Source: Anaerosalibacter bizertensis (GTDB lineage: Bacteria; Bacillota; Clostridia; Tissierellales; Sporanaerobacteraceae). Taken from it: a stretch of DNA of 64,000 nt. The first letter of the stretch is position 1, and each line of letters begins with the position of its first letter. Made by a program: the position numbers and the translations under genes. The DNA lies in the NCBI RefSeq assembly GCF_009696605.1, contig NZ_VULR01000010.1:1-64000 (forward strand), given 5' to 3'. Shown here piece after piece: positions 1 through 64,000 of this stretch. The notes beneath the pieces are model-generated. The model did no database searches. It saw only the letters and a program-made list of their open reading frames with translations, and was not told the DNA's origin.

Positions 1-160
1 AGTAGGCACTAGTTAAAAAACTTAAATTCATCTCCTCAATAATATTGTGCACCAGGAAAACCTCGTCATCCATATCAAAATTATTAGTCAAATCAAAACT
101 AAAAGATAGTTGCATTTTTTTGATTTTTGCTTTATGATTAAATTTAGTATGGTTTTTCAT
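1..160 (-). CDS. Transposase N-terminus (partial, runs off the left edge)
   Basis: An open frame of 53 codons starts at ATG 160 and continues leftward without a stop. The peptide contains LSFSFDL followed by an acidic segment and IIEEMNLSFL, like the N-termini of DDE transposases of IS1182-type elements. A TATAAT on the minus strand at 175-170 sits only about nine bases before this ATG and there is no clear SD, so translation may be leaderless or begin at the internal ATG at 115. The catalytic domain is not visible and identification rests on a short stretch. Confidence 0.45.
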   Translation of the reverse strand, partial: MKNHTKFNHKAKIKKMQLSFSFDLTNNFDMDDEVFLVHNIIEEMNLSFLTSAY

Positions 161-179
161 TGCAGATAAATTATACTAA

Positions 180-217
180 AAAACAGGTCTTAGAGCCAGT
201 GCTCTTTGACCTGTTTT
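180..217. terminator. Perfect-armed hairpin inside the IS end
   Basis: Arms AAAACAGGTC (180-189) and GACCTGTTTT (208-217) enclose an inner AGAGC/GCTCT stem. A T-rich run follows on the plus strand. It lies between the IS tip and the transposase start, where IS elements often carry structures that block read-through transcription from outside. Confidence 0.5.
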
Positions 218-225
218 TATTTTAT

Positions 226-257
226 GGGTTGTTTATTTTGAAACAGCCCCTTTTTTA
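226..257 (+). terminator. Terminator-like hairpin at the IS tip
   Basis: GGGTTGTTT pairs with AAACAGCCC (one G-T pair) around a six-base loop, followed by a T run at 251-256. It coincides with the terminal repeat of the IS1182-like element and would stop rightward transcription leaving the element before ppsA. Confidence 0.5.
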
Positions 258-287
258 TTAAAAAAAATAAAAAAAATCATAAATAGT

Positions 288-316
288 ATGACACATATAA
301 TAATATATGCTATAAT
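288..316 (+). promoter_or_regulatory. Sigma-A-type promoter of the PEP synthase gene
   Basis: ATGACA (288-293) and TATAAT (311-316) are separated by exactly 17 bases and lie 32 bases before the start codon. The promoter is outside the IS end, so the insertion did not destroy it. Confidence 0.65.
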
Positions 317-347
317 ATATATATAATTATTTTCAGGAGGTGCCCCA

Positions 348-2708
348 ATGGGAAAATATAAATACATTAAATGGTTTAATGAAATTGATAAAAATGATAT
401 ACCAATAGTAGGCGGAAAAGGTGCTAATTTAGGAGAACTTACTCAAAAAGGAGTAGATGTACCACCAGGATTCTGCGTGACAGCAGGAGCTTATACAGAT
501 TTTATTAAGTTATCTAAATTAGAGGATAAAATAAAAGAAAAAATAGACGGGTTAGATGTAGAAGATTCTTCTGAACTTCAAAAGAGAGCGGCAGAAGTTA
601 GAGAACTTATAAATAACTGTGAGATTCCGAAAGAAATAAAAAGTGACATAGTAGATTCTTATAAAGAATTTAGTAAAAATGTGAAAGTTGAAAATCCAGA
701 AGTAGCTATTAGAAGTTCTGCAACAGCAGAAGACTTACCAGAAGCTTCTTTCGCTGGACAACAAGATACTTATTTACACATAAGTGGAGTAGAAGAAGTT
801 CTTAATTTTTCAAGAAAATGTTGGGCTTCACTTTGGACAGCAAGAGCTATATATTACAGAGAAAAACAAGGATTTAACCATTTTGAAGTTGCACTAAGCG
901 TAGTTGTTCAAAAAATGGTTAACAGCGGAAAATCAGGAGTAATGTTTACAGCAAACCCAGTAAACAGTAACAAGGATGAAATAATGATTAATGCAAGCTG
1001 GGGACTAGGTGAAGCAGTAGTATCAGGTACAGTAACTCCCGATGAATATATATTTAATAAAAATGATAAAAAGGTTTCAGAAAAACATATTGCTGAAAAA
1101 ATTACAATGATCGTTAAAAGTGAAGAAGAGGTAGGAACAGTAGAAGTTAAAGTTGGCGACTATTTAGGATTTGAAAAAGTAAATGAACAATGTTTAACTG
1201 ATGAAGAGATACTAAAACTTGCAGACTATGGAATGAAAATAGAAAATATGTATGGAAGCCATCAAGATATTGAGTGGGCATTTGATAAAGATACTAAAGA
1301 GCTTTATATATTACAAGCAAGACCAATAACTACATTAAAAGATGGAGGGGAGTCAAAAGCTGTGACTGAAAAAACTGAATTAACATCATTAGTAAGAGGT
1401 TTAGCAGCTTCACCAGGTATAGCTAGTGGAAAGGTGAAGAATATCAAAGATATAAGTGAAATTTCTAGAGTAGAAGATGGAGATGTATTAGTAACAGTAA
1501 TGACAAATCCAGACATGGTGCCAGCTATGAGAAGGGCTAGTGCAGTAGTTACTGATGAGGGTGGAAGAACTTGCCACGCAGCTATTGTATCTAGAGAGCT
1601 TGGTATACCATGTATAGTAGGAGCAAAGACAGCTAGTGAAGTTTTAAAAGAAGGAATGGAAATAACAGTAGATGCAACTAGGGGAGTAGTTTACGACGGA
1701 ATAGTTCTTCAAGAAGATAAAGAAGAAAAAGCTGAAGCTGCTTCAGGAGCTGCAGTTGTTAGTGAAGATTTAATAAACCAATTAGCACCTATAACTGCTA
1801 CTAAAATCTACATGAACCTTGGTGAACCTTCTATAATAGGAAGATATAAAAATCTACCTTTTGACGGAATCGGACTTATGAGAACTGAATTCATATTTAC
1901 AAATATGGTAGGTGCTCATCCAATGTACCTAGTTAAAACAGGTCAAGGAGATTTATTAATAGATAAAATGGCAGAGGGAATTACAGCAGTAGCACAAGAA
2001 ATATATCCAAAACCAATAGTTGTTAGACTTAGTGACTTTAGAACTAACGAATTTAGAGGACTTAAAGGTGGAGACGAAGTAGAACCAATAGAAAACAATC
2101 CAATGATTGGTTGGAGAGGTGTATCAAGATATATTTCACCAGAATATGAAGAAGGATTCAGACTTGAATGTAGAGCAATGAAAAAAGTAAGAGAAGAGTA
2201 TGGATTAACAAACGTATGGGCAATGCTTCCTTTTGTAAGAACTACATGGGAACTTAAGAAGGTAAAGCAAATAATGGCAGAAGAAGGCCTAGTTCAAGAC
2301 AATAGCTTTAAAATATGGATAATGGCAGAAGTACCATCTGTAGTATTTGAAGCAGAAGAGTTTGCACAACTTGTAGATGGATTTAGTATAGGAAGCAATG
2401 ACTTAACTCAACTTGTAATGGGAGCAGATAGAGATTCTGGTATATTAAATAATATGGGTTACTTTGATGAAAGAAATGAAGCGGTAAAAAAAGCTATTTC
2501 AATATTAATTAAAGCTGCACATAAACATGGAAAGACTATTTCAATCTGTGGTCAAGGTCCATCACAATACCCAGAATTTGCTGAGTTCTTAGTTCAACAA
2601 GGAATAGACAGTATGAGTGTAAACCCTGATACTGTAGCATATACAAGAAGATTAGTAGCTGGAGTAGAACAAAGAATGATCTTAAAGAAAATAAGAGAAG
2701 ATAGATAA
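348..2708 (+). CDS. ppsA: Phosphoenolpyruvate synthase
   Basis: This 786-residue cytoplasmic enzyme converts pyruvate and ATP to phosphoenolpyruvate, AMP and phosphate, the entry to gluconeogenesis. Domain order is normal: an N-terminal ATP-grasp domain (about 20-330), the swivelling phosphohistidine domain with GGRTCHAAIVSRELG (His410), and a C-terminal PEP/pyruvate barrel with SICGQGPS (catalytic Cys734). Length matches PpsA and is shorter than pyruvate phosphate dikinase (about 870-900). The ATG has AGGAGG seven bases upstream. It sits next to PFOR, which makes or uses pyruvate, and has its own promoter and terminator. PpsA is preferred to a rifampicin phosphotransferase because the barrel domain and its Cys are intact. 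Confidence 0.93.
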   Translation: MGKYKYIKWFNEIDKNDIPIVGGKGANLGELTQKGVDVPPGFCVTAGAYTDFIKLSKLEDKIKEKIDGLDVEDSSELQKRAAEVRELINNCEIPKEIKSDIVDSYKEFSKNVKVENPEVAIRSSATAEDLPEASFAGQQDTYLHISGVEEVLNFSRKCWASLWTARAIYYREKQGFNHFEVALSVVVQKMVNSGKSGVMFTANPVNSNKDEIMINASWGLGEAVVSGTVTPDEYIFNKNDKKVSEKHIAEKITMIVKSEEEVGTVEVKVGDYLGFEKVNEQCLTDEEILKLADYGMKIENMYGSHQDIEWAFDKDTKELYILQARPITTLKDGGESKAVTEKTELTSLVRGLAASPGIASGKVKNIKDISEISRVEDGDVLVTVMTNPDMVPAMRRASAVVTDEGGRTCHAAIVSRELGIPCIVGAKTASEVLKEGMEITVDATRGVVYDGIVLQEDKEEKAEAASGAAVVSEDLINQLAPITATKIYMNLGEPSIIGRYKNLPFDGIGLMRTEFIFTNMVGAHPMYLVKTGQGDLLIDKMAEGITAVAQEIYPKPIVVRLSDFRTNEFRGLKGGDEVEPIENNPMIGWRGVSRYISPEYEEGFRLECRAMKKVREEYGLTNVWAMLPFVRTTWELKKVKQIMAEEGLVQDNSFKIWIMAEVPSVVFEAEEFAQLVDGFSIGSNDLTQLVMGADRDSGILNNMGYFDERNEAVKKAISILIKAAHKHGKTISICGQGPSQYPEFAEFLVQQGIDSMSVNPDTVAYTRRLVAGVEQRMILKKIREDR

Positions 2709-2730
2709 AATTTAATAAAATATTTTTCCT

Positions 2731-2766
2731 AAAGCCTTGTATTCAAAATGAATACAAGGCTTTTTC
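2731..2766 (+). terminator. Rho-independent terminator of ppsA
   Basis: AAAGCCTTGTATTC and its exact complement surround a five-base loop, followed by TTTTT. Confidence 0.85.
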
Positions 2767-2786
2767 CATTTAGTATGTATTATTGT

Positions 2787-2814
2787 TTGACAAATGTTGA
2801 ATAATAAGTATAGA
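2787..2814 (+). promoter_or_regulatory. Promoter of the PFOR gene
   Basis: A perfect TTGACA (2787-2792) is followed after 16 bases by TATAGA (2809-2814), 22 bases before the start codon. Confidence 0.55.
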
Positions 2815-2836
2815 AAAATGGAATGGAGGTTTTTGT

Positions 2837-5800
2837 ATGACAAGAAGAATGAAAACTATGGATGGAAATGAAGCGGCTGCTTATATTTCCTATGCTTTTA
2901 CAGAATTAGCAGCTATTTATCCTATCACTCCTTCTTCACCAATGGCTGAATTGGTTGATTTATGGTCTAGCCAAGGGAAGAAAAATATATTTGATCAAAG
3001 GGTTAAAGTAGTGGAGATGCAATCAGAGGCAGGTGCATCAGGAACAGTTCACGGTTCGTTGCAAGGAGGAGCACTAACAACTACTTATACAGCTTCACAA
3101 GGGTTACTTCTTATGATTCCAAATATGTATAAAATGGCAGGGGAACTCCTTCCAGGAGTATTCCATGTAAGTGCTAGAGCAATAGCTACCCATGCACTAA
3201 GTATTTTTGGAGACCATCAGGATGTAATGGCAACTAGACAGACTGGATTTGCCTTATTATGTTCTAGTAGTGTTCAGGAAGTTATGGACCTGTCAGGTGT
3301 AGCCCATTTAAGCGCAATAAGTGGGAGAGTTCCTTTTTTACATTTCTTTGATGGTTTTAGAACTAGTCACGAGATACAAAAGATTGAAGTTATAGAATAT
3401 AATGAATTGGAAAAGTTAGTAGATTATAAAGCTATAGAAGAATTTAAAAATAGATCTTTAAATCCAGAGAGACCAGTAGTTAGAGGAACAGCACAAAACC
3501 CAGATATATATTTTCAAGGTAGGGAGATTTCTAATCCATACTATGAAAAATTACCTGAAATAGTAGAAAACTATATGAATAAGATAAATGATATTACAGG
3601 AAGAGATTATAAACTTTTCAACTATTATGGTCATCCAGAAGCTGATAGGATCATAGTAGCTATGGGTTCTGTTTGTGAAACTATAGAAGAAACAATAGAC
3701 TACCTGATTGAAAAAGGAGAAAAGGTAGGTCTCATAAAAGTTAGATTATATAGGCCATTTTCAGTAAAACATTTCAAAGATGTTCTACCAGAAACAGTGA
3801 AAAGTATAGCAGTATTAGATAGAACAAAAGAACCAGGGGCTTTAGGAGAACCGCTATACTTAGATGTAAGATCTGCTTTTTATAATTCAGATATAAAGCC
3901 TCTAGTAGTAGGTGGTAGGTATGGACTTGGTTCAAAGGATACTGTACCAGCAGATATAATAGCTGTATATAAGAATTTAAAAAAGGATGCTCCAAAAGAT
4001 CGATTTACTATATGTATAGATGACGATGTATCTCATACATCATTAGAAGTGAAGGATTTTGTTGACACATCTCCAAAGGATACTATTAAATGTAAATTTT
4101 GGGGACTTGGATCTGATGGAACTGTAGGAGCAAATAAAATGGCAATAAAAATAATAGGGGATAATACATCGTTATATGCTCAAGGATATTTCTCCTATGA
4201 CAGTAAAAAATCAGGAGGAACAACTGTATCCCATCTTCGATTTGGAAAAACTCCAATAAAATCTACTTATTCAGTCCACGAAGCTGACTTTATTTCTTGT
4301 CACAATAAATCCTATATATATCATTATGATATTTTAAAAGGATTAAAAGATGGAGGAACTTTTGTTTTAAATTGTCCATGGGAAGAGTATGAGTTAGATG
4401 AAAAGCTTCCTCACTATGTAAAAAAATATTTAAAGGATCATAATATAAATTTCTATATAATAGATGGGGAAAGTATTGCTCAAGAGATTGGATTAGGCAC
4501 AAGGATAAATATGATAATGCAATCAGCCTTTTTTAAATTAGCAAATGTGATTCCAATAGAAGATGCAATAAAATATTTGAAAGAGTTTATAGAGAAAACC
4601 TATGGTAAAAAGGGAGAAAAAATAGTAGAAATGAACAACAAGGCAGTAGATGAAGGAGTAAATAGTGTTGTAAAAGTAGACATACCAGAGGGTTGGGGAA
4701 ATATAGATGTACAAGAAGAAAAAGAAGAAGTAAAAGATGAACCAGATTTTGTAAAGAGGATTCAAAGACCTATGGCAAAATTGGAAGGAGATAATCTACC
4801 AGTAAGTGCATTTAAATATATGGAAGATGGAACATTTCCAATGGGAACTACTGCCTATGAAAAGAGGGGTATAGCAGTACTTGTTCCTCAATGGCAAACA
4901 GATAAGTGTATTCAGTGCAATCAATGTTCTTTTGTATGTCCTCATGCAGTTATAAGACCTTTTCTATTAGATGAAGAAGAGGTGAAAAATAAACCTGAGA
5001 CTTTTGAAACGAAAAAAGCTGTTGGAAAGGGATTGGAAGGACTAGAATATAGAATACAAGTAAGTCCCCTTGATTGTACAGGATGTGGAAACTGTGCAGA
5101 TATTTGTCCAGCACCAGGAAAAGCATTAGTAATGGTGAAGGCAGAAGAAGAAATTGAAAGACAGGTTGACAATTGGGAATATGCAGCTAACAACATTTCA
5201 TATAAAGATAATCTGATGAGTAAGACTATGTTGAAAGGAAGTCAATTTTCTAAACCATTACTTGAATTCCATGGGGCTTGTGCAGGATGCGGAGAAACTG
5301 CTTATTTAAAGTTAGTAACTCAACTCTTTGGAGATAGAATGATGATAGCCAATGCTACTGGTTGCTCATCTATTTGGGGTGCTAGTGCTCCATCTATTCC
5401 TTATACAACTACCAAAGATGGTAGAGGTCCAAGTTGGGCAAATTCATTATTTGAAGATAATGCAGAGTTTGGACTGGGAATGTATCTAGCTGTAAAACAG
5501 ACAAGGGAAAAACTTGCAAGTCTAATGGAAAAAGGTATAGAAGAAAATATTAGTAGTGAATGTACAAATATATTTAAAGAATGGTTAAATTATATGGATG
5601 ATGGTGAAAAATCAAAAGAAGTATCTGATAAACTGTTAAAGATCATTAGTAAGGATGAGTATAATGGAAACTCAACTATTGGAAAAATACTTAAATTAAA
5701 AGATTTTCTCGTGAAAAAGTCACAATGGATAGTTGGAGGAGATGGTTGGGCCTATGATATAGGATATGGAGGACTTGACCATGTGATTGCTACAGGAGAA

Positions 5801-6367
5801 GATGTAAATATCTTAGTATTTGATACGGAAGTGTATTCAAATACTGGAGGTCAGGCATCGAAAGCTACACCTACAGCTTCAGCAGCTAAATTTGCTGCTT
5901 CAGGAAAAGTAACGAAGAAAAAAGATTTAGGAAGAATGGCCATGACTTATGGCTATGTATATGTGGCACAAGTGTCATTAGGAGCAAATATGAATCAAAC
6001 CCTTAAAGCTATAAATGAGGCAGAGAACTACAAAGGTCCTTCACTTATAATATGTTATGCTCCATGTGTTGCTCATGGTATTAAGGTAGGTATGGGAAAA
6101 ACTGTAGAAGAAGAGAAAAAAGCTGTAGAATCAGGTTATTGGCATCTTTATAGATATGATCCAAGATTAAAGGAAGAAGGGAAGAATCCATTTATATTAG
6201 ATTCTAAAAAGCCAGAAAAACCTTTTAAAGATTTTATACTAGGAGAAGTAAGATACTCTCAAATAGAAAAAACATTTCCTGATTTAGCAGAAGAATTATA
6301 CGAAAAAGCTGAAAAAGATGCATCTGAAAGATATGAAGTATATAGAAAGCTTTCAGAAAAAAAATAA
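2837..6367 (+). CDS. nifJ: Pyruvate:ferredoxin (flavodoxin) oxidoreductase
   Basis: A single-chain 1176-residue PFOR that oxidises pyruvate with CoA to acetyl-CoA and CO2 and reduces ferredoxin; it can also run in reverse. The N-terminal half holds the pyrimidine-binding and CoA domains. Two ferredoxin-type 4Fe-4S motifs follow, CIQCNQC from Cys691 and CTGCGNC from Cys747, then the thiamine diphosphate domain beginning around GACAGCGET (814-822), whose Cys belong to the proximal cluster. The length is that of the full homodimeric enzyme. GGAGG lies eight bases before the ATG. It is monocistronic, with its own promoter and terminator, next to ppsA. Confidence 0.96.
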   Translation: MTRRMKTMDGNEAAAYISYAFTELAAIYPITPSSPMAELVDLWSSQGKKNIFDQRVKVVEMQSEAGASGTVHGSLQGGALTTTYTASQGLLLMIPNMYKMAGELLPGVFHVSARAIATHALSIFGDHQDVMATRQTGFALLCSSSVQEVMDLSGVAHLSAISGRVPFLHFFDGFRTSHEIQKIEVIEYNELEKLVDYKAIEEFKNRSLNPERPVVRGTAQNPDIYFQGREISNPYYEKLPEIVENYMNKINDITGRDYKLFNYYGHPEADRIIVAMGSVCETIEETIDYLIEKGEKVGLIKVRLYRPFSVKHFKDVLPETVKSIAVLDRTKEPGALGEPLYLDVRSAFYNSDIKPLVVGGRYGLGSKDTVPADIIAVYKNLKKDAPKDRFTICIDDDVSHTSLEVKDFVDTSPKDTIKCKFWGLGSDGTVGANKMAIKIIGDNTSLYAQGYFSYDSKKSGGTTVSHLRFGKTPIKSTYSVHEADFISCHNKSYIYHYDILKGLKDGGTFVLNCPWEEYELDEKLPHYVKKYLKDHNINFYIIDGESIAQEIGLGTRINMIMQSAFFKLANVIPIEDAIKYLKEFIEKTYGKKGEKIVEMNNKAVDEGVNSVVKVDIPEGWGNIDVQEEKEEVKDEPDFVKRIQRPMAKLEGDNLPVSAFKYMEDGTFPMGTTAYEKRGIAVLVPQWQTDKCIQCNQCSFVCPHAVIRPFLLDEEEVKNKPETFETKKAVGKGLEGLEYRIQVSPLDCTGCGNCADICPAPGKALVMVKAEEEIERQVDNWEYAANNISYKDNLMSKTMLKGSQFSKPLLEFHGACAGCGETAYLKLVTQLFGDRMMIANATGCSSIWGASAPSIPYTTTKDGRGPSWANSLFEDNAEFGLGMYLAVKQTREKLASLMEKGIEENISSECTNIFKEWLNYMDDGEKSKEVSDKLLKIISKDEYNGNSTIGKILKLKDFLVKKSQWIVGGDGWAYDIGYGGLDHVIATGEDVNILVFDTEVYSNTGGQASKATPTASAAKFAASGKVTKKKDLGRMAMTYGYVYVAQVSLGANMNQTLKAINEAENYKGPSLIICYAPCVAHGIKVGMGKTVEEEKKAVESGYWHLYRYDPRLKEEGKNPFILDSKKPEKPFKDFILGEVRYSQIEKTFPDLAEELYEKAEKDASERYEVYRKLSEKK

Positions 6368-6396
6368 GAGCAAGGATATCCTTGCTCTTATTTTAC
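6363..6396. terminator. Bidirectional terminator between nifJ and the DUF3787 gene
   Basis: A perfect 30-base palindrome (6363-6392, core GCAAGGATATCCTTGC) contains the nifJ stop codon and ends at the stop codon of the convergent gene. T-rich tails are present on both strands. Confidence 0.8.
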
Positions 6397-6584
6397 TTCT
6401 GATTTTGTTCAACCCATTCTTTTGCCCTTACTACTCCTTCTAGGGTAGGAATTGGTACTCTTGATTCTGGCTTTAGTCCCTTAATATCATAGTAAGCTGC
6501 TGTTTTTTGATTTTCTATAGGGATAGACATTTTTTTTTCTTTAAATCTATTGACATTTAAATTTTCATTATTGTTTTTAGCCAC
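6393..6584 (-). CDS. DUF3787-type small spore protein
   Basis: A 63-residue protein of the DUF3787 family (CDIF630_02480-type spore protein). The diagnostic part is ENQKTAAYYDI followed by SRVPIPTLEGVVRAKEWVE, close to the family's usual TAAW/SRVPIPS/AKEWVD pattern. The GTG at 6584 is chosen because AGGAGG lies about six bases upstream; the in-frame ATG at 6599 overlaps that SD and has none of its own. No membrane segment is seen. Family members are known from spore proteomes of clostridia, but the molecular role is unknown. Confidence 0.75.
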   Translation of the reverse strand: MAKNNNENLNVNRFKEKKMSIPIENQKTAAYYDIKGLKPESRVPIPTLEGVVRAKEWVEQNQK

Positions 6585-6657
6585 TCTATCCCTCCTCATA
6601 GTATATTATCTGCAGATATTTAAAAAATAAACTATAAGGTTTAAAACATATTTTATA

Positions 6658-7461
6658 TTAAAATCCAGGAATTACAGCTCCATTGTATTTTTCTTCAATA
6701 AATTTCTTTGTTTTTTCACTTTGAAGAGCTTTTATTAATTTTTGAAACTTTTCTTCTTTTTCTTCTCCAGCTCTTATAGCAATAATATTTGCATAAGGTG
6801 AATCTTTATCTTCTAGAATTAGAGCATCTTTTGTTGGAGTCATACCTGCTTCAATAGCATAGTTTCCATTGATTATAGCTCCATCTATATCTTTTAGTAT
6901 TCTTGGTAGTTGAGCAGCTTCCATTGGTTTAAAAGAAAAGTTTTTAGGGTTTTCTTCTATATCTTTTTCTGTAGCTGCAAGACCAGCATCTTTATTTAAC
7001 TTAATCAATCCATGTTTTTCAAGAAGCAAAAGTGCTCTTCCGCCATTGGTAGGGTCGTTAGGTATAGCTATAGTACTCCCTTCTTTAAAATCTTCAATAA
7101 ATTTATAGTTAGAAGAATATAATCCTAAAGGTTCTACATGAACTTTTCCAAGAGAGGCAATATCAATATTACGTTCTTCTTTGAAGTCATTCATATAAGG
7201 TTCATGTTGAAAGAAATTAGCATCGATTTCTTTGTCAGCTAAAGATAGATTAGGTTTTACGTAGTCTGTAAATTCTATTATTTCTAAGTTTACACCTTCT
7301 TTTGCAAGATCATCTTTAATATTTTCTACTATTTCCCTATGTGGTACAGGGGATACTCCTATTTTTATAGTATTTTCACTACCCTTTTTTTTCCCACATC
7401 CAGTAAGTAATGAAAAACTAAGAACTAAAATCAGTAATGATAATAAAATATTTTTTTTCAA
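6658..7461 (-). CDS. metQ: Methionine ABC transporter substrate-binding lipoprotein
   Basis: A 267-residue NlpA/MetQ lipoprotein that captures methionine outside the membrane for MetNI. The signal peptide ends with lipobox LTGC (lipid-modified Cys22). The mature part has the family start IKIGVSPVPHREIVENI and ends NGAVIPGF. TTG at 7461 is chosen because AGGAGG stands about seven bases upstream and the signal peptide then begins MKKN; a longer frame to 7527 would add an unlikely N-terminus. It is the third gene of a metN-metI-metQ unit but is separated from metI by an IS110 element, so riboswitch-controlled transcripts may no longer reach it. Confidence 0.93.
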   Translation of the reverse strand: MKKNILLSLLILVLSFSLLTGCGKKKGSENTIKIGVSPVPHREIVENIKDDLAKEGVNLEIIEFTDYVKPNLSLADKEIDANFFQHEPYMNDFKEERNIDIASLGKVHVEPLGLYSSNYKFIEDFKEGSTIAIPNDPTNGGRALLLLEKHGLIKLNKDAGLAATEKDIEENPKNFSFKPMEAAQLPRILKDIDGAIINGNYAIEAGMTPTKDALILEDKDSPYANIIAIRAGEEKEEKFQKLIKALQSEKTKKFIEEKYNGAVIPGF

Positions 7462-7497
7462 AATAAACTCCTCCTTGTACAATATAGTTATAATCAA

Positions 7498-7527
7498 ATT
7501 ACAGTTTTCCACTGTAATAATTATCAA
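7498..7527 (-). promoter_or_regulatory. Possible separate promoter and palindrome before metQ
   Basis: On the minus strand TTGATA (7527-7522) and TGTAAT (7503-7498) are 18 bases apart, about 37 bases before the metQ start. The stretch overlaps a palindrome ATTACAGT-N5-ACTGTAAT (7498-7518), which could be an operator or a hairpin. This would let metQ be expressed despite the insertion upstream. Confidence 0.4.
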
Positions 7528-7599
7528 TTTCTTAAATAATAATATAGTCTTCTTTTCTAATCATTAAATACATTTCTTTGGCTTCTCACCCTAGCCATA

Positions 7600-7850
7600 A
7601 GCCTAGTTTAATTTGGCCTGAACCATGACAACATTGTATAATTAATTATGGATTTGGAGGTTGATGAAACTCCTCCTAGGACGCCTTTAGGCGACTACCT
7701 GTAAAAAAGAGTATCTATCCATTCTCATAAGATTACATTATTTGGCTGGTTGAGGCCAGTTAACACTGGTTCCTCGTGTCACATGCAAGGTTGTGTACTT
7801 ATTTGAGAAGGAATGGATTTCTAAATCCAAATACTTTATTTAGGAGGTTT
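7600..7850 (+). ncRNA. Probable bridge RNA region of the IS110 element
   Basis: The long non-coding left end of IS110-group elements is known to encode a bridge RNA, whose two loops pair with target and donor DNA. Here the region carries several short hairpins: GGAG/CTCC (7656-7673), CGCC-TTTA-GGCG (7682-7693) and CTGG/CCAG (7746-7759), and no reading frame. Assignment is by position and structure. The RNA ends and the guide loops are not resolved. Confidence 0.4.
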
Positions 7851-7853
7851 CTT

Positions 7854-9143
7854 ATGGATTATCCACCTGTAGCTGGAATTGATGTTGGTAAAAATTTTAG
7901 TGAGATGTGTATTTTGTCCCCTAATAATGAGATTTATCATCGTATTAAGATCTATCATGATTCAATTGACAGTATTAAAAAGGCTATAGGTCTATTGCAA
8001 AAAGCAGAAAAGGATTTTGCAATTAGGCCTGTCGTAGTCTTAGAATCCACTGGGCACTATCACAAAATCCTCTTCCACTATCTTTCTGATTCTGGATTTG
8101 AGGTCTCTATCATAAACCCCATCCAATCTGATTCTATCAAAAATATTGGAATAAGGAAAGTAAAAAATGATAAATTTGATGCCCATAAGATTGCATTGCT
8201 TTATAGGTTTTATTTTATTAAGACTACTGTTGTTCCTGATGATGTTATTGACTGCCTTAAAAGCCTTTGTCGCCAATATTACAAGTTAGGTGATGAACTT
8301 ACTACTTACAAGAATAGGCTTATTGGCATTATTGATCAAGTAATGCTAAACTTTACAGATGTCTTCCAAAATGTATATTCAAACACTGCCTTAGCAGTAC
8401 TTGATAGGTATCCTTCACCTAAGCAAATTCTAAAGGCTAACAAACAAACATTAATATCACTTATTGAAAAAACTTCTAAGAAAGGTCTAGGATGGTCTAC
8501 TGAAAAATATGAACTTTTAGTTTTAAAAGCTAAGGAGTTTAAAGACTTAAGTATCAGTAATCCTGGAAATCTAGCCATTCTCAAAGTTAATATTTCCATG
8601 GTAAGAACCTTACAAGATGCCCAAAAAGACATACTTGACGCAATTAATGAAATTATTTTAGCAGATTCTTTAGAAGATAATCCTGTATTGGCACCTATTA
8701 TTAATCTGCTATGCAGTATTCCTGGTATCGGGATACTAACTGCTGCCACGATACTTGCTGAGGTTGGTGATTTTTCTGCATTTTCTAGCCCCAATAAACT
8801 TGTAGCTTTCTTTGGAATTGACCCCTCTGTTAATCAATCGGGTGAATTCATTGGAACTCGTAACAAAATGTCTAAAAGAGGCTCTAGATTGCTTCGTAGG
8901 GTCATCTTTACAACTGCTTTAGCCAATATTCGAAGTAAGAGAAATGGTGACAAAACTAATCCAGTTCTCTATGAGTTCTATCAAAAAAAGTGTACAAACA
9001 AGCCCAAAAAGGTTGCATTAGGTGCTGTAATGAGAAAATTAGTAAATATTATATTCGCCGTCATGAGAGACAAAAAGCCTTTTGAGCTAAGAACCCCAGA
9101 AGAGCATGAGGAACTACTTCTTACTAGGTCTTCAGTAGCCTAA
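7854..9143 (+). CDS. IS110-family transposase (DEDD recombinase)
   Basis: A 429-residue recombinase. The N-terminal RuvC-like domain shows the first acidic residue in GIDVGKNFSEMC and a later VVLESTGHYH. The C-terminal Transposase_20 domain has CSIPGIGILTAATILAEVGD and a KRGSRLLRR stretch containing the catalytic Ser. The start at 7854 has TAGGAGG six bases upstream; a longer frame from 7776 lacks this support. No frameshift or stop is seen, so the element looks potentially active. In this family the enzyme works with a bridge RNA from the same element. Confidence 0.93.
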   Translation: MDYPPVAGIDVGKNFSEMCILSPNNEIYHRIKIYHDSIDSIKKAIGLLQKAEKDFAIRPVVVLESTGHYHKILFHYLSDSGFEVSIINPIQSDSIKNIGIRKVKNDKFDAHKIALLYRFYFIKTTVVPDDVIDCLKSLCRQYYKLGDELTTYKNRLIGIIDQVMLNFTDVFQNVYSNTALAVLDRYPSPKQILKANKQTLISLIEKTSKKGLGWSTEKYELLVLKAKEFKDLSISNPGNLAILKVNISMVRTLQDAQKDILDAINEIILADSLEDNPVLAPIINLLCSIPGIGILTAATILAEVGDFSAFSSPNKLVAFFGIDPSVNQSGEFIGTRNKMSKRGSRLLRRVIFTTALANIRSKRNGDKTNPVLYEFYQKKCTNKPKKVALGAVMRKLVNIIFAVMRDKKPFELRTPEEHEELLLTRSSVA

Positions 9144-9202
9144 TGATCTGTATTTAATGTTTAGTTTTCAAAGAACAATTTTAAATAACAGCTTCGTTTT
9201 TT

Positions 9203-9222
9203 AAACCAATAATCATTGGTTT
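9203..9222. repeat. Small hairpin near the right end of the IS110 element
   Basis: AAACCAAT (9203-9210) and ATTGGTTT (9215-9222) form an eight-base stem with a four-base loop, 60 bases after the transposase stop. A T run follows only after a further gap (9235-9241), so termination is possible but weak. Confidence 0.4.
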
Positions 9223-9309
9223 ATTAGGTGTGCATTTTTTTATTATTAATTTTTCAAAAAATATTTAATATTATTTTGCTAAAATCTATTGACTTTAATT
9301 AGCTGGTCT

Positions 9310-9951
9310 TTATTTTTTATCTATTGAAATAGCTATTTTATTTCCAAGGAATTGAATACCTTGAACTAAAATAATGATTATTATAACAGAAGCCACCATA
9401 ATATTGGTTTTAAATCTATATAGTCCATACCTTATGGCTAAATCTCCTAATCCACCTCCACCTATTGCTCCGGCCATAGCTGAGTATCCAATTAAGTTAA
9501 TAATAGTTAGAGTAATTCCCATAACTAAAGAAGGCATAGCTTCTGGAATAAGTACTTTAAAAACTATTTGAGAAACTGTAGCTCCCATAGATAGGCTAGC
9601 TTCAATTACTCCTCTATCTACTTCTTTTAAGGCATTTTCAATAACCCTAGCTACAAAAGGTGCTGCGGCAATTGAAAGAGGTACAATAGTTGCAGTAGTT
9701 CCAATAGTACTTCCTACAATTATTCTAGATAGTGGAAATACCAATATCATTAAAATAATAAACGGGAAAGAACGAAGAATATTTATTATTCCACTAAGTA
9801 TTTGATTTAATAAGGGCTTTTCCCATATTCCACCTTTTTCTGTTATAACCAATAATATTCCTAATGGAAACCCTATAATCAAAGAAAATATAGTAGAAAA
9901 AAACACCATATATAATGTTTCAAGTAGTGAGGGAATTAAAAGTTCTAACAT
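9310..9951 (-). CDS. metI: Methionine ABC transporter permease
   Basis: A 213-residue permease with about five membrane helices and the EAA-type coupling loop (residues about 125-145, EASLSMGATVSQIVFKVLIP) that docks on MetN. It forms the channel of the MetNIQ importer. The ATG overlaps the metN stop as TAATG, and the SD GGAGGTGAT lies inside the end of metN, indicating translational coupling. The gene downstream in the original operon should be metQ, but an IS110 element now follows. Confidence 0.93.
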   Translation of the reverse strand: MLELLIPSLLETLYMVFFSTIFSLIIGFPLGILLVITEKGGIWEKPLLNQILSGIINILRSFPFIILMILVFPLSRIIVGSTIGTTATIVPLSIAAAPFVARVIENALKEVDRGVIEASLSMGATVSQIVFKVLIPEAMPSLVMGITLTIINLIGYSAMAGAIGGGGLGDLAIRYGLYRFKTNIMVASVIIIIILVQGIQFLGNKIAISIDKK

Positions 9952-10955
9952 TAGATCACCTCCAGTCTTATATTTTCTTTTCTAAGCCAATCTATAGCTT
10001 TTTCAATTTCATTGTCTTCACCTGAAATTTCTAGTACTAAATTTCCTATGCTTGTACTTATCAGTTCATTTATGTTTCCTGAAAGAATATTTACATCTAT
10101 ATCAAATTGTTTTACCATTTTAGAAACAATAGGTTTTTTTGCGTTTTCTCCAACGAAACTAAGCCTTAAAATTTTACTTCCAGATTTTCTTTGATAATTT
10201 ATCCCTTCTTGAGTATTTATTTTTAAAGTAGAAATAAATTCTGTAGCAGTTTTAGTTTTAGGATTAGCAAAAATCTCCTCTACTGTATTAAGTTCGATTA
10301 TTTCTCCATTTTCAATAATAGCCACCCTATCACAAATATCTTTTATAACTTCCATTTGATGGGTTATAAGTACAATAGTTAAGCCAAATTCTTTCCTAAT
10401 TTTATTTAATAATTCTAATATAGACTTAGTAGTTTTTGGATCTAATGCAGATGTTCCTTCATCACTTAAGAGTATTTTTGGATTATTAGCTAATGATCTG
10501 GCAATAGCTACCCTTTGTTTTTGTCCTCCGCTTAATTGGGAAGGATATGCAAATTTTTTATCCTCAAGGTCAACATATTCTAAAAGAGTGTTAATCTTTT
10601 TATCTATTTCATCTTTTTTCAATCCTTCTAATTCTAAAGGAAAAGCAATATTCTGATAAACATTTTTTGAAGATAGAAGATTGAAATGTTGAAAAATCAT
10701 ACCTATGTCTTTCCTTGTTTCTCTTAAATCGGTATTATTTAGATTAGTAATTTCTTTTCCATCAATAAAAATTTTTCCATTAGTAGGCTCTTCAAGTCTA
10801 TTTAAACATCTAATTAGTGTGGATTTTCCAGCACCACTTAATCCAATTATTCCAAATATTTCTCCTTTCTTAATTTCAATATTAATGTTTTTTAAAGCGT
10901 AGATTTCTTTATTATTATTTTTATATGTTTTAGATAGTCCTTCTACTTTTATCAA
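9951..10955 (-). CDS. metN: Methionine ABC transporter ATP-binding protein
   Basis: A 334-residue ATPase of the MetNIQ importer. Walker A is GLSGAGKST, the signature LSGGQKQR, Walker B ILLSDEGTSALDP. The last 75 or so residues form the NIL domain, which in this family binds methionine and inhibits transport when the pool is full. The start codon is TTG at 10955, directly after an in-frame TGA and with GGGGTG seven bases upstream. It is the first gene after the SAM-I riboswitch on the same strand. Confidence 0.94.
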   Translation of the reverse strand: MIKVEGLSKTYKNNNKEIYALKNINIEIKKGEIFGIIGLSGAGKSTLIRCLNRLEEPTNGKIFIDGKEITNLNNTDLRETRKDIGMIFQHFNLLSSKNVYQNIAFPLELEGLKKDEIDKKINTLLEYVDLEDKKFAYPSQLSGGQKQRVAIARSLANNPKILLSDEGTSALDPKTTKSILELLNKIRKEFGLTIVLITHQMEVIKDICDRVAIIENGEIIELNTVEEIFANPKTKTATEFISTLKINTQEGINYQRKSGSKILRLSFVGENAKKPIVSKMVKQFDIDVNILSGNINELISTSIGNLVLEISGEDNEIEKAIDWLRKENIRLEVI

Positions 10956-11003
10956 TCAAATTCACCCCTTTAATTAATTACTATATTAAACTATATTATA
11001 TAG

Positions 11004-11029
11004 AAAAAACCTCTTTCCTCAGGTTTTTT
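11004..11029 (-). terminator. Second hairpin terminator behind the SAM riboswitch
   Basis: AAAAAACCT and AGGTTTTTT pair around an eight-base loop, with a T run on the minus strand. It lies between the riboswitch terminator (11036-11062) and metN, so metN transcripts pass two terminators in tandem. Confidence 0.6.
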
Positions 11030-11034
11030 TGTAA

Positions 11035-11172
11035 TAAAAAAACCTCTTCAAGAAGAAAGAGGCAAAATCCTCTCTCATCTTCCGGTTAATACCGCAGGAA
11101 TTAGCACCTTGCAAATTAATGCAGGCTGCCGGGCTTCATCGGGCCAGTCCCTCCACCACTCTAGATAAGAGT
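11035..11172 (-). promoter_or_regulatory. SAM-I (S-box) riboswitch before metN
   Basis: On the minus strand the aptamer starts CTCTTATC near 11171 and contains the conserved GGTGGAGGGACTGGCCC and GATGAAGCCCGGCA blocks, then GGTGCTAATTCCTGC, and closes with GATGAGAG near 11073. The expression platform is a terminator, CCTCTT with AAGAGG and a T7 tail (11062-11035). With SAM bound, such riboswitches stop transcription; when SAM is low, metN and metI are read. This fits methionine import. Confidence 0.95.
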
Positions 11173-11266
11173 TTATCATTATTTTCATATATTAATTTTC
11201 AAATCCAACTTTAAATTACATTCTATTATTAAACTTATACTTTGTCAAGTAAATATAGATATTCTA

Positions 11267-11539
11267 TTATTTTATATTGTTATATCTAGATTCTAATAAT
11301 TCATATATTTCTTCAGGAGTTCGCCCTTTAGCTTCAATTACTGGTATCTGTGGATTTTCATAAGTTGTTCCATTAGTGCTTAAAACATCTATTCCAGAAA
11401 CAATTACTGCACTATATTCATTAGAATTTATTTTATCTAAATTTTTATTTTGATGAAGTGTATAAACATCATATCCAGAATCCTTTAAAAAGTCTATAAA
11501 AGGAGTTAAATTGTTTTCAACAACTACTTTTTTATTCAA
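11267..11539 (-). CDS. YkuS-like (UPF0180) protein
   Basis: A 90-residue protein with the UPF0180/YkuS layout: VVVENNLTPFIDFLKDSGYDV at the start, a central VIVSGIDVLS and the C-terminal GRTPEEIYELLESR helix. The start is TTG at 11539 with GGAGGTGAT six bases upstream. Function is unknown; the fold resembles small Rossmann-like proteins. No signal or membrane segment is seen. It stands alone, divergent from the Coat F-like pair. Confidence 0.75.
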   Translation of the reverse strand: MNKKVVVENNLTPFIDFLKDSGYDVYTLHQNKNLDKINSNEYSAVIVSGIDVLSTNGTTYENPQIPVIEAKGRTPEEIYELLESRYNNIK

Positions 11540-11678
11540 ATTATCACCTCCACTGAAATTATTATTTCCACTTTTCTATTTTAATATTTAAGTTCTTTTT
11601 TACCATGAATAAATCTACACATATCAAGCCAAAATATTAAAGGATGAAAAAATATAAAGAAAAGAAAGGAGAAATCTT

Positions 11679-11885
11679 ATGGCTTTAAAAAACACTTTGA
11701 ATTTAGGTAATATAAATCAACAAGAACTTCAAAGTATAAGGGAAATTGCTAGTAGTCATCAAATGATGGCTACAAAGTTTGATTTCTATTCTAATCAATG
11801 TCAAGATCAACAGTTAAAACAATTATTTAAACAATCAGGCCAAGATGCTCAAACTACTGCTACAAATTTAACGAATTCATTATAA
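11679..11885 (+). CDS. Small Coat F-like spore coat protein, first of a pair
   Basis: A 68-residue helical protein rich in Gln (QQEL, QCQDQQLKQLF). It resembles the N-terminal part of Coat F-domain proteins, in which a ferritin-like helical bundle carries similar IREIASSHQMMATKFDFYSNQ helices. SD AAGGAG is eight bases before the ATG. The next gene, 16 bases downstream, encodes the C-terminal-like half, so the two probably act together in the spore coat. Family assignment is by pattern only. Confidence 0.6.
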   Translation: MALKNTLNLGNINQQELQSIREIASSHQMMATKFDFYSNQCQDQQLKQLFKQSGQDAQTTATNLTNSL

Positions 11886-11901
11886 ATATAGGAGGTATAT
11901 T

Positions 11902-12165
11902 ATGCAAGAAAAAGATATGGTAGCCGATATATTATCTGGTACAAAGGCAAGTATAGATAGTTATTCAAAAGCTATAACAGAATGTGCTAACCAACAACTT
12001 AGAAGCACATTACAACAACTTAGAAATGAAGCAGAACAATTTCAATATCAATTATTCCAAATAGCAGAACAAAAAGGTTATTATACTCCAGCACCAACAG
12101 CAGATCAACAATCTATTCAAGAAGTTAAAAGTGGATTAAGTGGTGGAACTGCAGGAATGAAATAG
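11902..12165 (+). CDS. Spore coat protein, Coat F domain
   Basis: An 87-residue protein with the typical Coat F start QEKDMVADILSGTKASIDSY followed by SKAITECANQQLRSTLQQLRNEAEQ and a Gln/Tyr-rich tail. Such proteins are small helical bundles of the clostridial and bacillar spore coat. AGGAGG stands seven bases before the ATG. It follows a related 68-residue gene and ends at a strong terminator. Confidence 0.8.
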   Translation: MQEKDMVADILSGTKASIDSYSKAITECANQQLRSTLQQLRNEAEQFQYQLFQIAEQKGYYTPAPTADQQSIQEVKSGLSGGTAGMK

Positions 12166-12195
12166 TTAAAAGGACTCCATTTGGAGTCCTTTTAA
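12166..12195 (+). terminator. Terminator of the coat gene pair
   Basis: TTAAAAGGACTCC and its exact complement surround a four-base loop; the A and T runs make it usable on either strand. Confidence 0.8.
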
Positions 12196-12207
12196 AATTA
12201 AAAATTA

Positions 12208-12236
12208 TTGACAAAAAACTTTAAATATGATATTGT
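12208..12236 (+). promoter_or_regulatory. Promoter of the pyr operon
   Basis: TTGACA (12208-12213), 17 bases, TATTGT (12231-12236). Transcription would start about 10 bases before the first PyrR hairpin. Confidence 0.7.
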
Positions 12237-12253
12237 AAATAAAAATAAATAGG

Positions 12254-12339
12254 GCCTTTAAACTGATCCTGTGAGATCGGAAAGGGAAGCGTATAATGGC
12301 CTTGCTATATCTATGCCTTCCTTTAAGGAAGGTTTTTTT
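12254..12339 (+). promoter_or_regulatory. PyrR-type transcription attenuator of the pyr operon
   Basis: CCTTT-AAA-CTGAT-CCTGTGAG-ATCGG-A-AAGGG (12255-12286) is the PyrR-binding anti-antiterminator hairpin. The segment 12282-12289 can pair with 12317-12324 as antiterminator. The competing terminator is CCTTCC-TTTAA-GGAAGG plus seven T (12316-12339). With UMP, PyrR is known to stabilise the first hairpin and cause termination. No pyrR gene lies in the window, so it must be elsewhere. Confidence 0.85.
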
Positions 12340-12355
12340 ATGCTCTTTGGCCCGT

Positions 12356-12392
12356 TTCTTTTAAATTAGTCCAGAGAGGCTAAAAAAGGAGG
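12356..12392 (+). promoter_or_regulatory. Second PyrR-type hairpin overlapping the pyrB ribosome site
   Basis: CTTTT-AAA-TTAG-TCCAGAGAGG-CTAA-A-AAAGG has the same architecture as the first PyrR loop, with the consensus loop TCCAGAGAGG at 12370-12379. Its 3' arm runs into the SD GGAGGG of pyrB (12388-12393). No terminator follows, so binding here would be expected to block translation of pyrB. That role is an inference. Confidence 0.7.
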
Positions 12393-12399
12393 GAATAAA

Positions 12400-13323
12400 A
12401 TGTTAAAAGGTAGACATTTAATTGGTTCAGAAGATTTTACAATAAGGGAATTAGAAGAAATATTTAAATTAGCAGATGAGATAATAGAAGATCAAGATAG
12501 TTTTTTAGATTCTTGTCATGGAAAGATATTAGGAACTCTTTTTTATGAACCTAGTACTAGAACTAGATTGAGTTTTGAATCTGCTATGTTAAGGCTTGGA
12601 GGTAATGTAATTGGTTTTTCAGAAGCAGCTTCAAGTTCTGTAAAGAAAGGTGAAAGTATTCCAGATACAGTAAGAACTGTAGGTTCTTATGCAGATATTA
12701 TAGCTATGAGACATCCAAAAGAAGGAGCACCTAGATTGGCTTCTTTTTATTCACCAGTCCCTATCATAAATGCTGGAGATGGTGGACATCAACATCCAAC
12801 TCAAACACTTACCGATCTTTTAACTATTAGAAATACAAAAGGTCAATTTTCAAATTTAACCATTGGACTTTGTGGAGATTTGAAATTTGGAAGGACTGTC
12901 CATTCACTTATAAAAGCTCTTTCAAAATATGAAAATAATTCATTTGTATTGATTTCTCCTCAAGAATTAAAAATACCCGATTATATAAAAAGTGACGTAT
13001 TAGATAAAAACAATATAAAATATATTGAAGTTGAACGATTGGAAGATGTTATGTCTAGTTTAGATATATTGTATATGACTAGGGTTCAAAAAGAACGTTT
13101 TTTCAATGAGGCAGATTATATAAGACTTAAAGATAGTTATATACTAGATTCTAAAAAAATGGATTTAGCAAGAAAGGATTTAACAGTATTGCATCCACTG
13201 CCAAGAGTTAATGAAATTAGTTATGAAGTAGATACTGATCCAAGGGCTTGTTATTTTCAACAGGTTAAATTTGGCATGTACGTAAGAATGGCTTTAATGC
13301 TAAAACTTTTGGGGGTGAGATAA
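12400..13323 (+). CDS. pyrB: Aspartate carbamoyltransferase, catalytic subunit
   Basis: A 307-residue enzyme that joins carbamoyl phosphate and aspartate to carbamoyl aspartate, the committed step of pyrimidine synthesis. The carbamoyl phosphate site is [10 protein letters not shown] (Ser52-Arg56); HPTQTLTD and HPLPRVNEI follow. It is first in pyrBICFKDE. GGAGGG lies six bases before the ATG and may be masked by a PyrR hairpin. Its stop overlaps pyrI as TAATG. The neighbouring regulatory chain suggests a PyrB6-PyrI6 type holoenzyme. Confidence 0.96.
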
Positions 13324-13754
13324 TGTTGAATATAGATAGTATTGTAAATGGTATAGTCATAGATCATATAAAAGTTGGATATGGTTTTAAAATATTTAAT
13401 TATTTAGGTTTAAATAATGCTGATTGTAGGGTTGCTTTAATCATGAATTCTCCTAGCAAAAAACATGGAAAAAAAGATATGATAAAAATTGAGAATGTTA
13501 TGGATTTAGATTTAACTATGTTGGGTTTTATAGATCCAAATATTACAGTTAATATAATTGAAAATGAAAAAATAAAAGAAAAAATCAATCTTTCCTTACC
13601 AGAAAAAATTGAAGGAGTAATAAAGTGTAAGAATCCTAGATGTGTAACTTCTACAGAGCGAAATATAAAGCATATCTTTGTCCTTACAGATGAAGAAAAA
13701 GGGATATATAGATGCCAGTATTGTGATCATATTTATGATACTTGGGAGGAATAG
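13323..13754 (+). CDS. pyrI: Aspartate carbamoyltransferase, regulatory subunit
   Basis: A 143-residue allosteric chain. The N-terminal nucleotide-binding domain includes the conserved [17 protein letters not shown] stretch; the C-terminal zinc domain has Cys102, Cys107, Cys131 and Cys134 (CKNPRC and CQYC). It binds CTP or ATP and couples them to PyrB activity. It overlaps pyrB by one base. B. subtilis lacks PyrI, while enteric bacteria, archaea and several clostridia have it, so this operon combines allosteric and PyrR control. Confidence 0.95.
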
Positions 13755-13756
13755 AT

Positions 13757-14959
13757 ATGAAATTACTTTTAAAGGGAGCTAAAGTCATTGATTATAATAA
13801 AGAATTTAAAGGTGATATTTATATTGAAGATGGTAAAATTTTAGACTTTGGCCCTGACTTGAATTATGATTGTGAAATTATTAATTGTAATGGTTTAGTA
13901 GTTATGCCGTCTTTTATAGATTTGCATACCCATTTTAGAGATCCAGGCTTCACCTATAAAGAGGATTTATACACAGGGAGTAAGGCTGCATTAAAGGGAG
14001 GATATACCTTTGTAAATCTTATGGCTAATACAAATCCAATATGCAGTAGTATGGAAGTGGTAAATTATGTGCTGGAAAAATCTAAAGAATTAGATTTAAT
14101 AGATATTCATCAAACTGTTTCTATAACAAAAGACTTTGATGGAAAGACTTTAGAGCATATAGATAGCCTAGGAAAAGAAGTTAAATTTTTATCTGATGAT
14201 GGAAAAGGAGTCCAGGAAAGTGTAGTAATGTATAGAGCCCTTAAAAAGGCTAAGGAAAAGAATTTAACTATTATAGCCCATGAAGAAGATGAGGGGATAG
14301 TTGGTGTTGATAGTAGACTTTCAGAAAACATAATGACTTTTAGAGATATAGAACTTGTGAGGGGGACAAGGGCTAAACTTCATTTGGCCCATGTAAGTAC
14401 AAAACAAGCTATAGAGGGGATAGTTAAAGGGAAAGAAGAAGGGCTACCTATTACATGTGAAGTAACTCCACATCATATATCACTTTATAATAATTCTTAT
14501 AAGGTAAATCCACCTATAAGGAAAAAAGAAGATGTATCAGCATTAATTGAAGCTATAAAAGCTGGATATGTAGATGCAATAGGGACAGATCATGCCCCCC
14601 ATAGTGTGGAAGATAAAAAGAATGGAGCTTGTGGAATATCAGGTTTAGAAACAGCTTTTTCAATTTCTTATACTACATTAGTTAGAGGTGGACATATATC
14701 CCTTAACAAGCTATCAGAAATAATGTCAGCAAATCCAGGGGAAATTGCAGATATAAACAAAGGTAGAATAGAAGTAGGTTATGATGGGGATTTAGTATTA
14801 TTAGATTTAAATAAAGAAGTAAAAATAAATAGTGAGAACTTTGTCTCTAAAGGGAAGAATACTCCTTTCAATGGAGAAAAGTATTGGGGCGAAATAATAG
14901 CCACTATAAAAAGTGGAAAAGTAAAATATAATGGAGGGATAGAAGTTGATTATAGATAG
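13757..14959 (+). CDS. pyrC: Dihydroorotase
   Basis: A 400-residue amidohydrolase that cyclises carbamoyl aspartate to dihydroorotate. Zinc ligands are seen in DLHTHFRDPG (His57, His59), later HLAHVST and the C-terminal GTDHAPHS. This is the class I form of about 400 residues. The ATG at 13757 is chosen because GGGAGGA lies six bases upstream; an in-frame TTG at 13742 overlaps the SD. It follows pyrI after two bases. Confidence 0.95.
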   Translation: MKLLLKGAKVIDYNKEFKGDIYIEDGKILDFGPDLNYDCEIINCNGLVVMPSFIDLHTHFRDPGFTYKEDLYTGSKAALKGGYTFVNLMANTNPICSSMEVVNYVLEKSKELDLIDIHQTVSITKDFDGKTLEHIDSLGKEVKFLSDDGKGVQESVVMYRALKKAKEKNLTIIAHEEDEGIVGVDSRLSENIMTFRDIELVRGTRAKLHLAHVSTKQAIEGIVKGKEEGLPITCEVTPHHISLYNNSYKVNPPIRKKEDVSALIEAIKAGYVDAIGTDHAPHSVEDKKNGACGISGLETAFSISYTTLVRGGHISLNKLSEIMSANPGEIADINKGRIEVGYDGDLVLLDLNKEVKINSENFVSKGKNTPFNGEKYWGEIIATIKSGKVKYNGGIEVDYR

Positions 14960-15815
14960 ATTATATGAAGAGGTAGAAAGAAAAGGGAATGTATGTGTAG
15001 GATTAGATACCAGTTTAGAATATATTCCATCTACTATGAAAAATAGCTATCACTCAGTAGATGATGTATTGTTCTATTTTAATAAAAGGATAATAGACGC
15101 AACTATAGATATAGTACCTTGTTATAAAGTTCAAATTGCTTTTTATGAAGCTCATGGACTAAATGGAATGTTGGCTTATAAAAAAACTTTGGACTATATA
15201 AGGAATAGAGGTGCTATAGCTATAGCAGATATTAAAAGAGGAGATATTTCTTCAACTGCAAAGGCCTATGCTAAGGCCCATTTTGAAGGGGATTTTGAAA
15301 GTGATATTATTACTTTAAATCCGTATATGGGATTTGACAGTGTTGTTCCTTATCTTGATTATGTGAAAAATAAGGAGAAAGGATTGTTTATACTTCTTAG
15401 AACTTCAAATGAAGGAGCAAAGGATATTCAGTATTTAAATATAGATGGTAAAGAAAAAGTATATAATTATGTAGGAGATAAAATTAAAGATATAGCTTCT
15501 AAACATATGGGGAAATGTGGCTATAGTTCTATAGGAGCGGTAGTTGGTGGCACCCACTTAGAAGAGGCAGATGAAATTAGGAACAGATTGGGAAATATAT
15601 TTTTTCTAATACCAGGCTATGGAGCACAAGGTGGAAGTGGTAGTGATGTAGCTTCTTACTTAAAAAATGGAAATGGTGGAGTAGTCAATTCTTCTAGAGG
15701 AATAATTACATCTTATAAAAAATATGAAGATGGAATAGAAAAGCTTGATTATTATGTTAGAAAAGCTGCCTTAGATATGAAGGAGGATATACTTAGTGAA
15801 ACCAAAACAATGTAG
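14946..15815 (+). CDS. pyrF: Orotidine 5'-phosphate decarboxylase, long (type 2) form
   Basis: A 289-residue enzyme converting OMP to UMP. The type 2 signature AIADIKRGDISSTAKAYAK carries the catalytic Asp-Lys-Asp set. N-terminal NVCVGLDTS and C-terminal IPGYGAQGG (phosphate site) also match the longer form. The start is TTG at 14946, inside the last 14 bases of pyrC, supported by GGAGGG seven bases upstream. The overlap indicates translational coupling. Confidence 0.94.
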   Translation: MIIDRLYEEVERKGNVCVGLDTSLEYIPSTMKNSYHSVDDVLFYFNKRIIDATIDIVPCYKVQIAFYEAHGLNGMLAYKKTLDYIRNRGAIAIADIKRGDISSTAKAYAKAHFEGDFESDIITLNPYMGFDSVVPYLDYVKNKEKGLFILLRTSNEGAKDIQYLNIDGKEKVYNYVGDKIKDIASKHMGKCGYSSIGAVVGGTHLEEADEIRNRLGNIFFLIPGYGAQGGSGSDVASYLKNGNGGVVNSSRGIITSYKKYEDGIEKLDYYVRKAALDMKEDILSETKTM

Positions 15816-16530
15816 TGGAAAGGTAGTATCAAATATTAAAATATTAGACAATATATATGAAATGAAATTAACTGGAGATTTTCAAGGGAATCCGGGACAG
15901 TTTTATATGCTTAGAAGTTGGGGTAAAGAGCCTTTTTTATCAAGACCCCTTAGTATTTGTAATATAGAAGGAAATTTATTGACTTTTTTATATGAGGTAA
16001 AGGGGAAAGGGACAGATATATTTTCTAAACTTAGAGAAGGGGATGTACTTAATTTATTGGGACCTTTAGGAACGGGTTTTCCACTAAATAATAAAGGGAA
16101 AATTGGAGTAGTAGCAGGAGGAATAGGTATAGCCCCAATGATCTACCTATGTAGAAGTCTAAAGGGTGACATAGATTTTTATGGAGGATTTAGAGAAAAA
16201 TCTTTTTATATGGATAGAATAGAGGAAAACATAGATAAGTTATACATTTCAACAGATAGTGGAAAAGAAGGCCACAACGGATTTATAACAGATATATTTA
16301 ATCCAGAAGAATATTCTGTAGTTTATACATGTGGTCCAATGCCTATGATGTCAAAAGTGAAAAATATTTGTGAGGGAAAGAATGTGCCCCTATATATTTC
16401 TATGGAAAAACGTATGGCTTGTGGTGTAGGAGCATGTCTTGGCTGTAGTATAAAGACTACCTCTGGAATTAGAAGGGTATGTAAAGATGGTCCAGTATTT
16501 AGAGGAGAGGAGATTATTTTTCATGACTAG
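15796..16530 (+). CDS. pyrK: Dihydroorotate dehydrogenase electron transfer subunit
   Basis: A 244-residue FAD/2Fe-2S protein that passes electrons from PyrD to NAD. The FAD motif is [10 protein letters not shown]-side motifs [11 protein letters not shown] and YTCGPMPMM follow; the cluster ligands are Cys209, Cys214, Cys217 and Cys229. GTG start at 15796 with AGGAGG nine bases upstream, overlapping the end of pyrF by 20 bases. With the class 1B PyrD next door it forms the NAD-dependent enzyme typical of Firmicutes. Confidence 0.95.
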
Positions 16531-17419
16531 TGTAGAAATGTTTGGAATAAAGTTTAAAAATCCTGTTATTACTGCTTCAGGCACTTTTACCAGAGATTAT
16601 GAAGATTTTTTTTCACTATCAAAATTAGGAGGAATATGTACAAAAGGATTAACTTTAAATGAGAAAAAAGGAAATAGTGGAATTAGAATACATGAAACTA
16701 CGGGAGGACTTTTAAATAGTATAGGCCTTCAAAATCCAGGTGTAGATAGATATATTTCTGAAGAGCTTCCTCATATGGAAAAATACGATACAGTAATTAT
16801 TGCTAACGTAGGAGGAAGCACTATAGAAGAATATGTAAAAACCATTGAAAAACTAAACAATACTAATATACCTATAATAGAGTTGAATATCTCTTGTCCC
16901 AATGTAAAAGAAGGTGGAATGGCTTTTGGTATAAAATCTGATGTAGCTTTTAAAGTAGTTAGAGAAGTGAAAAAGATATGTAAAAAGCCATTAATAGTTA
17001 AGCTTTCACCTAATGCAGAAAATATTTTGGATATGGCTTATAAATGTTGTGAGGCAGGAGCAGATGGGCTTTCACTTGTAAATACTTTTAGCGGAATGGC
17101 AATAGATATAAAAAACAGAAAGCCTGTATTTGATAATACAATTGCAGGGTTATCTGGTCCTTGTATTAAACCAATTGCATTAAGAATGGTTTACGAAGTT
17201 AGTAGGATTGTTAATGTACCTATAATTGGAATTGGGGGAATTGTAGACTATAAGGATGCTTTAGAATACATAATGGCCGGAGCTTTAGCAGTACAAGTGG
17301 GAAGTGGAAATTTTATGAAGCCAGATATATGCTTAGACATAATAAATGGTATAGAAGAATTCATGGAAAAAGAAAATATAAAATCTCTTGAAGAAATAAG
17401 AGGTATTGCTAGGAGGTAA
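16523..17419 (+). CDS. pyrD: Dihydroorotate dehydrogenase, class 1B catalytic subunit
   Basis: A 298-residue FMN enzyme oxidising dihydroorotate to orotate. It has [10 protein letters not shown] near the start, the catalytic Cys125 in [12 protein letters not shown], and C-terminal IGIGGI and GALAVQVGS that bind the FMN phosphate. The ATG at 16523 overlaps the pyrK stop (ATGACTAG) and has GGAGA ten bases upstream. The earlier in-frame start at 16487 would add residues without family support. It works with PyrK. Confidence 0.95.
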
Positions 17420-17423
17420 TATT

Positions 17424-17984
17424 ATGTTGATTGATTTACTTAAAGAAACAGAAGCTTTATTGGAAGGCCATTTTTTACTTTCATCAGGGAAACATAGTGA
17501 TAGATATGTACAATGTGCAAAACTACTTCAATATCCAGACAGTGCAGAAAAAGCTATAGGTATAATAGTGGAAAAACTTAAAGACATAGACTTTGATGTA
17601 GTAGTAGGACCAGCTATGGGAGGGGTTATTGTTAGCTATGAACTTGGAAGACAAACTGGAAAGCCTGCTCTATTTACAGAAAGGGTAGAGGGAAAGATGG
17701 TGTTAAGAAGAGGATTTAAGATAGAAGAAGGACAAAAAGTTCTTATAGCAGAAGATGTAGTGACTACAGGGAAATCTTCCTATGAAACTATACAGGAAAT
17801 AGAAAGCTTGGGAGGAGAAGTAGTAGGTATTGTGTGTATTGTAGATAGAACTACTAAAGCATTAGATATACCAGTATATGGAGGAACGAAACTTGAAATA
17901 GATACTTATGATGAAGAAAATTGTCCTCTATGCAAAAGTGGAATTCCATATAAAAAATTAGGAAGTAGAAATCTTAAGAAATAG
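17424..17984 (+). CDS. pyrE: Orotate phosphoribosyltransferase
   Basis: A 186-residue enzyme that joins orotate to PRPP to give OMP. The PRPP loop is [14 protein letters not shown]. The N-terminal [15 protein letters not shown] is the orotate-binding part. The ATG at 17424 follows AGGAGG by seven bases; the frame could open at 17406 but that codon lies before the SD. The C-terminus ends with [10 protein letters not shown], a tail seen in the roughly 190-residue Firmicute form. It is the last gene of the operon. Confidence 0.94.
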
Positions 17985-18014
17985 GTGCTCATTTACAGAG
18001 TACCTATTTTTTTA
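17980..18014 (+). terminator. Terminator of the pyr operon
   Basis: AATAGGTGCTC pairs with GAGTACCTATT (one G-T pair) around a seven-base loop, followed by a run of T. The left arm includes the pyrE stop. Confidence 0.8.
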
Positions 18015-18025
18015 TGGTATTTTTA

Positions 18026-18055
18026 TCATAATTAATGCAAGATTAACCCATACTA
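18026..18055 (+). promoter_or_regulatory. Possible sigma-G-type promoter of the ger operon
   Basis: A CATACTA element (18049-18055) matches the sigma-G -10 region, with TCATA (18026-18030) 18 bases upstream as a weak -35. It lies 33 bases before gerA. Germinant receptor operons are normally transcribed in the forespore by sigma-G. The match is by eye. Confidence 0.4.
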
Positions 18056-18088
18056 TAAATAGAATATTTTGCAAAGGGTGTTTATATA

Positions 18089-19528
18089 TTGATTTCAAAA
18101 GATATAGATAAAAATAAAGAGAGATTAATAGAAGAATTTAATAATACATCTGATCTTGTAGCATATGAATTTAGGACTAATTCTAATTTGAAAATAATTA
18201 TAAGCTATTTAGAAGGTTTTATTGATAAGAATACATTGGATAGAGATGTTTTAAAACCAGTAATAACTAGATTAGAAAGTTATAATGATCTAAAGAAGAT
18301 TATATTTGTTTCTGGTATAAAGGAAATAAATACTTTTGAAGAAATTATAGAAGAAATAGTATCTGGAAGTTTGATTTTATTTATTCAAGGTTGTAAAGAA
18401 TGTTTTTCTATAGATTTAAGACATTGGGAAAAAAGGTCTATTGAGGAAGCTGATTCAGAGGCAGTAGTTAGAGGACCTAAAGAAGGATTTATTGAAGATA
18501 TATCAACTAATAAGATGCTTCTTAGAAGAAAGATTAGAAATCCAAATTTAGTTTTTGAAAACTATATATTAGGGGAGCAAACTGAAACAGAAATTTCAGT
18601 TGCTTATATTAAAAATATTGTAAATGAGGACGTTTTAGATAAAGTAAAAAAAAGAGTCCAAGATATTAATACAGACTCCATATTAGAATCTGGCTATATA
18701 GAGAGTTATATAGAAGATAGCCCTTATAATATAGTATCTACCATAGGTAATACTCAAAAGCCTGATATAGTTGCTGGAAAAATATTAGAAGGAAGAGTGG
18801 CAATATTTTGTGATGGGACTCCTCATGCTTTGATTATTCCTCGTTTATTTATAGAAAATATACAGGTAAGTGAAGATTATTATTCAAGAACTTATATAGC
18901 AACTTTTTTAAGAATGTTAAGATTTTTTGCTTTATTCTTAGGTATTTTATTGCCAGGTTTATATGTTGCACTTCAAACATTTCATCAGGAGATGATTCCT
19001 ACAGTTTTATTAATAACTATGGCAGGTGCTAGAGAAGGAGTTCCTTTACCTTCAGTATTAGAAGCTCTTTTAATGACCGTAATGCTTGAGCTTATAAAGG
19101 AGTCGGGAGTTAGGCTGCCTAAAGCAGTAGGTTCGGCAGTAAGTATTGTTGGAGCCTTAGTACTAGGGCAAGCAGCTGTTGAAGGTGGTATAGTTAGTGC
19201 ACCAATGGTTATAGTAATAGCTATTACAGCAATAGCAGAGTTCGCTGTCCCAGCTCTTACAGAAGTAATGATTTTATATAGATTATTTCTTATTGTACTT
19301 GGTGGATTTATGGGGCTATATGGAATTACCTGTGGATTAGTAGTAATTATTATAGGAGCAGTTTCATTGGATCCTTTTGGTATTCCTTATGGTTATCCTA
19401 TTGCTCCATTAGATAAAACAGGACTTAAAGACTTTATTATAAGGTTTCCCCTTTGGAGTATGAAAAAAAGGCCTGGATATTTAGTAAAGAAGAATAGAAT
19501 AAGACAAAGAAACGTACGAAAGAAGTGA
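18089..19528 (+). CDS. Spore germination receptor subunit A (GerA family)
   Basis: A 479-residue inner-membrane protein of the spore. The N-terminal half (about 1-260) is the soluble GerA domain; the second half has about five membrane helices with the family sequences LPGLYVALQTFHQEMIPT and AGAREGVPLP. With the C and B subunits it forms the complex that detects germinants and starts germination. The start is TTG at 18089 behind AAGGGTG. The gene order A-C-B is common in clostridia. The germinant cannot be told from the sequence. Confidence 0.94.
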   Translation: MISKDIDKNKERLIEEFNNTSDLVAYEFRTNSNLKIIISYLEGFIDKNTLDRDVLKPVITRLESYNDLKKIIFVSGIKEINTFEEIIEEIVSGSLILFIQGCKECFSIDLRHWEKRSIEEADSEAVVRGPKEGFIEDISTNKMLLRRKIRNPNLVFENYILGEQTETEISVAYIKNIVNEDVLDKVKKRVQDINTDSILESGYIESYIEDSPYNIVSTIGNTQKPDIVAGKILEGRVAIFCDGTPHALIIPRLFIENIQVSEDYYSRTYIATFLRMLRFFALFLGILLPGLYVALQTFHQEMIPTVLLITMAGAREGVPLPSVLEALLMTVMLELIKESGVRLPKAVGSAVSIVGALVLGQAAVEGGIVSAPMVIVIAITAIAEFAVPALTEVMILYRLFLIVLGGFMGLYGITCGLVVIIIGAVSLDPFGIPYGYPIAPLDKTGLKDFIIRFPLWSMKKRPGYLVKKNRIRQRNVRKK

Positions 19529-19532
19529 TAGA

Positions 19533-20795
19533 ATGAAAAAAAAGTCTGTTTTACTTATCTTTATTTTATGTCTTACTTTAATTATAACAGGTTGTTGGAA
19601 TTCTAGAGAATTAAATACTTTAGGAATTGCTACCGTCATAGGAATAGACTGGGAGGATGAAAAAATATTAGTTACTATAGAAGTTATAAATCCTAGGCCA
19701 GTAAAGGCAATGTTGGAAGCTAAGCCAGCGGATTTAGTTCTATATGTTCAAGGAAGAGGAGATACAATTTTTGGTGCTCTTAGAAATATATCTTTGAAAT
19801 TTGACAGAAGGATTTTTGTATCTCAAAACAAAATATTTATATTTGGTGAAGAGTTTGTTAAGAAAGGTTTTATTAATCATATAGACGTGCTACAAAGAGA
19901 TCATGAGTTTAGAGAAACAGCGTATATACTAGTAGCAAAAGAGAAAAAAGCTACAGATATTATGGGAGTTCATGAGGCGGTAGAAGAGATTTTAGGAATG
20001 TATATGGAAGATATTATTGAAAATAAAAAATTTAACCCTAAAGGAGTTGATGTTAATTTATCAGAATACTTAAAATATTATTATGACTCTGGGAGACAGC
20101 CTATTTTAGGAGTAGTAGATAGGAAAGAGAAGAATGCAATTAAAAAAGCTGATACACATGAAGGAAAAAAAGAGTATGAATTAGTAGTAGAAGGTTGTTC
20201 CATATTTAATAAGGAAAAATTATCTGGTTATTTGAATGGCGAAGAAACTAGAGCTTTAAATTTTGTAAGAAATGAGGTAAAAGGGGGGGAGATTGAATTT
20301 CCTACTCCAGTAAAAAACGTAGATCATTATAGCACACCTACCCCTAGTATTAAAGATTCATCAAGTGCTATAAATACGCCAAATAGGAGTAAAAGTGTTC
20401 TTGAAATAATTAAAAGCAAAACTAAAAGTGATGTAGAAATTAAAAATGGGAAATTTATATTAAAGACAAAAGTTAAGATGAGAGGAATGCTAGGAGATGT
20501 AAGTGGAGATATCGATATATCAAATGAAGAAACAATAAAGTTAATTGAGGAGTCTTGTTCAAAACAAGTTAAGGAGGAAATTGAAAACAGTATAAAAAAA
20601 GTGCAGAAAAATTATAAAACAGATGTATTTGGATTTGGAACTTTAGTGCATAGAAAGTACCCAAAAGAATGGCGTCGTATAAGTTCTGATTGGAACAATA
20701 TATTTTCACAAGCTGATGTTCAGGTAGAAGTAGAAACCAATATAATTAGAACAGGTCTTGTGAATACATCCACTAATAAGATAAAGGGAGAATAA
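19533..20795 (+). CDS. Spore germination lipoprotein, Ger(x)C family
   Basis: A 420-residue lipoprotein. Lipobox ITGC (Cys21) is followed by the family start WNSRELNTLGIATVIGIDWE. The C-terminal half is the three-domain GerC fold and includes KTDVFGFGTLVHRKYPKEW. It is anchored in the spore inner membrane as subunit C of the receptor. ATG at 19533 lies four bases after gerA with only a weak SD, so its translation is probably coupled to gerA. Confidence 0.94.
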   Translation: MKKKSVLLIFILCLTLIITGCWNSRELNTLGIATVIGIDWEDEKILVTIEVINPRPVKAMLEAKPADLVLYVQGRGDTIFGALRNISLKFDRRIFVSQNKIFIFGEEFVKKGFINHIDVLQRDHEFRETAYILVAKEKKATDIMGVHEAVEEILGMYMEDIIENKKFNPKGVDVNLSEYLKYYYDSGRQPILGVVDRKEKNAIKKADTHEGKKEYELVVEGCSIFNKEKLSGYLNGEETRALNFVRNEVKGGEIEFPTPVKNVDHYSTPTPSIKDSSSAINTPNRSKSVLEIIKSKTKSDVEIKNGKFILKTKVKMRGMLGDVSGDIDISNEETIKLIEESCSKQVKEEIENSIKKVQKNYKTDVFGFGTLVHRKYPKEWRRISSDWNNIFSQADVQVEVETNIIRTGLVNTSTNKIKGE

Positions 20796-20796
20796 T

Positions 20797-21915
20797 ATGA
20801 AAGATAATGTTAGAATAAGTTCATATCAAGCAATTTTATTAATTATTGCTTTTAGAATTGTTCTTGCTTTTTCCTATCAACCAGCTATAAATGCACCACC
20901 AGGTAATCAAGATAATTGGATAATGATATTTTTATCAACAATTTATAGTATAATATTATGTGTGCCTATGCTAATTCTGAGCAATAAATTTAGGGATTTT
21001 ACATTAATAGAATATATGAAATTAATATATGGGAGAATATTAGGAAAAATAATAGGATTTTTTTACTCGATGGTTTTTCTATTATTTACGATTATATTTG
21101 TTTCTATTTTAGTTGAGATATTAGATTCTACCATGTTCCCAGAAACTCCTACATGGGTTACAGCATCTATGATGTTAATAACTTGCATTTATATTTCATA
21201 TAAGGGATTAGAGAGCATTGGAAGAGGTGCAGAAATATTTGTTCCTTTAATATTAGTAGTTATTGCTGTTATAATTATATTGGGAATAAATGTTTTAGAT
21301 TTTGGCGTTTTTTTACCTATACTAAGTGATTCATCTTTTAAAGATATAAATATAGGTGCAATAGAAATTGGAACTAAGTTTGTAGATATTTTGATTTTAG
21401 CAATGCTTGCACCTTACTTAGATAAAAGAGAAAATTTAAATAAGATTTTTATAAAGTCTTTAATTTATTCTATTTTAATAGTAGTTTCGATGATAATAGT
21501 TTCTCAAGCTGCATTAGGAATAGAACAAGCCAAACATGCTAATTTTCCTTTTTTTACCTTTGCTAGACTTATAAATGTTTTCGAGATAGTACATAGAATT
21601 GAATCAATTTATGTCGTAGCTTGGATTACAAGCAATATTGGCAAAATAACAGGATATTTATTTTTTACTACTGTATCTTTAGGCCAAACATTTAGGAAGG
21701 GAGAAAATAAGGTATATATAATTCCTGTGTCTATAATTGTTTTTATATCATCAGTTTTAATAAAGGATAGACGTTCTATTTTAGCAGCTAAAGAACCTTT
21801 GAATAAAATAACACTATTTATAGCTTTAACTTCTATATTTATTATCCCTATGATAGCTTTAATAGTATATTTTTTTAGAAGAGACAGATTGAAAGATAAA
21901 ATTAGTGCTAAATAA
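20797..21915 (+). CDS. Spore germination receptor subunit B (permease family)
   Basis: A 372-residue membrane protein with ten hydrophobic segments, related to APC amino acid transporters. It has the N-terminal ISSYQAILLIIAFRI and YQPAINAPPGNQDNW stretches typical of GerB. In known receptors this subunit binds the germinant. The ATG follows the gerC stop by one base, with AAGGGAGA upstream. It ends one base before the stop of a convergent histidine kinase gene, and I see no terminator between them. Confidence 0.93.
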   Translation: MKDNVRISSYQAILLIIAFRIVLAFSYQPAINAPPGNQDNWIMIFLSTIYSIILCVPMLILSNKFRDFTLIEYMKLIYGRILGKIIGFFYSMVFLLFTIIFVSILVEILDSTMFPETPTWVTASMMLITCIYISYKGLESIGRGAEIFVPLILVVIAVIIILGINVLDFGVFLPILSDSSFKDINIGAIEIGTKFVDILILAMLAPYLDKRENLNKIFIKSLIYSILIVVSMIIVSQAALGIEQAKHANFPFFTFARLINVFEIVHRIESIYVVAWITSNIGKITGYLFFTTVSLGQTFRKGENKVYIIPVSIIVFISSVLIKDRRSILAAKEPLNKITLFIALTSIFIIPMIALIVYFFRRDRLKDKISAK

Positions 21916-23280
21916 TTACTTTATAGGGAGAATTATATTAAAATTAGTTCCTTTGCCTAAAATACTTTCAACGGTTATTTTTCCTCCATGAGCTTCTACT
22001 AAAGATTTTGTAATGGTAAGGCCTAATCCTGACCCATCATTTTCTTTGTTTATATGGTTATTAGATCTGTAAAATCTATTGAAAATATTTGGCAGATCTT
22101 TTTTATGAATACCTATTCCATTGTCTTTAAATTCAATATGAACACAATCTTTATCATTTCTAAGATTTAATATTATTTTTCCATCCTTATCTAGATATTT
22201 GTAAGAATTAGATATTAAATTATATATTATTTGCTTAAATTTGTCTTTATCTGCTAATATGGTTACATTTGGTTCAATTTTAGTTATAATTTCATAACCA
22301 CTTTTTTTAAATATAGGTTTAAACGATTCTGTTATTTTTTCAAGTTCATTAGAAATATTAAAATAAGATTTATTTAAATTAAGTTCAAGCTCTTCTAATT
22401 TTGAAATATCCCTTAGCTCATTTACTAATTTCGTAAGATGGTCAACTTCTTCATGAAGTATTAAAAGGTTTTTTTCATCTATTTCCCATATTCCATCAAT
22501 CAAGGCTTCTATATGGGTTTGCAAAGTAGTTAAAGGGGTTCTAAGTTCATGAGATATATCAGAAGTAAATTTTTTTCTAAAGTTATCTTGTTTTTGTAGT
22601 GTTTCTCCTAGATAATTTATAGAATTAGATAAATCTTTAATTTCCTTTGTATTTGTATTAATTTTAGAACGAGAAGAAAGATCTCCTTTTCTCATTTTAT
22701 TAGCTGTATCTGTGATATTAATAATAGGATATGAAAGTTCTTTTGAAAGCACTATACTTATTATAAAACCTATCAAAGTAGTAATAAAAGTTGACATTAG
22801 AAAAGATTTAGATAGTGTTTCTTTAAATATTATGGCGCTTTCTGTTAGGTATGACTTATCCATATATCCAATTATTAAAGTTCCAATTTTATTGTTATTA
22901 TCATAGAGAGGATATTCCTTTTCAATATAGTTTCCTTCTATAATACGAGGTTTTCTCATATTTCTCATCATTCTTCTATGATGATCCATGTGGTTGTTAT
23001 GTGAATTGCAAACTGTTTTTCCTGTATCATTTTTTATTTCAATATAAACTCCTTCCAAAGAAGATAATTTTGAAATATCTTCTTCGTTAAGATAAGGTCC
23101 TTTTGTTTTATATAGATTTTCTACTATGTCTTTAACTTTTTTTAGTTTTGTATTTTGTTCTTCAATTAGGTAGGTTTCAAATTTTCTATTTATCATATAA
23201 TTAGAGACAAAACTAGTTATAATAATTGAAATAATAATAGATAAAAGTAGAGTTAATACTATTCTTTTAGTTAATGACAT
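21916..23280 (-). CDS. Sensor histidine kinase with a His/Met-rich extracellular domain
   Basis: A 454-residue kinase: TM1 (about 8-28), an extracellular domain, TM2 (about 158-178), HAMP (about 180-232), HisKA with SDISHELRTPL (His244) and an HATPase domain with N, G1 (DNGIGI) and G2 (GSGLGL) boxes. The extracellular domain carries a dense run of possible metal ligands at residues 91-108 (CNSHNNHMDHH, MMRNM). It is translated with the response regulator, the SD GGAGGTGAG overlapping the regulator's end. A secreted protein encoded just upstream is also rich in His and Met, so a metal or envelope signal is plausible but unproven. Confidence 0.9.
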   Translation of the reverse strand: MSLTKRIVLTLLLSIIISIIITSFVSNYMINRKFETYLIEEQNTKLKKVKDIVENLYKTKGPYLNEEDISKLSSLEGVYIEIKNDTGKTVCNSHNNHMDHHRRMMRNMRKPRIIEGNYIEKEYPLYDNNNKIGTLIIGYMDKSYLTESAIIFKETLSKSFLMSTFITTLIGFIISIVLSKELSYPIINITDTANKMRKGDLSSRSKINTNTKEIKDLSNSINYLGETLQKQDNFRKKFTSDISHELRTPLTTLQTHIEALIDGIWEIDEKNLLILHEEVDHLTKLVNELRDISKLEELELNLNKSYFNISNELEKITESFKPIFKKSGYEIITKIEPNVTILADKDKFKQIIYNLISNSYKYLDKDGKIILNLRNDKDCVHIEFKDNGIGIHKKDLPNIFNRFYRSNNHINKENDGSGLGLTITKSLVEAHGGKITVESILGKGTNFNIILPIK

Positions 23281-23283
23281 ATT

Positions 23284-23979
23284 TTACTCACCTCCAAACT
23301 TATAACCTACTCCATAAACAGTTAATATATATTTAGGTTCTTTAGGATTGTCTTCAATTTTTTGTCTTATATTTTTAATATGGGTATCTATAGTCCTATC
23401 AAAACCTTCATAATCAATACCAAAAGCTTTTTCTATAAGTTGTTCTCTACTGAAAACTTGCCCAGGATTAGTTAGAAGAGCAGATAATATTTTAAACTCA
23501 TTTGTAGTTAACAATATAACCTTTCCATCTTTTTTGACTTCCATTTTATCTATGTCTACTTCTAAATCTTTATTATTAAAAGATAGTTTTTCAAATAAGG
23601 GATTAGAATCTCTATAACTTCGTCTTAAGAGAGCTTTAACTCTACTAACCAGTTCTCTTGGACTAAAAGGCTTTGTAACATAGTCATCAGCACCAATAGC
23701 CAATCCTTCTATTTTATCGTCCTCATCTACTTTAGCTGTAAGCATAATAATAGGAATGTCTGAAGAAGTTCTTATATGATTACATACCTTTTCTCCAGAA
23801 ATTATAGGTAACATTAAGTCTAGTATAATAAGATGAAAAGTTTCAGAATTAAATAAATCAAGAGCTTCTTTTCCGTCTATAGCAGTTTTTACTTCAAATC
23901 CTTCTTTTTCGAGATATGCTTTAACTACATCAAGTATTCTTTTTTCGTCTTCTACTACTAATATTTTTTTATTATTCAC
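23284..23979 (-). CDS. OmpR/PhoB-family response regulator
   Basis: A 231-residue regulator with a receiver domain (ILVVEDE at the start, phospho-acceptor Asp54 in LIILDLMLP, Lys in VTKPF) and a winged-helix DNA-binding domain ending ILTVYGVGYKFGG. GTG at 23979 is chosen because GAGGTGAT stands about six bases upstream; the GTG at 23988 is part of that SD. The partner kinase gene follows three bases later. Its likely binding sites are the direct repeats at 24245-24264. Confidence 0.92.
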   Translation of the reverse strand: MNNKKILVVEDEKRILDVVKAYLEKEGFEVKTAIDGKEALDLFNSETFHLIILDLMLPIISGEKVCNHIRTSSDIPIIMLTAKVDEDDKIEGLAIGADDYVTKPFSPRELVSRVKALLRRSYRDSNPLFEKLSFNNKDLEVDIDKMEVKKDGKVILLTTNEFKILSALLTNPGQVFSREQLIEKAFGIDYEGFDRTIDTHIKNIRQKIEDNPKEPKYILTVYGVGYKFGGE

Positions 23980-24020
23980 AAAAATCACCTCAATTATATA
24001 TTACCCAATGTAAGAACAAG

Positions 24021-24042
24021 AAAAGCGGAGATTTATCTCCGC
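24021..24042 (-). terminator. Hairpin after the 49-codon ORF
   Basis: On the minus strand GCGGAGAT and ATCTCCGC form an eight-base GC-rich stem followed by TTTT. It lies between the small membrane-protein ORF and the regulator gene and could lower read-through into the two-component genes. Confidence 0.6.
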
Positions 24043-24050
24043 CTAATCTT

Positions 24051-24200
24051 TTATATGCTATTATCTTGCGATCTATTATTTCTAATAAGCTTTATTGCTA
24101 ATGATATTAGTATTGCCCAAAATATAATTTTACTTATGGGCCCAAAAATGGGACTCCAAAAACCTCCCATTAATCCATATCTGGCTCCATAACAAAACAT
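24051..24200 (-). CDS. Small membrane protein, 49 residues
   Basis: A short ORF starting at ATG 24200 behind a strong GGGAGGG SD and ending at TAA 24051, nine bases before a terminator hairpin. The peptide begins MFCYGARYGLMGGFW, then one hydrophobic helix (about residues 24-39, KIIFWAILISLAIKL) and a charged C-terminus. I do not recognise the family. It lies upstream of and on the same strand as the response regulator, and divergent from the secreted His/Met-rich protein, with operator-like repeats between, which suggests a part in the same signalling unit. Confidence 0.65.
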   Translation of the reverse strand: MFCYGARYGLMGGFWSPIFGPISKIIFWAILISLAIKLIRNNRSQDNSI

Positions 24201-24244
24201 ATATAAACCCTCCCTAAGTACTTTTAGCATAATTATAACCCTAG

Positions 24245-24284
24245 ATTATGAAGCAATTATGAAGACAAATTTCTTCATAATTGC
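24245..24284. promoter_or_regulatory. Operator-like repeats between the divergent genes
   Basis: ATTATGAAG occurs twice in direct orientation with an 11-base period (24245-24253, 24256-24264), as expected for an OmpR-family regulator. A third, inverted copy makes a perfect repeat GCAATTATGAAG-N8-CTTCATAATTGC (24253-24284). TATAAT elements follow at 24287-24292 and 24300-24305 for the rightward gene, and one reads leftward at 24237-24232. Control by the neighbouring regulator is an inference. Confidence 0.6.
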
Positions 24285-24351
24285 TCTATAATTTAATACT
24301 ATAATAAGATTAAATAAAAATTCAAATATATTATATAGGGAGGAGATAGAA

Positions 24352-24699
24352 TTGAAAAAAACATTACTTGTTTTAGGAGTTCTTTTAGTTCTTGCAACAA
24401 CTTTTGTTTATGCTCAAAGTGAAGGAGATATTAATCCACCACCAAAGTCAAGTTATACTTATAATAACAATATAGAAGAATATCAAAATGATATGAGCGA
24501 ATGGCATAAAGATAGAATTGAATATAATAGGAATAGAGTTAATGAAGATTTAAAGGAAGGAATAATTACTAAAGAAGAAGCAGAAAAATGGAATGAGCAC
24601 TTCAATTATATGGAAAAATGGCATGATGAAAATGGATTTTACCAAGGCTCATGTCATGGAGGAAGAAGAGGATATGGAAATGGAATGATGAGAAGGTAA
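24352..24699 (+). CDS. Secreted His/Met-rich small protein (DUF2680-like)
   Basis: A 115-residue exported protein. The signal peptide ends at VYA-QS (about residue 21). The mature part holds a charged helical segment, RVNEDLKEGIITKEEAEKW, similar to DUF2680-type proteins, several HW or WH pairs, and the tail GSCHGGRRGYGNGMMRR with Cys, His and Met. Such composition suggests metal binding or a Spy-like role at the cell surface, but neither is shown. TTG start behind GGGAGGAG. It is divergent from the small membrane ORF and the two-component genes. Confidence 0.7.
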   Translation: MKKTLLVLGVLLVLATTFVYAQSEGDINPPPKSSYTYNNNIEEYQNDMSEWHKDRIEYNRNRVNEDLKEGIITKEEAEKWNEHFNYMEKWHDENGFYQGSCHGGRRGYGNGMMRR

Positions 24700-24716
24700 T
24701 ACCTTTTTTAAAGTTA

Positions 24717-24772
24717 AAAAACTATGAAAGCTTTAATAAAATTTTATTAAGGTTTTCATAGTTTTAATTTTT
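24717..24772 (+). terminator. Long hairpin after the secreted protein gene
   Basis: AAAACTATGAAA and its near complement enclose an inner TTAATAAAAT/ATTTTATTAA stem, followed by a T-rich tail ending near 24772. Confidence 0.75.
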
Positions 24773-25165
24773 TGATATAAAGAAATAGAGAGTGTGCAAA
24801 ATTCCCAAATTGTATAGCAGTTTTTTAAAGTTTTTAGATTATGGTTTTAGTGTAAAAAGATATATAATAACTTATTTTATTGTAGTTTTATTGAATAAGA
24901 GCTATTGCAATTTAAAGATTATTTTAAGTTGTTTTTTATTTTAAGACAACTTTATACTTTTTATATTAGTAATGTATAACTAAATTTAGCATAATTATAA
25001 ACATATCTTTATAAAAACAAGTTATAATTTGTTTTTATAACATTTATTTAAATTATTTCTCAAAATATGTCCTTTTTTGTATAAAGGATTTTTTCTTTTT
25101 ATGTTTAATATACATTTATAAAATTGAAATTATATTTAAATTAAGTAACATATATAAAACTCTGT
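24773..25165. other. AT-rich intergenic stretch before the ABC exporter
   Basis: No reading frame of note is seen. It holds a perfect 12-base inverted repeat TTATAAAAACAA-N8-TTGTTTTTATAA (25009-25040), a weaker AAGTTG/CAACTT repeat near 24926-24954 and a short TCCTTT/AAAGGA hairpin followed by T (about 25071-25097). The last could act as a leader terminator for the ABC gene; the 12-base repeat could be an operator. Length and structure are unusual next to the tight spacing elsewhere. Confidence 0.5.
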
Positions 25166-25181
25166 ATTAAGGAGAGATTTA

Positions 25182-26138
25182 ATGCTGATTTATAATATGT
25201 TATCAAAAAAATATAAAGATAAAAGAGTTGTTGATAACTTAGATATCAGAATAAATGAAAAAGATATTGTAGGTTTTTTAGGTCCTAATGGAGCTGGAAA
25301 AACTACTACAATAAAAATGAGTTGTGGATTAATAACACCAACTAGTGGAGATATAGAATGCTATGGATATTCTCTTAAAGAACATAGAAATCATTATTTA
25401 AAAAATATAGGTGCTGTATTAGAAGGAAATAGAAATATCTATTGGAAACTATCGCCTGTAGAAAATATGGAATACTTTGCTGGCATAAAAGGTATAGGGA
25501 GAAAAAAAGTTAAAAATCAGATAGATAAATATATCGAAATGTTTGATTTAAAAGAAAAAAGGAATATAGAATGTGGAAAGCTTTCCAGAGGAATGCAACA
25601 AAAAGTTGCAATATCTTGTAGCTTAATACACGATCCCAAGGTTTTATTTCTTGATGAGCCAACATTAGGTTTAGATATCCATTCTGTTTTATTAATAAGG
25701 GAAACTCTGAAACAATTAGGTGAAGAAGAAAGGGTTATAATTATTACATCTCATGATCTTAATTTTATTAGTTCTTTATGTAATAGAATTATTATTATAA
25801 ATAATGGGTTAAAAGTATTAGATGAAAATATTGGGTTTTTAAAGAATTATTCAGAGGATATCATTTATATTATTAAGACGAAGAGGATTGGTGAGAACCT
25901 GAAGAAAGATATGCAACGGAAATTTACTATATATATAAAAGATTATGAAGATACTAGTGAAATTGAGATAATGTTAGATAGTGAAAATAAAATTCATGAT
26001 TTTTTACATTTTTTAAAAATAAATAATATTAATATAAAAGATATGTATAAAGTTAAAATAGAACTTGAAGATATATTTACTAAAGTTATAAATAATAGGG
26101 AAAATAATATTTTAACTACTAAAAGCTCAAGTGATTAA
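25182..26138 (+). CDS. ABC transporter ATP-binding protein (ABC-2 type exporter)
   Basis: A 318-residue ATPase. Walker A is GPNGAGKTT, the signature LSRGMQQKVAI (variant LSRGM), Walker B VLFLDEPTLGLD, then a switch His in TSHDL. A C-terminal extension of about 95 residues follows the nucleotide-binding domain, as in drug or polysaccharide exporters of the DrrA/CcmA type. AAGGAGAG lies eight bases upstream of the ATG. Its stop overlaps the permease gene by eight bases. The substrate is unknown; only one permease is encoded, so a homodimer is expected. Confidence 0.88.
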   Translation: MLIYNMLSKKYKDKRVVDNLDIRINEKDIVGFLGPNGAGKTTTIKMSCGLITPTSGDIECYGYSLKEHRNHYLKNIGAVLEGNRNIYWKLSPVENMEYFAGIKGIGRKKVKNQIDKYIEMFDLKEKRNIECGKLSRGMQQKVAISCSLIHDPKVLFLDEPTLGLDIHSVLLIRETLKQLGEEERVIIITSHDLNFISSLCNRIIIINNGLKVLDENIGFLKNYSEDIIYIIKTKRIGENLKKDMQRKFTIYIKDYEDTSEIEIMLDSENKIHDFLHFLKINNINIKDMYKVKIELEDIFTKVINNRENNILTTKSSSD

Positions 26139-26853
26139 TTTTTTAATGGATGTATTAGTTTATTATATATTGTTTATGGGACTTTATATTTTTATTAAAA
26201 CTAATATGAGTAAAATGCCGATGGAAGAAATCAACAGGATAATTACAGCACAATTAGTTGGATATATATGTTGGTTTTTCTTTTCATTTACGATTAGTTT
26301 TATGAACAATGGAATTTACAGAGAGTTATTAGAAGGAACATTTGAGCAGGTATGCATTAATCACCATAGTATATTGAAAATTTTCGTAATAAGATTAATT
26401 GTATATTCTATTAGAAATATTATGTTAATGTTACCTTTAGCTTTTCTTTTGGTAATATCTACTAAAGTTAAATTAAATATAACTGTACATACATTAATAA
26501 TATTTTTAATTACGTTATTAGGAATGGCAGGTCTTTCCTTTATAATAGGAGGGGTAACCCTTGTATATAAAAATGTTGGTCAACTACCATTTATTATAAG
26601 TATAATTTTTTTGGGAACTAGTATAACGGATTTATCTATACTACCTCCTAAGTTGCAAAAAATAATATATTCATTTCCATTTGCCAAAAGTGTAGATGTT
26701 TTAAAGAATTTAGAATCTGGAAATCAGATCATTTTAAAAGATGAAATTATTTTTTTACTTATAAATTCTAGTATATACTTGATTATAGGAATTATATTTT
26801 TCAAAAAGAGTTTTAAGAAAGCATCTAATCAAGGTTCATTTTCCAGATTTTAA
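26131..26853 (+). CDS. ABC-2 type permease
   Basis: A 240-residue membrane protein with about six hydrophobic segments, the partner of the ATPase whose gene it overlaps. The start is uncertain: GTG 26131 overlaps the ATPase end, ATG 26146 would give a protein five residues shorter; neither has a clear SD, in line with translational coupling. The central loop RELLEGTFEQVCINHHSI matches the LEGTLEQL-type motif of ABC-2 permeases between helices 2 and 3. A strong terminator follows. Confidence 0.8.
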   Translation: MINFLMDVLVYYILFMGLYIFIKTNMSKMPMEEINRIITAQLVGYICWFFFSFTISFMNNGIYRELLEGTFEQVCINHHSILKIFVIRLIVYSIRNIMLMLPLAFLLVISTKVKLNITVHTLIIFLITLLGMAGLSFIIGGVTLVYKNVGQLPFIISIIFLGTSITDLSILPPKLQKIIYSFPFAKSVDVLKNLESGNQIILKDEIIFLLINSSIYLIIGIIFFKKSFKKASNQGSFSRF

Positions 26854-26858
26854 AAGGG

Positions 26859-26903
26859 ACTATCTCAAAATAACTTAAAAGTTATTTTGAGATAGTTTTT
26901 TTA
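26859..26903 (+). terminator. Terminator of the ABC operon with an 18-base perfect stem
   Basis: ACTATCTCAAAATAACTT is followed after two bases by its exact complement and seven T. The sequence GGGACTATCTCAAAATAA resembles the tip of IS1182-type elements such as the one at 250, so this terminator may derive from IS ends. Confidence 0.85.
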
Positions 26904-27031
26904 TATCTTCATAAATTATATTTAACTTAAATTGCCAGAGATTTGATATTGGATTGTAACCATTTATACAGGTATAGATACTATAATATTATATGTTGAG
27001 ATATTTAATCAAGAAATGTTGGAGGCATGAA

Positions 27032-27885
27032 ATGAAAAGGAGAAGAGGAAGAAGGAGAAAACTTAGAGTAGTTAATAAAATAAGGTTTGCTTTTTCATTA
27101 ACTTAATTATTGGAGTTATATTTATTTTAAATTTTTCTGTAAAGGCAATTTTCAACAAAGAAGGTAAAAATAAAGTTGTCCCAAAGGCAGAAAAATCAAC
27201 TTGTTCTGTAAAAGATTCTGAAGTTAAAACAAAAAGTAAATCAGAAAAAGAAAAAAGCCCAAAAAGTAATGTAAAAGAAGTAGAAGAAACTCCTGTATTT
27301 AAAGAGGAAGAAGTCATTGAAAAGAAAGAAGACAATGGGAATAAAAGCTATAATTATAAAGAGATTTTTAAAGAGAGTCTATTTATAGGAGATTCAATTA
27401 CTGATAGTTTATCTGCATATGAAGTATTGGATGAACGAAATGTTATTGCTAAACTAGGTCTTACAGCAGTAGGTGCTCAAAAGGAAGTTATTAATATTGG
27501 TGAAGGAAACTTTTCAAAGGTATATATATTATTCGGAATGAATGATATTCTCATGGGTATTAGCGATGAAAAGTTCACACAAAATTATATAGATTTAATA
27601 CATATAATTCAGAAAAAGCTACCAAATGCTGACATATATGTCCAATCTATTCTTCCTGTTTCACCAAAGGTTCAAAATAAAAAACCTGCGTTGAATAATT
27701 TAAAAATAGAAGAGTTTAATTCTGCATTAATTAGAATATGTAAAGATGAAGGAATAAATTATATAAATCTAAGGCCTATATTAAAGGGAAAAGAAAATTT
27801 ATTTGAACCAGATGGAATGCACCTTAAATATGCCTTTTATAAACAATGGTTAAATTATATTATAAATAACAATTCACAGCAATAA
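27032..27885 (+). pseudogene. SGNH-type esterase with a -1 frameshift near its start
   Basis: ATG 27032 with GGAGG six bases upstream opens a frame (MKRRRGRRRKLRVVNKIRF...) that stops at 27104-27106. Adding one T to the T5 run at 27091-27095 joins it to the open frame that continues to 27885: a membrane anchor (INLIIGVIFILNF), a Lys/Glu-rich linker and an SGNH domain. All catalytic blocks are present: GDSITDS, FGMNDI and DGMHL. The restored product would have about 284 residues. It heads a surface O-acylation cluster. Real mutation, slippage in the T run and sequencing error are all possible; a separate start at TTG 27427 would lose the catalytic Ser. Confidence 0.8.
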
Positions 27886-27909
27886 GGTTAATTAAAGGAG
27901 GAATTTTAT

Positions 27910-28404
27910 ATGAAGAAATTATTTGGAGGTAGAACTAAGAGTATTTTTATTATTGCTATTTTGATATTTGGTATATCAATTATTTCAACAGGTTGTTCTT
28001 CTAAGAAAGAAGTAAAAGAGATTTCCATTGATGATATAGTTGAGAAAATTAAAAATGAAGCAGATATGTCTAATTTAAAAGAAGGAGATAGTGATAAATT
28101 AAAAAAGCTTTATGATATTAGTGATGATGAAGTTGAAGAATTTTCATTACATATAGCTTCATCAAATATTAAGGCTAATGAGTTATTAATATTAAAGGTT
28201 AGGGATGAAAAAGATTTATCTAATATAGAGGATAAGATCAATAAAAGAATAGAAAATCAGTCTGAAAGTTTTAAAGACTATCTTCCAGACGAGTATTATT
28301 TAATAGAGAAGCATGTACTAAAGGCTAATAATAACTATATGCTGTTTGCAGTATCGAAAGATGGGGAAAAAATAGAAGGTATATTCAATGATGCATTTAA
28401 ATAA
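27910..28404 (+). CDS. DUF4358 lipoprotein
   Basis: A 164-residue lipoprotein with a signal peptide and lipobox STGC (Cys29), matching the DUF4358 family: a short DDIVEKIKNEADMSNLKEGD segment, then DISDDEVEEFSLHIASSNIKANELLILK and a C-terminal YEMF-like part (NNNYMLFAVS). AAAGGAGG lies ten bases before the ATG. The family is commonly found beside MBOAT and DHHW genes in clostridia, as here, and its function is unknown. Confidence 0.82.
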   Translation: MKKLFGGRTKSIFIIAILIFGISIISTGCSSKKEVKEISIDDIVEKIKNEADMSNLKEGDSDKLKKLYDISDDEVEEFSLHIASSNIKANELLILKVRDEKDLSNIEDKINKRIENQSESFKDYLPDEYYLIEKHVLKANNNYMLFAVSKDGEKIEGIFNDAFK

Positions 28405-28436
28405 ACAATAAATACTCCTAAGGTGGTGGACAAGGT

Positions 28437-29843
28437 TTGGTTTTTAGCAGTTTAATATTTATTTTTGTATTTTTACCTTTAGTATTATCAGTATATTATA
28501 TTAGTCCCAGAAAGATAAGAAACCTTGTCTTTTTCATAGCTAGTCTAATATTTTATGCTTGGGGAGAGCCGATATATATATCTATTATGCTTTTCTCTAC
28601 AGTATTTGATTATTTTAATGGATTATTTATAGATAAGTATAGAGAAAATAAGAAAATTACAAAATTAGTTTTAGTTAATTCATTAGTTGTAAATTTAGGA
28701 ATTCTTTGTTTCTTTAAATACTATGGATTCATAGTGAACAATATAAACAATTTTTTTAATATGAGTATAAAGGCCATAGAATTACCTCTTCCCTTGGGAA
28801 TCTCTTTTTATACATTTCAAACCTTGTCATATACAATAGATGTATATTTAGGTAAAGTTAAGTCACAGAAAAATATTATTTCTTTCGGTACTTATATAGC
28901 CATGTTTCCTCAGTTAGTGGCAGGGCCAATAGTTAGATATAGTGATGTAGCCTTAGAGTTAGAAAATAGGCATGAAAGCTTCAATTTGTTTGGGGAAGGA
29001 GCAGAATTATTTATTATAGGACTATCTAAGAAAGTACTCCTTGCAAACAATATAGGAATACTTTGGGATAGTATAAAAGCTGCCCCTATAAGTGAGCTTT
29101 CAGTTTTTTCAGCGTGGCTGGGAATAATAGCTTTTACATTTCAGATATATTTTGATTTCAGTGGGTATTCTGATATGGCTATAGGACTAGGAAAAATGTT
29201 CGGATTTAATCTTATGAAAAACTTTGACTATCCCTATATTTCTAAAAGCGTAACCGAATTTTGGAGAAGGTGGCATATTTCTCTTGGTTCTTGGTTTAGG
29301 GAATATGTATATATACCTCTTGGTGGCAATAGAGAGGGGAGAGTAAAACAATATAGGAACTTATTTATAGTATGGTTTCTAACAGGACTTTGGCATGGAG
29401 CAAATTGGAACTTTATTTTGTGGGGATTATATTATTGTGGATTTTTGATCATAGAAAAAACTTTTTTACAAAAATGGTTAAAAGATAAACCAGTATTTAT
29501 CAGCCATATATATACTATTTTAGTAATAATAGTAGGATGGGTATTTTTTGAATTTGAAGATATAGACAAAGGTATAAGCTTTATTAAAACTATGTTTGGG
29601 TTTGGTAATAACCTACTTTATGATGGTAAAGCTATTTACTATTTATATACCAATGCATTACTATTTATAGTATTAGCCATATGTTCTACACCAATTATTG
29701 GTTCGAGAATAAAAAGATTAAAAGATAGCTTAAAATTCAGAGGGAATATAATTATACCTATAATATTTATGGTGCTATTATTTATATGTACAGCTTATCT
29801 TGTAGATGAAAGTTATAATCCTTTTCTATATTTTAGGTTTTAA
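28437..29843 (+). CDS. MBOAT-family O-acyltransferase (AlgI/PatA-like)
   Basis: A 468-residue membrane protein with about eleven hydrophobic segments. Family motifs are FFIASLIFYAWGEP, the TEFWRRWHISLGSWFREYVYIPLGGN block and the active-site His in LTGLWHGANWNF. Such proteins pass acetyl groups across the membrane for O-acetylation of cell-wall or surface polymers. TTG start at 28437 with an AGGTGGTGG SD. The next gene encodes the partner DHHW protein, and an SGNH and a DUF4358 gene precede it. Confidence 0.93.
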   Translation: MVFSSLIFIFVFLPLVLSVYYISPRKIRNLVFFIASLIFYAWGEPIYISIMLFSTVFDYFNGLFIDKYRENKKITKLVLVNSLVVNLGILCFFKYYGFIVNNINNFFNMSIKAIELPLPLGISFYTFQTLSYTIDVYLGKVKSQKNIISFGTYIAMFPQLVAGPIVRYSDVALELENRHESFNLFGEGAELFIIGLSKKVLLANNIGILWDSIKAAPISELSVFSAWLGIIAFTFQIYFDFSGYSDMAIGLGKMFGFNLMKNFDYPYISKSVTEFWRRWHISLGSWFREYVYIPLGGNREGRVKQYRNLFIVWFLTGLWHGANWNFILWGLYYCGFLIIEKTFLQKWLKDKPVFISHIYTILVIIVGWVFFEFEDIDKGISFIKTMFGFGNNLLYDGKAIYYLYTNALLFIVLAICSTPIIGSRIKRLKDSLKFRGNIIIPIIFMVLLFICTAYLVDESYNPFLYFRF

Positions 29844-29861
29844 AGAGAAAGAGGTGTTATT

Positions 29862-31001
29862 TTGAAGGAAGATAATAATTCATATAAATACATTATTGGA
29901 CTAATGCTATTAGGGTATATTGGTATCATGATATTTACTAATATAATAACTTCAGATAGGGTTTTTTCAGATATGGAAAATAGGAGACTTGAACAGGTGC
30001 CTAAATTTTCTTTTGAGAAACTTTCCAAAGGAGAATTTACATCAAATTTCGAAAAATATACTTCAGATCAGTTTCCTTTTAGAGATTTTTTTATAGGGAT
30101 AAAGTCAAACTGTGAAAGAATTTTAGGTAAAAAAGAAAACAACGATGTATTTTTAGGAAAAGATGGATACTTAATGGAAAAGTTTAATAAACCAGATGAT
30201 GAGAATCTAGAAAGTAAAATTGATACAATTAATTCTTTTTCTAGAAACAATCCTAATACCAATAAATATTTTATATTAGTCCCAAATTCAGTTAAAGTTT
30301 TAGAAGATAAACTTCCTGCTTTTGCACCTGTCGATGATGAACTTTTTTATATAGATAAGGTTAAAAGTAATCTTGATAAAGATATTAAAATTATAGATAT
30401 ATATGATGAGCTTCTTTCTAAGAAAGATGAGTATATATATTATAAAACAGATCATCATTGGACAAGTAAAGGGGCTTTTTATGCCTATAAAAGATTAGGT
30501 GAAAGTATGGGATTTTATCCTCATGGGAATGACTATTTCGATATAAAAGAGGTTACTGACAGTTTTTATGGATCTCTTTATTCAAAAGGTAGATTTAGAA
30601 ATATAAAGGGTGATAGCATTGAACTATACATTCCTAAAAAAAGTGAAAATTGTACAGTAGAATACTATGATGAGAAAAAGACTTCCAATTCACTATATAA
30701 TATGGAAAGTCTTAAGGAAAAGGATAAATATACTGTTTTTCTCAATGGAAATCATTCATTATTGAAGATAAATACTGATATTTCCAATAGTAAAAAATTA
30801 TTAATTATAAAAGACTCCTATGCTAATAGCCTAGTCCCTTTTTTAACGGGGCACTATAATGAGATATACATGATAGATTTAAGATACTTTAATGAAGATT
30901 TAAGCAAGTTTATTAAAGAGAATAATATAGATGATACGTTAATTTTATATAATGTTAAAACATTTTTTGAAGATAACTCTATAGAAAAAATTTCATGGTA
31001 A
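29862..31001 (+). CDS. DHHW protein (AlgX/AlgJ-like acetyltransferase domain)
   Basis: A 379-residue protein anchored by an N-terminal helix (about 11-30) with an extracellular SGNH-like domain. The name-giving motif is KTDHHWTSKGAFYAYK; a Ser nucleophile is likely in LIIKDSYANSLVPFL. It would receive acetyl groups from the MBOAT protein and transfer them to the polymer. TTG start at 29862 with GAGGTG upstream. Last gene of the cluster, followed by a terminator. Confidence 0.9.
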   Translation: MKEDNNSYKYIIGLMLLGYIGIMIFTNIITSDRVFSDMENRRLEQVPKFSFEKLSKGEFTSNFEKYTSDQFPFRDFFIGIKSNCERILGKKENNDVFLGKDGYLMEKFNKPDDENLESKIDTINSFSRNNPNTNKYFILVPNSVKVLEDKLPAFAPVDDELFYIDKVKSNLDKDIKIIDIYDELLSKKDEYIYYKTDHHWTSKGAFYAYKRLGESMGFYPHGNDYFDIKEVTDSFYGSLYSKGRFRNIKGDSIELYIPKKSENCTVEYYDEKKTSNSLYNMESLKEKDKYTVFLNGNHSLLKINTDISNSKKLLIIKDSYANSLVPFLTGHYNEIYMIDLRYFNEDLSKFIKENNIDDTLILYNVKTFFEDNSIEKISW

Positions 31002-31002
31002 A

Positions 31003-31037
31003 AAATGTACTGTAATTAAATCACAGTACATTTTTTT
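31003..31037 (+). terminator. Terminator of the O-acylation cluster
   Basis: AAATGTACTGT and ACAGTACATTT surround a nine-base loop, with a run of seven T. Its stem is nearly the same as that of the terminator after korB. Confidence 0.8.
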
Positions 31038-31121
31038 GTTTTTCTATAAGACATTAGGGTATAAATTACATTAAGATACAATATAAAGAAAATAGGAATA
31101 GAATCATAGGGGGTATAGAAA

Positions 31122-32798
31122 ATGGATTATAGTATACTTGTAGGCGGTGAAGCAGGCCAGGGTATGGATACATTTGCTCATATTCTTGAAAGAACTTTAA
31201 AACGTCTAGGGTTCTATGTGTTTAAACATAATGATTATATGTCCAGAGTAAGAGGAGGACATAATTTTATGCAGGTTAGATTTTCAAATGTACCTATATA
31301 TACATACAGTTCAAAGGTGGACATTGTATTTGCATTAAATGATGAAACAGTAGAACTGCATAAATCTAAGTTAAAGGATGAAGGGATAATAGTTTGTGAC
31401 AATGATATTGGAAAAGATGAAGATGTGCTACATTTACCTTTAATAGATATATCAAAAGAAGTCAAAGATAGAAGGGTATATACTACTGCAGGTTTAGGAG
31501 CTATATTAAAATATTTTGGACTTCCAGTTGATAGGGCAGAATCTGTATTAAGAGATGAGTTTAAAGAAAGTGCAGCAGAAAGCAATATAAAGGCTTTAAA
31601 GAAAGGATATGAAGTAATAGAAAGCAAATATAATTTAGAACCATCTAAAGATGAAAATATAATAATAAATGGTAATCAAGCCGTAGGTTTAGGAGCTATA
31701 GCAGCAGGTTGTAAGTTTTATTGTGGATATCCTATGACGCCATCATCAGGAGTATTAGAATATATATCTTCTAAGTCTAGGGAAATGGAAATAATGGTTG
31801 ATCAGGTTGAAGATGAAGTGGCAGCACTAAATATGGCATTAGGAGCTTCTTATGCTGGTGTAAGAGCCATGACGGGTTCTTCTGGTGGTGGATTTGCACT
31901 GATGGTAGAAGCACTAAGCCTTGCAGGAATAATAGAAACTCCAGTAGTTGTTATAAATGTACAAAGGCCAGGACCGGCTACAGGATTTCCAACTAGGACA
32001 GAGCAAGCAGATCTTAGATTTATGATTCATGCTGGCCATGGTGAATTTCCAAGAATGATTATAGCACTTAGAGATCCTGAAGATGCATTTTATCAAACAG
32101 CTAGAGCATTTAATTTAGCAGAAAAATATCAGATACCAGTACTTCTAATGAGCGATCAACATCTAGCAGACTATACAAGAACTATGAAACCTTTTGATTT
32201 TAGCAAAATAAATATAGAAAGACATATTTCTGGAGCCGAAGCAGTAACTGATGAAGAGTATAAAAGATATAAATATACAGGAAATGGCATTTCACCTAGA
32301 TTGATACCTGGAAAAGTTCCGGGACAAGTAGTACTTGTAGACAGTGATGAACATGATGAGCGAGGAAATATAACAGAAAGTGCTGAAACAAGAATAAATA
32401 TGGTAAACAAAAGATTAAAGAAATTTGAGGCATTGAAAGAAGAAGTTGAAGAGCCTTGGTTAATAGGAACAGAAGAACCAGAAAATCTTATTGTGTGCTG
32501 GGGTTCTACTTATGGTGCTGTAAGAGAAGCAGTAGAGAGATTAAATGGGGAAGGGGTATCTGTAGGAGCATTGGTATATGGAGATATATGGCCACTACCG
32601 ACTAAGCGATTATTGGAAATGAATAAGTATGCAAAAAAAATTATAGACATAGAACAAAATGCCACAGGGCAACTTGATAGTCTCATAAGGGAAGAAGCAC
32701 TTATAAAATGTAGCCATAAAGTACTGAAATATGATGGCCGACCATTTAGTGGAGACGAGATATATGAGAGGCTAAAGGGGGTTATAGATAATGAGTAA
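31122..32798 (+). CDS. 2-oxoacid:ferredoxin oxidoreductase, fused gamma-alpha subunit
   Basis: A 558-residue subunit: gamma domain (about 1-180, GGEAGQGMDTFAHIL at the start) fused to the alpha domain (about 190-545, with CGYPMTPSSG and the TPP pyrimidine-side region). With the beta subunit it oxidises a 2-oxoacid to its acyl-CoA with ferredoxin reduction. 2-Oxoglutarate is the usual assignment for KorA-type fusions, but branched-chain or other 2-oxoacids cannot be excluded. No ferredoxin domain is present. GGGGGT lies ten bases before the ATG. Confidence 0.9.
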   Translation: MDYSILVGGEAGQGMDTFAHILERTLKRLGFYVFKHNDYMSRVRGGHNFMQVRFSNVPIYTYSSKVDIVFALNDETVELHKSKLKDEGIIVCDNDIGKDEDVLHLPLIDISKEVKDRRVYTTAGLGAILKYFGLPVDRAESVLRDEFKESAAESNIKALKKGYEVIESKYNLEPSKDENIIINGNQAVGLGAIAAGCKFYCGYPMTPSSGVLEYISSKSREMEIMVDQVEDEVAALNMALGASYAGVRAMTGSSGGGFALMVEALSLAGIIETPVVVINVQRPGPATGFPTRTEQADLRFMIHAGHGEFPRMIIALRDPEDAFYQTARAFNLAEKYQIPVLLMSDQHLADYTRTMKPFDFSKINIERHISGAEAVTDEEYKRYKYTGNGISPRLIPGKVPGQVVLVDSDEHDERGNITESAETRINMVNKRLKKFEALKEEVEEPWLIGTEEPENLIVCWGSTYGAVREAVERLNGEGVSVGALVYGDIWPLPTKRLLEMNKYAKKIIDIEQNATGQLDSLIREEALIKCSHKVLKYDGRPFSGDEIYERLKGVIDNE

Positions 32799-33642
32799 GC
32801 ATGAATTTAAACTATATGAACCAGCATGGTGTCCTGGATGTGGGAATTTTGGTATAAGAACTGCATTAAAGCAAGCTTTAGAAGAATTAGGTTTAAAACC
32901 TCATGAAGTAGTTATATCTTCAGGAATAGGACAGGCAGCAAAAATGCCCCATTATATAAAAGTAAATGGATTTAATGGTCTTCATGGTAGAGCATTACCT
33001 CCAGCTATAGGCATAAAAATGTCAAATAAAGATTTAAAAGTAATTGTAGAATCAGGTGATGGGGATAGCTATGGTGAAGGTGGAAATCATTTTATTCATA
33101 CAATAAGGCGTAATATAGATATAGCCCATTTTGTACATGATAACCAAATATATGGTTTAACTAAAGGTCAAGGCTCACCTACTACTGCAATGGGTCAAAA
33201 AACCACATTACAATTTGATGGAGTAAAAGTAGAGCAGTTAAATCCTCTGGCACTAGCTATGACTATGGGAGCAGGTTTTGTTGCAAGAGGATTTTCAGGA
33301 GATATTCCACATTTAGTTGAAATTATGAAAGAAGCAATAAACTATAAAGGGTATGCTTTAGTAGATATACTTCAACCTTGTGTAGTTTGGAATAAAGTAA
33401 ATACCTTTGCTTGGTACAAAAAAAGGGTATATCATCTTCCTGAAGACTATGATTATACAAATAAAGAGGAAGCTTTTAAAAAGGCTATGGAATTTGGAGA
33501 TAGAATACCTACAGGTATAATATATAAAGTAGACAAAGAAACTTATGATGATAAATTTGATTTTATAAAGAATGGAAAACCTCTTGTAGATAGAGAGCTT
33601 AATCCAATGGATGCAGAAAAATTACTTGAAGAGTTTGTATAA
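32791..33642 (+). CDS. 2-oxoacid:ferredoxin oxidoreductase, beta subunit
   Basis: A 283-residue thiamine diphosphate subunit. CPGCGNFG near the start gives two ligands of the 4Fe-4S cluster, ESGDGDSYGEGGNH is the TPP/Mg site and DNQIYGLTKGQGSPTT follows, with a later Cys in LQPCVVWN. The gene overlaps the fused subunit by eight bases (ATGAGTAA), so the two are made together. A terminator follows. Confidence 0.92.
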   Translation: MSKHEFKLYEPAWCPGCGNFGIRTALKQALEELGLKPHEVVISSGIGQAAKMPHYIKVNGFNGLHGRALPPAIGIKMSNKDLKVIVESGDGDSYGEGGNHFIHTIRRNIDIAHFVHDNQIYGLTKGQGSPTTAMGQKTTLQFDGVKVEQLNPLALAMTMGAGFVARGFSGDIPHLVEIMKEAINYKGYALVDILQPCVVWNKVNTFAWYKKRVYHLPEDYDYTNKEEAFKKAMEFGDRIPTGIIYKVDKETYDDKFDFIKNGKPLVDRELNPMDAEKLLEEFV

Positions 33643-33655
33643 AAAATAGATATTT

Positions 33656-33692
33656 AAAAATGTACTGCCATTTAAATTGCAGTACATTTTTT
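33656..33692 (+). terminator. Terminator of the oxidoreductase pair
   Basis: AAAAATGTACTGC and GCAGTACATTTTTT surround a ten-base loop. Compare the stem at 31003-31037. Confidence 0.8.
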
Positions 33693-33754
33693 ATTGGGAA
33701 TTATAATTTCATAAAATAAGAACAAATGAAGCAATATATTAGCAGGGTGATGAT

Positions 33755-34471
33755 ATGGGGAGCAAAAATTATAGATCATTAATTGTTAAAATTTCACTAA
33801 TAATAATTAGCATATTATATGCATTGTTTATATATATAGATATTTTTGATGGCAAATTTACAATATCCTTAGACAGGATTAAATATATATGTATAGTACT
33901 ATGTTTTTTAATATCTCTTCTTACAGGTAAAGATGCATTAAATAAAAGGGATTTATGTCTGCTCCAACTAGGATTGTTTTTCACTGTTATTGCAGATTTC
34001 TTTCTTATAATCCTTGTAAATAATGTTTTAGGAGTAGTGTCTTTTTGTTTTACTCAGATATTTTATTCTATTAGATATAGAAGTGGGGAGTTTAAACTGG
34101 TACTTAAAAATTCTATAATTATATTTTTATTAGTATCAATATTTTATTTAACAACAAATCATTTCATTGTAGATATGGATATTTTAATTGGTGTATCTTT
34201 ATATTATTCAATATTTTTAATAAGCAATGTTGTGAAGTCAATAAAAATTTGTAAATATAATTTATATCCAAGCCCAAATAAGTACATGATAGCTATAGGA
34301 ATGATACTATTCCTTTTATGTGATATAAATGTTGCCCTTCGCAGCATATCAGGAGATATATATTCTCTATGGAATATTGCAGATTTATATACCAATATAT
34401 TTTCTTCACTAGTTTGGATTTTCTATATTCCGTCCCAAGTACTACTTTCATTAAGTGGATATAGATTTTAA
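33755..34471 (+). CDS. Membrane protein, possibly YhhN/lysoplasmalogenase family
   Basis: A 238-residue protein with about eight hydrophobic segments. The stretches LGLFFTVIADFFLI and FCFTQIFYSIRY, and a late LFLLCDINVALR, resemble the conserved Asp-containing helices of YhhN (TMEM86) proteins, some of which cleave the vinyl ether bond of lysoplasmalogens. Many anaerobic clostridia have plasmalogens, so the role is plausible, but the match is by pattern. AGGGTGAT lies before the ATG. Apparently monocistronic. Confidence 0.55.
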   Translation: MGSKNYRSLIVKISLIIISILYALFIYIDIFDGKFTISLDRIKYICIVLCFLISLLTGKDALNKRDLCLLQLGLFFTVIADFFLIILVNNVLGVVSFCFTQIFYSIRYRSGEFKLVLKNSIIIFLLVSIFYLTTNHFIVDMDILIGVSLYYSIFLISNVVKSIKICKYNLYPSPNKYMIAIGMILFLLCDINVALRSISGDIYSLWNIADLYTNIFSSLVWIFYIPSQVLLSLSGYRF

Positions 34472-34578
34472 GATTTTAATTTTGTTGGATAGCTGCAGAT
34501 ATTAACAAACAATAGTATAATATAATGTATTAGCGATATATGTCGTAATATAAGTTTATAGGAATGGAGATGAAAAAG

Positions 34579-35610
34579 ATGTTTAAAAAAGATGAATTAG
34601 AATCAATTGTTTTAGATTATATGGAAGAGGAAAATATTCCAGGTTTAGCATTAGGATTGGTAAAGGATAGAAAGATATTATATACTAATGGATTTGGAGT
34701 AAAAAATATTAATAAAGATGAAAAAATTACTGAGGAAACTATTTTTCATATGGCATCAATTTCTAAAACTTTTGTTGCTACAGCAATTATGCAATTATAT
34801 GAAAGAGGAAAACTAGATATTTATAAACCTGTTATAGATTATATACCATATTTTAAGCTTGCAGATAAACGCTATAAAGAGATAACTATTCAACAAATGT
34901 TAAGCCATTTATCTGGTATGCCAGATGTGGAAGATTATGAATGGGACAACCCACAGTATGATGACAATGCACTAGAAAGATATGTAAAAAGTCTTGATGA
35001 TATAAAATTAATGTGGGAACCAGGAGAAAAATTTTCTTATAGTAATATAACATATGAAATTCTAGGAGATATTATATCAAAAGTTTCTGGAATGACTTTT
35101 GAAAAATATATGAAGGAAAATATACTAAACCCTTTGGAAATGAATAATAGTACTTATTTGAAACAAGATGTTCCAAAAGGTTCCCTTGTTAGTCCTCATA
35201 TAAGAAATAAAAGTGGAGAAATAGAAGTAAGCAATATATTCCCTTATAATAGGATTCATGGACCTAGTTCTACACTTTATTCAAATGCACTTGAAATATG
35301 TAATTATATTATTGCATACATGAATAAGGGAAGATACAATGGAAAAGAAATTTTTAAAGAAGAGACATATTTGAAAATGATAAAACCATATAAAGAAATT
35401 GGACGAGGAAATAAAAAGATAGGACTAGGATGGTTTATAGAAAATAATGGTGAAGACAAGGATATAAAGATCATGCATAGTGGTGAAGATATAGGTTTTA
35501 GAAGCAATCTTATTATACAACCAGAGGCGGGGAAGGCTATTATCGTTATGTCTAATTATAGATGTAGAGGAATATCTGCTTTTTCTAAGACAATTTTAGA
35601 TATTATTTAA
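34579..35610 (+). CDS. Serine hydrolase of the beta-lactamase (class C-like) family
   Basis: A 343-residue protein of the Beta-lactamase family (PF00144). SISK in HMASISKTFVATA is the SxxK nucleophile motif, YSN in FSYSNITYE the YxN motif and HSGE the third motif. No signal peptide is seen, so an intracellular esterase or peptidase is more likely than resistance to antibiotics. The start is uncertain: ATG 34579 has GGAG nine bases upstream; ATG 34564 and 34570 overlap that SD. The next gene is 19 bases downstream. Confidence 0.85.
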   Translation: MFKKDELESIVLDYMEEENIPGLALGLVKDRKILYTNGFGVKNINKDEKITEETIFHMASISKTFVATAIMQLYERGKLDIYKPVIDYIPYFKLADKRYKEITIQQMLSHLSGMPDVEDYEWDNPQYDDNALERYVKSLDDIKLMWEPGEKFSYSNITYEILGDIISKVSGMTFEKYMKENILNPLEMNNSTYLKQDVPKGSLVSPHIRNKSGEIEVSNIFPYNRIHGPSSTLYSNALEICNYIIAYMNKGRYNGKEIFKEETYLKMIKPYKEIGRGNKKIGLGWFIENNGEDKDIKIMHSGEDIGFRSNLIIQPEAGKAIIVMSNYRCRGISAFSKTILDII

Positions 35611-35629
35611 ATATAGCTGGAGGTTTTAT

Positions 35630-36319
35630 ATGGATACTGTAGGAATAATTGGGGCTATGGAGTTGGAAATTAAATTATTAAAAGAGAAAATGTATATAGA
35701 AAGGAAAGAAACTATAGCAGGTTTTAATTATTATATTGGTAGAATTGAAGAAAAAAATGTAATAGTGACTTGTTGTGGTGTGGGAAAGGTAAATGCAGCA
35801 TCTTGTACACAAGCTTTAATAGACAATTTTAATGTAGATTGCATTGTAAATACAGGAATAGCTGGTGGATTATATAGTGAAGTAAAAATATGTGATGTAG
35901 TTATATCGAAGGATGTTACATATCATGACGTAGATAAAAGGCAGATGAAAAATTGTTTTCCATTTAAAGAATACTTTGAAGGAAATGAAAAATTAATTGA
36001 ATTAGCAATAAAAGCGTGTAAACAGTATAAACACAATAATTATAAATACCATATAGGTAGGATTGTTAGTGGAGAAAGTTTTATATCAAATAGTGAAATG
36101 AAGAAAAGTATAATAGAAGAATACTCACCATATTGTGTTGAAATGGAAGGAGCAGCTATTGGACATGTATCTTATATAAATAATATACCTTTTGTTGTTA
36201 TAAGATGTATATCTGATAATGCAGATGATGAAGCAAATATAAATTATAATGATTTTGAAAAGATTTCGGCAGAACATTCAGCTAATATAGTATTTAACAT
36301 GATGAAAATAATTGATTAG
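35630..36319 (+). CDS. mtnN: 5'-methylthioadenosine/S-adenosylhomocysteine nucleosidase
   Basis: A 229-residue nucleosidase that removes adenine from MTA and SAH, recycling by-products of SAM use. Family motifs: GIIGAMELEI at the start, NTGIAGGL, SGESFISN, the substrate-binding VEMEGAAIGHV and the catalytic Asp in RCISDNADDEA. GGAGG lies nine bases before the ATG. It may be co-transcribed with the serine hydrolase upstream and ends at a strong terminator. Confidence 0.93.
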   Translation: MDTVGIIGAMELEIKLLKEKMYIERKETIAGFNYYIGRIEEKNVIVTCCGVGKVNAASCTQALIDNFNVDCIVNTGIAGGLYSEVKICDVVISKDVTYHDVDKRQMKNCFPFKEYFEGNEKLIELAIKACKQYKHNNYKYHIGRIVSGESFISNSEMKKSIIEEYSPYCVEMEGAAIGHVSYINNIPFVVIRCISDNADDEANINYNDFEKISAEHSANIVFNMMKIID

Positions 36320-36360
36320 CTATTTAATAAAAAAATATAATGGGAAATTTTCTGACCACA

Positions 36361-36392
36361 AAAAGCATCTATTTAAAATAGATGCTTTTTAT
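36361..36392 (+). terminator. Terminator of mtnN
   Basis: AAAAGCATCTATTT and its complement are nearly continuous, with five T at the end. Confidence 0.8.
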
Positions 36393-36550
36393 TATTAGGA
36401 TTTTAATGTAAATTTATTAATAACATGTTTCTTATATCATATATATGTTTTTATTGCCTAAAACTGAAAGGGTTAAAATAAAAATCATGGGAAAACTTTT
36501 AATGAAGATTAAATTTTAATTAAACTAAGTATTATTTCATGGAGGTAGAT

Positions 36551-37495
36551 ATGAAGAATAAATCTAAATTAAAGGTTTTTCTAACTTTCTTTCTAATAGT
36601 TTTTATGGTAGTTAATTTTATAGGCTTCTCCATAGGTAATTTTTGCCATAAGCAAATGTGTCTTAGACGAGGAGTAGACAATGATACTGCTCGCACAGTA
36701 TCAAAAATTTTGGGAGGAAATAAAAAGTATGATGAAGAGAGTGTTAGCATAAAAACAACACAAGGATATAAATTAAGTGGGACATATATAAAAAATCCAA
36801 AGGAAACTAAAGATACTATGATATTGGTACATGGTCTTGCTAGGACAAGAAAAAGCATGCTTTCTACTGCAAGGCTATACTTAGATAAAGGGTTTAATGT
36901 ATTGGTATATGATTCAAGAAACAATGGTGAAAGTGAAGGAAAAGATACAACATATGGACATTTTGAAAGATATGATTTAGATGATTGGGTACATTATATT
37001 TCGAAGAAAAACCCTGGAGGTAATATAGGAGTACATGGTAGGTCTATGGGAGCAGCAACTGCTCTTATGCATTCAGAACTCAATGAAAAGCATAGGAAAG
37101 TAAAATTTTATATTTCAGATTGTTCTTATTCTGACTTGAAAGATGAATTTCTGTATGTTGGAGAAAAGGGAAAATTATCTATACCTTTGGAAGCTATAGC
37201 ATTTTGTGCAAGCACAGTTACAAAATTGAAATCTAATTTTAAATATAGCGATGTTTCACCTAAAAAATCAGTTCAAAATGTAAGTACACCAATAATGTTT
37301 ATTCACGGTGCACAAGATGAACTTGTACCAGTTTCTATGTGTAAGGAGTTATTTGATTCAAAGAATAAGGGTTTAAAAGAAATATATATAGCAGAAAATG
37401 CAGGTCATGGTGAAAGCTTTAAAAATAATAGAGAAGAATATAAAGAAAGGGTATATGAATTTGTAGATGCTGTTTTAAGTAAAAATGGAAAATAA
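36551..37495 (+). CDS. Alpha/beta hydrolase with an N-terminal membrane anchor
   Basis: A 314-residue protein: hydrophobic segment (about 9-30), then an alpha/beta hydrolase fold. HGLARTRKS is the oxyanion region, GVHGRSMGAATA contains the nucleophile Ser (GRSMG), GAQDELVP the Asp and AGHGES the His. It resembles membrane-anchored hydrolases of the YqkD/BAAT-like group with unknown substrate. ATG 36551 is chosen because GGAGGT (36541-36546) precedes it; ATG 36539 lies inside that SD. Its active site should face outward if the anchor is a signal anchor. Confidence 0.85.
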   Translation: MKNKSKLKVFLTFFLIVFMVVNFIGFSIGNFCHKQMCLRRGVDNDTARTVSKILGGNKKYDEESVSIKTTQGYKLSGTYIKNPKETKDTMILVHGLARTRKSMLSTARLYLDKGFNVLVYDSRNNGESEGKDTTYGHFERYDLDDWVHYISKKNPGGNIGVHGRSMGAATALMHSELNEKHRKVKFYISDCSYSDLKDEFLYVGEKGKLSIPLEAIAFCASTVTKLKSNFKYSDVSPKKSVQNVSTPIMFIHGAQDELVPVSMCKELFDSKNKGLKEIYIAENAGHGESFKNNREEYKERVYEFVDAVLSKNGK

Positions 37496-37531
37496 AATTC
37501 CTGTGGAAATAACACAGGAATTTTATTTTTT
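37491..37531 (+). terminator. Terminator of the hydrolase gene
   Basis: AATAAAATTCCTGTG pairs exactly with CACAGGAATTTTATT around seven bases; T run after it. The left arm includes the stop codon. Confidence 0.8.
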
Positions 37532-37693
37532 ATATAACTAAAAAGTAAATCCCAATTATCATTAGTATATTTTCTATCCTTTTTAATAATATTAGTTTAA
37601 TCATAAAAATAAATATTACTTCATTGCAAATATTGGAAATTTTTTATACAATGAAATAAAAGAAGACCGTCTAATTAGGAGTGTGAAAGCAAT

Positions 37694-38710
37694 ATGATAT
37701 ATGTGATAAACAATAATAATGATCCTTTTTTCAATCATGCTGTAGAAGAGTATTTAATGAATAACTTCGATGAAGAAATATTTATGCTATGGATAAATAA
37801 GCCCTCAATATTAATAGGAAGGAATCAGAATACCATATCAGAAATAAATATAGATTATATAGAAGAAAATGGGATTATAGTGGTTAGAAGGCTTTCTGGT
37901 GGAGGAGCGGTTTACAATGATTTGGGGAATATAAATTTTACCTTTATTACCTATAGGGATAATTCAAAGCCACAAGTAAAAAATGGATTTGAGAAATTTG
38001 CATTACCTGTAGTAAATGCACTTAAATCTTTAGGTATTAATGCCGAATTTACGGGCAGAAATGATATAACGATAGATGGAAAGAAGTTTTCTGGCAATGC
38101 TCAACATTTTGGAAAAGACAAGCTTCTTCACCATGGGACTCTCTTGTATGATTGTGATATGTCAAAGCTATCTTTAGCATTAAAAAGTAAGCCAATAAAA
38201 TTTGTAGATAAATCTGTAAAATCAACAAGTGCAAGAGTTACAAATATTTATCCTTATATGAAGGAAAAGATGAGCTTACATAGCTTTAAAGATTATTTAC
38301 AAGAATACATAATTAAAACTTATAATATAAAGAACATATATGAATTCAATGAAGAAGATCTATATGAAATAGATAAAATAGTCAAAAATAGATTTTCTAC
38401 ATGGGAGTGGAACTATGGAAGGAGTCCAGATTATAAATACAAAAATTTTGTGAAATATCCAAGTGGAGTAATAGAATATTATCTAGGGGTTGAAAATGGA
38501 GAAATAAAAAGTATTTCCATATATGGTGATTACTTTGGAGAAAAAAATATACAAGATGTAGAAAAAGCATTAATAGGAGTAAGGCATAATAGAAAAGAGA
38601 TAGAACTTGTTTTAAACAAAATAAATTTAGACCAATATATCCATGGAATAACAATAAATGAATTTATTGATGGACTAATGGATATAGGGTCAAATATGGA
38701 GGGAGATTAA
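37694..38710 (+). CDS. lplA: Lipoate-protein ligase
   Basis: A 338-residue ligase that activates lipoate (or octanoate) with ATP and attaches it to acceptor lysines. The family stretches are RRLSGGGAVYNDLGN, the active-site Lys in DGKKFSGNAQ and HHGTLL. The C-terminal accessory domain is present. AGGAG stands about twelve bases upstream of the ATG. It overlaps lipA as TAATG, so attachment of an acyl group and its sulphur insertion are encoded together. Confidence 0.93.
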   Translation: MIYVINNNNDPFFNHAVEEYLMNNFDEEIFMLWINKPSILIGRNQNTISEINIDYIEENGIIVVRRLSGGGAVYNDLGNINFTFITYRDNSKPQVKNGFEKFALPVVNALKSLGINAEFTGRNDITIDGKKFSGNAQHFGKDKLLHHGTLLYDCDMSKLSLALKSKPIKFVDKSVKSTSARVTNIYPYMKEKMSLHSFKDYLQEYIIKTYNIKNIYEFNEEDLYEIDKIVKNRFSTWEWNYGRSPDYKYKNFVKYPSGVIEYYLGVENGEIKSISIYGDYFGEKNIQDVEKALIGVRHNRKEIELVLNKINLDQYIHGITINEFIDGLMDIGSNMEGD

Positions 38711-39552
38711 TGGCTTTAAGAAAACCAGAGTGGATTAGAGTTAAAATGCAAGGGGGAACTCAACAAAACAAAGTAAACTCTTTGATGTCAAACCTTTCTC
38801 TAAATACAGTGTGTGATGAGGCAAATTGTCCCAATAGAATGGAATGCTATACTCGAGGAACTGCTACATTTATGATACTAGGTAAAAATTGTACAAGAAA
38901 CTGTACTTTTTGTAATGTAACCAGAGAAAAACCAGAAAAGGTAGACCCAGATGAACCAGAAAATGTAGCTAAGGCTATATCAAAACTTGGACTAAAACAT
39001 GCTGTTATTACATCAGTTACAAGGGATGATTTGGAAGACCAGGGAGCTAATCAATTTGTAAGAGTTGTAGAAGAAATAAGAAAGGCTACTCCAAAGGTAA
39101 CTATAGAATTGCTTATACCAGATATGCAAGGCGATAAAGATTTAATAGATATTATAATAGATTCAGAGCCCAATATTCTAAATCATAATATAGAAACAGT
39201 ACCGGAATTATATGATAAAGTCAGACCTATGGCAAATTTTGAAAGATCAATAGAGTTACTTGATTATGTAAAGAAAACAAAACCAGATATGAGAACTAAA
39301 TCTGGAATTATGCTAGGACTGGGGGAAACAGAGGAGCAGGTTTTAGAGGTATTTAAAAGATTACGTGAAGTTGATTGTGATATGTTAACATTAGGGCAAT
39401 ATTTGCAACCTACAGCTAAACATATTCCTGTAGTAGAGTATATTACCCCAGACCAATTCAATGAATATAAGGAAATTGCACTATCTATGGGATTCAAACG
39501 AGTAGCATCTGCACCTCTTGTTAGAAGTTCGTATTATGCTGAAGATTTTTAA
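38710..39552 (+). CDS. lipA: Lipoyl synthase
   Basis: A 280-residue radical SAM enzyme that inserts two sulphurs into protein-bound octanoyl groups. The auxiliary cluster motif CDEANCPNRMEC and the radical SAM motif CTRNCTFC are both present, as is the C-terminal RSSY needed by the auxiliary cluster. It overlaps lplA by one base. No lipoylated E2 or GcvH gene lies in the window. Confidence 0.95.
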   Translation: MALRKPEWIRVKMQGGTQQNKVNSLMSNLSLNTVCDEANCPNRMECYTRGTATFMILGKNCTRNCTFCNVTREKPEKVDPDEPENVAKAISKLGLKHAVITSVTRDDLEDQGANQFVRVVEEIRKATPKVTIELLIPDMQGDKDLIDIIIDSEPNILNHNIETVPELYDKVRPMANFERSIELLDYVKKTKPDMRTKSGIMLGLGETEEQVLEVFKRLREVDCDMLTLGQYLQPTAKHIPVVEYITPDQFNEYKEIALSMGFKRVASAPLVRSSYYAEDF

Positions 39553-39580
39553 GATGCATATTTAATGATAATATATGGAT

Positions 39581-39602
39581 GTGAGGTTCCTAGGAATCTC
39601 AC
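39581..39602. repeat. Hairpin after lipA
   Basis: GTGAGGTTCC and GGAATCTCAC pair (one G-T) with a two-base centre, 29 bases after the lipA stop. No T run follows, so it is a weak terminator or an RNA-stabilising hairpin. Confidence 0.45.
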
Positions 39603-39618
39603 TTATAAACAAAATATC

Positions 39619-39647
39619 TTGAAAAATGTCGAATTTTCTGGTATATT
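39619..39647 (+). promoter_or_regulatory. Promoter of the purine permease operon
   Basis: TTGAAA (39619-39624), 17 bases, TATATT (39642-39647), about 25 bases before the riboswitch aptamer. Confidence 0.6.
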
Positions 39648-39670
39648 CATTATATAAAAACAGAATATTG

Positions 39671-39845
39671 CTCTCATATAATCCTGATAATATGGTTCAG
39701 GAGTCTCTACAGAATAACCAATAATTATTCTACTATGGGTTAGGATAAACAGCTAATGATTAAAAGGTATTATATTAATTTTAATCCTTATTTACATTTT
39801 AAAGAAACTGGAATTCTCTCCTATAGAGGGTTCCAGTTTCTTGTT
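39671..39845 (+). promoter_or_regulatory. Purine riboswitch (guanine type) with terminator-like platform
   Basis: The aptamer (about 39671-39741) has the three-way junction consensus: CATATAATCC, loop with ATATGG, GTCTCTACA, then CTACTATG closing P1 against CTCATA. P2 is CCTGA/TCAGG and P3 AGAATAA with its complement. The ligand-reading base before TATG is C, as in guanine-sensing members (T in adenine ones). A 12-base stem AAGAAACTGGAA/TTCCAGTTTCTT (39802-39842) is the likely expression platform, though its T tail is short. Confidence 0.85.
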
Positions 39846-39887
39846 ATGTATTTCTTTATGTGGGAGCAACACAAAGGAGAGACATAA

Positions 39888-40955
39888 ATGGAATATTTAA
39901 AAGACGTACTTGCAGCATTGAGTGTTATTCTTAATGGATTACCTCAAGGACTTTTAGCATTGTCATTTGGATTTGCATCAGTACCAACTGCTTTAGCATT
40001 TATTGTTGGTGCAATAGGATGTCTAATATTTGGTGTGGTAGCACCAGTTTCATTTCAGGCAGAAACTATTACATTAGCAGGAACAATGGGTAAAAACATG
40101 AAAGAACGAATATCTATGGTTATTTTAGGTGCTATAGGTATGACTATCATAGGTGCATTTGGTTTACTTGAAAGAATTGTAAACTTTATTGGGCCTGCAA
40201 TTACTAGTGGAATGATGGCAGGAGTAGGTATTATGCTAACACGTGTTGCTGTTGACATGGCAAGAAAAAATAAGATAGTTGGGTTTAGCTCTATTGGTAT
40301 TAGCTTCGTTGTTTATATGCTTACAAAAGATTTAGTATATACCATTGCTATTTCTGTAATTGTATCAAGTATTATTGCACTAATATTAAAGCAAGAATCC
40401 GATATTATTATTTCTGAAAGGGAAAAATTCGTTTTTCAAAAGCCTATTATAAATATTGATGTTATTCGTGGTGCTTTGGCCATGATATGTTTAAATATAG
40501 GTGCTAATATTGCATTTGGAAAGATCACTGGTAATATTGCCAATACCAATGTCAATATAGATCATTTATCAATTGTCAGTAGTTTGGCAGATTTAGCATC
40601 AGCAATGTTTGGAGGCGGTCCTGTTGAATCTATTATTTCTGCAACAGGAGGTGCACCACATCCTTTAATGTCTGGTGTTTTAATGATGGTTTTAATGGCA
40701 ATTATTTTATTTGCAGGTTTATTGCCTAAGATGGGAAAATATATACCTAGTGAATCAATTGCTGGATTTTTATTTGTGCTAGGAGCTATTGTAACTGTAC
40801 CAGTTAATGCTGTGTCTGCGTTAACTGTTACTGGAATTCCAGGAGGACCCATTGTCGGAGGAATAACTATGACTGTAACAGCAATTACTGATCCATTTTT
40901 AGGTATGGTATCAGGTATTATTTTTAAAGTTTTTGCTAGTATATTAGGAATGTAA
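39888..40955 (+). CDS. NCS2-family purine permease
   Basis: A 355-residue membrane protein with ten or more hydrophobic segments, of the nucleobase:cation symporter 2 family. It is shorter than typical members (about 430) and belongs to the group with the AGIGIMLTR-like segment (here GVGIMLTRVAVD) and FGGGPVESIISATGG in the second half. The guanine-type riboswitch upstream and the phosphoribosyltransferase downstream suggest guanine, hypoxanthine or xanthine as substrate. AAAGGAGAG before the ATG. Confidence 0.85.
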   Translation: MEYLKDVLAALSVILNGLPQGLLALSFGFASVPTALAFIVGAIGCLIFGVVAPVSFQAETITLAGTMGKNMKERISMVILGAIGMTIIGAFGLLERIVNFIGPAITSGMMAGVGIMLTRVAVDMARKNKIVGFSSIGISFVVYMLTKDLVYTIAISVIVSSIIALILKQESDIIISEREKFVFQKPIINIDVIRGALAMICLNIGANIAFGKITGNIANTNVNIDHLSIVSSLADLASAMFGGGPVESIISATGGAPHPLMSGVLMMVLMAIILFAGLLPKMGKYIPSESIAGFLFVLGAIVTVPVNAVSALTVTGIPGGPIVGGITMTVTAITDPFLGMVSGIIFKVFASILGM

Positions 40956-40974
40956 TGTATGAGGAGGATGAAAA

Positions 40975-41520
40975 ATGGAAAAAACATATTCTATTGAAAT
41001 AGCTGGAGTAACAAGGGAACTACCTATTGTACAGATTAATGACAATCTTTCTATTGCTAGTTTTGTAATATTAGGAGATACTGAACTGGTTTCTGTAGCA
41101 GCTCCTGAAATAGTAAAAAAATTACCTCATGTAGATGTACTATTAACTGCAGAGGCAAAAGGAATTCCTTTAGTATTTGAGATGTCTAAGTTGTTAGATA
41201 TGGAAAGATATATTGTGGCTAGAAAGAGCATAAAACCTTATATGAATTCACCTATTATTGATGAAGTTGTATCCATAACTACCCAGGACAAGCAACTATT
41301 GTGTTTAGATGAGAAAGATGCTGAATATATAAGGGGGAAAAGGGTAGCTATTATTGACGATGTTATAAGTACTGGAGACTCTATACGAGCTATGGAAAGA
41401 CTTGTAGAATCGGCAGGAGGTATTGTTGAAGCTAAAGCAGCTATATTGGCAGAAGGAGATGCAGCCAATAGAAAAGATATTATATTTTTAGGGTATCTTC
41501 CGATTTTTGAGAAAGAATAA
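40975..41520 (+). CDS. Purine phosphoribosyltransferase-like protein
   Basis: A 181-residue type I phosphoribosyltransferase. The PRPP motif is VAIIDDVISTGDSI; VLLTAEAKGIPLV and ARKSIKPYM resemble adenine phosphoribosyltransferase-like enzymes. Placed 19 bases after the permease with SD GAGGAGG, it should convert the imported base to its nucleotide, trapping it in the cell. The guanine-type riboswitch favours a 6-oxopurine over adenine, so the apt name is not given. Confidence 0.85.
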   Translation: MEKTYSIEIAGVTRELPIVQINDNLSIASFVILGDTELVSVAAPEIVKKLPHVDVLLTAEAKGIPLVFEMSKLLDMERYIVARKSIKPYMNSPIIDEVVSITTQDKQLLCLDEKDAEYIRGKRVAIIDDVISTGDSIRAMERLVESAGGIVEAKAAILAEGDAANRKDIIFLGYLPIFEKE

Positions 41521-41540
41521 ATCATAGTAAATAGTTATAA

Positions 41541-41578
41541 AAAATAAGTTGGCGAAATAGAAACGCCAACTTATTTTT
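41541..41578. terminator. Bidirectional terminator between the purine operon and ychF
   Basis: AAAATAAGTTGGCG and CGCCAACTTATTTTT form a 14-base stem with a nine-base loop. A and T runs serve both convergent transcripts. Confidence 0.85.
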
Positions 41579-42671
41579 ATACATTAAACCTAAACAATAC
41601 TACATCCCCATCTTGCATTATATAATCTTTTCCTTCTAGACGGATAAGTCCCTTTTCTTTTGCTTGAGTATGTCCACCGCATTCTAATAAATCTCTATAG
41701 TTTACTACTTCTGCTCTTATAAAACCTCTTTCCATATCTGTATGGATTTTTCCAGCAGCTTGTGGGGCTTTTGTTCCTTTTTTTATAGTCCAAGCCCTTA
41801 CTTCTTGTGGACCAGCGGTTAAGAAGCTCATAAGGCCTAATAGATCATAACTAGCCCTTATAAGTTTATCAAGTCCAGATTCTTTAAGACCTAGTTCGTC
41901 TAAAAATATTTCTCTTTCTTCTCCTTCAAGTTGAGCAATTTCAGCTTCTATTTTAGCTGATATGACTATAGTTTTAGAGTTTTCTTGTTTTGCATACTCT
42001 TCTACTTTGGCTACATGTGGATTATTTTCATATCCATCTATATGATCTTCCTCTGAAACATTACATACATACAGTACAGGCTTTAATGAAAGTAAGCTTA
42101 AACTCTTTATTAGACTAAGCTCTTCTTCTGTATAGTCTAAACTTCTAGGAGATTTTCCTTCTTCTATACTTTCTTTGATTCTAGTTAAAAGTTCATATTC
42201 TTTCTTGTAGCTTTTATCTCCTTTCATTTCTTTTTCTACTTTAGCAAGTCTTCTATCTATGACTTCTAAATCAGAGAGCATAAGCTCTAAATTTATAATT
42301 TCAATATCATTAACAGGGTCTATTCTTCCTTCTACATGGGTAACATTCTCATCTTCAAAGCATCTAACTACTTGAATTATAGATTCTACTTCACGAATAT
42401 GTGAAAGAAATTTATTTCCTAAACCTTCTCCATCACTAGCACCTTTTACTAATCCAGCAATATCAAAAAATTCAATAGTAGCTGGAGTTAATTTTTCAGG
42501 ATTAATAAGTTCAGCTAATTGATTTAATCTTTCATCTGGCACAGGAACGATGCCTACATTTGGCTCTATGGTACAAAATGGATAGTTTTCTGCATCTGCT
42601 TTTGCAGCTGTTAATGCATTAAAAAGAGTACTTTTACCTACATTTGGTAGTCCTACTATTCCTAATTTCAT
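41577..42671 (-). CDS. ychF: Redox/ribosome-associated GTPase-fold ATPase YchF
   Basis: A 364-residue Obg-family protein. The G1 motif is GLPNVGKST, followed by NYPFCTIEPNVG; a coiled-coil insertion and the C-terminal TGS domain are present, ending KDYIMQDGDVVLFRFNV. In place of the usual NKxD, the variant at CNVSEED fits the ATP-preferring YchF/OLA1 group. It binds ribosomes and takes part in stress responses. AAGGAAG precedes the ATG. Confidence 0.95.
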   Translation of the reverse strand: MKLGIVGLPNVGKSTLFNALTAAKADAENYPFCTIEPNVGIVPVPDERLNQLAELINPEKLTPATIEFFDIAGLVKGASDGEGLGNKFLSHIREVESIIQVVRCFEDENVTHVEGRIDPVNDIEIINLELMLSDLEVIDRRLAKVEKEMKGDKSYKKEYELLTRIKESIEEGKSPRSLDYTEEELSLIKSLSLLSLKPVLYVCNVSEEDHIDGYENNPHVAKVEEYAKQENSKTIVISAKIEAEIAQLEGEEREIFLDELGLKESGLDKLIRASYDLLGLMSFLTAGPQEVRAWTIKKGTKAPQAAGKIHTDMERGFIRAEVVNYRDLLECGGHTQAKEKGLIRLEGKDYIMQDGDVVLFRFNV

Positions 42672-42712
42672 TTCAATCTTCCTTTCGACCTTAAGTTATT
42701 GTGTCATAAGAC

Positions 42713-42741
42713 ATTATATATTATGCTTTTTATTTATTCAA
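42713..42741 (-). promoter_or_regulatory. Promoter of ychF
   Basis: On the minus strand TTGAAT (42741-42736) and TATAAT (42718-42713) are 17 bases apart, 42 bases before the start codon. Confidence 0.65.
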
Positions 42742-42765
42742 TACAGAGCTAAAATGAATTTGTAT

Positions 42766-42809
42766 TTTACATAGATTTTACTTTCTCTTAACTTGGACTT
42801 AACTATATT
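42766..42809 (+). promoter_or_regulatory. Pho box array and -10 element of the pst operon
   Basis: Four six-base boxes, TTTACA (42766), TTTACT (42777), TTAACT (42788) and TTAACT (42799), repeat with an exact 11-base period, matching the PhoP consensus TT(A/T/C)ACA-N5 of Firmicutes. A TATATT (42804-42809) overlaps the end of the last box, as in PhoP-activated promoters lacking a -35. The matching phoPR genes are not recognised in the window. Confidence 0.8.
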
Positions 42810-42852
42810 TAATTATTATTGAATTGTAAAAAGAAAAGAGAGGAGAATGTAA

Positions 42853-43695
42853 ATGAAAATTGCTAGTTTTAAAAGAATAGTTTTAATTCTATCTTTAGTA
42901 TTAATAGTTTCTGTAGTAGTAGCTGGTTGTACAAAAGGATCAAAAGAAGCTAAAGGAACTGATTCAAAACTAGAAGGAACAATAAATATTGTAGGCTCTA
43001 CCTCTGTAACACCACTAGCAGAAGATTTAGGACAAGAATTTAGTAATAAAAATCCAGAAATTAAAGTAGATGTTCAAGGAGTTGGTTCTACAGCAGGAAT
43101 TAAAGCTACAATTGATAAAACAGCAGATATTGGTATAAGTTCGAGGGATTTAAAAGATGAAGAAAAAGAATATAAAATGAATGAATATATAATTGCTTAT
43201 GATGGTATTGTTGTAGCAGTACATCCTGAAAATAGTGTAGAAGATTTAGACATGAATACTATAAATAAAATATTTACTGGAGAAATAAAGAATTGGAAAG
43301 AAGTTGGAGGAGAAGATGAGGAAATTTTAATAATTTCAAGAGAAGAAGGCTCAGGAACAAGGGGAGCTTTTGAGGAAATACTAGACCTTGATTCAGTTAG
43401 AGAAGATGCCCTTATAGCTGAAGGAAATGGAGCGGTTAAAGCTAACATAGCAAGTAAGAAGAATTCAATAGGCTATATATCCTTATCTTATTTAGATGAT
43501 TCAATAAGTGGACTTAAAATAGATGGTGTAGAAGGAACATCAGAAAATATTAAATCTGGAAAATATAAAATTTCAAGACCATTTCTAATGATTACAAATG
43601 GTGAAGAAGATCCTTTAGTTAAAGAATTCTTAGATTTCGTATTAAGTAAAGAAGGACAGAAAATAGTAGGCAAAAAACAAATTACTGTAAAATAA
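42853..43695 (+). CDS. pstS: Phosphate ABC transporter substrate-binding lipoprotein
   Basis: A 280-residue lipoprotein. The lipobox is VAGC (Cys26); the mature part starts LEGTINIVGSTSVTPL, and SREEGSGTRGAFEE and GNGAVKANIASKKNSIGY bind phosphate in this family. It captures phosphate outside the membrane for PstCAB. GAGGAGA precedes the ATG. First gene of pstSCAB, behind a strong Pho box array; a hairpin separates it from pstC. Confidence 0.95.
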   Translation: MKIASFKRIVLILSLVLIVSVVVAGCTKGSKEAKGTDSKLEGTINIVGSTSVTPLAEDLGQEFSNKNPEIKVDVQGVGSTAGIKATIDKTADIGISSRDLKDEEKEYKMNEYIIAYDGIVVAVHPENSVEDLDMNTINKIFTGEIKNWKEVGGEDEEILIISREEGSGTRGAFEEILDLDSVREDALIAEGNGAVKANIASKKNSIGYISLSYLDDSISGLKIDGVEGTSENIKSGKYKISRPFLMITNGEEDPLVKEFLDFVLSKEGQKIVGKKQITVK

Positions 43696-43697
43696 TA

Positions 43698-43760
43698 GTT
43701 AGAGTGTAGAGATGAGGGAGTGGGACAAATCCTAATGGATTACATCCCTGTCTCTCTAAC
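43698..43760 (+). repeat. Large hairpin between pstS and pstC
   Basis: GTTAGAG (43698-43704) pairs with CTCTAAC (43754-43760), with further pairing inside, for example GGGA with TCCC and ATCC with GGAT. No T run follows. Such hairpins after a binding-protein gene often stabilise its mRNA and lower expression of the genes behind it. Confidence 0.6.
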
Positions 43761-43781
43761 TTATAAAAGAGGTGTAAATAT

Positions 43782-44648
43782 ATGAAGAAAAGCAATTGGC
43801 AGGAGAAATTAAATGAAAAGCTATATTTAATAAGTGCCCTAATTTCTATTGCTTTAATTTTTAGTATTACTTTGTTCATATTTATAAAAGGGGTTCCAGC
43901 AATAAAGGAAATTGGAATTAAAAATTTCATATTAGGAACCAATTGGAAGCCAGGAGATGGTCAATATGGCATTTTACCTATGATTGTAGGTTCTATCTAT
44001 GTTACTATAGGAGCTTGTTTAGTAGGAGTGCCTATTGGACTATTTACAGCTATATATCTAAGTGAAATGGCTAATAAAAAAACAGCAGATTTTTTAAGAA
44101 AAGTTGTAGAACTTTTAGCAGGCATACCTTCTGTAGTTTTTGGCTTTTTCGGCCTTGTTAGTATAGTTCCTCTTATTGATAAGTTTTTTGGTGGTGGAGG
44201 GAATAGTCTCTTTGCTTCTTCAATAATACTTGGAATAATGATTTTGCCAACTATTATAAGTATTTCAGAAGCTTCTATAAGGGCTGTTCCAAAGGAATAT
44301 AAGGAAGGTTCACTAGCTTTAGGCTCAACCCATATAGATAGTATTTTTAAAGTAATGCTACCATCTGCTAAATCTGGTATATTGGCTTCTATTGTATTGG
44401 CTCTTGGTAGAGCTATAGGGGAAACTATGGCTGTTATATTGGTATCAGGCAATACTCCACTAATTCCCCATTCCATTTTTGATAGGGTGAGAACATTGAC
44501 TTCCAATATAGCAATAGAGATGGGATATGCATATGGACTCCATCAAGGTGCACTTTTTGCAACAGGGGTTATTCTATTTGTATTCATAATGATTATTAAT
44601 GGGCTATTCTTAGTATTTAATAGAAAAGCAGGTGAACTAAATGACTGA
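43782..44648 (+). CDS. pstC: Phosphate ABC transporter permease
   Basis: A 288-residue permease with six membrane helices. The coupling loop is EGSLALGSTHIDSIFKVMLPSA, and LGRAIGETMAVILVSGN is the conserved Arg/Glu segment of the phosphate channel. AGAGGTG precedes the ATG. It ends inside pstA (ATGACTGA overlap of eight bases). Confidence 0.94.
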   Translation: MKKSNWQEKLNEKLYLISALISIALIFSITLFIFIKGVPAIKEIGIKNFILGTNWKPGDGQYGILPMIVGSIYVTIGACLVGVPIGLFTAIYLSEMANKKTADFLRKVVELLAGIPSVVFGFFGLVSIVPLIDKFFGGGGNSLFASSIILGIMILPTIISISEASIRAVPKEYKEGSLALGSTHIDSIFKVMLPSAKSGILASIVLALGRAIGETMAVILVSGNTPLIPHSIFDRVRTLTSNIAIEMGYAYGLHQGALFATGVILFVFIMIINGLFLVFNRKAGELND

Positions 44649-45492
44649 TAAAAGTTTACAGATGGATAGTCAAATTAATGTTAAAAAAGTAAAGGAAAAG
44701 CTGATTAAGGGAATTATATATTTTTCTGTATTTTTAACTTTTGGGATAGTTTTATGGATACTTCTTCATGTGGTGTTTAATGGGGTTATAAAGATTGGTA
44801 ATATTGATAATATTGGAGATGAAAGTATTCTACCTATGATCATGAACACCTTTTATATTGTATTGTTAGCAGTATCTATTTCTACTCCTATAGGTATTTG
44901 GACAGCTATTTATTTAAATGAATATGCTAGAGACAATAAACTAGTGCATTTAATACGATTTGCTATCCAAAGCTTAGCAGGAATACCTTCTATAATATTT
45001 GGTCTTTTTGGAATGATTGTATTTGTTGTAGGTTTAAATTTTAAATGGTCAATACTTTCTGGAGCTTTAACACTGAGCATTATGATTCTTCCTATAATAA
45101 TTAAAACTACAGAGGAAGCTTTAAAATCTGTCCCCCTATCTATTAGAGAAGGAAGTTTGGCACTAGGAGCTTCAAAGGTTAAAACTATAAAAGCTGTAGT
45201 AATTCCTAGTGCTCTTCCTGGAATAATTATTTCAGTTATTTTAAGCATTGGTAGAATAGTAGGGGAAACAGCAGCAGTTTATTTAACAGCAGGAATGGTA
45301 CCGAGAGCAGCTGTTAGTCCATTAGATTCAGGTAGAACTTTATCTGTACATTTATATCTTCTGGCAAAAGAAGGTATATCCTTTGAAAGAGCTTATTTTA
45401 CGGCTACTATTTTAGTTTTATTTGTTCTCTGTATAAATTTGATTTCAAATAGATTGGCTAAAAAGTTTAGTGAAAAATTAAAAGCAGATTAA
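44641..45492 (+). CDS. pstA: Phosphate ABC transporter permease
   Basis: A 283-residue permease paralogous to PstC. The coupling loop is [21 protein letters not shown] and the channel segment [18 protein letters not shown]. Its start overlaps pstC by eight bases, so the two permeases are made in step. PstB follows after 14 bases. Confidence 0.94.
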
Positions 45493-45506
45493 GGGGTGAA
45501 TGTATA

Positions 45507-46259
45507 GTGAATGAAAAGATAGCTGTTAATAATTTAAATCTTTATTATGGAAATATGAAAGTATTAAACAATATAGATGTTTCTTTTGAAGAAAATAGTA
45601 TAACTGCTTTAATAGGTCCTTCTGGATGTGGAAAGACAAGTTTTTTAAGAACTTTAAATAGATTAAATGATATGGTATCAAATGTGAAGGTAGAAGGGAA
45701 TATAATGTTAGATGGTGAGGATATATATGAAAAAATGGATCCTACAATTCTTAGAAAAAAAGTGGGAATGGTATTTCAAAAGCCAAATCCTTTTCCAATG
45801 AGTATATATGATAATGTAGCCTATGGACCTAAGGTGCATGGGATAAAGAAAAAAAGTGAATTAAATAGAATAGTTGAAAGGAGTTTAAGATTAGCATTTC
45901 TGTGGGATGAAGTAAAGGATAGATTAAATAAGTCTGCCCTCAGTCTTTCAGGAGGGCAACAACAAAGACTTTGTATAGCTAGAGCATTGGCAGTTGAACC
46001 AGAGATAATACTGATGGATGAGCCTACTTCTGCACTAGATCCAATTGCTACAGCAAAGATTGAAGAGCTAATAACTACTTTAAAAGAAAATTATACAGTT
46101 ATAATAGTTACCCATTCTATGCAACAGGCAGCTAGGATTTCAGATTATACTGCATTTTTCCTTTTAGGTAAACTTGTTGAACATAGAGAAACTAGATATA
46201 TGTTTGAATCTCCTAAAGATGATAGAACAAAAGATTATATCATGGGCATGTTTGGTTAA
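45507..46259 (+). CDS. pstB: Phosphate ABC transporter ATP-binding protein
   Basis: A 250-residue ATPase. Walker A is GPSGCGKTS, followed by [10 protein letters not shown] typical of PstB; the signature is [21 protein letters not shown] and Walker [16 protein letters not shown] start at 45507 with AAGGGGTGA upstream. No phoU follows, although it often ends the operon; a terminator overlaps the last codons. Confidence 0.95.
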
Positions 46260-46285
46260 TATTTTCCAAACATGCTTTTATTTTA
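46246..46285 (+). terminator. Terminator of the pst operon
   Basis: GCATGTTTGG and CCAAACATGC surround ten bases, then TTTTATTTT. The left arm lies within the last codons of pstB. Confidence 0.8.
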
Positions 46286-46335
46286 ATATTTTTTATTTTA
46301 AATGGAATAATAAATTCTAAAGGAGGTTTATACAT

Positions 46336-46821
46336 ATGGGAAAGACAAATAAAAAACTATTATTTTTGCTCATTTCAATGATGATTATATCTATAATTAT
46401 TTCTGGGTGTAAAAAAGGTGATGTAGAAAAGGTAGAAGAAGAGATGGAAGAAGATATAGAACAAAAAGATGTAAGTGCAGATGTAGGAGCAAAAAAGACC
46501 AATGAACTGGTAGATAGGGGAGAAAAAATTGCTGATAACCTAGTAGAATTAATAGGAGTAGAAGGTGCAACAGCAATAATATATGACAATGAAGCTATAG
46601 TAGCTGTTGAGATAGCAGAAGAAGTAGAACTAGATGAAAATATGATTAATATGATAAAAAATACTGCCATAGAAAGCGATGGACAGATAAAAGAGGCTAA
46701 AGTAATTGCAGATAAAAAAACATTTGATATAATAGATGATATAGCTCAGGCTCTTATCAAAGGAGATAGTATCGATAAGTATAAAAAAGAGATAGATAAT
46801 ATAATGAAAAAAACAAAATAA
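46336..46821 (+). CDS. YhcN/YlaJ-family sporulation lipoprotein
   Basis: A 161-residue lipoprotein (lipobox ISGC, Cys25), then an acidic linker and a YhcN/YlaJ domain: RGEKIADNLVELIGVEGATAIIYDNEAIVAVEI. In bacilli such proteins sit in the spore inner membrane or forespore. AAAGGAGG precedes the ATG by ten bases. It stands alone between two terminators. Confidence 0.82.
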   Translation: MGKTNKKLLFLLISMMIISIIISGCKKGDVEKVEEEMEEDIEQKDVSADVGAKKTNELVDRGEKIADNLVELIGVEGATAIIYDNEAIVAVEIAEEVELDENMINMIKNTAIESDGQIKEAKVIADKKTFDIIDDIAQALIKGDSIDKYKKEIDNIMKKTK

Positions 46822-46836
46822 TTTAAAAATGTAGAT

Positions 46837-46866
46837 AAAACCTGGTCTTAAGACTAGGTTTTTTCA
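46837..46866 (+). terminator. Terminator of the lipoprotein gene
   Basis: AAAACCTGGTCT pairs with AGACTAGGTTTT (one mismatch), followed by T. Confidence 0.75.
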
Positions 46867-46943
46867 TATAATAGTTATTAACTTATATTTTTTTATTTAA
46901 ATATGGGTATTATAAAAACAAATAGATTTAAGGAGGTAGAAAC

Positions 46944-48215
46944 GTGGCAACATTTAATGAAATATTAAACATAGGTAATGGAATAAATTTAAATTTAATA
47001 AAGACAGATAAGTTTAAATCTAATTTAATAAGTTTATACATGGAAATGCCTTTAAATAGAGACATGGTTACTAAAAATGCTCTAATTCCATTAGTTTTAA
47101 AAAGAGGTACTAACAAATACAATACTACTTTAGAGGTTGAGAGAAGCCTTGAAGAGCTTTATGGAGGACAACTAAGCTTAAATATTAATAAAAAAGGTGA
47201 AAGACATGTTTTAAGATTTACAATAGAAAGTCCAAAAGGTATCTATGTAGACGATGAAGAGTATTTTTATGACGTAATTAGTTTTTTAAAAGAAATAGTA
47301 TACAATCCCTATGTAGAGGACGGAGGTTTTAAGAAAGAATATGTAGATCAAGAGAAAGAAAACTTAAAGAGAATAATAGAAGGAAAGATAAATGATAAAA
47401 GATCCTATGCTATAACTAGATGTATAGAAGAAATGTGTAAAAATGAAAAATACAGTATTTATGAATATGGTTATGTAGAAGATTTAGATTCTATTGATAA
47501 TAAAAATCTATATGAGCATTATAAATCTATATTAGAAAATAGCCCTATAGAGATATTTTATATTGGCAATTATGATAATAAGATGATAGACCATATAAAA
47601 AATACATTTAAAATGGATAGGGGAAATATAATAAAAGTTCCTAGAGAAAAAATTACAGATGCAGTGCAGACAAAAAACATGGTTTATGAAGATATGCAAA
47701 TAAACCAAGGGAAATTAGTAATAGGTTATAGAACTGGTATACCTTATGAAGATAATCTTTATAATGCACTATTAGTTTCTAGTGAAATATTAGGTGGAGG
47801 GCCAAATTCAAAATTATTTAGAACTGTTAGAGAAAAAGAAAGTCTTGCATATTATATAAATTCTAAAATTTACAAATATAAATCTATAATGCTCATAGAT
47901 GCTGGTATTGATTTTGATAAATTTGAAAAAACATTGGAAATAACTAGAGAGCAAATAGATGAATTGAAAGAAGGGATTTTCAGTGATGAAGATATAGAAA
48001 TTGCTAAAAAAGCTATAGTTACATCTTTAAAATCTGTAACAGATAGCAATTATCTAATATCTGAATTCTTTTTAAGTCAAGTATTGTCTAATGATAATAG
48101 GTCTGTTGCTGAAATGATAGAAGATATTTTAAATGTGAGCAGGGAAGAGATAATAGAAGCTTCTAATAAAATAAATGTAGATACTATTTATTTTTTAAAA
48201 AATGAAAATCTGTAG
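46944..48215 (+). CDS. M16-family protein without the zinc motif (YmfF-like)
   Basis: A 423-residue protein with two M16 half-domains. The HxxEH zinc site of active members is missing: the matching region reads RGTNKYNTTLEVERSLEELYGGQ. The C-terminal half keeps SSEILGGGPNSKLFRTVREKESLAYYINS, as in non-catalytic partners. It should form a heterodimer with the active M16 protein encoded next, as in B. subtilis ymfF-ymfH. GTG start at 46944 with AGGAGG seven bases upstream. Substrate unknown. Confidence 0.85.
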   Translation: MATFNEILNIGNGINLNLIKTDKFKSNLISLYMEMPLNRDMVTKNALIPLVLKRGTNKYNTTLEVERSLEELYGGQLSLNINKKGERHVLRFTIESPKGIYVDDEEYFYDVISFLKEIVYNPYVEDGGFKKEYVDQEKENLKRIIEGKINDKRSYAITRCIEEMCKNEKYSIYEYGYVEDLDSIDNKNLYEHYKSILENSPIEIFYIGNYDNKMIDHIKNTFKMDRGNIIKVPREKITDAVQTKNMVYEDMQINQGKLVIGYRTGIPYEDNLYNALLVSSEILGGGPNSKLFRTVREKESLAYYINSKIYKYKSIMLIDAGIDFDKFEKTLEITREQIDELKEGIFSDEDIEIAKKAIVTSLKSVTDSNYLISEFFLSQVLSNDNRSVAEMIEDILNVSREEIIEASNKINVDTIYFLKNENL

Positions 48216-48234
48216 TTCAGGAGGGTGGATTACT

Positions 48235-49524
48235 TTGGACAAAAATATATTTAAAAACAATAAGATAAATGAAGAATTATTTTTTTATGAATCTGAAAGT
48301 GGACTTAAAATTTATTTAATGCCTAAAAGTGGTTATATGAAAAAATATGCAGTATTTGCAACTCGATATGGCTCTAATGACAATAAATTTATTCCTATAG
48401 GAGAGAAAGAGGCAATAGAAGTCCCAGAGGGGATTGCTCATTTCTTAGAACATAAATTATTTGAAGAACCAGATGAAAATATATTTGATAAGTTTTCAGA
48501 ATCTGGTGCTAGTGTAAATGCATATACTAATTTTGATCAAACAGCCTATCTTTTTTCTTGTACTGATAATTTTTATGAAAATCTAGAACTTTTAATTAAA
48601 TTTGTTCAAAATCCCTATTTTACTGATGAAAATGTAGAGAAGGAAAAAGGGATAATAGCTCAAGAAATAAAAATGTACCAGGACAATCCAGGATGGAAAG
48701 TATTTTTCAATTGTTTAACAGGAATGTATCATAATCATCCTGTTAAAACAGATATAGCAGGTACTGTAGAGAGTATTCAAAAAATTGATAAGGAAACTCT
48801 ATATACTTGTTACAATACTTTCTATCACCCTAAGAATATGGTGTTATTTTTAGTAGGAGATATTTCCTTTGATGAGGTCATAAAAGTAGTAAATAATTCT
48901 GAGAAAAAAAATATAAAACCTGGGGTAGATAGTATAATTCGTATATATCCTGAAGAACCAAAAGAGATCAAAGAAAAGTATATTGAGGAAAAGTTAGTTA
49001 CTTCAATTCCTATATTTACTATAGGTTTTAAAGATGATGAATTGGGACTGGAAGGCAAGGAATTGGTTAAAAGAGAAATAGTTACAAATATATTATTAGA
49101 AATGTTATTTGGGAAAAGTTCTGAATTTTATCAAGAACTCTATAGTGAAGGTCTTATAGATGCTAGTTTTGGTGGACAGTATGTAGGGCATAAAAACTAC
49201 GGGCATTCTATTGTAGTAGGCCAATCTTATAAGCCAGAAGTTGTACTTGAAAGAATAAATACTTATTTAGAAGAAATAAGGAATGAAGGGTTAAATGAAG
49301 AAGATTTTGAAAGGATTAAAAAGAAGGACATTGGGTCCAATATTATGGGATTCAATTCAGTAGAGTTTATTGCTAATAATTTTATAAATTATTTATTTCT
49401 AGATTTTTCATTTCTAGATTATTTAGATGTATACAAATCTATTTCTTTTGAAGATGCATTAAATAGATTTAATAAGCATTATAGAAAAGATAACTATACT
49501 TTATCTGTAATTAATCCAGTTTAA
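48235..49524 (+). CDS. M16-family zinc peptidase (YmfH-like)
   Basis: A 429-residue peptidase with an intact zinc site HFLEH in EGIAHFLEHKLFE and the distal Glu in the EKEKGIIAQEIKM helix. It pairs with the inactive M16 protein encoded upstream. TTG at 48235 is chosen because AGGAGGGTGG lies upstream at 48219-48228; the frame could start at 48202, but that codon lies in the end of the previous gene and before the SD. The likely role is turnover of peptides. Confidence 0.9.
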   Translation: MDKNIFKNNKINEELFFYESESGLKIYLMPKSGYMKKYAVFATRYGSNDNKFIPIGEKEAIEVPEGIAHFLEHKLFEEPDENIFDKFSESGASVNAYTNFDQTAYLFSCTDNFYENLELLIKFVQNPYFTDENVEKEKGIIAQEIKMYQDNPGWKVFFNCLTGMYHNHPVKTDIAGTVESIQKIDKETLYTCYNTFYHPKNMVLFLVGDISFDEVIKVVNNSEKKNIKPGVDSIIRIYPEEPKEIKEKYIEEKLVTSIPIFTIGFKDDELGLEGKELVKREIVTNILLEMLFGKSSEFYQELYSEGLIDASFGGQYVGHKNYGHSIVVGQSYKPEVVLERINTYLEEIRNEGLNEEDFERIKKKDIGSNIMGFNSVEFIANNFINYLFLDFSFLDYLDVYKSISFEDALNRFNKHYRKDNYTLSVINPV

Positions 49525-49590
49525 ATACTTTTAAATATCCCTATTTTATGTTATATTTAAAAGATATACAAATAGAAAGGGGGAGAAAAT

Positions 49591-50328
49591 ATGGACCCTG
49601 TAGCCTTTGAACTCTTCGGAATAGAGGTAATGTGGTATGGAATACTTATTTCTTCTGGCATTATAATAGGTGCAATACTTGCATTTAGAGAAGCACGAAG
49701 AATAAATTTTGATGAGGAGACATTAATAGACTTGCTACTATATGCTATTCCTCTTTCCATAGTAGGAGCAAGAATTTATTATGTAGCTTTTAGTTGGGAT
49801 TATTATAGTGAAAATTTAAAAGAGATATTTCATATAAGAGGTGGAGGATTAGCTATACATGGAGCTATAGCTGCTGCAGTGATAGTGGCAGTTATATTTT
49901 GTAAAAGAAGAAAGGTTAATTTTTGGAAGGTTGTAGATATATGTGCACCAAGCATTATCTTAGGTCAAGCCATTGGTAGATGGGGAAATTATATAAACCA
50001 AGAAGCTCATGGAGGTCCTACAGATTTACCATGGGGTATTATAGTTGATGGTGTAAAAGTTCATCCTACATTTTTATATGAATCTTTGTGGAACTTTGCA
50101 GTTTTTTTCTATTTAATCTGGTATAGAAAAAACAAGCAAAAGGTAACGGGAGAGACATTTTTGTTATATTTAATACTTTATTCAGTTGGAAGATTTTTTA
50201 TTGAAGGACTTAGAACTGATAGCTTAATGTTAGGTCCAATTAGAGTAGCTCAACTTGTAAGTATGGCACTAATAGGAATTTCAATAGTCATTTTTTCCTA
50301 TAGGAGGAAAAAGATAAATAGGATTTAA
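49591..50328 (+). CDS. lgt: Prolipoprotein diacylglyceryl transferase
   Basis: A 245-residue membrane enzyme that adds diacylglycerol to the Cys of lipoprotein precursors. Conserved regions: the N-terminal YGILISSGIIIG, HIRGGGLAIHGA (Arg/His of the active site), GQAIGRWGNYINQEAHG and HPTFLYESLWN, plus ARG-containing GRFFIEGLRTDS near the end. AAAGGGGGAG precedes the ATG. Its substrates in this window include MetQ, PstS, the GerC-type protein, the DUF4358 protein and the YhcN-like lipoprotein. Confidence 0.95.
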   Translation: MDPVAFELFGIEVMWYGILISSGIIIGAILAFREARRINFDEETLIDLLLYAIPLSIVGARIYYVAFSWDYYSENLKEIFHIRGGGLAIHGAIAAAVIVAVIFCKRRKVNFWKVVDICAPSIILGQAIGRWGNYINQEAHGGPTDLPWGIIVDGVKVHPTFLYESLWNFAVFFYLIWYRKNKQKVTGETFLLYLILYSVGRFFIEGLRTDSLMLGPIRVAQLVSMALIGISIVIFSYRRKKINRI

Positions 50329-50358
50329 AGGAGCAGAAAGTATGCTGCTTCTTTTTTA
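50327..50358 (+). terminator. Terminator of lgt
   Basis: AAGGAGCAG and CTGCTTCTT (one G-T pair) with an eight-base loop and six T. Confidence 0.7.
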
Positions 50359-50423
50359 ATGTCTAAAAACATGTAAAATTGTAGTTATTACCCAGTTTTT
50401 GCGTTGCTTTTATAATAGAACTA

Positions 50424-50505
50424 AAATAGTAACAGTAAACTATTTAGGTTTAGATAAAAATAGTCTGAAAGTCCTAATAAATATTTGGACTTTTTTTATT
50501 TTTTT
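50424..50505 (+). promoter_or_regulatory. Leader with a terminator and alternative pairing before mraZ
   Basis: After a TATAAT (50411-50416), AAATAGT (50424-50430) can pair with ACTATTT (50439-50445). A second AAATAGT copy (50458-50464) could pair with the same ACTATTT instead. Then AAAGTCC/GGACTTT plus a long T run (50468-50505) forms a terminator. It may be an attenuator of the dcw cluster or end a short RNA; the sensed signal is unknown. Confidence 0.5.
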
Positions 50506-50542
50506 TGAAGGATTTCACGAATACTTATAGAAATAATAGAGT

Positions 50543-50578
50543 GTGGAGTAAAGTGGTGAGAAGTGGGAGGTAGTGTAA
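50543..50578 (+). promoter_or_regulatory. MraZ-type operator repeats
   Basis: GTGGAG (50543), GTGGTG (50553), GTGGGA (50563) and GTGTAA (50573) recur every ten bases just before mraZ. This fits the GTG-rich, ten-base-period boxes bound by MraZ upstream of its own gene in other bacteria. Confidence 0.7.
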
Positions 50579-50600
50579 ACACTTTTTTGGGGTGAATAAA

Positions 50601-51032
50601 ATGTTTATTGGAGAATATCAACACAATGTAGACAATAAAGGAAGACTTATTGTTCCATCCAAACTTAGAGAAGGTCTAGGAGAGAACTTCATTATGACTA
50701 AAGGATTGGATAACTGTCTATTTGTGTATCCAAAATCTGAATGGCATATATTAGAAGAAAAATTGAAATCACTACCTTTAACTAGTAGAGATGCCAGAGC
50801 TTTTGTAAGATTTTTCTTTTCAGGTGCCACTGAATGTGAATTAGATAAGCAAGGAAGGATTCTTATTCCAGCAAATTTAAGAAATCATTCAAAATTGGAG
50901 AGAGAAGCGGTGATAATAGGAGTTGGGATAAGGGTTGAAATTTGGAGTAAGGAAGAATGGGATATATACAATGAGGATGACAGCCTAAGTTATGAAAATA
51001 TTGCAGAAAAGATGGCTGAATTAGGAATATAA
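50601..51032 (+). CDS. mraZ: Transcriptional regulator MraZ
   Basis: A 143-residue protein with two AbrB-like SpoVT domains (about 5-50 and 76-120). The start [15 protein letters not shown] is canonical, so ATG 50601 is used; a GTG at 50592 is part of the SD GGGGTG. MraZ forms rings that bind repeats ahead of its own operon, and such repeats lie at 50543-50578. First gene of the dcw cluster. Confidence 0.95.
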
Positions 51033-51057
51033 GAAAATAAAAATGGGAGCTGATATA

Positions 51058-51990
51058 TTGAAATTTAAACATGTTCCTGTAATGCTTAATGAAGTATTAG
51101 AGGGACTTAATATAAAAGAAGATGGAATATATGTAGATGGCACTTTAGGAGGAGCAGGCCATTCAACTGAAATTGTAAAAAGACTTAGCACTGGAAAGTT
51201 AATAGGGATAGATCAAGATGAAAATGCAATTAAAAAGTCTAAGGAGGTTTTAGCTGATTATAGTGATAGAACTATTATTGTAAAGGAGAATTTTAAGAAC
51301 ATAAAAAATGTATTAAATACACTTGGGATAAATAAAGTTGATGGAATACTTTTAGATTTAGGTGTTTCTTCACACCAATTAGATGAGGAAGAAAGAGGAT
51401 TTTCTTATAACAAAGATGCTCCTTTGGATATGAGAATGGATAGAGGCAATGCTTTTTCAGCTTGGGATGTAGTTAACAAATACAGTGAAAAAGAATTGGA
51501 AAAAATCATTTGGGATTTTGGAGAAGAAAAATGGGCAAAAAGAATAGCTAAATTTATAGTAGAAGAACGCAGGGAAGCCCCAATAGATACTACATTTGAA
51601 TTAGTATCTGTAATAAAAAAAGCTATACCAAAGAAGGTTAGAAGTCAAGGCGGGCATCCTGCAAGGAAGACTTTTCAAGCTATTCGTATAGAGGTGAATC
51701 AAGAGTTAGATATATTGAAAAACAGTATCTTGAATGCAAATGAAGTCTTAAATGAAAGTGGAAGGTTATGTATTATTACTTTTCATTCGTTAGAAGACAG
51801 GATAGTTAAAGATACTTTCAAGTATTTAAATAAAGACTGTATTTGTCCACCAGAGTTTCCGGTATGTACTTGCAATAAGAAAAGGGAACTTAAGATTTTA
51901 ACAAGGAAACCAATTATACCTAGTGAAGAAGAAATAGAAACTAATCCAAGATCCAGAAGTGCTAAACTTCGAATAGGAGAGAAAGTTTAG
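51058..51990 (+). CDS. rsmH: 16S rRNA (cytosine-1402-N4)-methyltransferase
   Basis: A 310-residue SAM-dependent enzyme that methylates C1402 of 16S rRNA. The SAM-binding motif is [22 protein letters not shown] and [13 protein letters not shown] follow, and HSLEDRIVK near the end. TTG at 51058 is used because GGGAG lies eight bases upstream and the protein then starts [10 protein letters not shown] as in relatives; the ATG at 51043 has no SD. Usual position after mraZ. Confidence 0.94.
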
Positions 51991-52020
51991 TGTTCTAATT
52001 TTAGGGAGGTGTGAATAAAT

Positions 52021-52479
52021 TTGTTAGTAGCTAAACGGGAAGAAAACCATTATTATGAAGAAAGAAACAAAAAAAGGAAGAAAATAAAGAAAAACAGTAA
52101 AAATAAATCTAATGAGAAATTGAAATTTTTAATGGGTGCAACTATAATATTACTAGCTTGTTTATTTGTTTTATTAAGATACACTCATATCACCCAAATG
52201 AGGCTGGAAAATTCAAAGTTGGAAAGCCAAAAAGTTGAATTGAAAAAAGAGAAACAAGATTTAATGGCTGAACTCGATAGGGTTAAAAGTGATGCTAAAA
52301 TAGAAGAAGATGCAAAGGTAAAACTTGGTATGGACTATCCTTCGGAGGAACAAATAGTCTATATATCTATTGATGATAAAGCTAATGATGAAGATAAATT
52401 ATTAGGAGAATCAAAATCAAAAGAAGATTTTTTTATAGTTGGTTATTTTAAAAATGTGATGAATATGATATTAAAATAA
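52021..52479 (+). CDS. ftsL: Cell division protein FtsL-like
   Basis: A 152-residue bitopic membrane protein: a very basic cytoplasmic start, one helix (about 36-53, MGATIILLACLFVLL) and a coiled coil (about 60-95, LENSKLESQKVELKKEKQ). This is the FtsL/DivIC layout, and position between rsmH and the PBP gene supports FtsL. TTG start with GGGAGGTG upstream. It helps bring the division PBP and FtsW to the septum. Sequence is poorly conserved, so assignment rests on layout and place. Confidence 0.8.
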   Translation: MLVAKREENHYYEERNKKRKKIKKNSKNKSNEKLKFLMGATIILLACLFVLLRYTHITQMRLENSKLESQKVELKKEKQDLMAELDRVKSDAKIEEDAKVKLGMDYPSEEQIVYISIDDKANDEDKLLGESKSKEDFFIVGYFKNVMNMILK

Positions 52480-52499
52480 TATTATGGAGGGTTGGGCTA

Positions 52500-54674
52500 A
52501 TGCCAGCACCTAGCAACAAAACAAAAAAACGATTAGTATTTATATTTTTTTCTGTATCATTTATTGTCTTTTTACTAATATTAAGATTAGGGTACTTACA
52601 AATTGTAAAAGGTGAGGAACTAAAAAAAGGTGCTCTTGAGCAATGGACTAAAGGTATCGAGATAAAGCCTAAAAGAGGAGTAATATACGATAGGAATGGA
52701 AAAAAATTGGCTATGAGTGTAAGTTCTTACACTGTATGGAGTAGTCCGGCTGATATTGATAAACCTAAAGAAACTGCTAAGATAGTAGCAGAGATATTAA
52801 AAATGGATGAAAAGGAAGTCTATGAAAAAATAACTAAGAACCAAAGAGTAGAAAAACTTAAACAGTGGATAACTAAGGAAGAAGCTGTAGAACTTAGGAA
52901 GGCAAATTTACCAGGGATTGAAATTATTGATGATAATAAAAGACATTATCCTTATGGCAGTTTTGCAAGCCATATAATAGGTTTTACAGATATTGATAAT
53001 AACGGATTATATGGTATTGAAAAAGTTTATGATAAATATCTTAATGGAAGACCAGGTAAATGGATAAAAACTACAGATGCGAAAGGTAGACAACTTCCTT
53101 ATGGAAGTGAGAAACTATATGAAGCGGAGGATGGTCTTAGTGTTGTATTGACTATGGATGAAACTATACAGCATTTCGCAGAAAAAGCAGCTTTAGAAGC
53201 CCTTATAAAAAACAATGCAAAAAATGTATCAGTTATAGTTATGGAGCCTAAGACAGGGGATATCCTAGCTATGGCTACTAAACCAGATTACGATCCAAAT
53301 AACCCAAGAGAGCCAGTTGATGAAGGAATAAAAAACCAGTGGAAGGATTTATCACAAGAGGAATTACAAAAAAGATGGTATGATATGTGGAGAAATTTCA
53401 CTATAAATGATGCTTATGAGCCAGGCTCTACTTTCAAGATAATAACATCTGCTGCTGGTTTAGAGGAAAATGTAACAACTCCAGATACAAACTTTTATTG
53501 TGGAGGCCATATAAAAGGGATTCCAGGTGCTAATATAAAATGTTGGAGATGGTATAATCCTCATGGAAGTCAAACTTTTACAGAGGGGGTTCAAAATTCT
53601 TGTAATGCTGTTTTTGTAGATGTAGGTAGGAGATTAGGAAATGAGAAAATGCTTAAATATATAAAAGCCTTTGGATTTGGAGAAAATACAGGAATAGATT
53701 TAACTGGTGAACAAGCGGGTATCATTCCTTCAGATCCAAAAAATATAAAAGAAGCAAATCTTGCAACAATGTCTTATGGCCATGGGATAGCAGTTACTCC
53801 AATTCAACTTGTGACGGCTGTTTCGGCTATAGGTAACGGTGGAGAATTAATGAAACCTAGGATAGTTAAAGAACTAATAGATGAAGAAGGAAAAGTTGTT
53901 CAAAGTTTCAAGCCTGAAGCTAAAAGAAAGGTTATATCTGAGGAAACTTCAAAAACTTTATTGGAAATACTAGAGTCGGTAGTGTCGGAAGGTACAGGTA
54001 AAAAAGCTTATGTTCCTGGGTACAAGATAGGTGGAAAGACTGGAACAGCTCAAAAAGTAATAGACGGAAGATATGCACCAGGAAAATATATTGCTTCTTT
54101 TGTAGCAGTAGCACCAGCAAATGATCCTAAAATTGCTGTGTTAGTAGTGGTAGATGAACCAAGTGGTGGTAGTTATTATGGTGGAACTACTGCAGCGCCA
54201 GTAGCAAGTGAAGTAATTGAAGAGACTTTAAAGTATTTAGATATAAAACCTCAATACACAGAGAAGGAAAAAGAAGAATTTGTTAAAAAAGTTACAGTTC
54301 CAGATGTAAGAAACAAAAATATAGTAGCTGCAGGCAAAACTTTAACAAAGCTTGGTTTTAAATATAATACAGAGTTACCAAATATAAATGAAGATACTAT
54401 AGTTATAGATCAATTTCCATTACCAGGCACTAAAGTTAATGAAGGTTCAATAATAGATTTATATTTTAATGAAAAAAGGAAAGAATCAAATGTAAATATA
54501 ATGCCAGATTTAACTGGCAAAAAAAGAGAAGAGGCAGTTAAAATATTAGATGATTTGAAATTAAAATATAATTTCAATGGAAATGGTATAGTTGTAAATC
54601 AGAAGCCTAAAGCAGGCTCGGAAATAGATGAAAATATAACTGTTGAAGTTGAATTTTCAGATATTAAGGAGTAA
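52500..54674 (+). CDS. Class B penicillin-binding protein with PASTA domains (SpoVD/PBP2B type)
   Basis: A 724-residue transpeptidase that cross-links peptidoglycan at the septum or in the spore cortex. It has a signal anchor (about 11-30), a dimerisation domain, the transpeptidase domain with STFK (Ser310), SCN (in NSCNAVF) and KTGT (Lys513), and two C-terminal PASTA repeats (about 600-660 and 668-724). This matches both division PBPs and SpoVD; as the only one in the cluster it may serve division. AGGGTTGGG-type SD before the ATG. Confidence 0.92.
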   Translation: MPAPSNKTKKRLVFIFFSVSFIVFLLILRLGYLQIVKGEELKKGALEQWTKGIEIKPKRGVIYDRNGKKLAMSVSSYTVWSSPADIDKPKETAKIVAEILKMDEKEVYEKITKNQRVEKLKQWITKEEAVELRKANLPGIEIIDDNKRHYPYGSFASHIIGFTDIDNNGLYGIEKVYDKYLNGRPGKWIKTTDAKGRQLPYGSEKLYEAEDGLSVVLTMDETIQHFAEKAALEALIKNNAKNVSVIVMEPKTGDILAMATKPDYDPNNPREPVDEGIKNQWKDLSQEELQKRWYDMWRNFTINDAYEPGSTFKIITSAAGLEENVTTPDTNFYCGGHIKGIPGANIKCWRWYNPHGSQTFTEGVQNSCNAVFVDVGRRLGNEKMLKYIKAFGFGENTGIDLTGEQAGIIPSDPKNIKEANLATMSYGHGIAVTPIQLVTAVSAIGNGGELMKPRIVKELIDEEGKVVQSFKPEAKRKVISEETSKTLLEILESVVSEGTGKKAYVPGYKIGGKTGTAQKVIDGRYAPGKYIASFVAVAPANDPKIAVLVVVDEPSGGSYYGGTTAAPVASEVIEETLKYLDIKPQYTEKEKEEFVKKVTVPDVRNKNIVAAGKTLTKLGFKYNTELPNINEDTIVIDQFPLPGTKVNEGSIIDLYFNEKRKESNVNIMPDLTGKKREEAVKILDDLKLKYNFNGNGIVVNQKPKAGSEIDENITVEVEFSDIKE

Positions 54675-54680
54675 TATATT

Positions 54681-54706
54681 AAAGGGCGACTTAAGGTTGC
54701 CTTTTA
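54681..54706 (+). terminator. Weak terminator-like hairpin between the PBP gene and murE
   Basis: AAAGGGCGAC and GTTGCCTTT pair with one bulged G, followed by TTTTAATTAATTTTT. It might reduce read-through inside the dcw cluster. Confidence 0.45.
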
Positions 54707-54739
54707 ATTAATTTTTACATGTAAGGTGGAGATTAAAAC

Positions 54740-56206
54740 ATGAAGATAAAAAATATAATCAAAGGATTGGAAGTAGAAAAAATTTATGGAAGTCTAGAAA
54801 AGGATATAAAAGGAATTAGCTATGATTCAAGAAAAGTAGGTTCTAACTATGTGTTTGTAGCTATAGAAGGGTTTGAATCTGATGGACACAAATATATAGA
54901 TCAAGCAATTGAAAAAGGAGCTACTGCATTAGTAGTTACTAAAGATATAAAAGTAGATGAAGAAAATATTACTGTAATAAAAGTTAAAGATACTAGGGAT
55001 AGTTTAGCTAGGATTAGCTCTAATTTTTATGGAAATCCTTCTGAAAAAATGAAACTTATAGGAGTTACAGGGACCAATGGAAAAACATCTATAACTTACT
55101 TAGTTAAAAGCATATTGGAAAAAGCCAATATGAAAATTGGAATAATAGGTACTATGGGGAGTGTAATAGGCGATGAATTATTTAATACATCAAATACTAC
55201 TCCTGAATCATTGCTGATACAAGAATATCTTTATCATATGATAGAAGAAGAGACAAAAGCTTGTGTTATGGAAGTTTCTTCTCACTCACTAGATTTAAAA
55301 AGGGTAGAATATTGTAATTTTGATATAGGAATATTTACAAATTTAAGTAGAGATCATTTAGATTATCATAATACTATAGAAAACTATTTTAATGCTAAGT
55401 TAAAATTGTTTTATATGACAAATAAGTGTAATATTATTAATATAGATGATATTTATGGAAGAAGAATAGTAGAAGAAACTAAGGATTTAGATATCTCTAC
55501 TATTACTTATGGAATAGTAGAAAAAGCTACTATTTATGCTACAGATATAGAATACCATTTGAATGGTGTAGATTTTAAATTGAATACGCCTAAAGGTTCG
55601 ATAGATATATTATTTAATATACCTGGAGAATTCAGCGTTTATAATGCACTAGCAGCTGCTAGCTGTGCTTATTATTATGGAATAGGGTTAAATACCATAA
55701 AGGAAGGCTTACAGTCTGTAAAGGGTATTAAAGGAAGATTTGAAATAGTTCCTACTAATAGGGATTTTTCAGTTATTATAGATTTTGCTCATACTCCAGA
55801 TGGACTCGAAAAAGTTTTGACTACAATTAGACAGTTTTCAGAAGGTAGAGTAGTAGCTGTTTTTGGAGCAGGTGGAAATAGGGATAGAACAAAGAGACCT
55901 ATTATGGGTGAAACAGTAGGCAAATATGCAGATTTTTTAATTGTAACTTCTGATAATCCTAGACATGAAGAGCCAGGAAGAATAGTAGATGATGTAATAG
56001 AAGGGGTTAAAAAGGTAAATGAAAATTATATAAAAATTGTAGATAGAAAAGAAGCCATAGAATATGCAATTAAAAATGCAAGATCTAAAGATATAATTTT
56101 ACTTGCAGGGAAGGGCCATGAAACATACACTATTATTGGAGATGAAGTTCTTCCATTTGACGAAAGACAAATTGTATTGGATATTTTGAAAAAAATGGAA
56201 AAATAA
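54740..56206 (+). CDS. murE: UDP-MurNAc-tripeptide synthetase
   Basis: A 488-residue ATP-dependent ligase that adds the third residue of the peptidoglycan stem. The ATP site is GVTGTNGKTS (about 106-115). The DNPRHE motif (Asp405-Arg408) is the mark of meso-diaminopimelate-adding enzymes, so the wall should contain meso-DAP. RGTGGxN-like VFGAGGNRDRTKRP binds the nucleotide. AAGGTGGAG precedes the ATG. In many clusters murF follows, but here mraY comes next. Confidence 0.95.
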   Translation: MKIKNIIKGLEVEKIYGSLEKDIKGISYDSRKVGSNYVFVAIEGFESDGHKYIDQAIEKGATALVVTKDIKVDEENITVIKVKDTRDSLARISSNFYGNPSEKMKLIGVTGTNGKTSITYLVKSILEKANMKIGIIGTMGSVIGDELFNTSNTTPESLLIQEYLYHMIEEETKACVMEVSSHSLDLKRVEYCNFDIGIFTNLSRDHLDYHNTIENYFNAKLKLFYMTNKCNIINIDDIYGRRIVEETKDLDISTITYGIVEKATIYATDIEYHLNGVDFKLNTPKGSIDILFNIPGEFSVYNALAAASCAYYYGIGLNTIKEGLQSVKGIKGRFEIVPTNRDFSVIIDFAHTPDGLEKVLTTIRQFSEGRVVAVFGAGGNRDRTKRPIMGETVGKYADFLIVTSDNPRHEEPGRIVDDVIEGVKKVNENYIKIVDRKEAIEYAIKNARSKDIILLAGKGHETYTIIGDEVLPFDERQIVLDILKKMEK

Positions 56207-56233
56207 GCTATATACTAGAGAGGAGAAAGAATA

Positions 56234-57199
56234 ATGGTTGATTATACCGACACAATACGAACTATAATTATTTCTTTTATTATAACTGTTATACTAGGTC
56301 CAATATTGATACCTGTTTTAAGGAAAATGAAAGTTGGGCAAAGTATTAGAGAGGAAGGTCCAAAAACTCATTATAAGAAGAGTGGTACCCCTACTATGGG
56401 TGGAATTATTATGATGATTGGACTTTTAATTACTGTTTTAACTTCAGGTATATTAAATAGGGATATATATATTTTACTTTTATCTACTTTTGGTTTTGGT
56501 CTTATAGGATTTATTGATGATTATATAAAGGTAGTCAAAAGAAGATCTTTAGGACTTAAGCCTTATCAAAAGTTGATTGGCCAGTTTATATTAGCTGCTT
56601 TACTGGCTATTTATCAGTCTAATACTTCTATGCTAGGTACTAAGATAATTATTCCGTTTGTAAGTAATAAATATTTAGATTTAGGAATGCTTTATATACC
56701 TTTTATAACTTTTGTGGTAGTGGGTACTGTAAATAGTGTGAATCTAACAGATGGATTAGATGGTTTAGCTACAGGTGTTACTTTAATAGTATTATCATTT
56801 TTCGGTTTAGTTTCATTAAATTGGGGAATGGATAGTGCTTCTATATTTTCCGCAGCATTAACAGGAGCATGCCTTGGATTTTTAGTTTTTAATGCTTATC
56901 CAGCTAAAGTGTTTATGGGAGATACAGGTTCTATGGCTTTAGGAGGTGCAGTGTCTGCTCTTGCTATATTATTGAATTTACCACTGATAATTCCTATAGT
57001 AGGAGGAATATATTTTGTTGAAGCATTGTCAGTTATAATACAAGTGACTTCTTATAAATTAACTGGAAAAAGGGTATTTTTAATGAGTCCCCTTCACCAT
57101 CATTTTGAACAAAAAGGATGGTCAGAAACTAGAGTTGTAGCAGTTTTCTGGATTATAACTGTTATATTATGTCTAATTGGAGTAGCTAGTATAAACTAA
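56234..57199 (+). CDS. mraY: Phospho-N-acetylmuramoyl-pentapeptide transferase
   Basis: A 321-residue membrane enzyme with about ten helices that makes lipid I. Active-site segments: GFIDDYIKV, NLTDGLDGLATG, KVFMGDTGSMALGG and the HHHFE motif in SPLHHHFEQKGW. GAGAGGAGA precedes the ATG at 56234. Length is near the usual 320-360. Confidence 0.95.
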   Translation: MVDYTDTIRTIIISFIITVILGPILIPVLRKMKVGQSIREEGPKTHYKKSGTPTMGGIIMMIGLLITVLTSGILNRDIYILLLSTFGFGLIGFIDDYIKVVKRRSLGLKPYQKLIGQFILAALLAIYQSNTSMLGTKIIIPFVSNKYLDLGMLYIPFITFVVVGTVNSVNLTDGLDGLATGVTLIVLSFFGLVSLNWGMDSASIFSAALTGACLGFLVFNAYPAKVFMGDTGSMALGGAVSALAILLNLPLIIPIVGGIYFVEALSVIIQVTSYKLTGKRVFLMSPLHHHFEQKGWSETRVVAVFWIITVILCLIGVASIN

Positions 57200-57222
57200 A
57201 TTTAGAAAGATAGGTGTTTGAA

Positions 57223-58584
57223 ATGGAGTTAGAAAATAAAAATGTACTCATACTAGGTTTAGGGGTAAGCGGAGTGTCTACTGTTAAGGCTTTAAATAAA
57301 TTGGGAGCCAATATTATAATAAGTGATTCTAAAAAAGAAGATGAACTTAAAGATTTTTTAAAGAGTATAGAATTATATTCTGTTAAACTTTTTCTAGGCA
57401 CCAATGATGTTCCATTAGATGATATAGATTTGATTGTAAAAAGTCCTGGCATACCCCTTGATATACCAATAATTGAAAAAGCTAAAAAACTAAATATTGA
57501 AGTAATAACTGATATAGAGCTAGCTTATAGGATCATTCCTAAAAATAAATTCATAGCGATTACAGGAACAAATGGAAAAACTACTACTACAACATTGATG
57601 GGAGAAATTTTAAAAAAAGCTGGATATAGCTGTCATATTACGGGAAATATAGGTGTAGGAATACTTTGGGAAGCAGTTAATTCGAAAAAAGAAGATATTT
57701 TTGTAATTGAAGCAAGTAGTTTTCAATTAGAAAGTATTGATAAATTTAAACCTAAGGTAAGCGCAATTATAAACATAACTCCAGATCACATAAATTGGCA
57801 TAAAACTTATGAAAACTATATTAATTCTAAAAAGAAAGTATTTAAAAATCAAGATAAGACTGATTTTACTGTGCTTAACTATGATGATGAAGTATTAAGA
57901 AATACAAAAGATAATATTAATTCAAATATAATATGGTTTAGTGTAAATAGCAAATTAAATAATGGAGTATATATTGATGGGAAAGATATTGTTATAAGTC
58001 ATTATGGAAAAATTGTTAAAGTTATGCCTTGGAAAGAAATTAAAATTCCAGGAAAACATAATTTAGAAAATGCATTATCTAGTATTGCTATAGGCTGGGC
58101 AATGGGAATAGATGTAGAAGATATGGCAGACGTTTTAAGAAGCTTTGAAGGTGTAGAGCATAGGATTGAATATGTGACTAGTATTGAAGGAGTGAAATTT
58201 TACAATGATTCAAAAGGTACTAACTCTGATGCTAGTATTAAGGCAATAGAAGCATTAGAACCACCTCTTATAGTTATAGCAGGAGGAAAGGATAAGGGAA
58301 CAGATTTTGATGATTTTATAAAATCTTTTAAAGGAAAAGTAAAGGCCTTAATTTTATTAGGTGAAACTAAAGATAAAATTAAAGAAACTGCAATTAAATA
58401 TGGATTTAATAATATATATATAGTAGGCAGTATGAATGAAGCTGTTAACAAATCTTTTAAAATAGGAAATAGTGGAGATACGGTTTTACTTTCACCAGCT
58501 TGTGCTAGTTGGGATATGTATGAAAGCTTCGAAGAAAGAGGTAAGGATTTTAAAGAAGCTGTGTACAACTTAAAGGAGGATTAA
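57223..58584 (+). CDS. murD: UDP-MurNAc-L-alanine:D-glutamate ligase
   Basis: A 453-residue cytoplasmic ligase adding D-Glu to the stem peptide. The N-terminal Rossmann part has LILGLGVSGVS, the ATP site is ITGTNGKTTTT, and NITPDHINWH and YNDSKGTNSDA follow. The ATG at 57223 has AGGTG six bases upstream; the GTG at 57214 lies in that SD. Its stop abuts ftsW. Confidence 0.95.
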   Translation: MELENKNVLILGLGVSGVSTVKALNKLGANIIISDSKKEDELKDFLKSIELYSVKLFLGTNDVPLDDIDLIVKSPGIPLDIPIIEKAKKLNIEVITDIELAYRIIPKNKFIAITGTNGKTTTTTLMGEILKKAGYSCHITGNIGVGILWEAVNSKKEDIFVIEASSFQLESIDKFKPKVSAIINITPDHINWHKTYENYINSKKKVFKNQDKTDFTVLNYDDEVLRNTKDNINSNIIWFSVNSKLNNGVYIDGKDIVISHYGKIVKVMPWKEIKIPGKHNLENALSSIAIGWAMGIDVEDMADVLRSFEGVEHRIEYVTSIEGVKFYNDSKGTNSDASIKAIEALEPPLIVIAGGKDKGTDFDDFIKSFKGKVKALILLGETKDKIKETAIKYGFNNIYIVGSMNEAVNKSFKIGNSGDTVLLSPACASWDMYESFEERGKDFKEAVYNLKED

Positions 58585-59691
58585 ATGATGGCAAAAAAAA
58601 GAGCTAGTGATTTTACCTTGCTTTTATCCACCATACTATTGGTATTTATTGGTATAATTATGGTATTTAGCTCTAGTTGGCCAGATGCACTTTACAAAAT
58701 GAAGGATGGTTATCATTTCTTAAGAAAGCAGTTAATAGCAAGTTTTTTGGGGCTAGTAGGTTTAGTTTTTTTTATGAATTTTAATTATAAGAAATTGGAT
58801 AAATTGTCCTTATTTATTTTTATTGCATCTTTGCTTTCAGGAATGCTTATTTTTACTCCACTTGGTGCGGAGTTCCATGGAGCTAGACGTTGGGTCAAAC
58901 TAGGAGGATTTACCTTCATGCCTTCAGATTTAATAAAATTAGGGTCTGTAATATATTTATCGTCTTTTTTGTCAAAGAAGAAAGATGATATTAGGAGATT
59001 GGGAAAAGGTGTTATTCCTTCTCTTATTATTATAGGTATTTCCTGTGGAATGATCTATGCGCAAAAAGACCTTAGTACAAGTTTTACATTAGGTGTTACC
59101 CTTTTAAGTATTATGTTTATTGCTGGTATGAAGCTTAGTCATTTAGGTGCATTGATGGCTATGGGAGGTATTGGAGTATATAAGGCTATTTCAGGCGAAA
59201 GTTTTAGAGCTAAGAGATTTCTTGCATTTAAGGATTCTTTTGCTGATAAAGTTGGATTTGGATGGCAAGCTGTTCAGTCGCTATATGCACTAGGATCAGG
59301 TGGATTATTTGGTTTAGGCTTAGGAAAGAGTAGACAAAAGTTTTTTTACATACCAGAGCCTTATAATGATTTTATCTTTTCAATAATAGGTGAAGAATTA
59401 GGATTTTTAGGTTCTCTTACAGTTATAATGTTATTTTTATTGATTATATGGAGAGGAATAAAGATTGCTTTAAATACTGAAGATTTATTTGGATGCTTGT
59501 TAGCTTCAGGTATAACTGCTCTTATAACTATCCAATCACTTATTCATATAGCTGTAGTTACATCATCTGTGCCTACTACGGGAATACCATTACCTTTAGT
59601 TAGTTATGGGGGAACATCTTTAATTCTTTATATGGGCTCTATAGGTATACTTTTAAATATTTCAAGACATGCAGATTTAGATAGGAGTTGA
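58585..59691 (+). CDS. ftsW: SEDS-family glycosyltransferase FtsW/SpoVE
   Basis: A 368-residue membrane protein with ten helices that polymerises lipid II together with a class B PBP. Conserved parts: MVFSSSWP at the first helix, GARRWVKLGGFTFMPSDLIKLG, and SSVPTTGIPLPLVSYGG. AAGGAGGA precedes ATG ATG, so translation may begin at 58585 or 58588. Located between murD and murG as in most dcw clusters. Whether it serves division, cortex, or both cannot be told. Confidence 0.93.
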   Translation: MMAKKRASDFTLLLSTILLVFIGIIMVFSSSWPDALYKMKDGYHFLRKQLIASFLGLVGLVFFMNFNYKKLDKLSLFIFIASLLSGMLIFTPLGAEFHGARRWVKLGGFTFMPSDLIKLGSVIYLSSFLSKKKDDIRRLGKGVIPSLIIIGISCGMIYAQKDLSTSFTLGVTLLSIMFIAGMKLSHLGALMAMGGIGVYKAISGESFRAKRFLAFKDSFADKVGFGWQAVQSLYALGSGGLFGLGLGKSRQKFFYIPEPYNDFIFSIIGEELGFLGSLTVIMLFLLIIWRGIKIALNTEDLFGCLLASGITALITIQSLIHIAVVTSSVPTTGIPLPLVSYGGTSLILYMGSIGILLNISRHADLDRS

Positions 59692-59697
59692 AAATAA

Positions 59698-60801
59698 ATG
59701 AAGTTTTTAATAACTGGTGGAGGCACTGGAGGACATATATATCCAGCTTTAGCTATTGCTAATGAAATAAGGGATAGATATAAAGATGCGGAAATACTAT
59801 ATGTTGGAACGAAAAAAGGTATGGAAAGTGAATTGGTTCCTAAAGAAGGATTTAACTTTAAGACCATAAGAGTGAAGGGTTTTCCAAGAAAGTTTTCAAA
59901 AGAAATGTTTAAAACTGTTAAGGAATTATTCTTAGGTCTTAACGATGCAAAAAAAATTATAAAAGAATTTCAACCAGATGTAGTAATTGGTACTGGTGGT
60001 TATGTATGTGGTCCAGTAGTCTATATTGCTAGCAAAAAAAAGATACCGACAATTATACACGAACAAAATGCCTTTCCTGGAATAACAAATAAGATTTTAT
60101 CTAGATATGTAGATAAAATAGCTTTAAGTTTTGAAGAGTCTGTAAAATATTTTAAATATCCTAATAAAATATCTATTACAGGCAATCCAGTGAGGAAGAG
60201 CTTATTTCTGGTAGATAAAAATAGTGCATATAAAAAATTAAGTATTGATCCAGATATTCCACTGGTACTTTCTTTCGGTGGCAGTGGAGGGCAAAAAAAG
60301 CTAAATGACAGTATGTTTCATGTAATAAAAGAGAATGCTGATAATTCTAATATACAGATATTACACATAACAGGGAAAAGATTTTATGAAGATTTTACAA
60401 AGAAGTTAAAGAAAGAAAATATAGTTATTAAAGAAAATATAAAAATACTCCCCTATTTCTTTGATATGCCGGAAGGATTAAATATTGCAAATTTAGTTGT
60501 CACTAGTGCAGGGGCTATAACTATTTCTGAAATAACAGCTTTAGGCATACCAAGTATTATAATTCCTAAATCATATACAGCAGAAAATCATCAAGTATAC
60601 AATGCAAAGGCTCTTGAAAAAAAAGGGGCTAGCCTAGTTATATTAGAAGAAGACTTAACAGGAGAAAAATTAAACAATAGTATAAAAAAATTGTTAGAGG
60701 ATGAAGAAGAGCTTAGTACGATGAGAAAAAACAGTAAAAAACTTGGGAAAATAGAGGCGGTAAATGAAATTGTAGATATAATAGAAGGAATGATTGAATA
60801 A
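59698..60801 (+). CDS. murG: Lipid II-forming N-acetylglucosamine transferase
   Basis: A 367-residue peripheral membrane enzyme of the GT28 fold that turns lipid I into lipid II. The Gly-rich loop TGGGTGGHIYPALAIA opens the protein; HEQNAFPGITNK, GGSGGQKKLN and the donor-binding SAGAITISEI follow. AGGAG precedes the ATG. It follows ftsW after six bases. Confidence 0.95.
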   Translation: MKFLITGGGTGGHIYPALAIANEIRDRYKDAEILYVGTKKGMESELVPKEGFNFKTIRVKGFPRKFSKEMFKTVKELFLGLNDAKKIIKEFQPDVVIGTGGYVCGPVVYIASKKKIPTIIHEQNAFPGITNKILSRYVDKIALSFEESVKYFKYPNKISITGNPVRKSLFLVDKNSAYKKLSIDPDIPLVLSFGGSGGQKKLNDSMFHVIKENADNSNIQILHITGKRFYEDFTKKLKKENIVIKENIKILPYFFDMPEGLNIANLVVTSAGAITISEITALGIPSIIIPKSYTAENHQVYNAKALEKKGASLVILEEDLTGEKLNNSIKKLLEDEEELSTMRKNSKKLGKIEAVNEIVDIIEGMIE

Positions 60802-60888
60802 TTATTTAGCATGTAACACCTTTTTAGAATATGCATAGAATATATTATGTGTAATACACAAGTTGTTGCATATTCTGGAGGTGTAATA

Positions 60889-62142
60889 ATGGGAAAATAT
60901 ATAATTAATGGAGACGAAAGATTAGTAGGAGAAGTTTCTGTTTCTGGAGCTAAAAATGCAGTTTTACCTATTTTGGCTGCTACAGTTGTTGGAGGGAATA
61001 GGAGTACAATATTTAATACTCCAAATCTTAGAGATGTTGATATAATGGAAAAAATATTGCTTTCTATTGGATGCAAAGTAGAAAGAATGGACAATATTAT
61101 GTATGTAGATTCTAGAAATTTAAGTAATACAAATATTCCAGATGAACTAGTTAGAGAAATGCGTTCTTCAATTATACTTATGGGTTCTATGCTGACTAGA
61201 TGTGGTGAGACGAAGGTTTCTTATCCTGGCGGTTGTGAAATTGGTCCAAGACCTATTGATTTGCATTTAAAGGCTTTAAGGGAAATGGGCGCCAAAATAG
61301 ATGAATCTCATGGATTCTTATATTGTCATTGTGAAAAATTAAAAGGCTGTGAAATACAATTGGATTATCCAAGTGTGGGAGCTACAGAAAATACTATACT
61401 AGCTGCTGTAAGGGCAAAGGGGACTACCGTTATAAGGAATGCAGCCAGAGAACCAGAAATTATAGACTTACAAAATTATTTGAATAAATGTGGTGCAAAA
61501 ATATCTGGAGCTGGAACAAGTATTATAAAAATTGAAGGAGTCGAAAAGTTTAAAGATGTAGAATATACAATAATGCCAGATAGAATAGTTACAGGGACTT
61601 ATATGGCAGCTTCCGCTTTAACAGGTGGGGAGGTTATAATAAAGAATGTAGAGACCAATCATATTCAAGCTATAGTTGCTAAATTGAAAGAAGCAGGTTG
61701 CTTGATATATAATGATAATAGTTCATTAAAAGTTATAGGACCTGAAAAAATAAATTATATTGAAATGACTCAAACATTGCCATATCCAGGATTTCCTACT
61801 GATATGCAAGCTCAAATGATGGCAGTTTTAAGCATAGCTGATGGCACAAGTATTATATCAGAAACAGTTTTTGAAAATAGATTTAAACATGCAGATGAAT
61901 TAATAAGGATGGGTGCTGATATTAAGATCATAGGAAAAGTAGCTATAATTAAAGGGGTCAAAGAGCTTACAGGAGCTAAGGTGAAGTCGAAAGATTTAAG
62001 AGGAGGAGCAAGCTTAGTCTTAGCAGGCCTTGCAGCAAAAGGAACCACTGAAGTGGAAAATATATATCATATAGAAAGAGGATACGAAGATTTAGATGAA
62101 AATTTAAGGAAATTAGGTGCAGATATTATAAAAGTAGAATAG
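60889..62142 (+). CDS. murA: UDP-N-acetylglucosamine 1-carboxyvinyltransferase
   Basis: A 417-residue enzyme that transfers enolpyruvate from PEP to UDP-GlcNAc, the first committed step of peptidoglycan synthesis. The fosfomycin-reactive Cys is Cys116 in PGGCEIGPRPID, so the normal fosfomycin target residue is present. SGAKNA near the start and the repeated inside-out barrel halves match MurA. The ATG at 60889 has GGAGGTG seven bases upstream; the frame opens earlier, at 60847, without an SD. An 87-base gap separates it from murG. Confidence 0.94.
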   Translation: MGKYIINGDERLVGEVSVSGAKNAVLPILAATVVGGNRSTIFNTPNLRDVDIMEKILLSIGCKVERMDNIMYVDSRNLSNTNIPDELVREMRSSIILMGSMLTRCGETKVSYPGGCEIGPRPIDLHLKALREMGAKIDESHGFLYCHCEKLKGCEIQLDYPSVGATENTILAAVRAKGTTVIRNAAREPEIIDLQNYLNKCGAKISGAGTSIIKIEGVEKFKDVEYTIMPDRIVTGTYMAASALTGGEVIIKNVETNHIQAIVAKLKEAGCLIYNDNSSLKVIGPEKINYIEMTQTLPYPGFPTDMQAQMMAVLSIADGTSIISETVFENRFKHADELIRMGADIKIIGKVAIIKGVKELTGAKVKSKDLRGGASLVLAGLAAKGTTEVENIYHIERGYEDLDENLRKLGADIIKVE

Positions 62143-62159
62143 CAGCTATTTGCTGCTAA
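62143..62159 (+). repeat. Short hairpin after murA
   Basis: AGCAGC and GCTGCT with a five-base loop lie directly after the murA stop. No T run follows. Confidence 0.4.
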
Positions 62160-62193
62160 TATCTGTAAGGACAAGCACTGGGTGGTGTAGACT

Positions 62194-62955
62194 ATGATTG
62201 AGAAAAGAAAAGTGGATAAAAAGGTTAAAAAGAAGAAAAAAGGAATTATATTTTTTATATTTTTAATGACATTTTTTATATTTACTATTATATCTTTTAA
62301 AAATGGTTTGTTTAACATAACTTCAATAGATGTTGTGGGAAATAAAAAATTATCTAAAGAACAAGTTATTAGAGCTTCAGGTGGTACTACAAATGAGAAC
62401 ATATTTAAAGTCAGTTTGAAAAATATGGAGATAAATTTAAAAAGACATCCATATATAAAAGAAGCGAAAGTAAAGAGGAAACTTCCTGATAAATTAGCAG
62501 TTAATATAGTAGAGAGAAGAGAAAAGTTTAGTATACCTTATATGGAATCCTATGTATACTCTGATGGTGAAAGCTTTGTTTTGAGAATTGAATCTGAGCC
62601 TGATGTGGAAAAAGTTCCTATAATTATAGGAATAAATATAGAAAAGCCACAAATTGGAGATGAAATTGTTTTAGAAAAGGGTAAAGATATAGAAGAATTA
62701 GAGAACTTTATTAAGATAGCTGATGAAGTTAAATTATTAGAACAGGTGAAAAGCATTGATTTTTCAAAAAAAGAAAACATTGATATTAATTTAAGAAATG
62801 GAATTAAGGTTGCGTTTGGACCTCTAAATAATGTAAAATATAAATTAAGCTACCTTTATAGCATATTAGAAGATGTTTCAAAAAAAGACTTAAATTGTAA
62901 ATATATATATTTTAATAAAGGGGAGAATCCAATTATAGTAACAGATGATAAATAG
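62194..62955 (+). CDS. ftsQ: Cell division protein FtsQ/DivIB
   Basis: A 253-residue bitopic protein: basic N-terminus, one membrane helix (about 16-34), then a POTRA domain starting FNITSIDVVGNKKLSKEQVIRA and a beta domain. It joins FtsL and FtsB/DivIC in the division complex. GGGTGGTG precedes the ATG. It is followed after ten bases by the DUF881 pair, as in many clostridia. Confidence 0.9.
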   Translation: MIEKRKVDKKVKKKKKGIIFFIFLMTFFIFTIISFKNGLFNITSIDVVGNKKLSKEQVIRASGGTTNENIFKVSLKNMEINLKRHPYIKEAKVKRKLPDKLAVNIVERREKFSIPYMESYVYSDGESFVLRIESEPDVEKVPIIIGINIEKPQIGDEIVLEKGKDIEELENFIKIADEVKLLEQVKSIDFSKKENIDINLRNGIKVAFGPLNNVKYKLSYLYSILEDVSKKDLNCKYIYFNKGENPIIVTDDK

Positions 62956-62965
62956 GAGGATTTAA

Positions 62966-63697
62966 ATGAAAAAGGTTGAAGGACGAGTTGCTATTGCATT
63001 AGTATGTGTTTTTTTAGGAATTATTTTAGCTATACAATTTAAGACTGTAAACAAAACAATAGGCGAAGGGGTTTTACCTACTCAAAAGGCTCAGCAGCTA
63101 TCTATTGAATTGAAGAAAGCTCAAGATGAAAGAGATGGACTTAGACAGGAATTAGATGATATTGAAGAAAAGATTAGTCAATATGAAAAAGGAGAATCTG
63201 AAAAGAATGTATATACAGAAAATCTATATAAAGATTTAGAAAAATATAGAATGTTTGCAGGATATCTAGATTTGCAAGGGCCAGGAATTGTTTTGGAAAT
63301 CAACGATCCACCTATGGATGTTCAACTTGGCGAAGAATCGAGCATAGTAGATGATTATGATATTATTTTACAGATAATAAGTGTTTTAAATGCTTCCGAA
63401 GCAGAAGCCATATCTATAAATGATCAAAGATATACTTCTTATACTGAAATAGTTAGAGCTGGAAATCATATAGAGATAAATGGAGTATCTGTAGGAGCAC
63501 CTATAGTTATAAAGGCAATAGGAGATCCTTCATTACTTGAATCTTCGTTGATTTTTAAGGGTGGGATATTGTGGTATTTAGAAAATTATTCTGATTATAT
63601 TGTTCAATTAAAACAAGAAAAAAATATTCAAATTCCTAAGTATAGAAAAACCCAAAATTTTACTTATGCAAAACCAAAAGTTGAAAGTGCTAATTAA
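62966..63697 (+). CDS. DUF881-family membrane protein
   Basis: A 243-residue protein with one N-terminal helix (about 8-25), a coiled coil (about 42-78, LKKAQDERDGLRQELDDIEEK) and a DUF881 domain with GPGIVLEINDPP, VNAS-like VLNASEAEAISINDQR and APIVIKAIGDP. Domain faces outward by topology. Members lie next to ftsQ or ftsZ in Firmicutes and Actinobacteria; a division role is presumed but not proven. AGGAGG precedes the ATG. Confidence 0.88.
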   Translation: MKKVEGRVAIALVCVFLGIILAIQFKTVNKTIGEGVLPTQKAQQLSIELKKAQDERDGLRQELDDIEEKISQYEKGESEKNVYTENLYKDLEKYRMFAGYLDLQGPGIVLEINDPPMDVQLGEESSIVDDYDIILQIISVLNASEAEAISINDQRYTSYTEIVRAGNHIEINGVSVGAPIVIKAIGDPSLLESSLIFKGGILWYLENYSDYIVQLKQEKNIQIPKYRKTQNFTYAKPKVESAN

Positions 63698-63715
63698 CGC
63701 CCTAGGGGGATGGAT

Positions 63716-64000
63716 ATGAAGAAAGTTAGCAGTACTAATATTACGCTACTTGTTTTTAGTATATTTCTAGGTTTTTTTGCTGTAACTCAAATGAAACAAA
63801 ATGTAGAGAGTTATAATTTAGTTACTTTAAAATCTATACAAGTTACTAAAAATGAGATAAATAATACTTATGATGAAATTAAAGAGATGGAATCTCTTAT
63901 TAAGAGTAAAAAAGAAGAATTAGAGAAATTAGAAGGAATTAAAAAAAATGATGCTGAAAATATACATGATATTTTGGTTGAAGGAACAGAAACTACCAAA
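63716..64000 (+). CDS. Second DUF881-type protein (partial, runs off the right edge)
   Basis: At least 95 residues from ATG 63716 with a GGGGGATGG SD, 18 bases after the first DUF881 gene. It has an N-terminal helix (about 9-25, ITLLVFSIFLGFFAVTQ), then a coiled coil with Lys/Glu repeats, the same layout as its neighbour. The DUF881 domain proper would lie beyond the window, so the name rests on layout and on the common tandem arrangement. Confidence 0.7.
   Translation, partial: MKKVSSTNITLLVFSIFLGFFAVTQMKQNVESYNLVTLKSIQVTKNEINNTYDEIKEMESLIKSKKEELEKLEGIKKNDAENIHDILVEGTETTK

Follow-up and report, generated by a model that had tools for sequence, protein, structure and literature searches.

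In the Bacillota, PyrR is generally described as an attenuator of transcription, and in mycobacteria as a repressor of translation. For Mycobacterium smegmatis, Fields and Switzer are said to have described in 2007 a PyrR-dependent translational repression, in which a hairpin lies over the Shine-Dalgarno sequence (SD) of the first pyr gene and the leader holds no attenuator; the type is reportedly defined by pyrR-dependent repression of translational, not transcriptional, fusions. TRAP control of the trp pathway includes a trpE SD hairpin. According to a published account, the pyr operon of Bacillus subtilis carries three PyrR sites that share one attenuation mechanism, each with a terminator, in agreement with the contrast drawn by the first-pass annotation of the locus described here; the PyrR loop has the consensus ARUCCAGAGAGGYU and sits atop an upper stem, and B. 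subtilis TRAP is one RNA-binding protein that acts on both transcription attenuation and translation in the trp pathway (PMC7430163).

The pyrB leader of Anaerosalibacter bizertensis resembles each of these systems in part. Like the pyr attenuators of B. subtilis (RF00515), its first hairpin combines a PyrR loop, an AAA internal loop, an antiterminator overlap, and a terminator with a pyr gene downstream and PyrR encoded in the genome; unlike in B. subtilis, the second site has no terminator and lies over the SD of the same gene. That second site matches the M. smegmatis type, being a PyrR-type hairpin over the first SD of the pyr operon, but it is located downstream of a complete attenuator. 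Unlike TRAP, to which both protein and RNA are unrelated, two separate copies of the site are present, putatively one per level of control. Two copies of one sensor element in a single leader are also known from tandem riboswitches; here, in contrast, a protein would serve as ligand, and the expression platform differs between the two copies. From sequence and comparative evidence, we consider it probable that the leader is a two-step PyrR brake, in which transcription termination would be followed by a translation block of the transcripts that escape.

Features of the leader and operon are listed below for the window, that is, the whole 64-kb stretch of DNA analyzed. R1 denotes a covariance model built from 56 hairpins, whose rows were picked by loop core and pairing and include the two hairpins of the window.

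12208 to 12213 and 12231 to 12236, + strand: likely promoter, TTGACA and TATTGT separated by 17 nt, read from the sequence as a consensus match only.
12255 to 12285, + strand: PyrR hairpin 1 (anti-antiterminator), from sequence, fold, RF00515 (40.5 bits, E 2.8e-4), and R1 (43.2 bits); lower stem CCTTT/AAAGG, AAA internal loop, upper stem CTGAT/ATCGG, loop CCTGTGAG.
12282 to 12324, + strand: antiterminator, AAGGGAAG (12282 to 12289) paired with 12317 to 12324 in the fold of 12276 to 12330.
12289 to 12343, + strand: possible read-through-only helix, GCGTA (12289 to 12293) with TATGC (12339 to 12343), enclosing the terminator in the full-leader fold.
12315 to 12339, + strand: intrinsic terminator, 8-bp stem GCCTTCCT/AGGAAGGT followed by 7 T, from the fold.
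12355 to 12391, + strand: PyrR hairpin 2, from sequence, RF00515 (44.1 bits, E 5.7e-5), R1 (50.4 bits), and conservation; lower stem TTTCTTTT/AAAAGGAG (8 bp including two G-U pairs), AAA internal loop, upper stem TTAGT/GCTAA, loop CCAGAGAG.
12386 to 12392, + strand: SD of pyrB, AAGGAGG, read from the sequence.
12400 to 13323, + strand: pyrB, first gene of the operon, an ORF of 307 aa with homologues found by similarity.
13323 to 17984, + strand: remaining ORFs of the operon, overlapping or abutting, from the ORF list.

We take the first ORF to encode the catalytic subunit of aspartate carbamoyltransferase (PyrB), and the ORFs that follow are, judging from their translations, presumably pyrI, pyrC, pyrF, pyrK, pyrD, and pyrE. 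The TTGACA of the likely pyrB promoter also occurred in the aligned leaders of relatives. Elsewhere in the window are a SAM riboswitch (RF00162, 87.3 bits; 11072 to 11171, - strand), upstream of an ABC transporter pair (9310 to 10955), and a purine riboswitch (RF00167, 78.8 bits; 39654 to 39755, + strand).

The first-pass annotation had placed two PyrR-type hairpins in the pyrB leader, and both were recovered there. It had also set the first in competition with an antiterminator, an overlap present in the predicted folds: the antiterminator (-16.7 kcal/mol, z -2.0 against shuffles) has the AAAGG of the hairpin 1 3' arm in common with that hairpin, overlaps the 5' arm of the terminator downstream (-10.7 kcal/mol, z -3.4 against shuffles), and excludes both. 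This antiterminator overlap, typical of RF00515 attenuators, was found for hairpin 1 only, and hairpin 2 was not classed as an attenuator. The description of hairpin 2 as lacking a terminator, with its 3' arm entering the SD, also held. Reading the sequence revealed neither a terminator 3' of it nor a T-run up to the ATG at 12400; 6 of the 7 SD bases lie inside the arm AAAAGGAG, and the SD ends seven bases 5' of the ATG. The layout attributed to both hairpins (stem-AAA-stem-loop-stem-A-stem) stood in part: the AAA is present in each, but the single 3' A is missing in the register used and appears in an alternative register.

By itself the loop core did not exceed chance, CCNGNGAG being found 5 times in the window against 4.5 expected. 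When flanking pairing was required as well, the 64 kb gave two occurrences over both strands, each in the pyrB leader. Hairpin 2 matches TCCNGNGAGRYT exactly and hairpin 1 keeps the loop CCTGTGAG with flanking pairs formed by other bases; both have the PyrR loop, and in both a lower stem and a purine-rich internal loop (AAA) lie below it. The AAA layout recurs among 120 collected sites, five of which were evident false matches (L056, L059, L091, L107, and L118). Both pyrB hairpins score under the curated RF00515 cut-off of 54, which is a search threshold and no biological property, suggesting that RF00515 surveys run at the cut-off miss such sites; the RF00515 model includes a terminator, and hairpin 2 is without one. 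Two sites before uraA in the same genome scored 56.9 and 54.7 bits. Over the whole genome, R1 returned four sites with E <= 0.01, and by the R1 and Rfam scans the four confident PyrR sites, which are the four best Rfam matches, are the two in the pyrB leader and the two before uraA. The genome encodes PyrR at another locus (177 aa; NF003549, 256.7 bits against a cut-off of 138), presumably after genes resembling lsp and rluD. Its best solved relatives among PDB chains are PyrR proteins, including 1a3c, which we take to be the B. subtilis protein.

We infer from this arrangement that PyrR binds both hairpins and regulates at each step, with translational repression at the second and an effect on the downstream genes. 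When UMP is plentiful, PyrR-UMP would hold hairpin 1 and block the antiterminator, the terminator at 12315 to 12339 would form, and most transcripts would stop. Read-through RNA would expose hairpin 2, which, held by PyrR, would keep the pyrB SD from the ribosome; PyrR-UMP could in this way silence mRNA that leaked through or was made before UMP rose. At low UMP, the antiterminator would form, and hairpin 2, being weak and A/U-rich, could yield to the ribosome. A block of pyrB initiation could lower expression of the whole operon, since its genes overlap or abut. Control of both transcription and translation is, in our judgment, the best-supported reading of the leader, and the sequence evidence supports it in part.

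Conservation of the second hairpin was scrutinized in an alignment of 59 nt around the pyrB start, comprising 48 leaders (44 distinct rows) that have one upstream site and lack a switch-type site. Only the first site decided which rows were taken, and a second hairpin was not required. Standard pairs were formed in 85.7% of 433 cells, compared with 48 to 65% when partners were slid, and the covariation score (0.332) exceeded that of shuffled alignments (0.249; 0 of 500 as high). Both measures were also higher than with partners slid by one column. Changes on both sides of a pair numbered 17 cells against 6.7 in shuffles (4 of 500 as high), a count that does not discriminate since a slide of -1 gives 18. 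The signal was stronger in the 56-row hairpin set, with two-sided changes in 8 of 10 pairs (70 cells against 24), in rows that had been chosen by pairing.

To place the tandem layout among relatives, three sets were combined: 60 relatives in which RF00515 was sought (match at E <= 0.05 in 55), 60 further stretches around RF00515 matches, taken from among the matches listed, and the best 80 of 589 pyrB loci from one collection scan. R1 gave 158 matches in 91 sources and 32 in the 80 pyrB loci. Matches were assigned to the downstream gene by ORF and similarity and then classed; seven without an assigned gene were left out of the counts (two in L150 and one each in L028, L163, L174, L179, and L180). 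Among 57 pyrB leaders having a PyrR site (one leader is represented twice, as L039 and L128, and the window/L124 and L021/L035 are near-identical pairs), 46 had a site near the start, at 17 to 22 nt with the SD inside the hairpin or at 47 to 54 nt, and 42 of these 46 also had an upstream site with a terminator. By class, 36 leaders combined an attenuator with a direct SD hairpin and 6 an attenuator with a near switch-type site; 2 had an upstream site without a recognized terminator plus an SD hairpin, 2 only an SD hairpin, 10 only an attenuator, and 1 a single site with no recognized terminator. Across all genes, near sites fell 17 to 22 nt (direct) or 47 to 59 nt (switch) from the start codon, with none between, and the direct spacing was kept over 11 lettered families and named Clostridium loci. 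Tandem pyrB leaders were found in Clostridium carboxidivorans P7 (L041), C. oryzae (L044), Dethiosulfatibacter aminovorans (L045), Peptoclostridium litorale (L053), C. beijerinckii HUN142 (L057), C. intestinale (L058), and C. ihumii (L095), and the direct form also in three carA leaders (L153, L162, and L172). A locus titled Calditrichales bacterium (L073) has a clostridial-type tandem pyrB leader and a pyrB that groups with a Clostridia MAG, pointing to transfer or a mislabelled genome.

A strict SD-hairpin pattern, GTCCNGNGAGRYT-(2-5)-AAGGAG-(3-10)-ATG, was found in 70 of the 249 order genomes searched and in 17 of 398 genomes drawn from the phylum, some of them common to the order set; the reversed control gave 0 in both. 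The pattern is not error-free, since L218 matches although its site (L030) was classed as an attenuator. A further PyrR site lay 60 to 250 nt upstream on the same strand in 24 of the 30 order loci listed for the pattern; many of their genomes are shared with the RF00515 survey, and the second site of L215 is known by pattern only. PyrR hairpins of any kind occurred in 219 of 299 genomes of the phylum sample. Tandem spacing below 250 nt was rare outside the order, seen by eye in three genomes among the matches listed. At L251 to L255, PyrR-type sites lie on both strands about 100 to 250 nt apart, as if each divergent transcript were controlled.

Presence of the second hairpin in related pyrB leaders, which the first-pass annotation had singled out for a survey, was thus conserved overall (near site in 46 of 57) but failed in three of six genomes from the family to which the window belongs. 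The near site occurs in all three genomes of the genus; the other three (G003 to G005) keep the first site and an SD-masking stem but have no second PyrR loop. On a quick tree built from 56 pyrB rows (L180, too short, was left out), the window fell in a 15-row clade (support 98), of which 6 rows are direct-SD and 9 have no PyrR site near the start. These absences, which extend to several other relatives, would fit hairpin 2 being a relic or spare attenuator whose terminator was lost, so that only hairpin 1 regulates and the SD overlap is coincidental, the consensus 3' arm of PyrR sites (AAAGG; in short, AAGG) being itself SD-like. We regard this as unlikely: direct-SD sites hold a 17 to 22 nt spacing across the 11 lettered families and in named Clostridium loci and pair well above the slid controls, the strict pattern is found in 70 of the order's 249 genomes against none for the reversed control, and a near-start site stands alone in some uraA leaders.

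Masking of the SD without PyrR does exist, as 10 of the 11 pyrB leaders without a near site have the SD at least partly in a predicted stem, and for 7 of these 10 (two being the same leader) at most 7 of 200 shuffles were as stable. In L040, L127, L156, and L168, from several lineages, a plain SD-masking hairpin stands in place of the second PyrR loop. The PyrR loop seems, from these predicted stems, to have been replaced while SD masking stayed, and the tree is compatible with gain or loss. Hairpin 2 could accordingly be a fixed mask that sets a low basal translation of pyrB with PyrR uninvolved at that step, and the SD is mostly paired in folding without PyrR; yet a plain stem needs neither a PyrR loop nor an AAA internal loop, and both recur in most near sites, making this reading improbable as well. 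Folding cannot show PyrR dependence here, as the free and imposed states are nearly equal: the SD of direct-SD leaders was on average 0.36 unpaired when free and 0.33 with the hairpin imposed (n = 47), and SD opening by folding was dropped as evidence for a PyrR-dependent step. Stability was likewise dropped, the region of hairpin 2 being no more stable than shuffles (z -0.16), and the case for the two-step brake is therefore based on motif, position, and conservation.

The second tandem leader of the genome precedes the uracil permease gene.

1446 to 1594 of L001 (G000:C1:318426 to 318616), - strand: tandem PyrR leader of uraA, from Rfam and R1.

This leader has an attenuator and a second PyrR site 52 nt before the start. 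The 3' arm of the second site (AAAGGGAGATTTT), a middle segment (AAAATCTCCTTT), and the SD (AAAAAGGGGG) offer two alternative pairings. When the PyrR hairpin was imposed on switch-type leaders in folding, mean SD exposure fell from 0.21 to 0.07 (n = 36), a fall that, in 25 of the 36, no more than 2 of 40 linker shuffles matched; exposure was low already without PyrR. The middle segment's complementarity to the SD, taken by itself, was often matched by shuffles (median 0.15 of shuffles, 34 leaders), and what stood out was only its pairing with the 3' arm of site 2, together with the combined test. On these predicted pairings, a three-way switch in which the PyrR arm mimics the SD, instead of direct SD occlusion, is plausible for uraA. 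The middle:SD hairpin and a T-run before the ATG may form a second terminator; fewer T occur at the corresponding place in pyrB leaders of switch type, and the T-run also occurs in L030, a uraA leader with an attenuator only and no switch. Long repeat-like insertions (GACCTAAC...) interrupt the uraA leaders L015 (after 1319) and L018 (between 1540 and 1874) with both PyrR sites intact. The uraA leaders L144, L157, and L167 have a PyrR match on the SD only and no attenuator, and their genomes probably control uraA by translation only.

In 13 of 14 uraA leaders, GATTGTRA right after hairpin 1 pairs with TTRCAATC just past the terminator. An alignment (A3, columns 32 to 45 with 137 to 146; L018 left out for its long insertion) had 97.3% of cells paired in the 8-bp part and 90.5% in the whole 10-pair helix, compared with 24 to 49% when slid; covariation was weak (45 of 500 shuffles as high). 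A pair resembling GCGTA/TATGC occupies the same place in pyrB leaders of the window's clade, and in the window alone this helix was no better than shuffles (37 of 100 as good). As a general pyrB feature the helix was rejected, own partners giving -6.3 kcal/mol and swapped partners -5.4, with 3 of 51 leaders in the best 5%. The 3' strand of the helix is transcribed only once termination has been decided, and a role, if any, would therefore follow read-through.

PyrR is oligomeric, and such a helix would bring the two hairpins together. One oligomer might then bridge them, making SD and terminator control a single cooperative event, a reading that the helix kept in uraA leaders favors; with site-to-site spacing ranging from 87 to 349 nt in pyrB leaders that combine an attenuator with a direct SD hairpin, and with the helix not general among pyrB leaders, we hold it to be very unlikely. 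A wider scheme would make pyrB and uraA variants of one two-gate device, whose SD imitates the PyrR 3' arm: site 1 would govern transcription and site 2 translation, the SD being held directly in pyrB and passed through the three-way switch in uraA (AAGGGAG arm, CTCC middle, and SD), and the read-through helix would dock both hairpins so that one PyrR assembly could read both. This scheme as a whole we consider rather unlikely, and the two-step brake remains our preferred account of the pyrB leader.

Each half of that account is known separately, as attenuation and as translational repression. An attenuator and an SD-covering site in one leader were not found described in the PyrR literature available to us; the combination may be new, with a real chance that specialists have noted tandem sites before. 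If the account is true, leaders of this kind, which combine both types of site and recur in many Clostridia, would unite the two modes of PyrR control and would explain tight repression without a second repressor. As each site can be disabled alone, why the feedback loop is doubled, whether for leak removal, a steeper response, or rapid shut-off of mRNA, could be asked directly.
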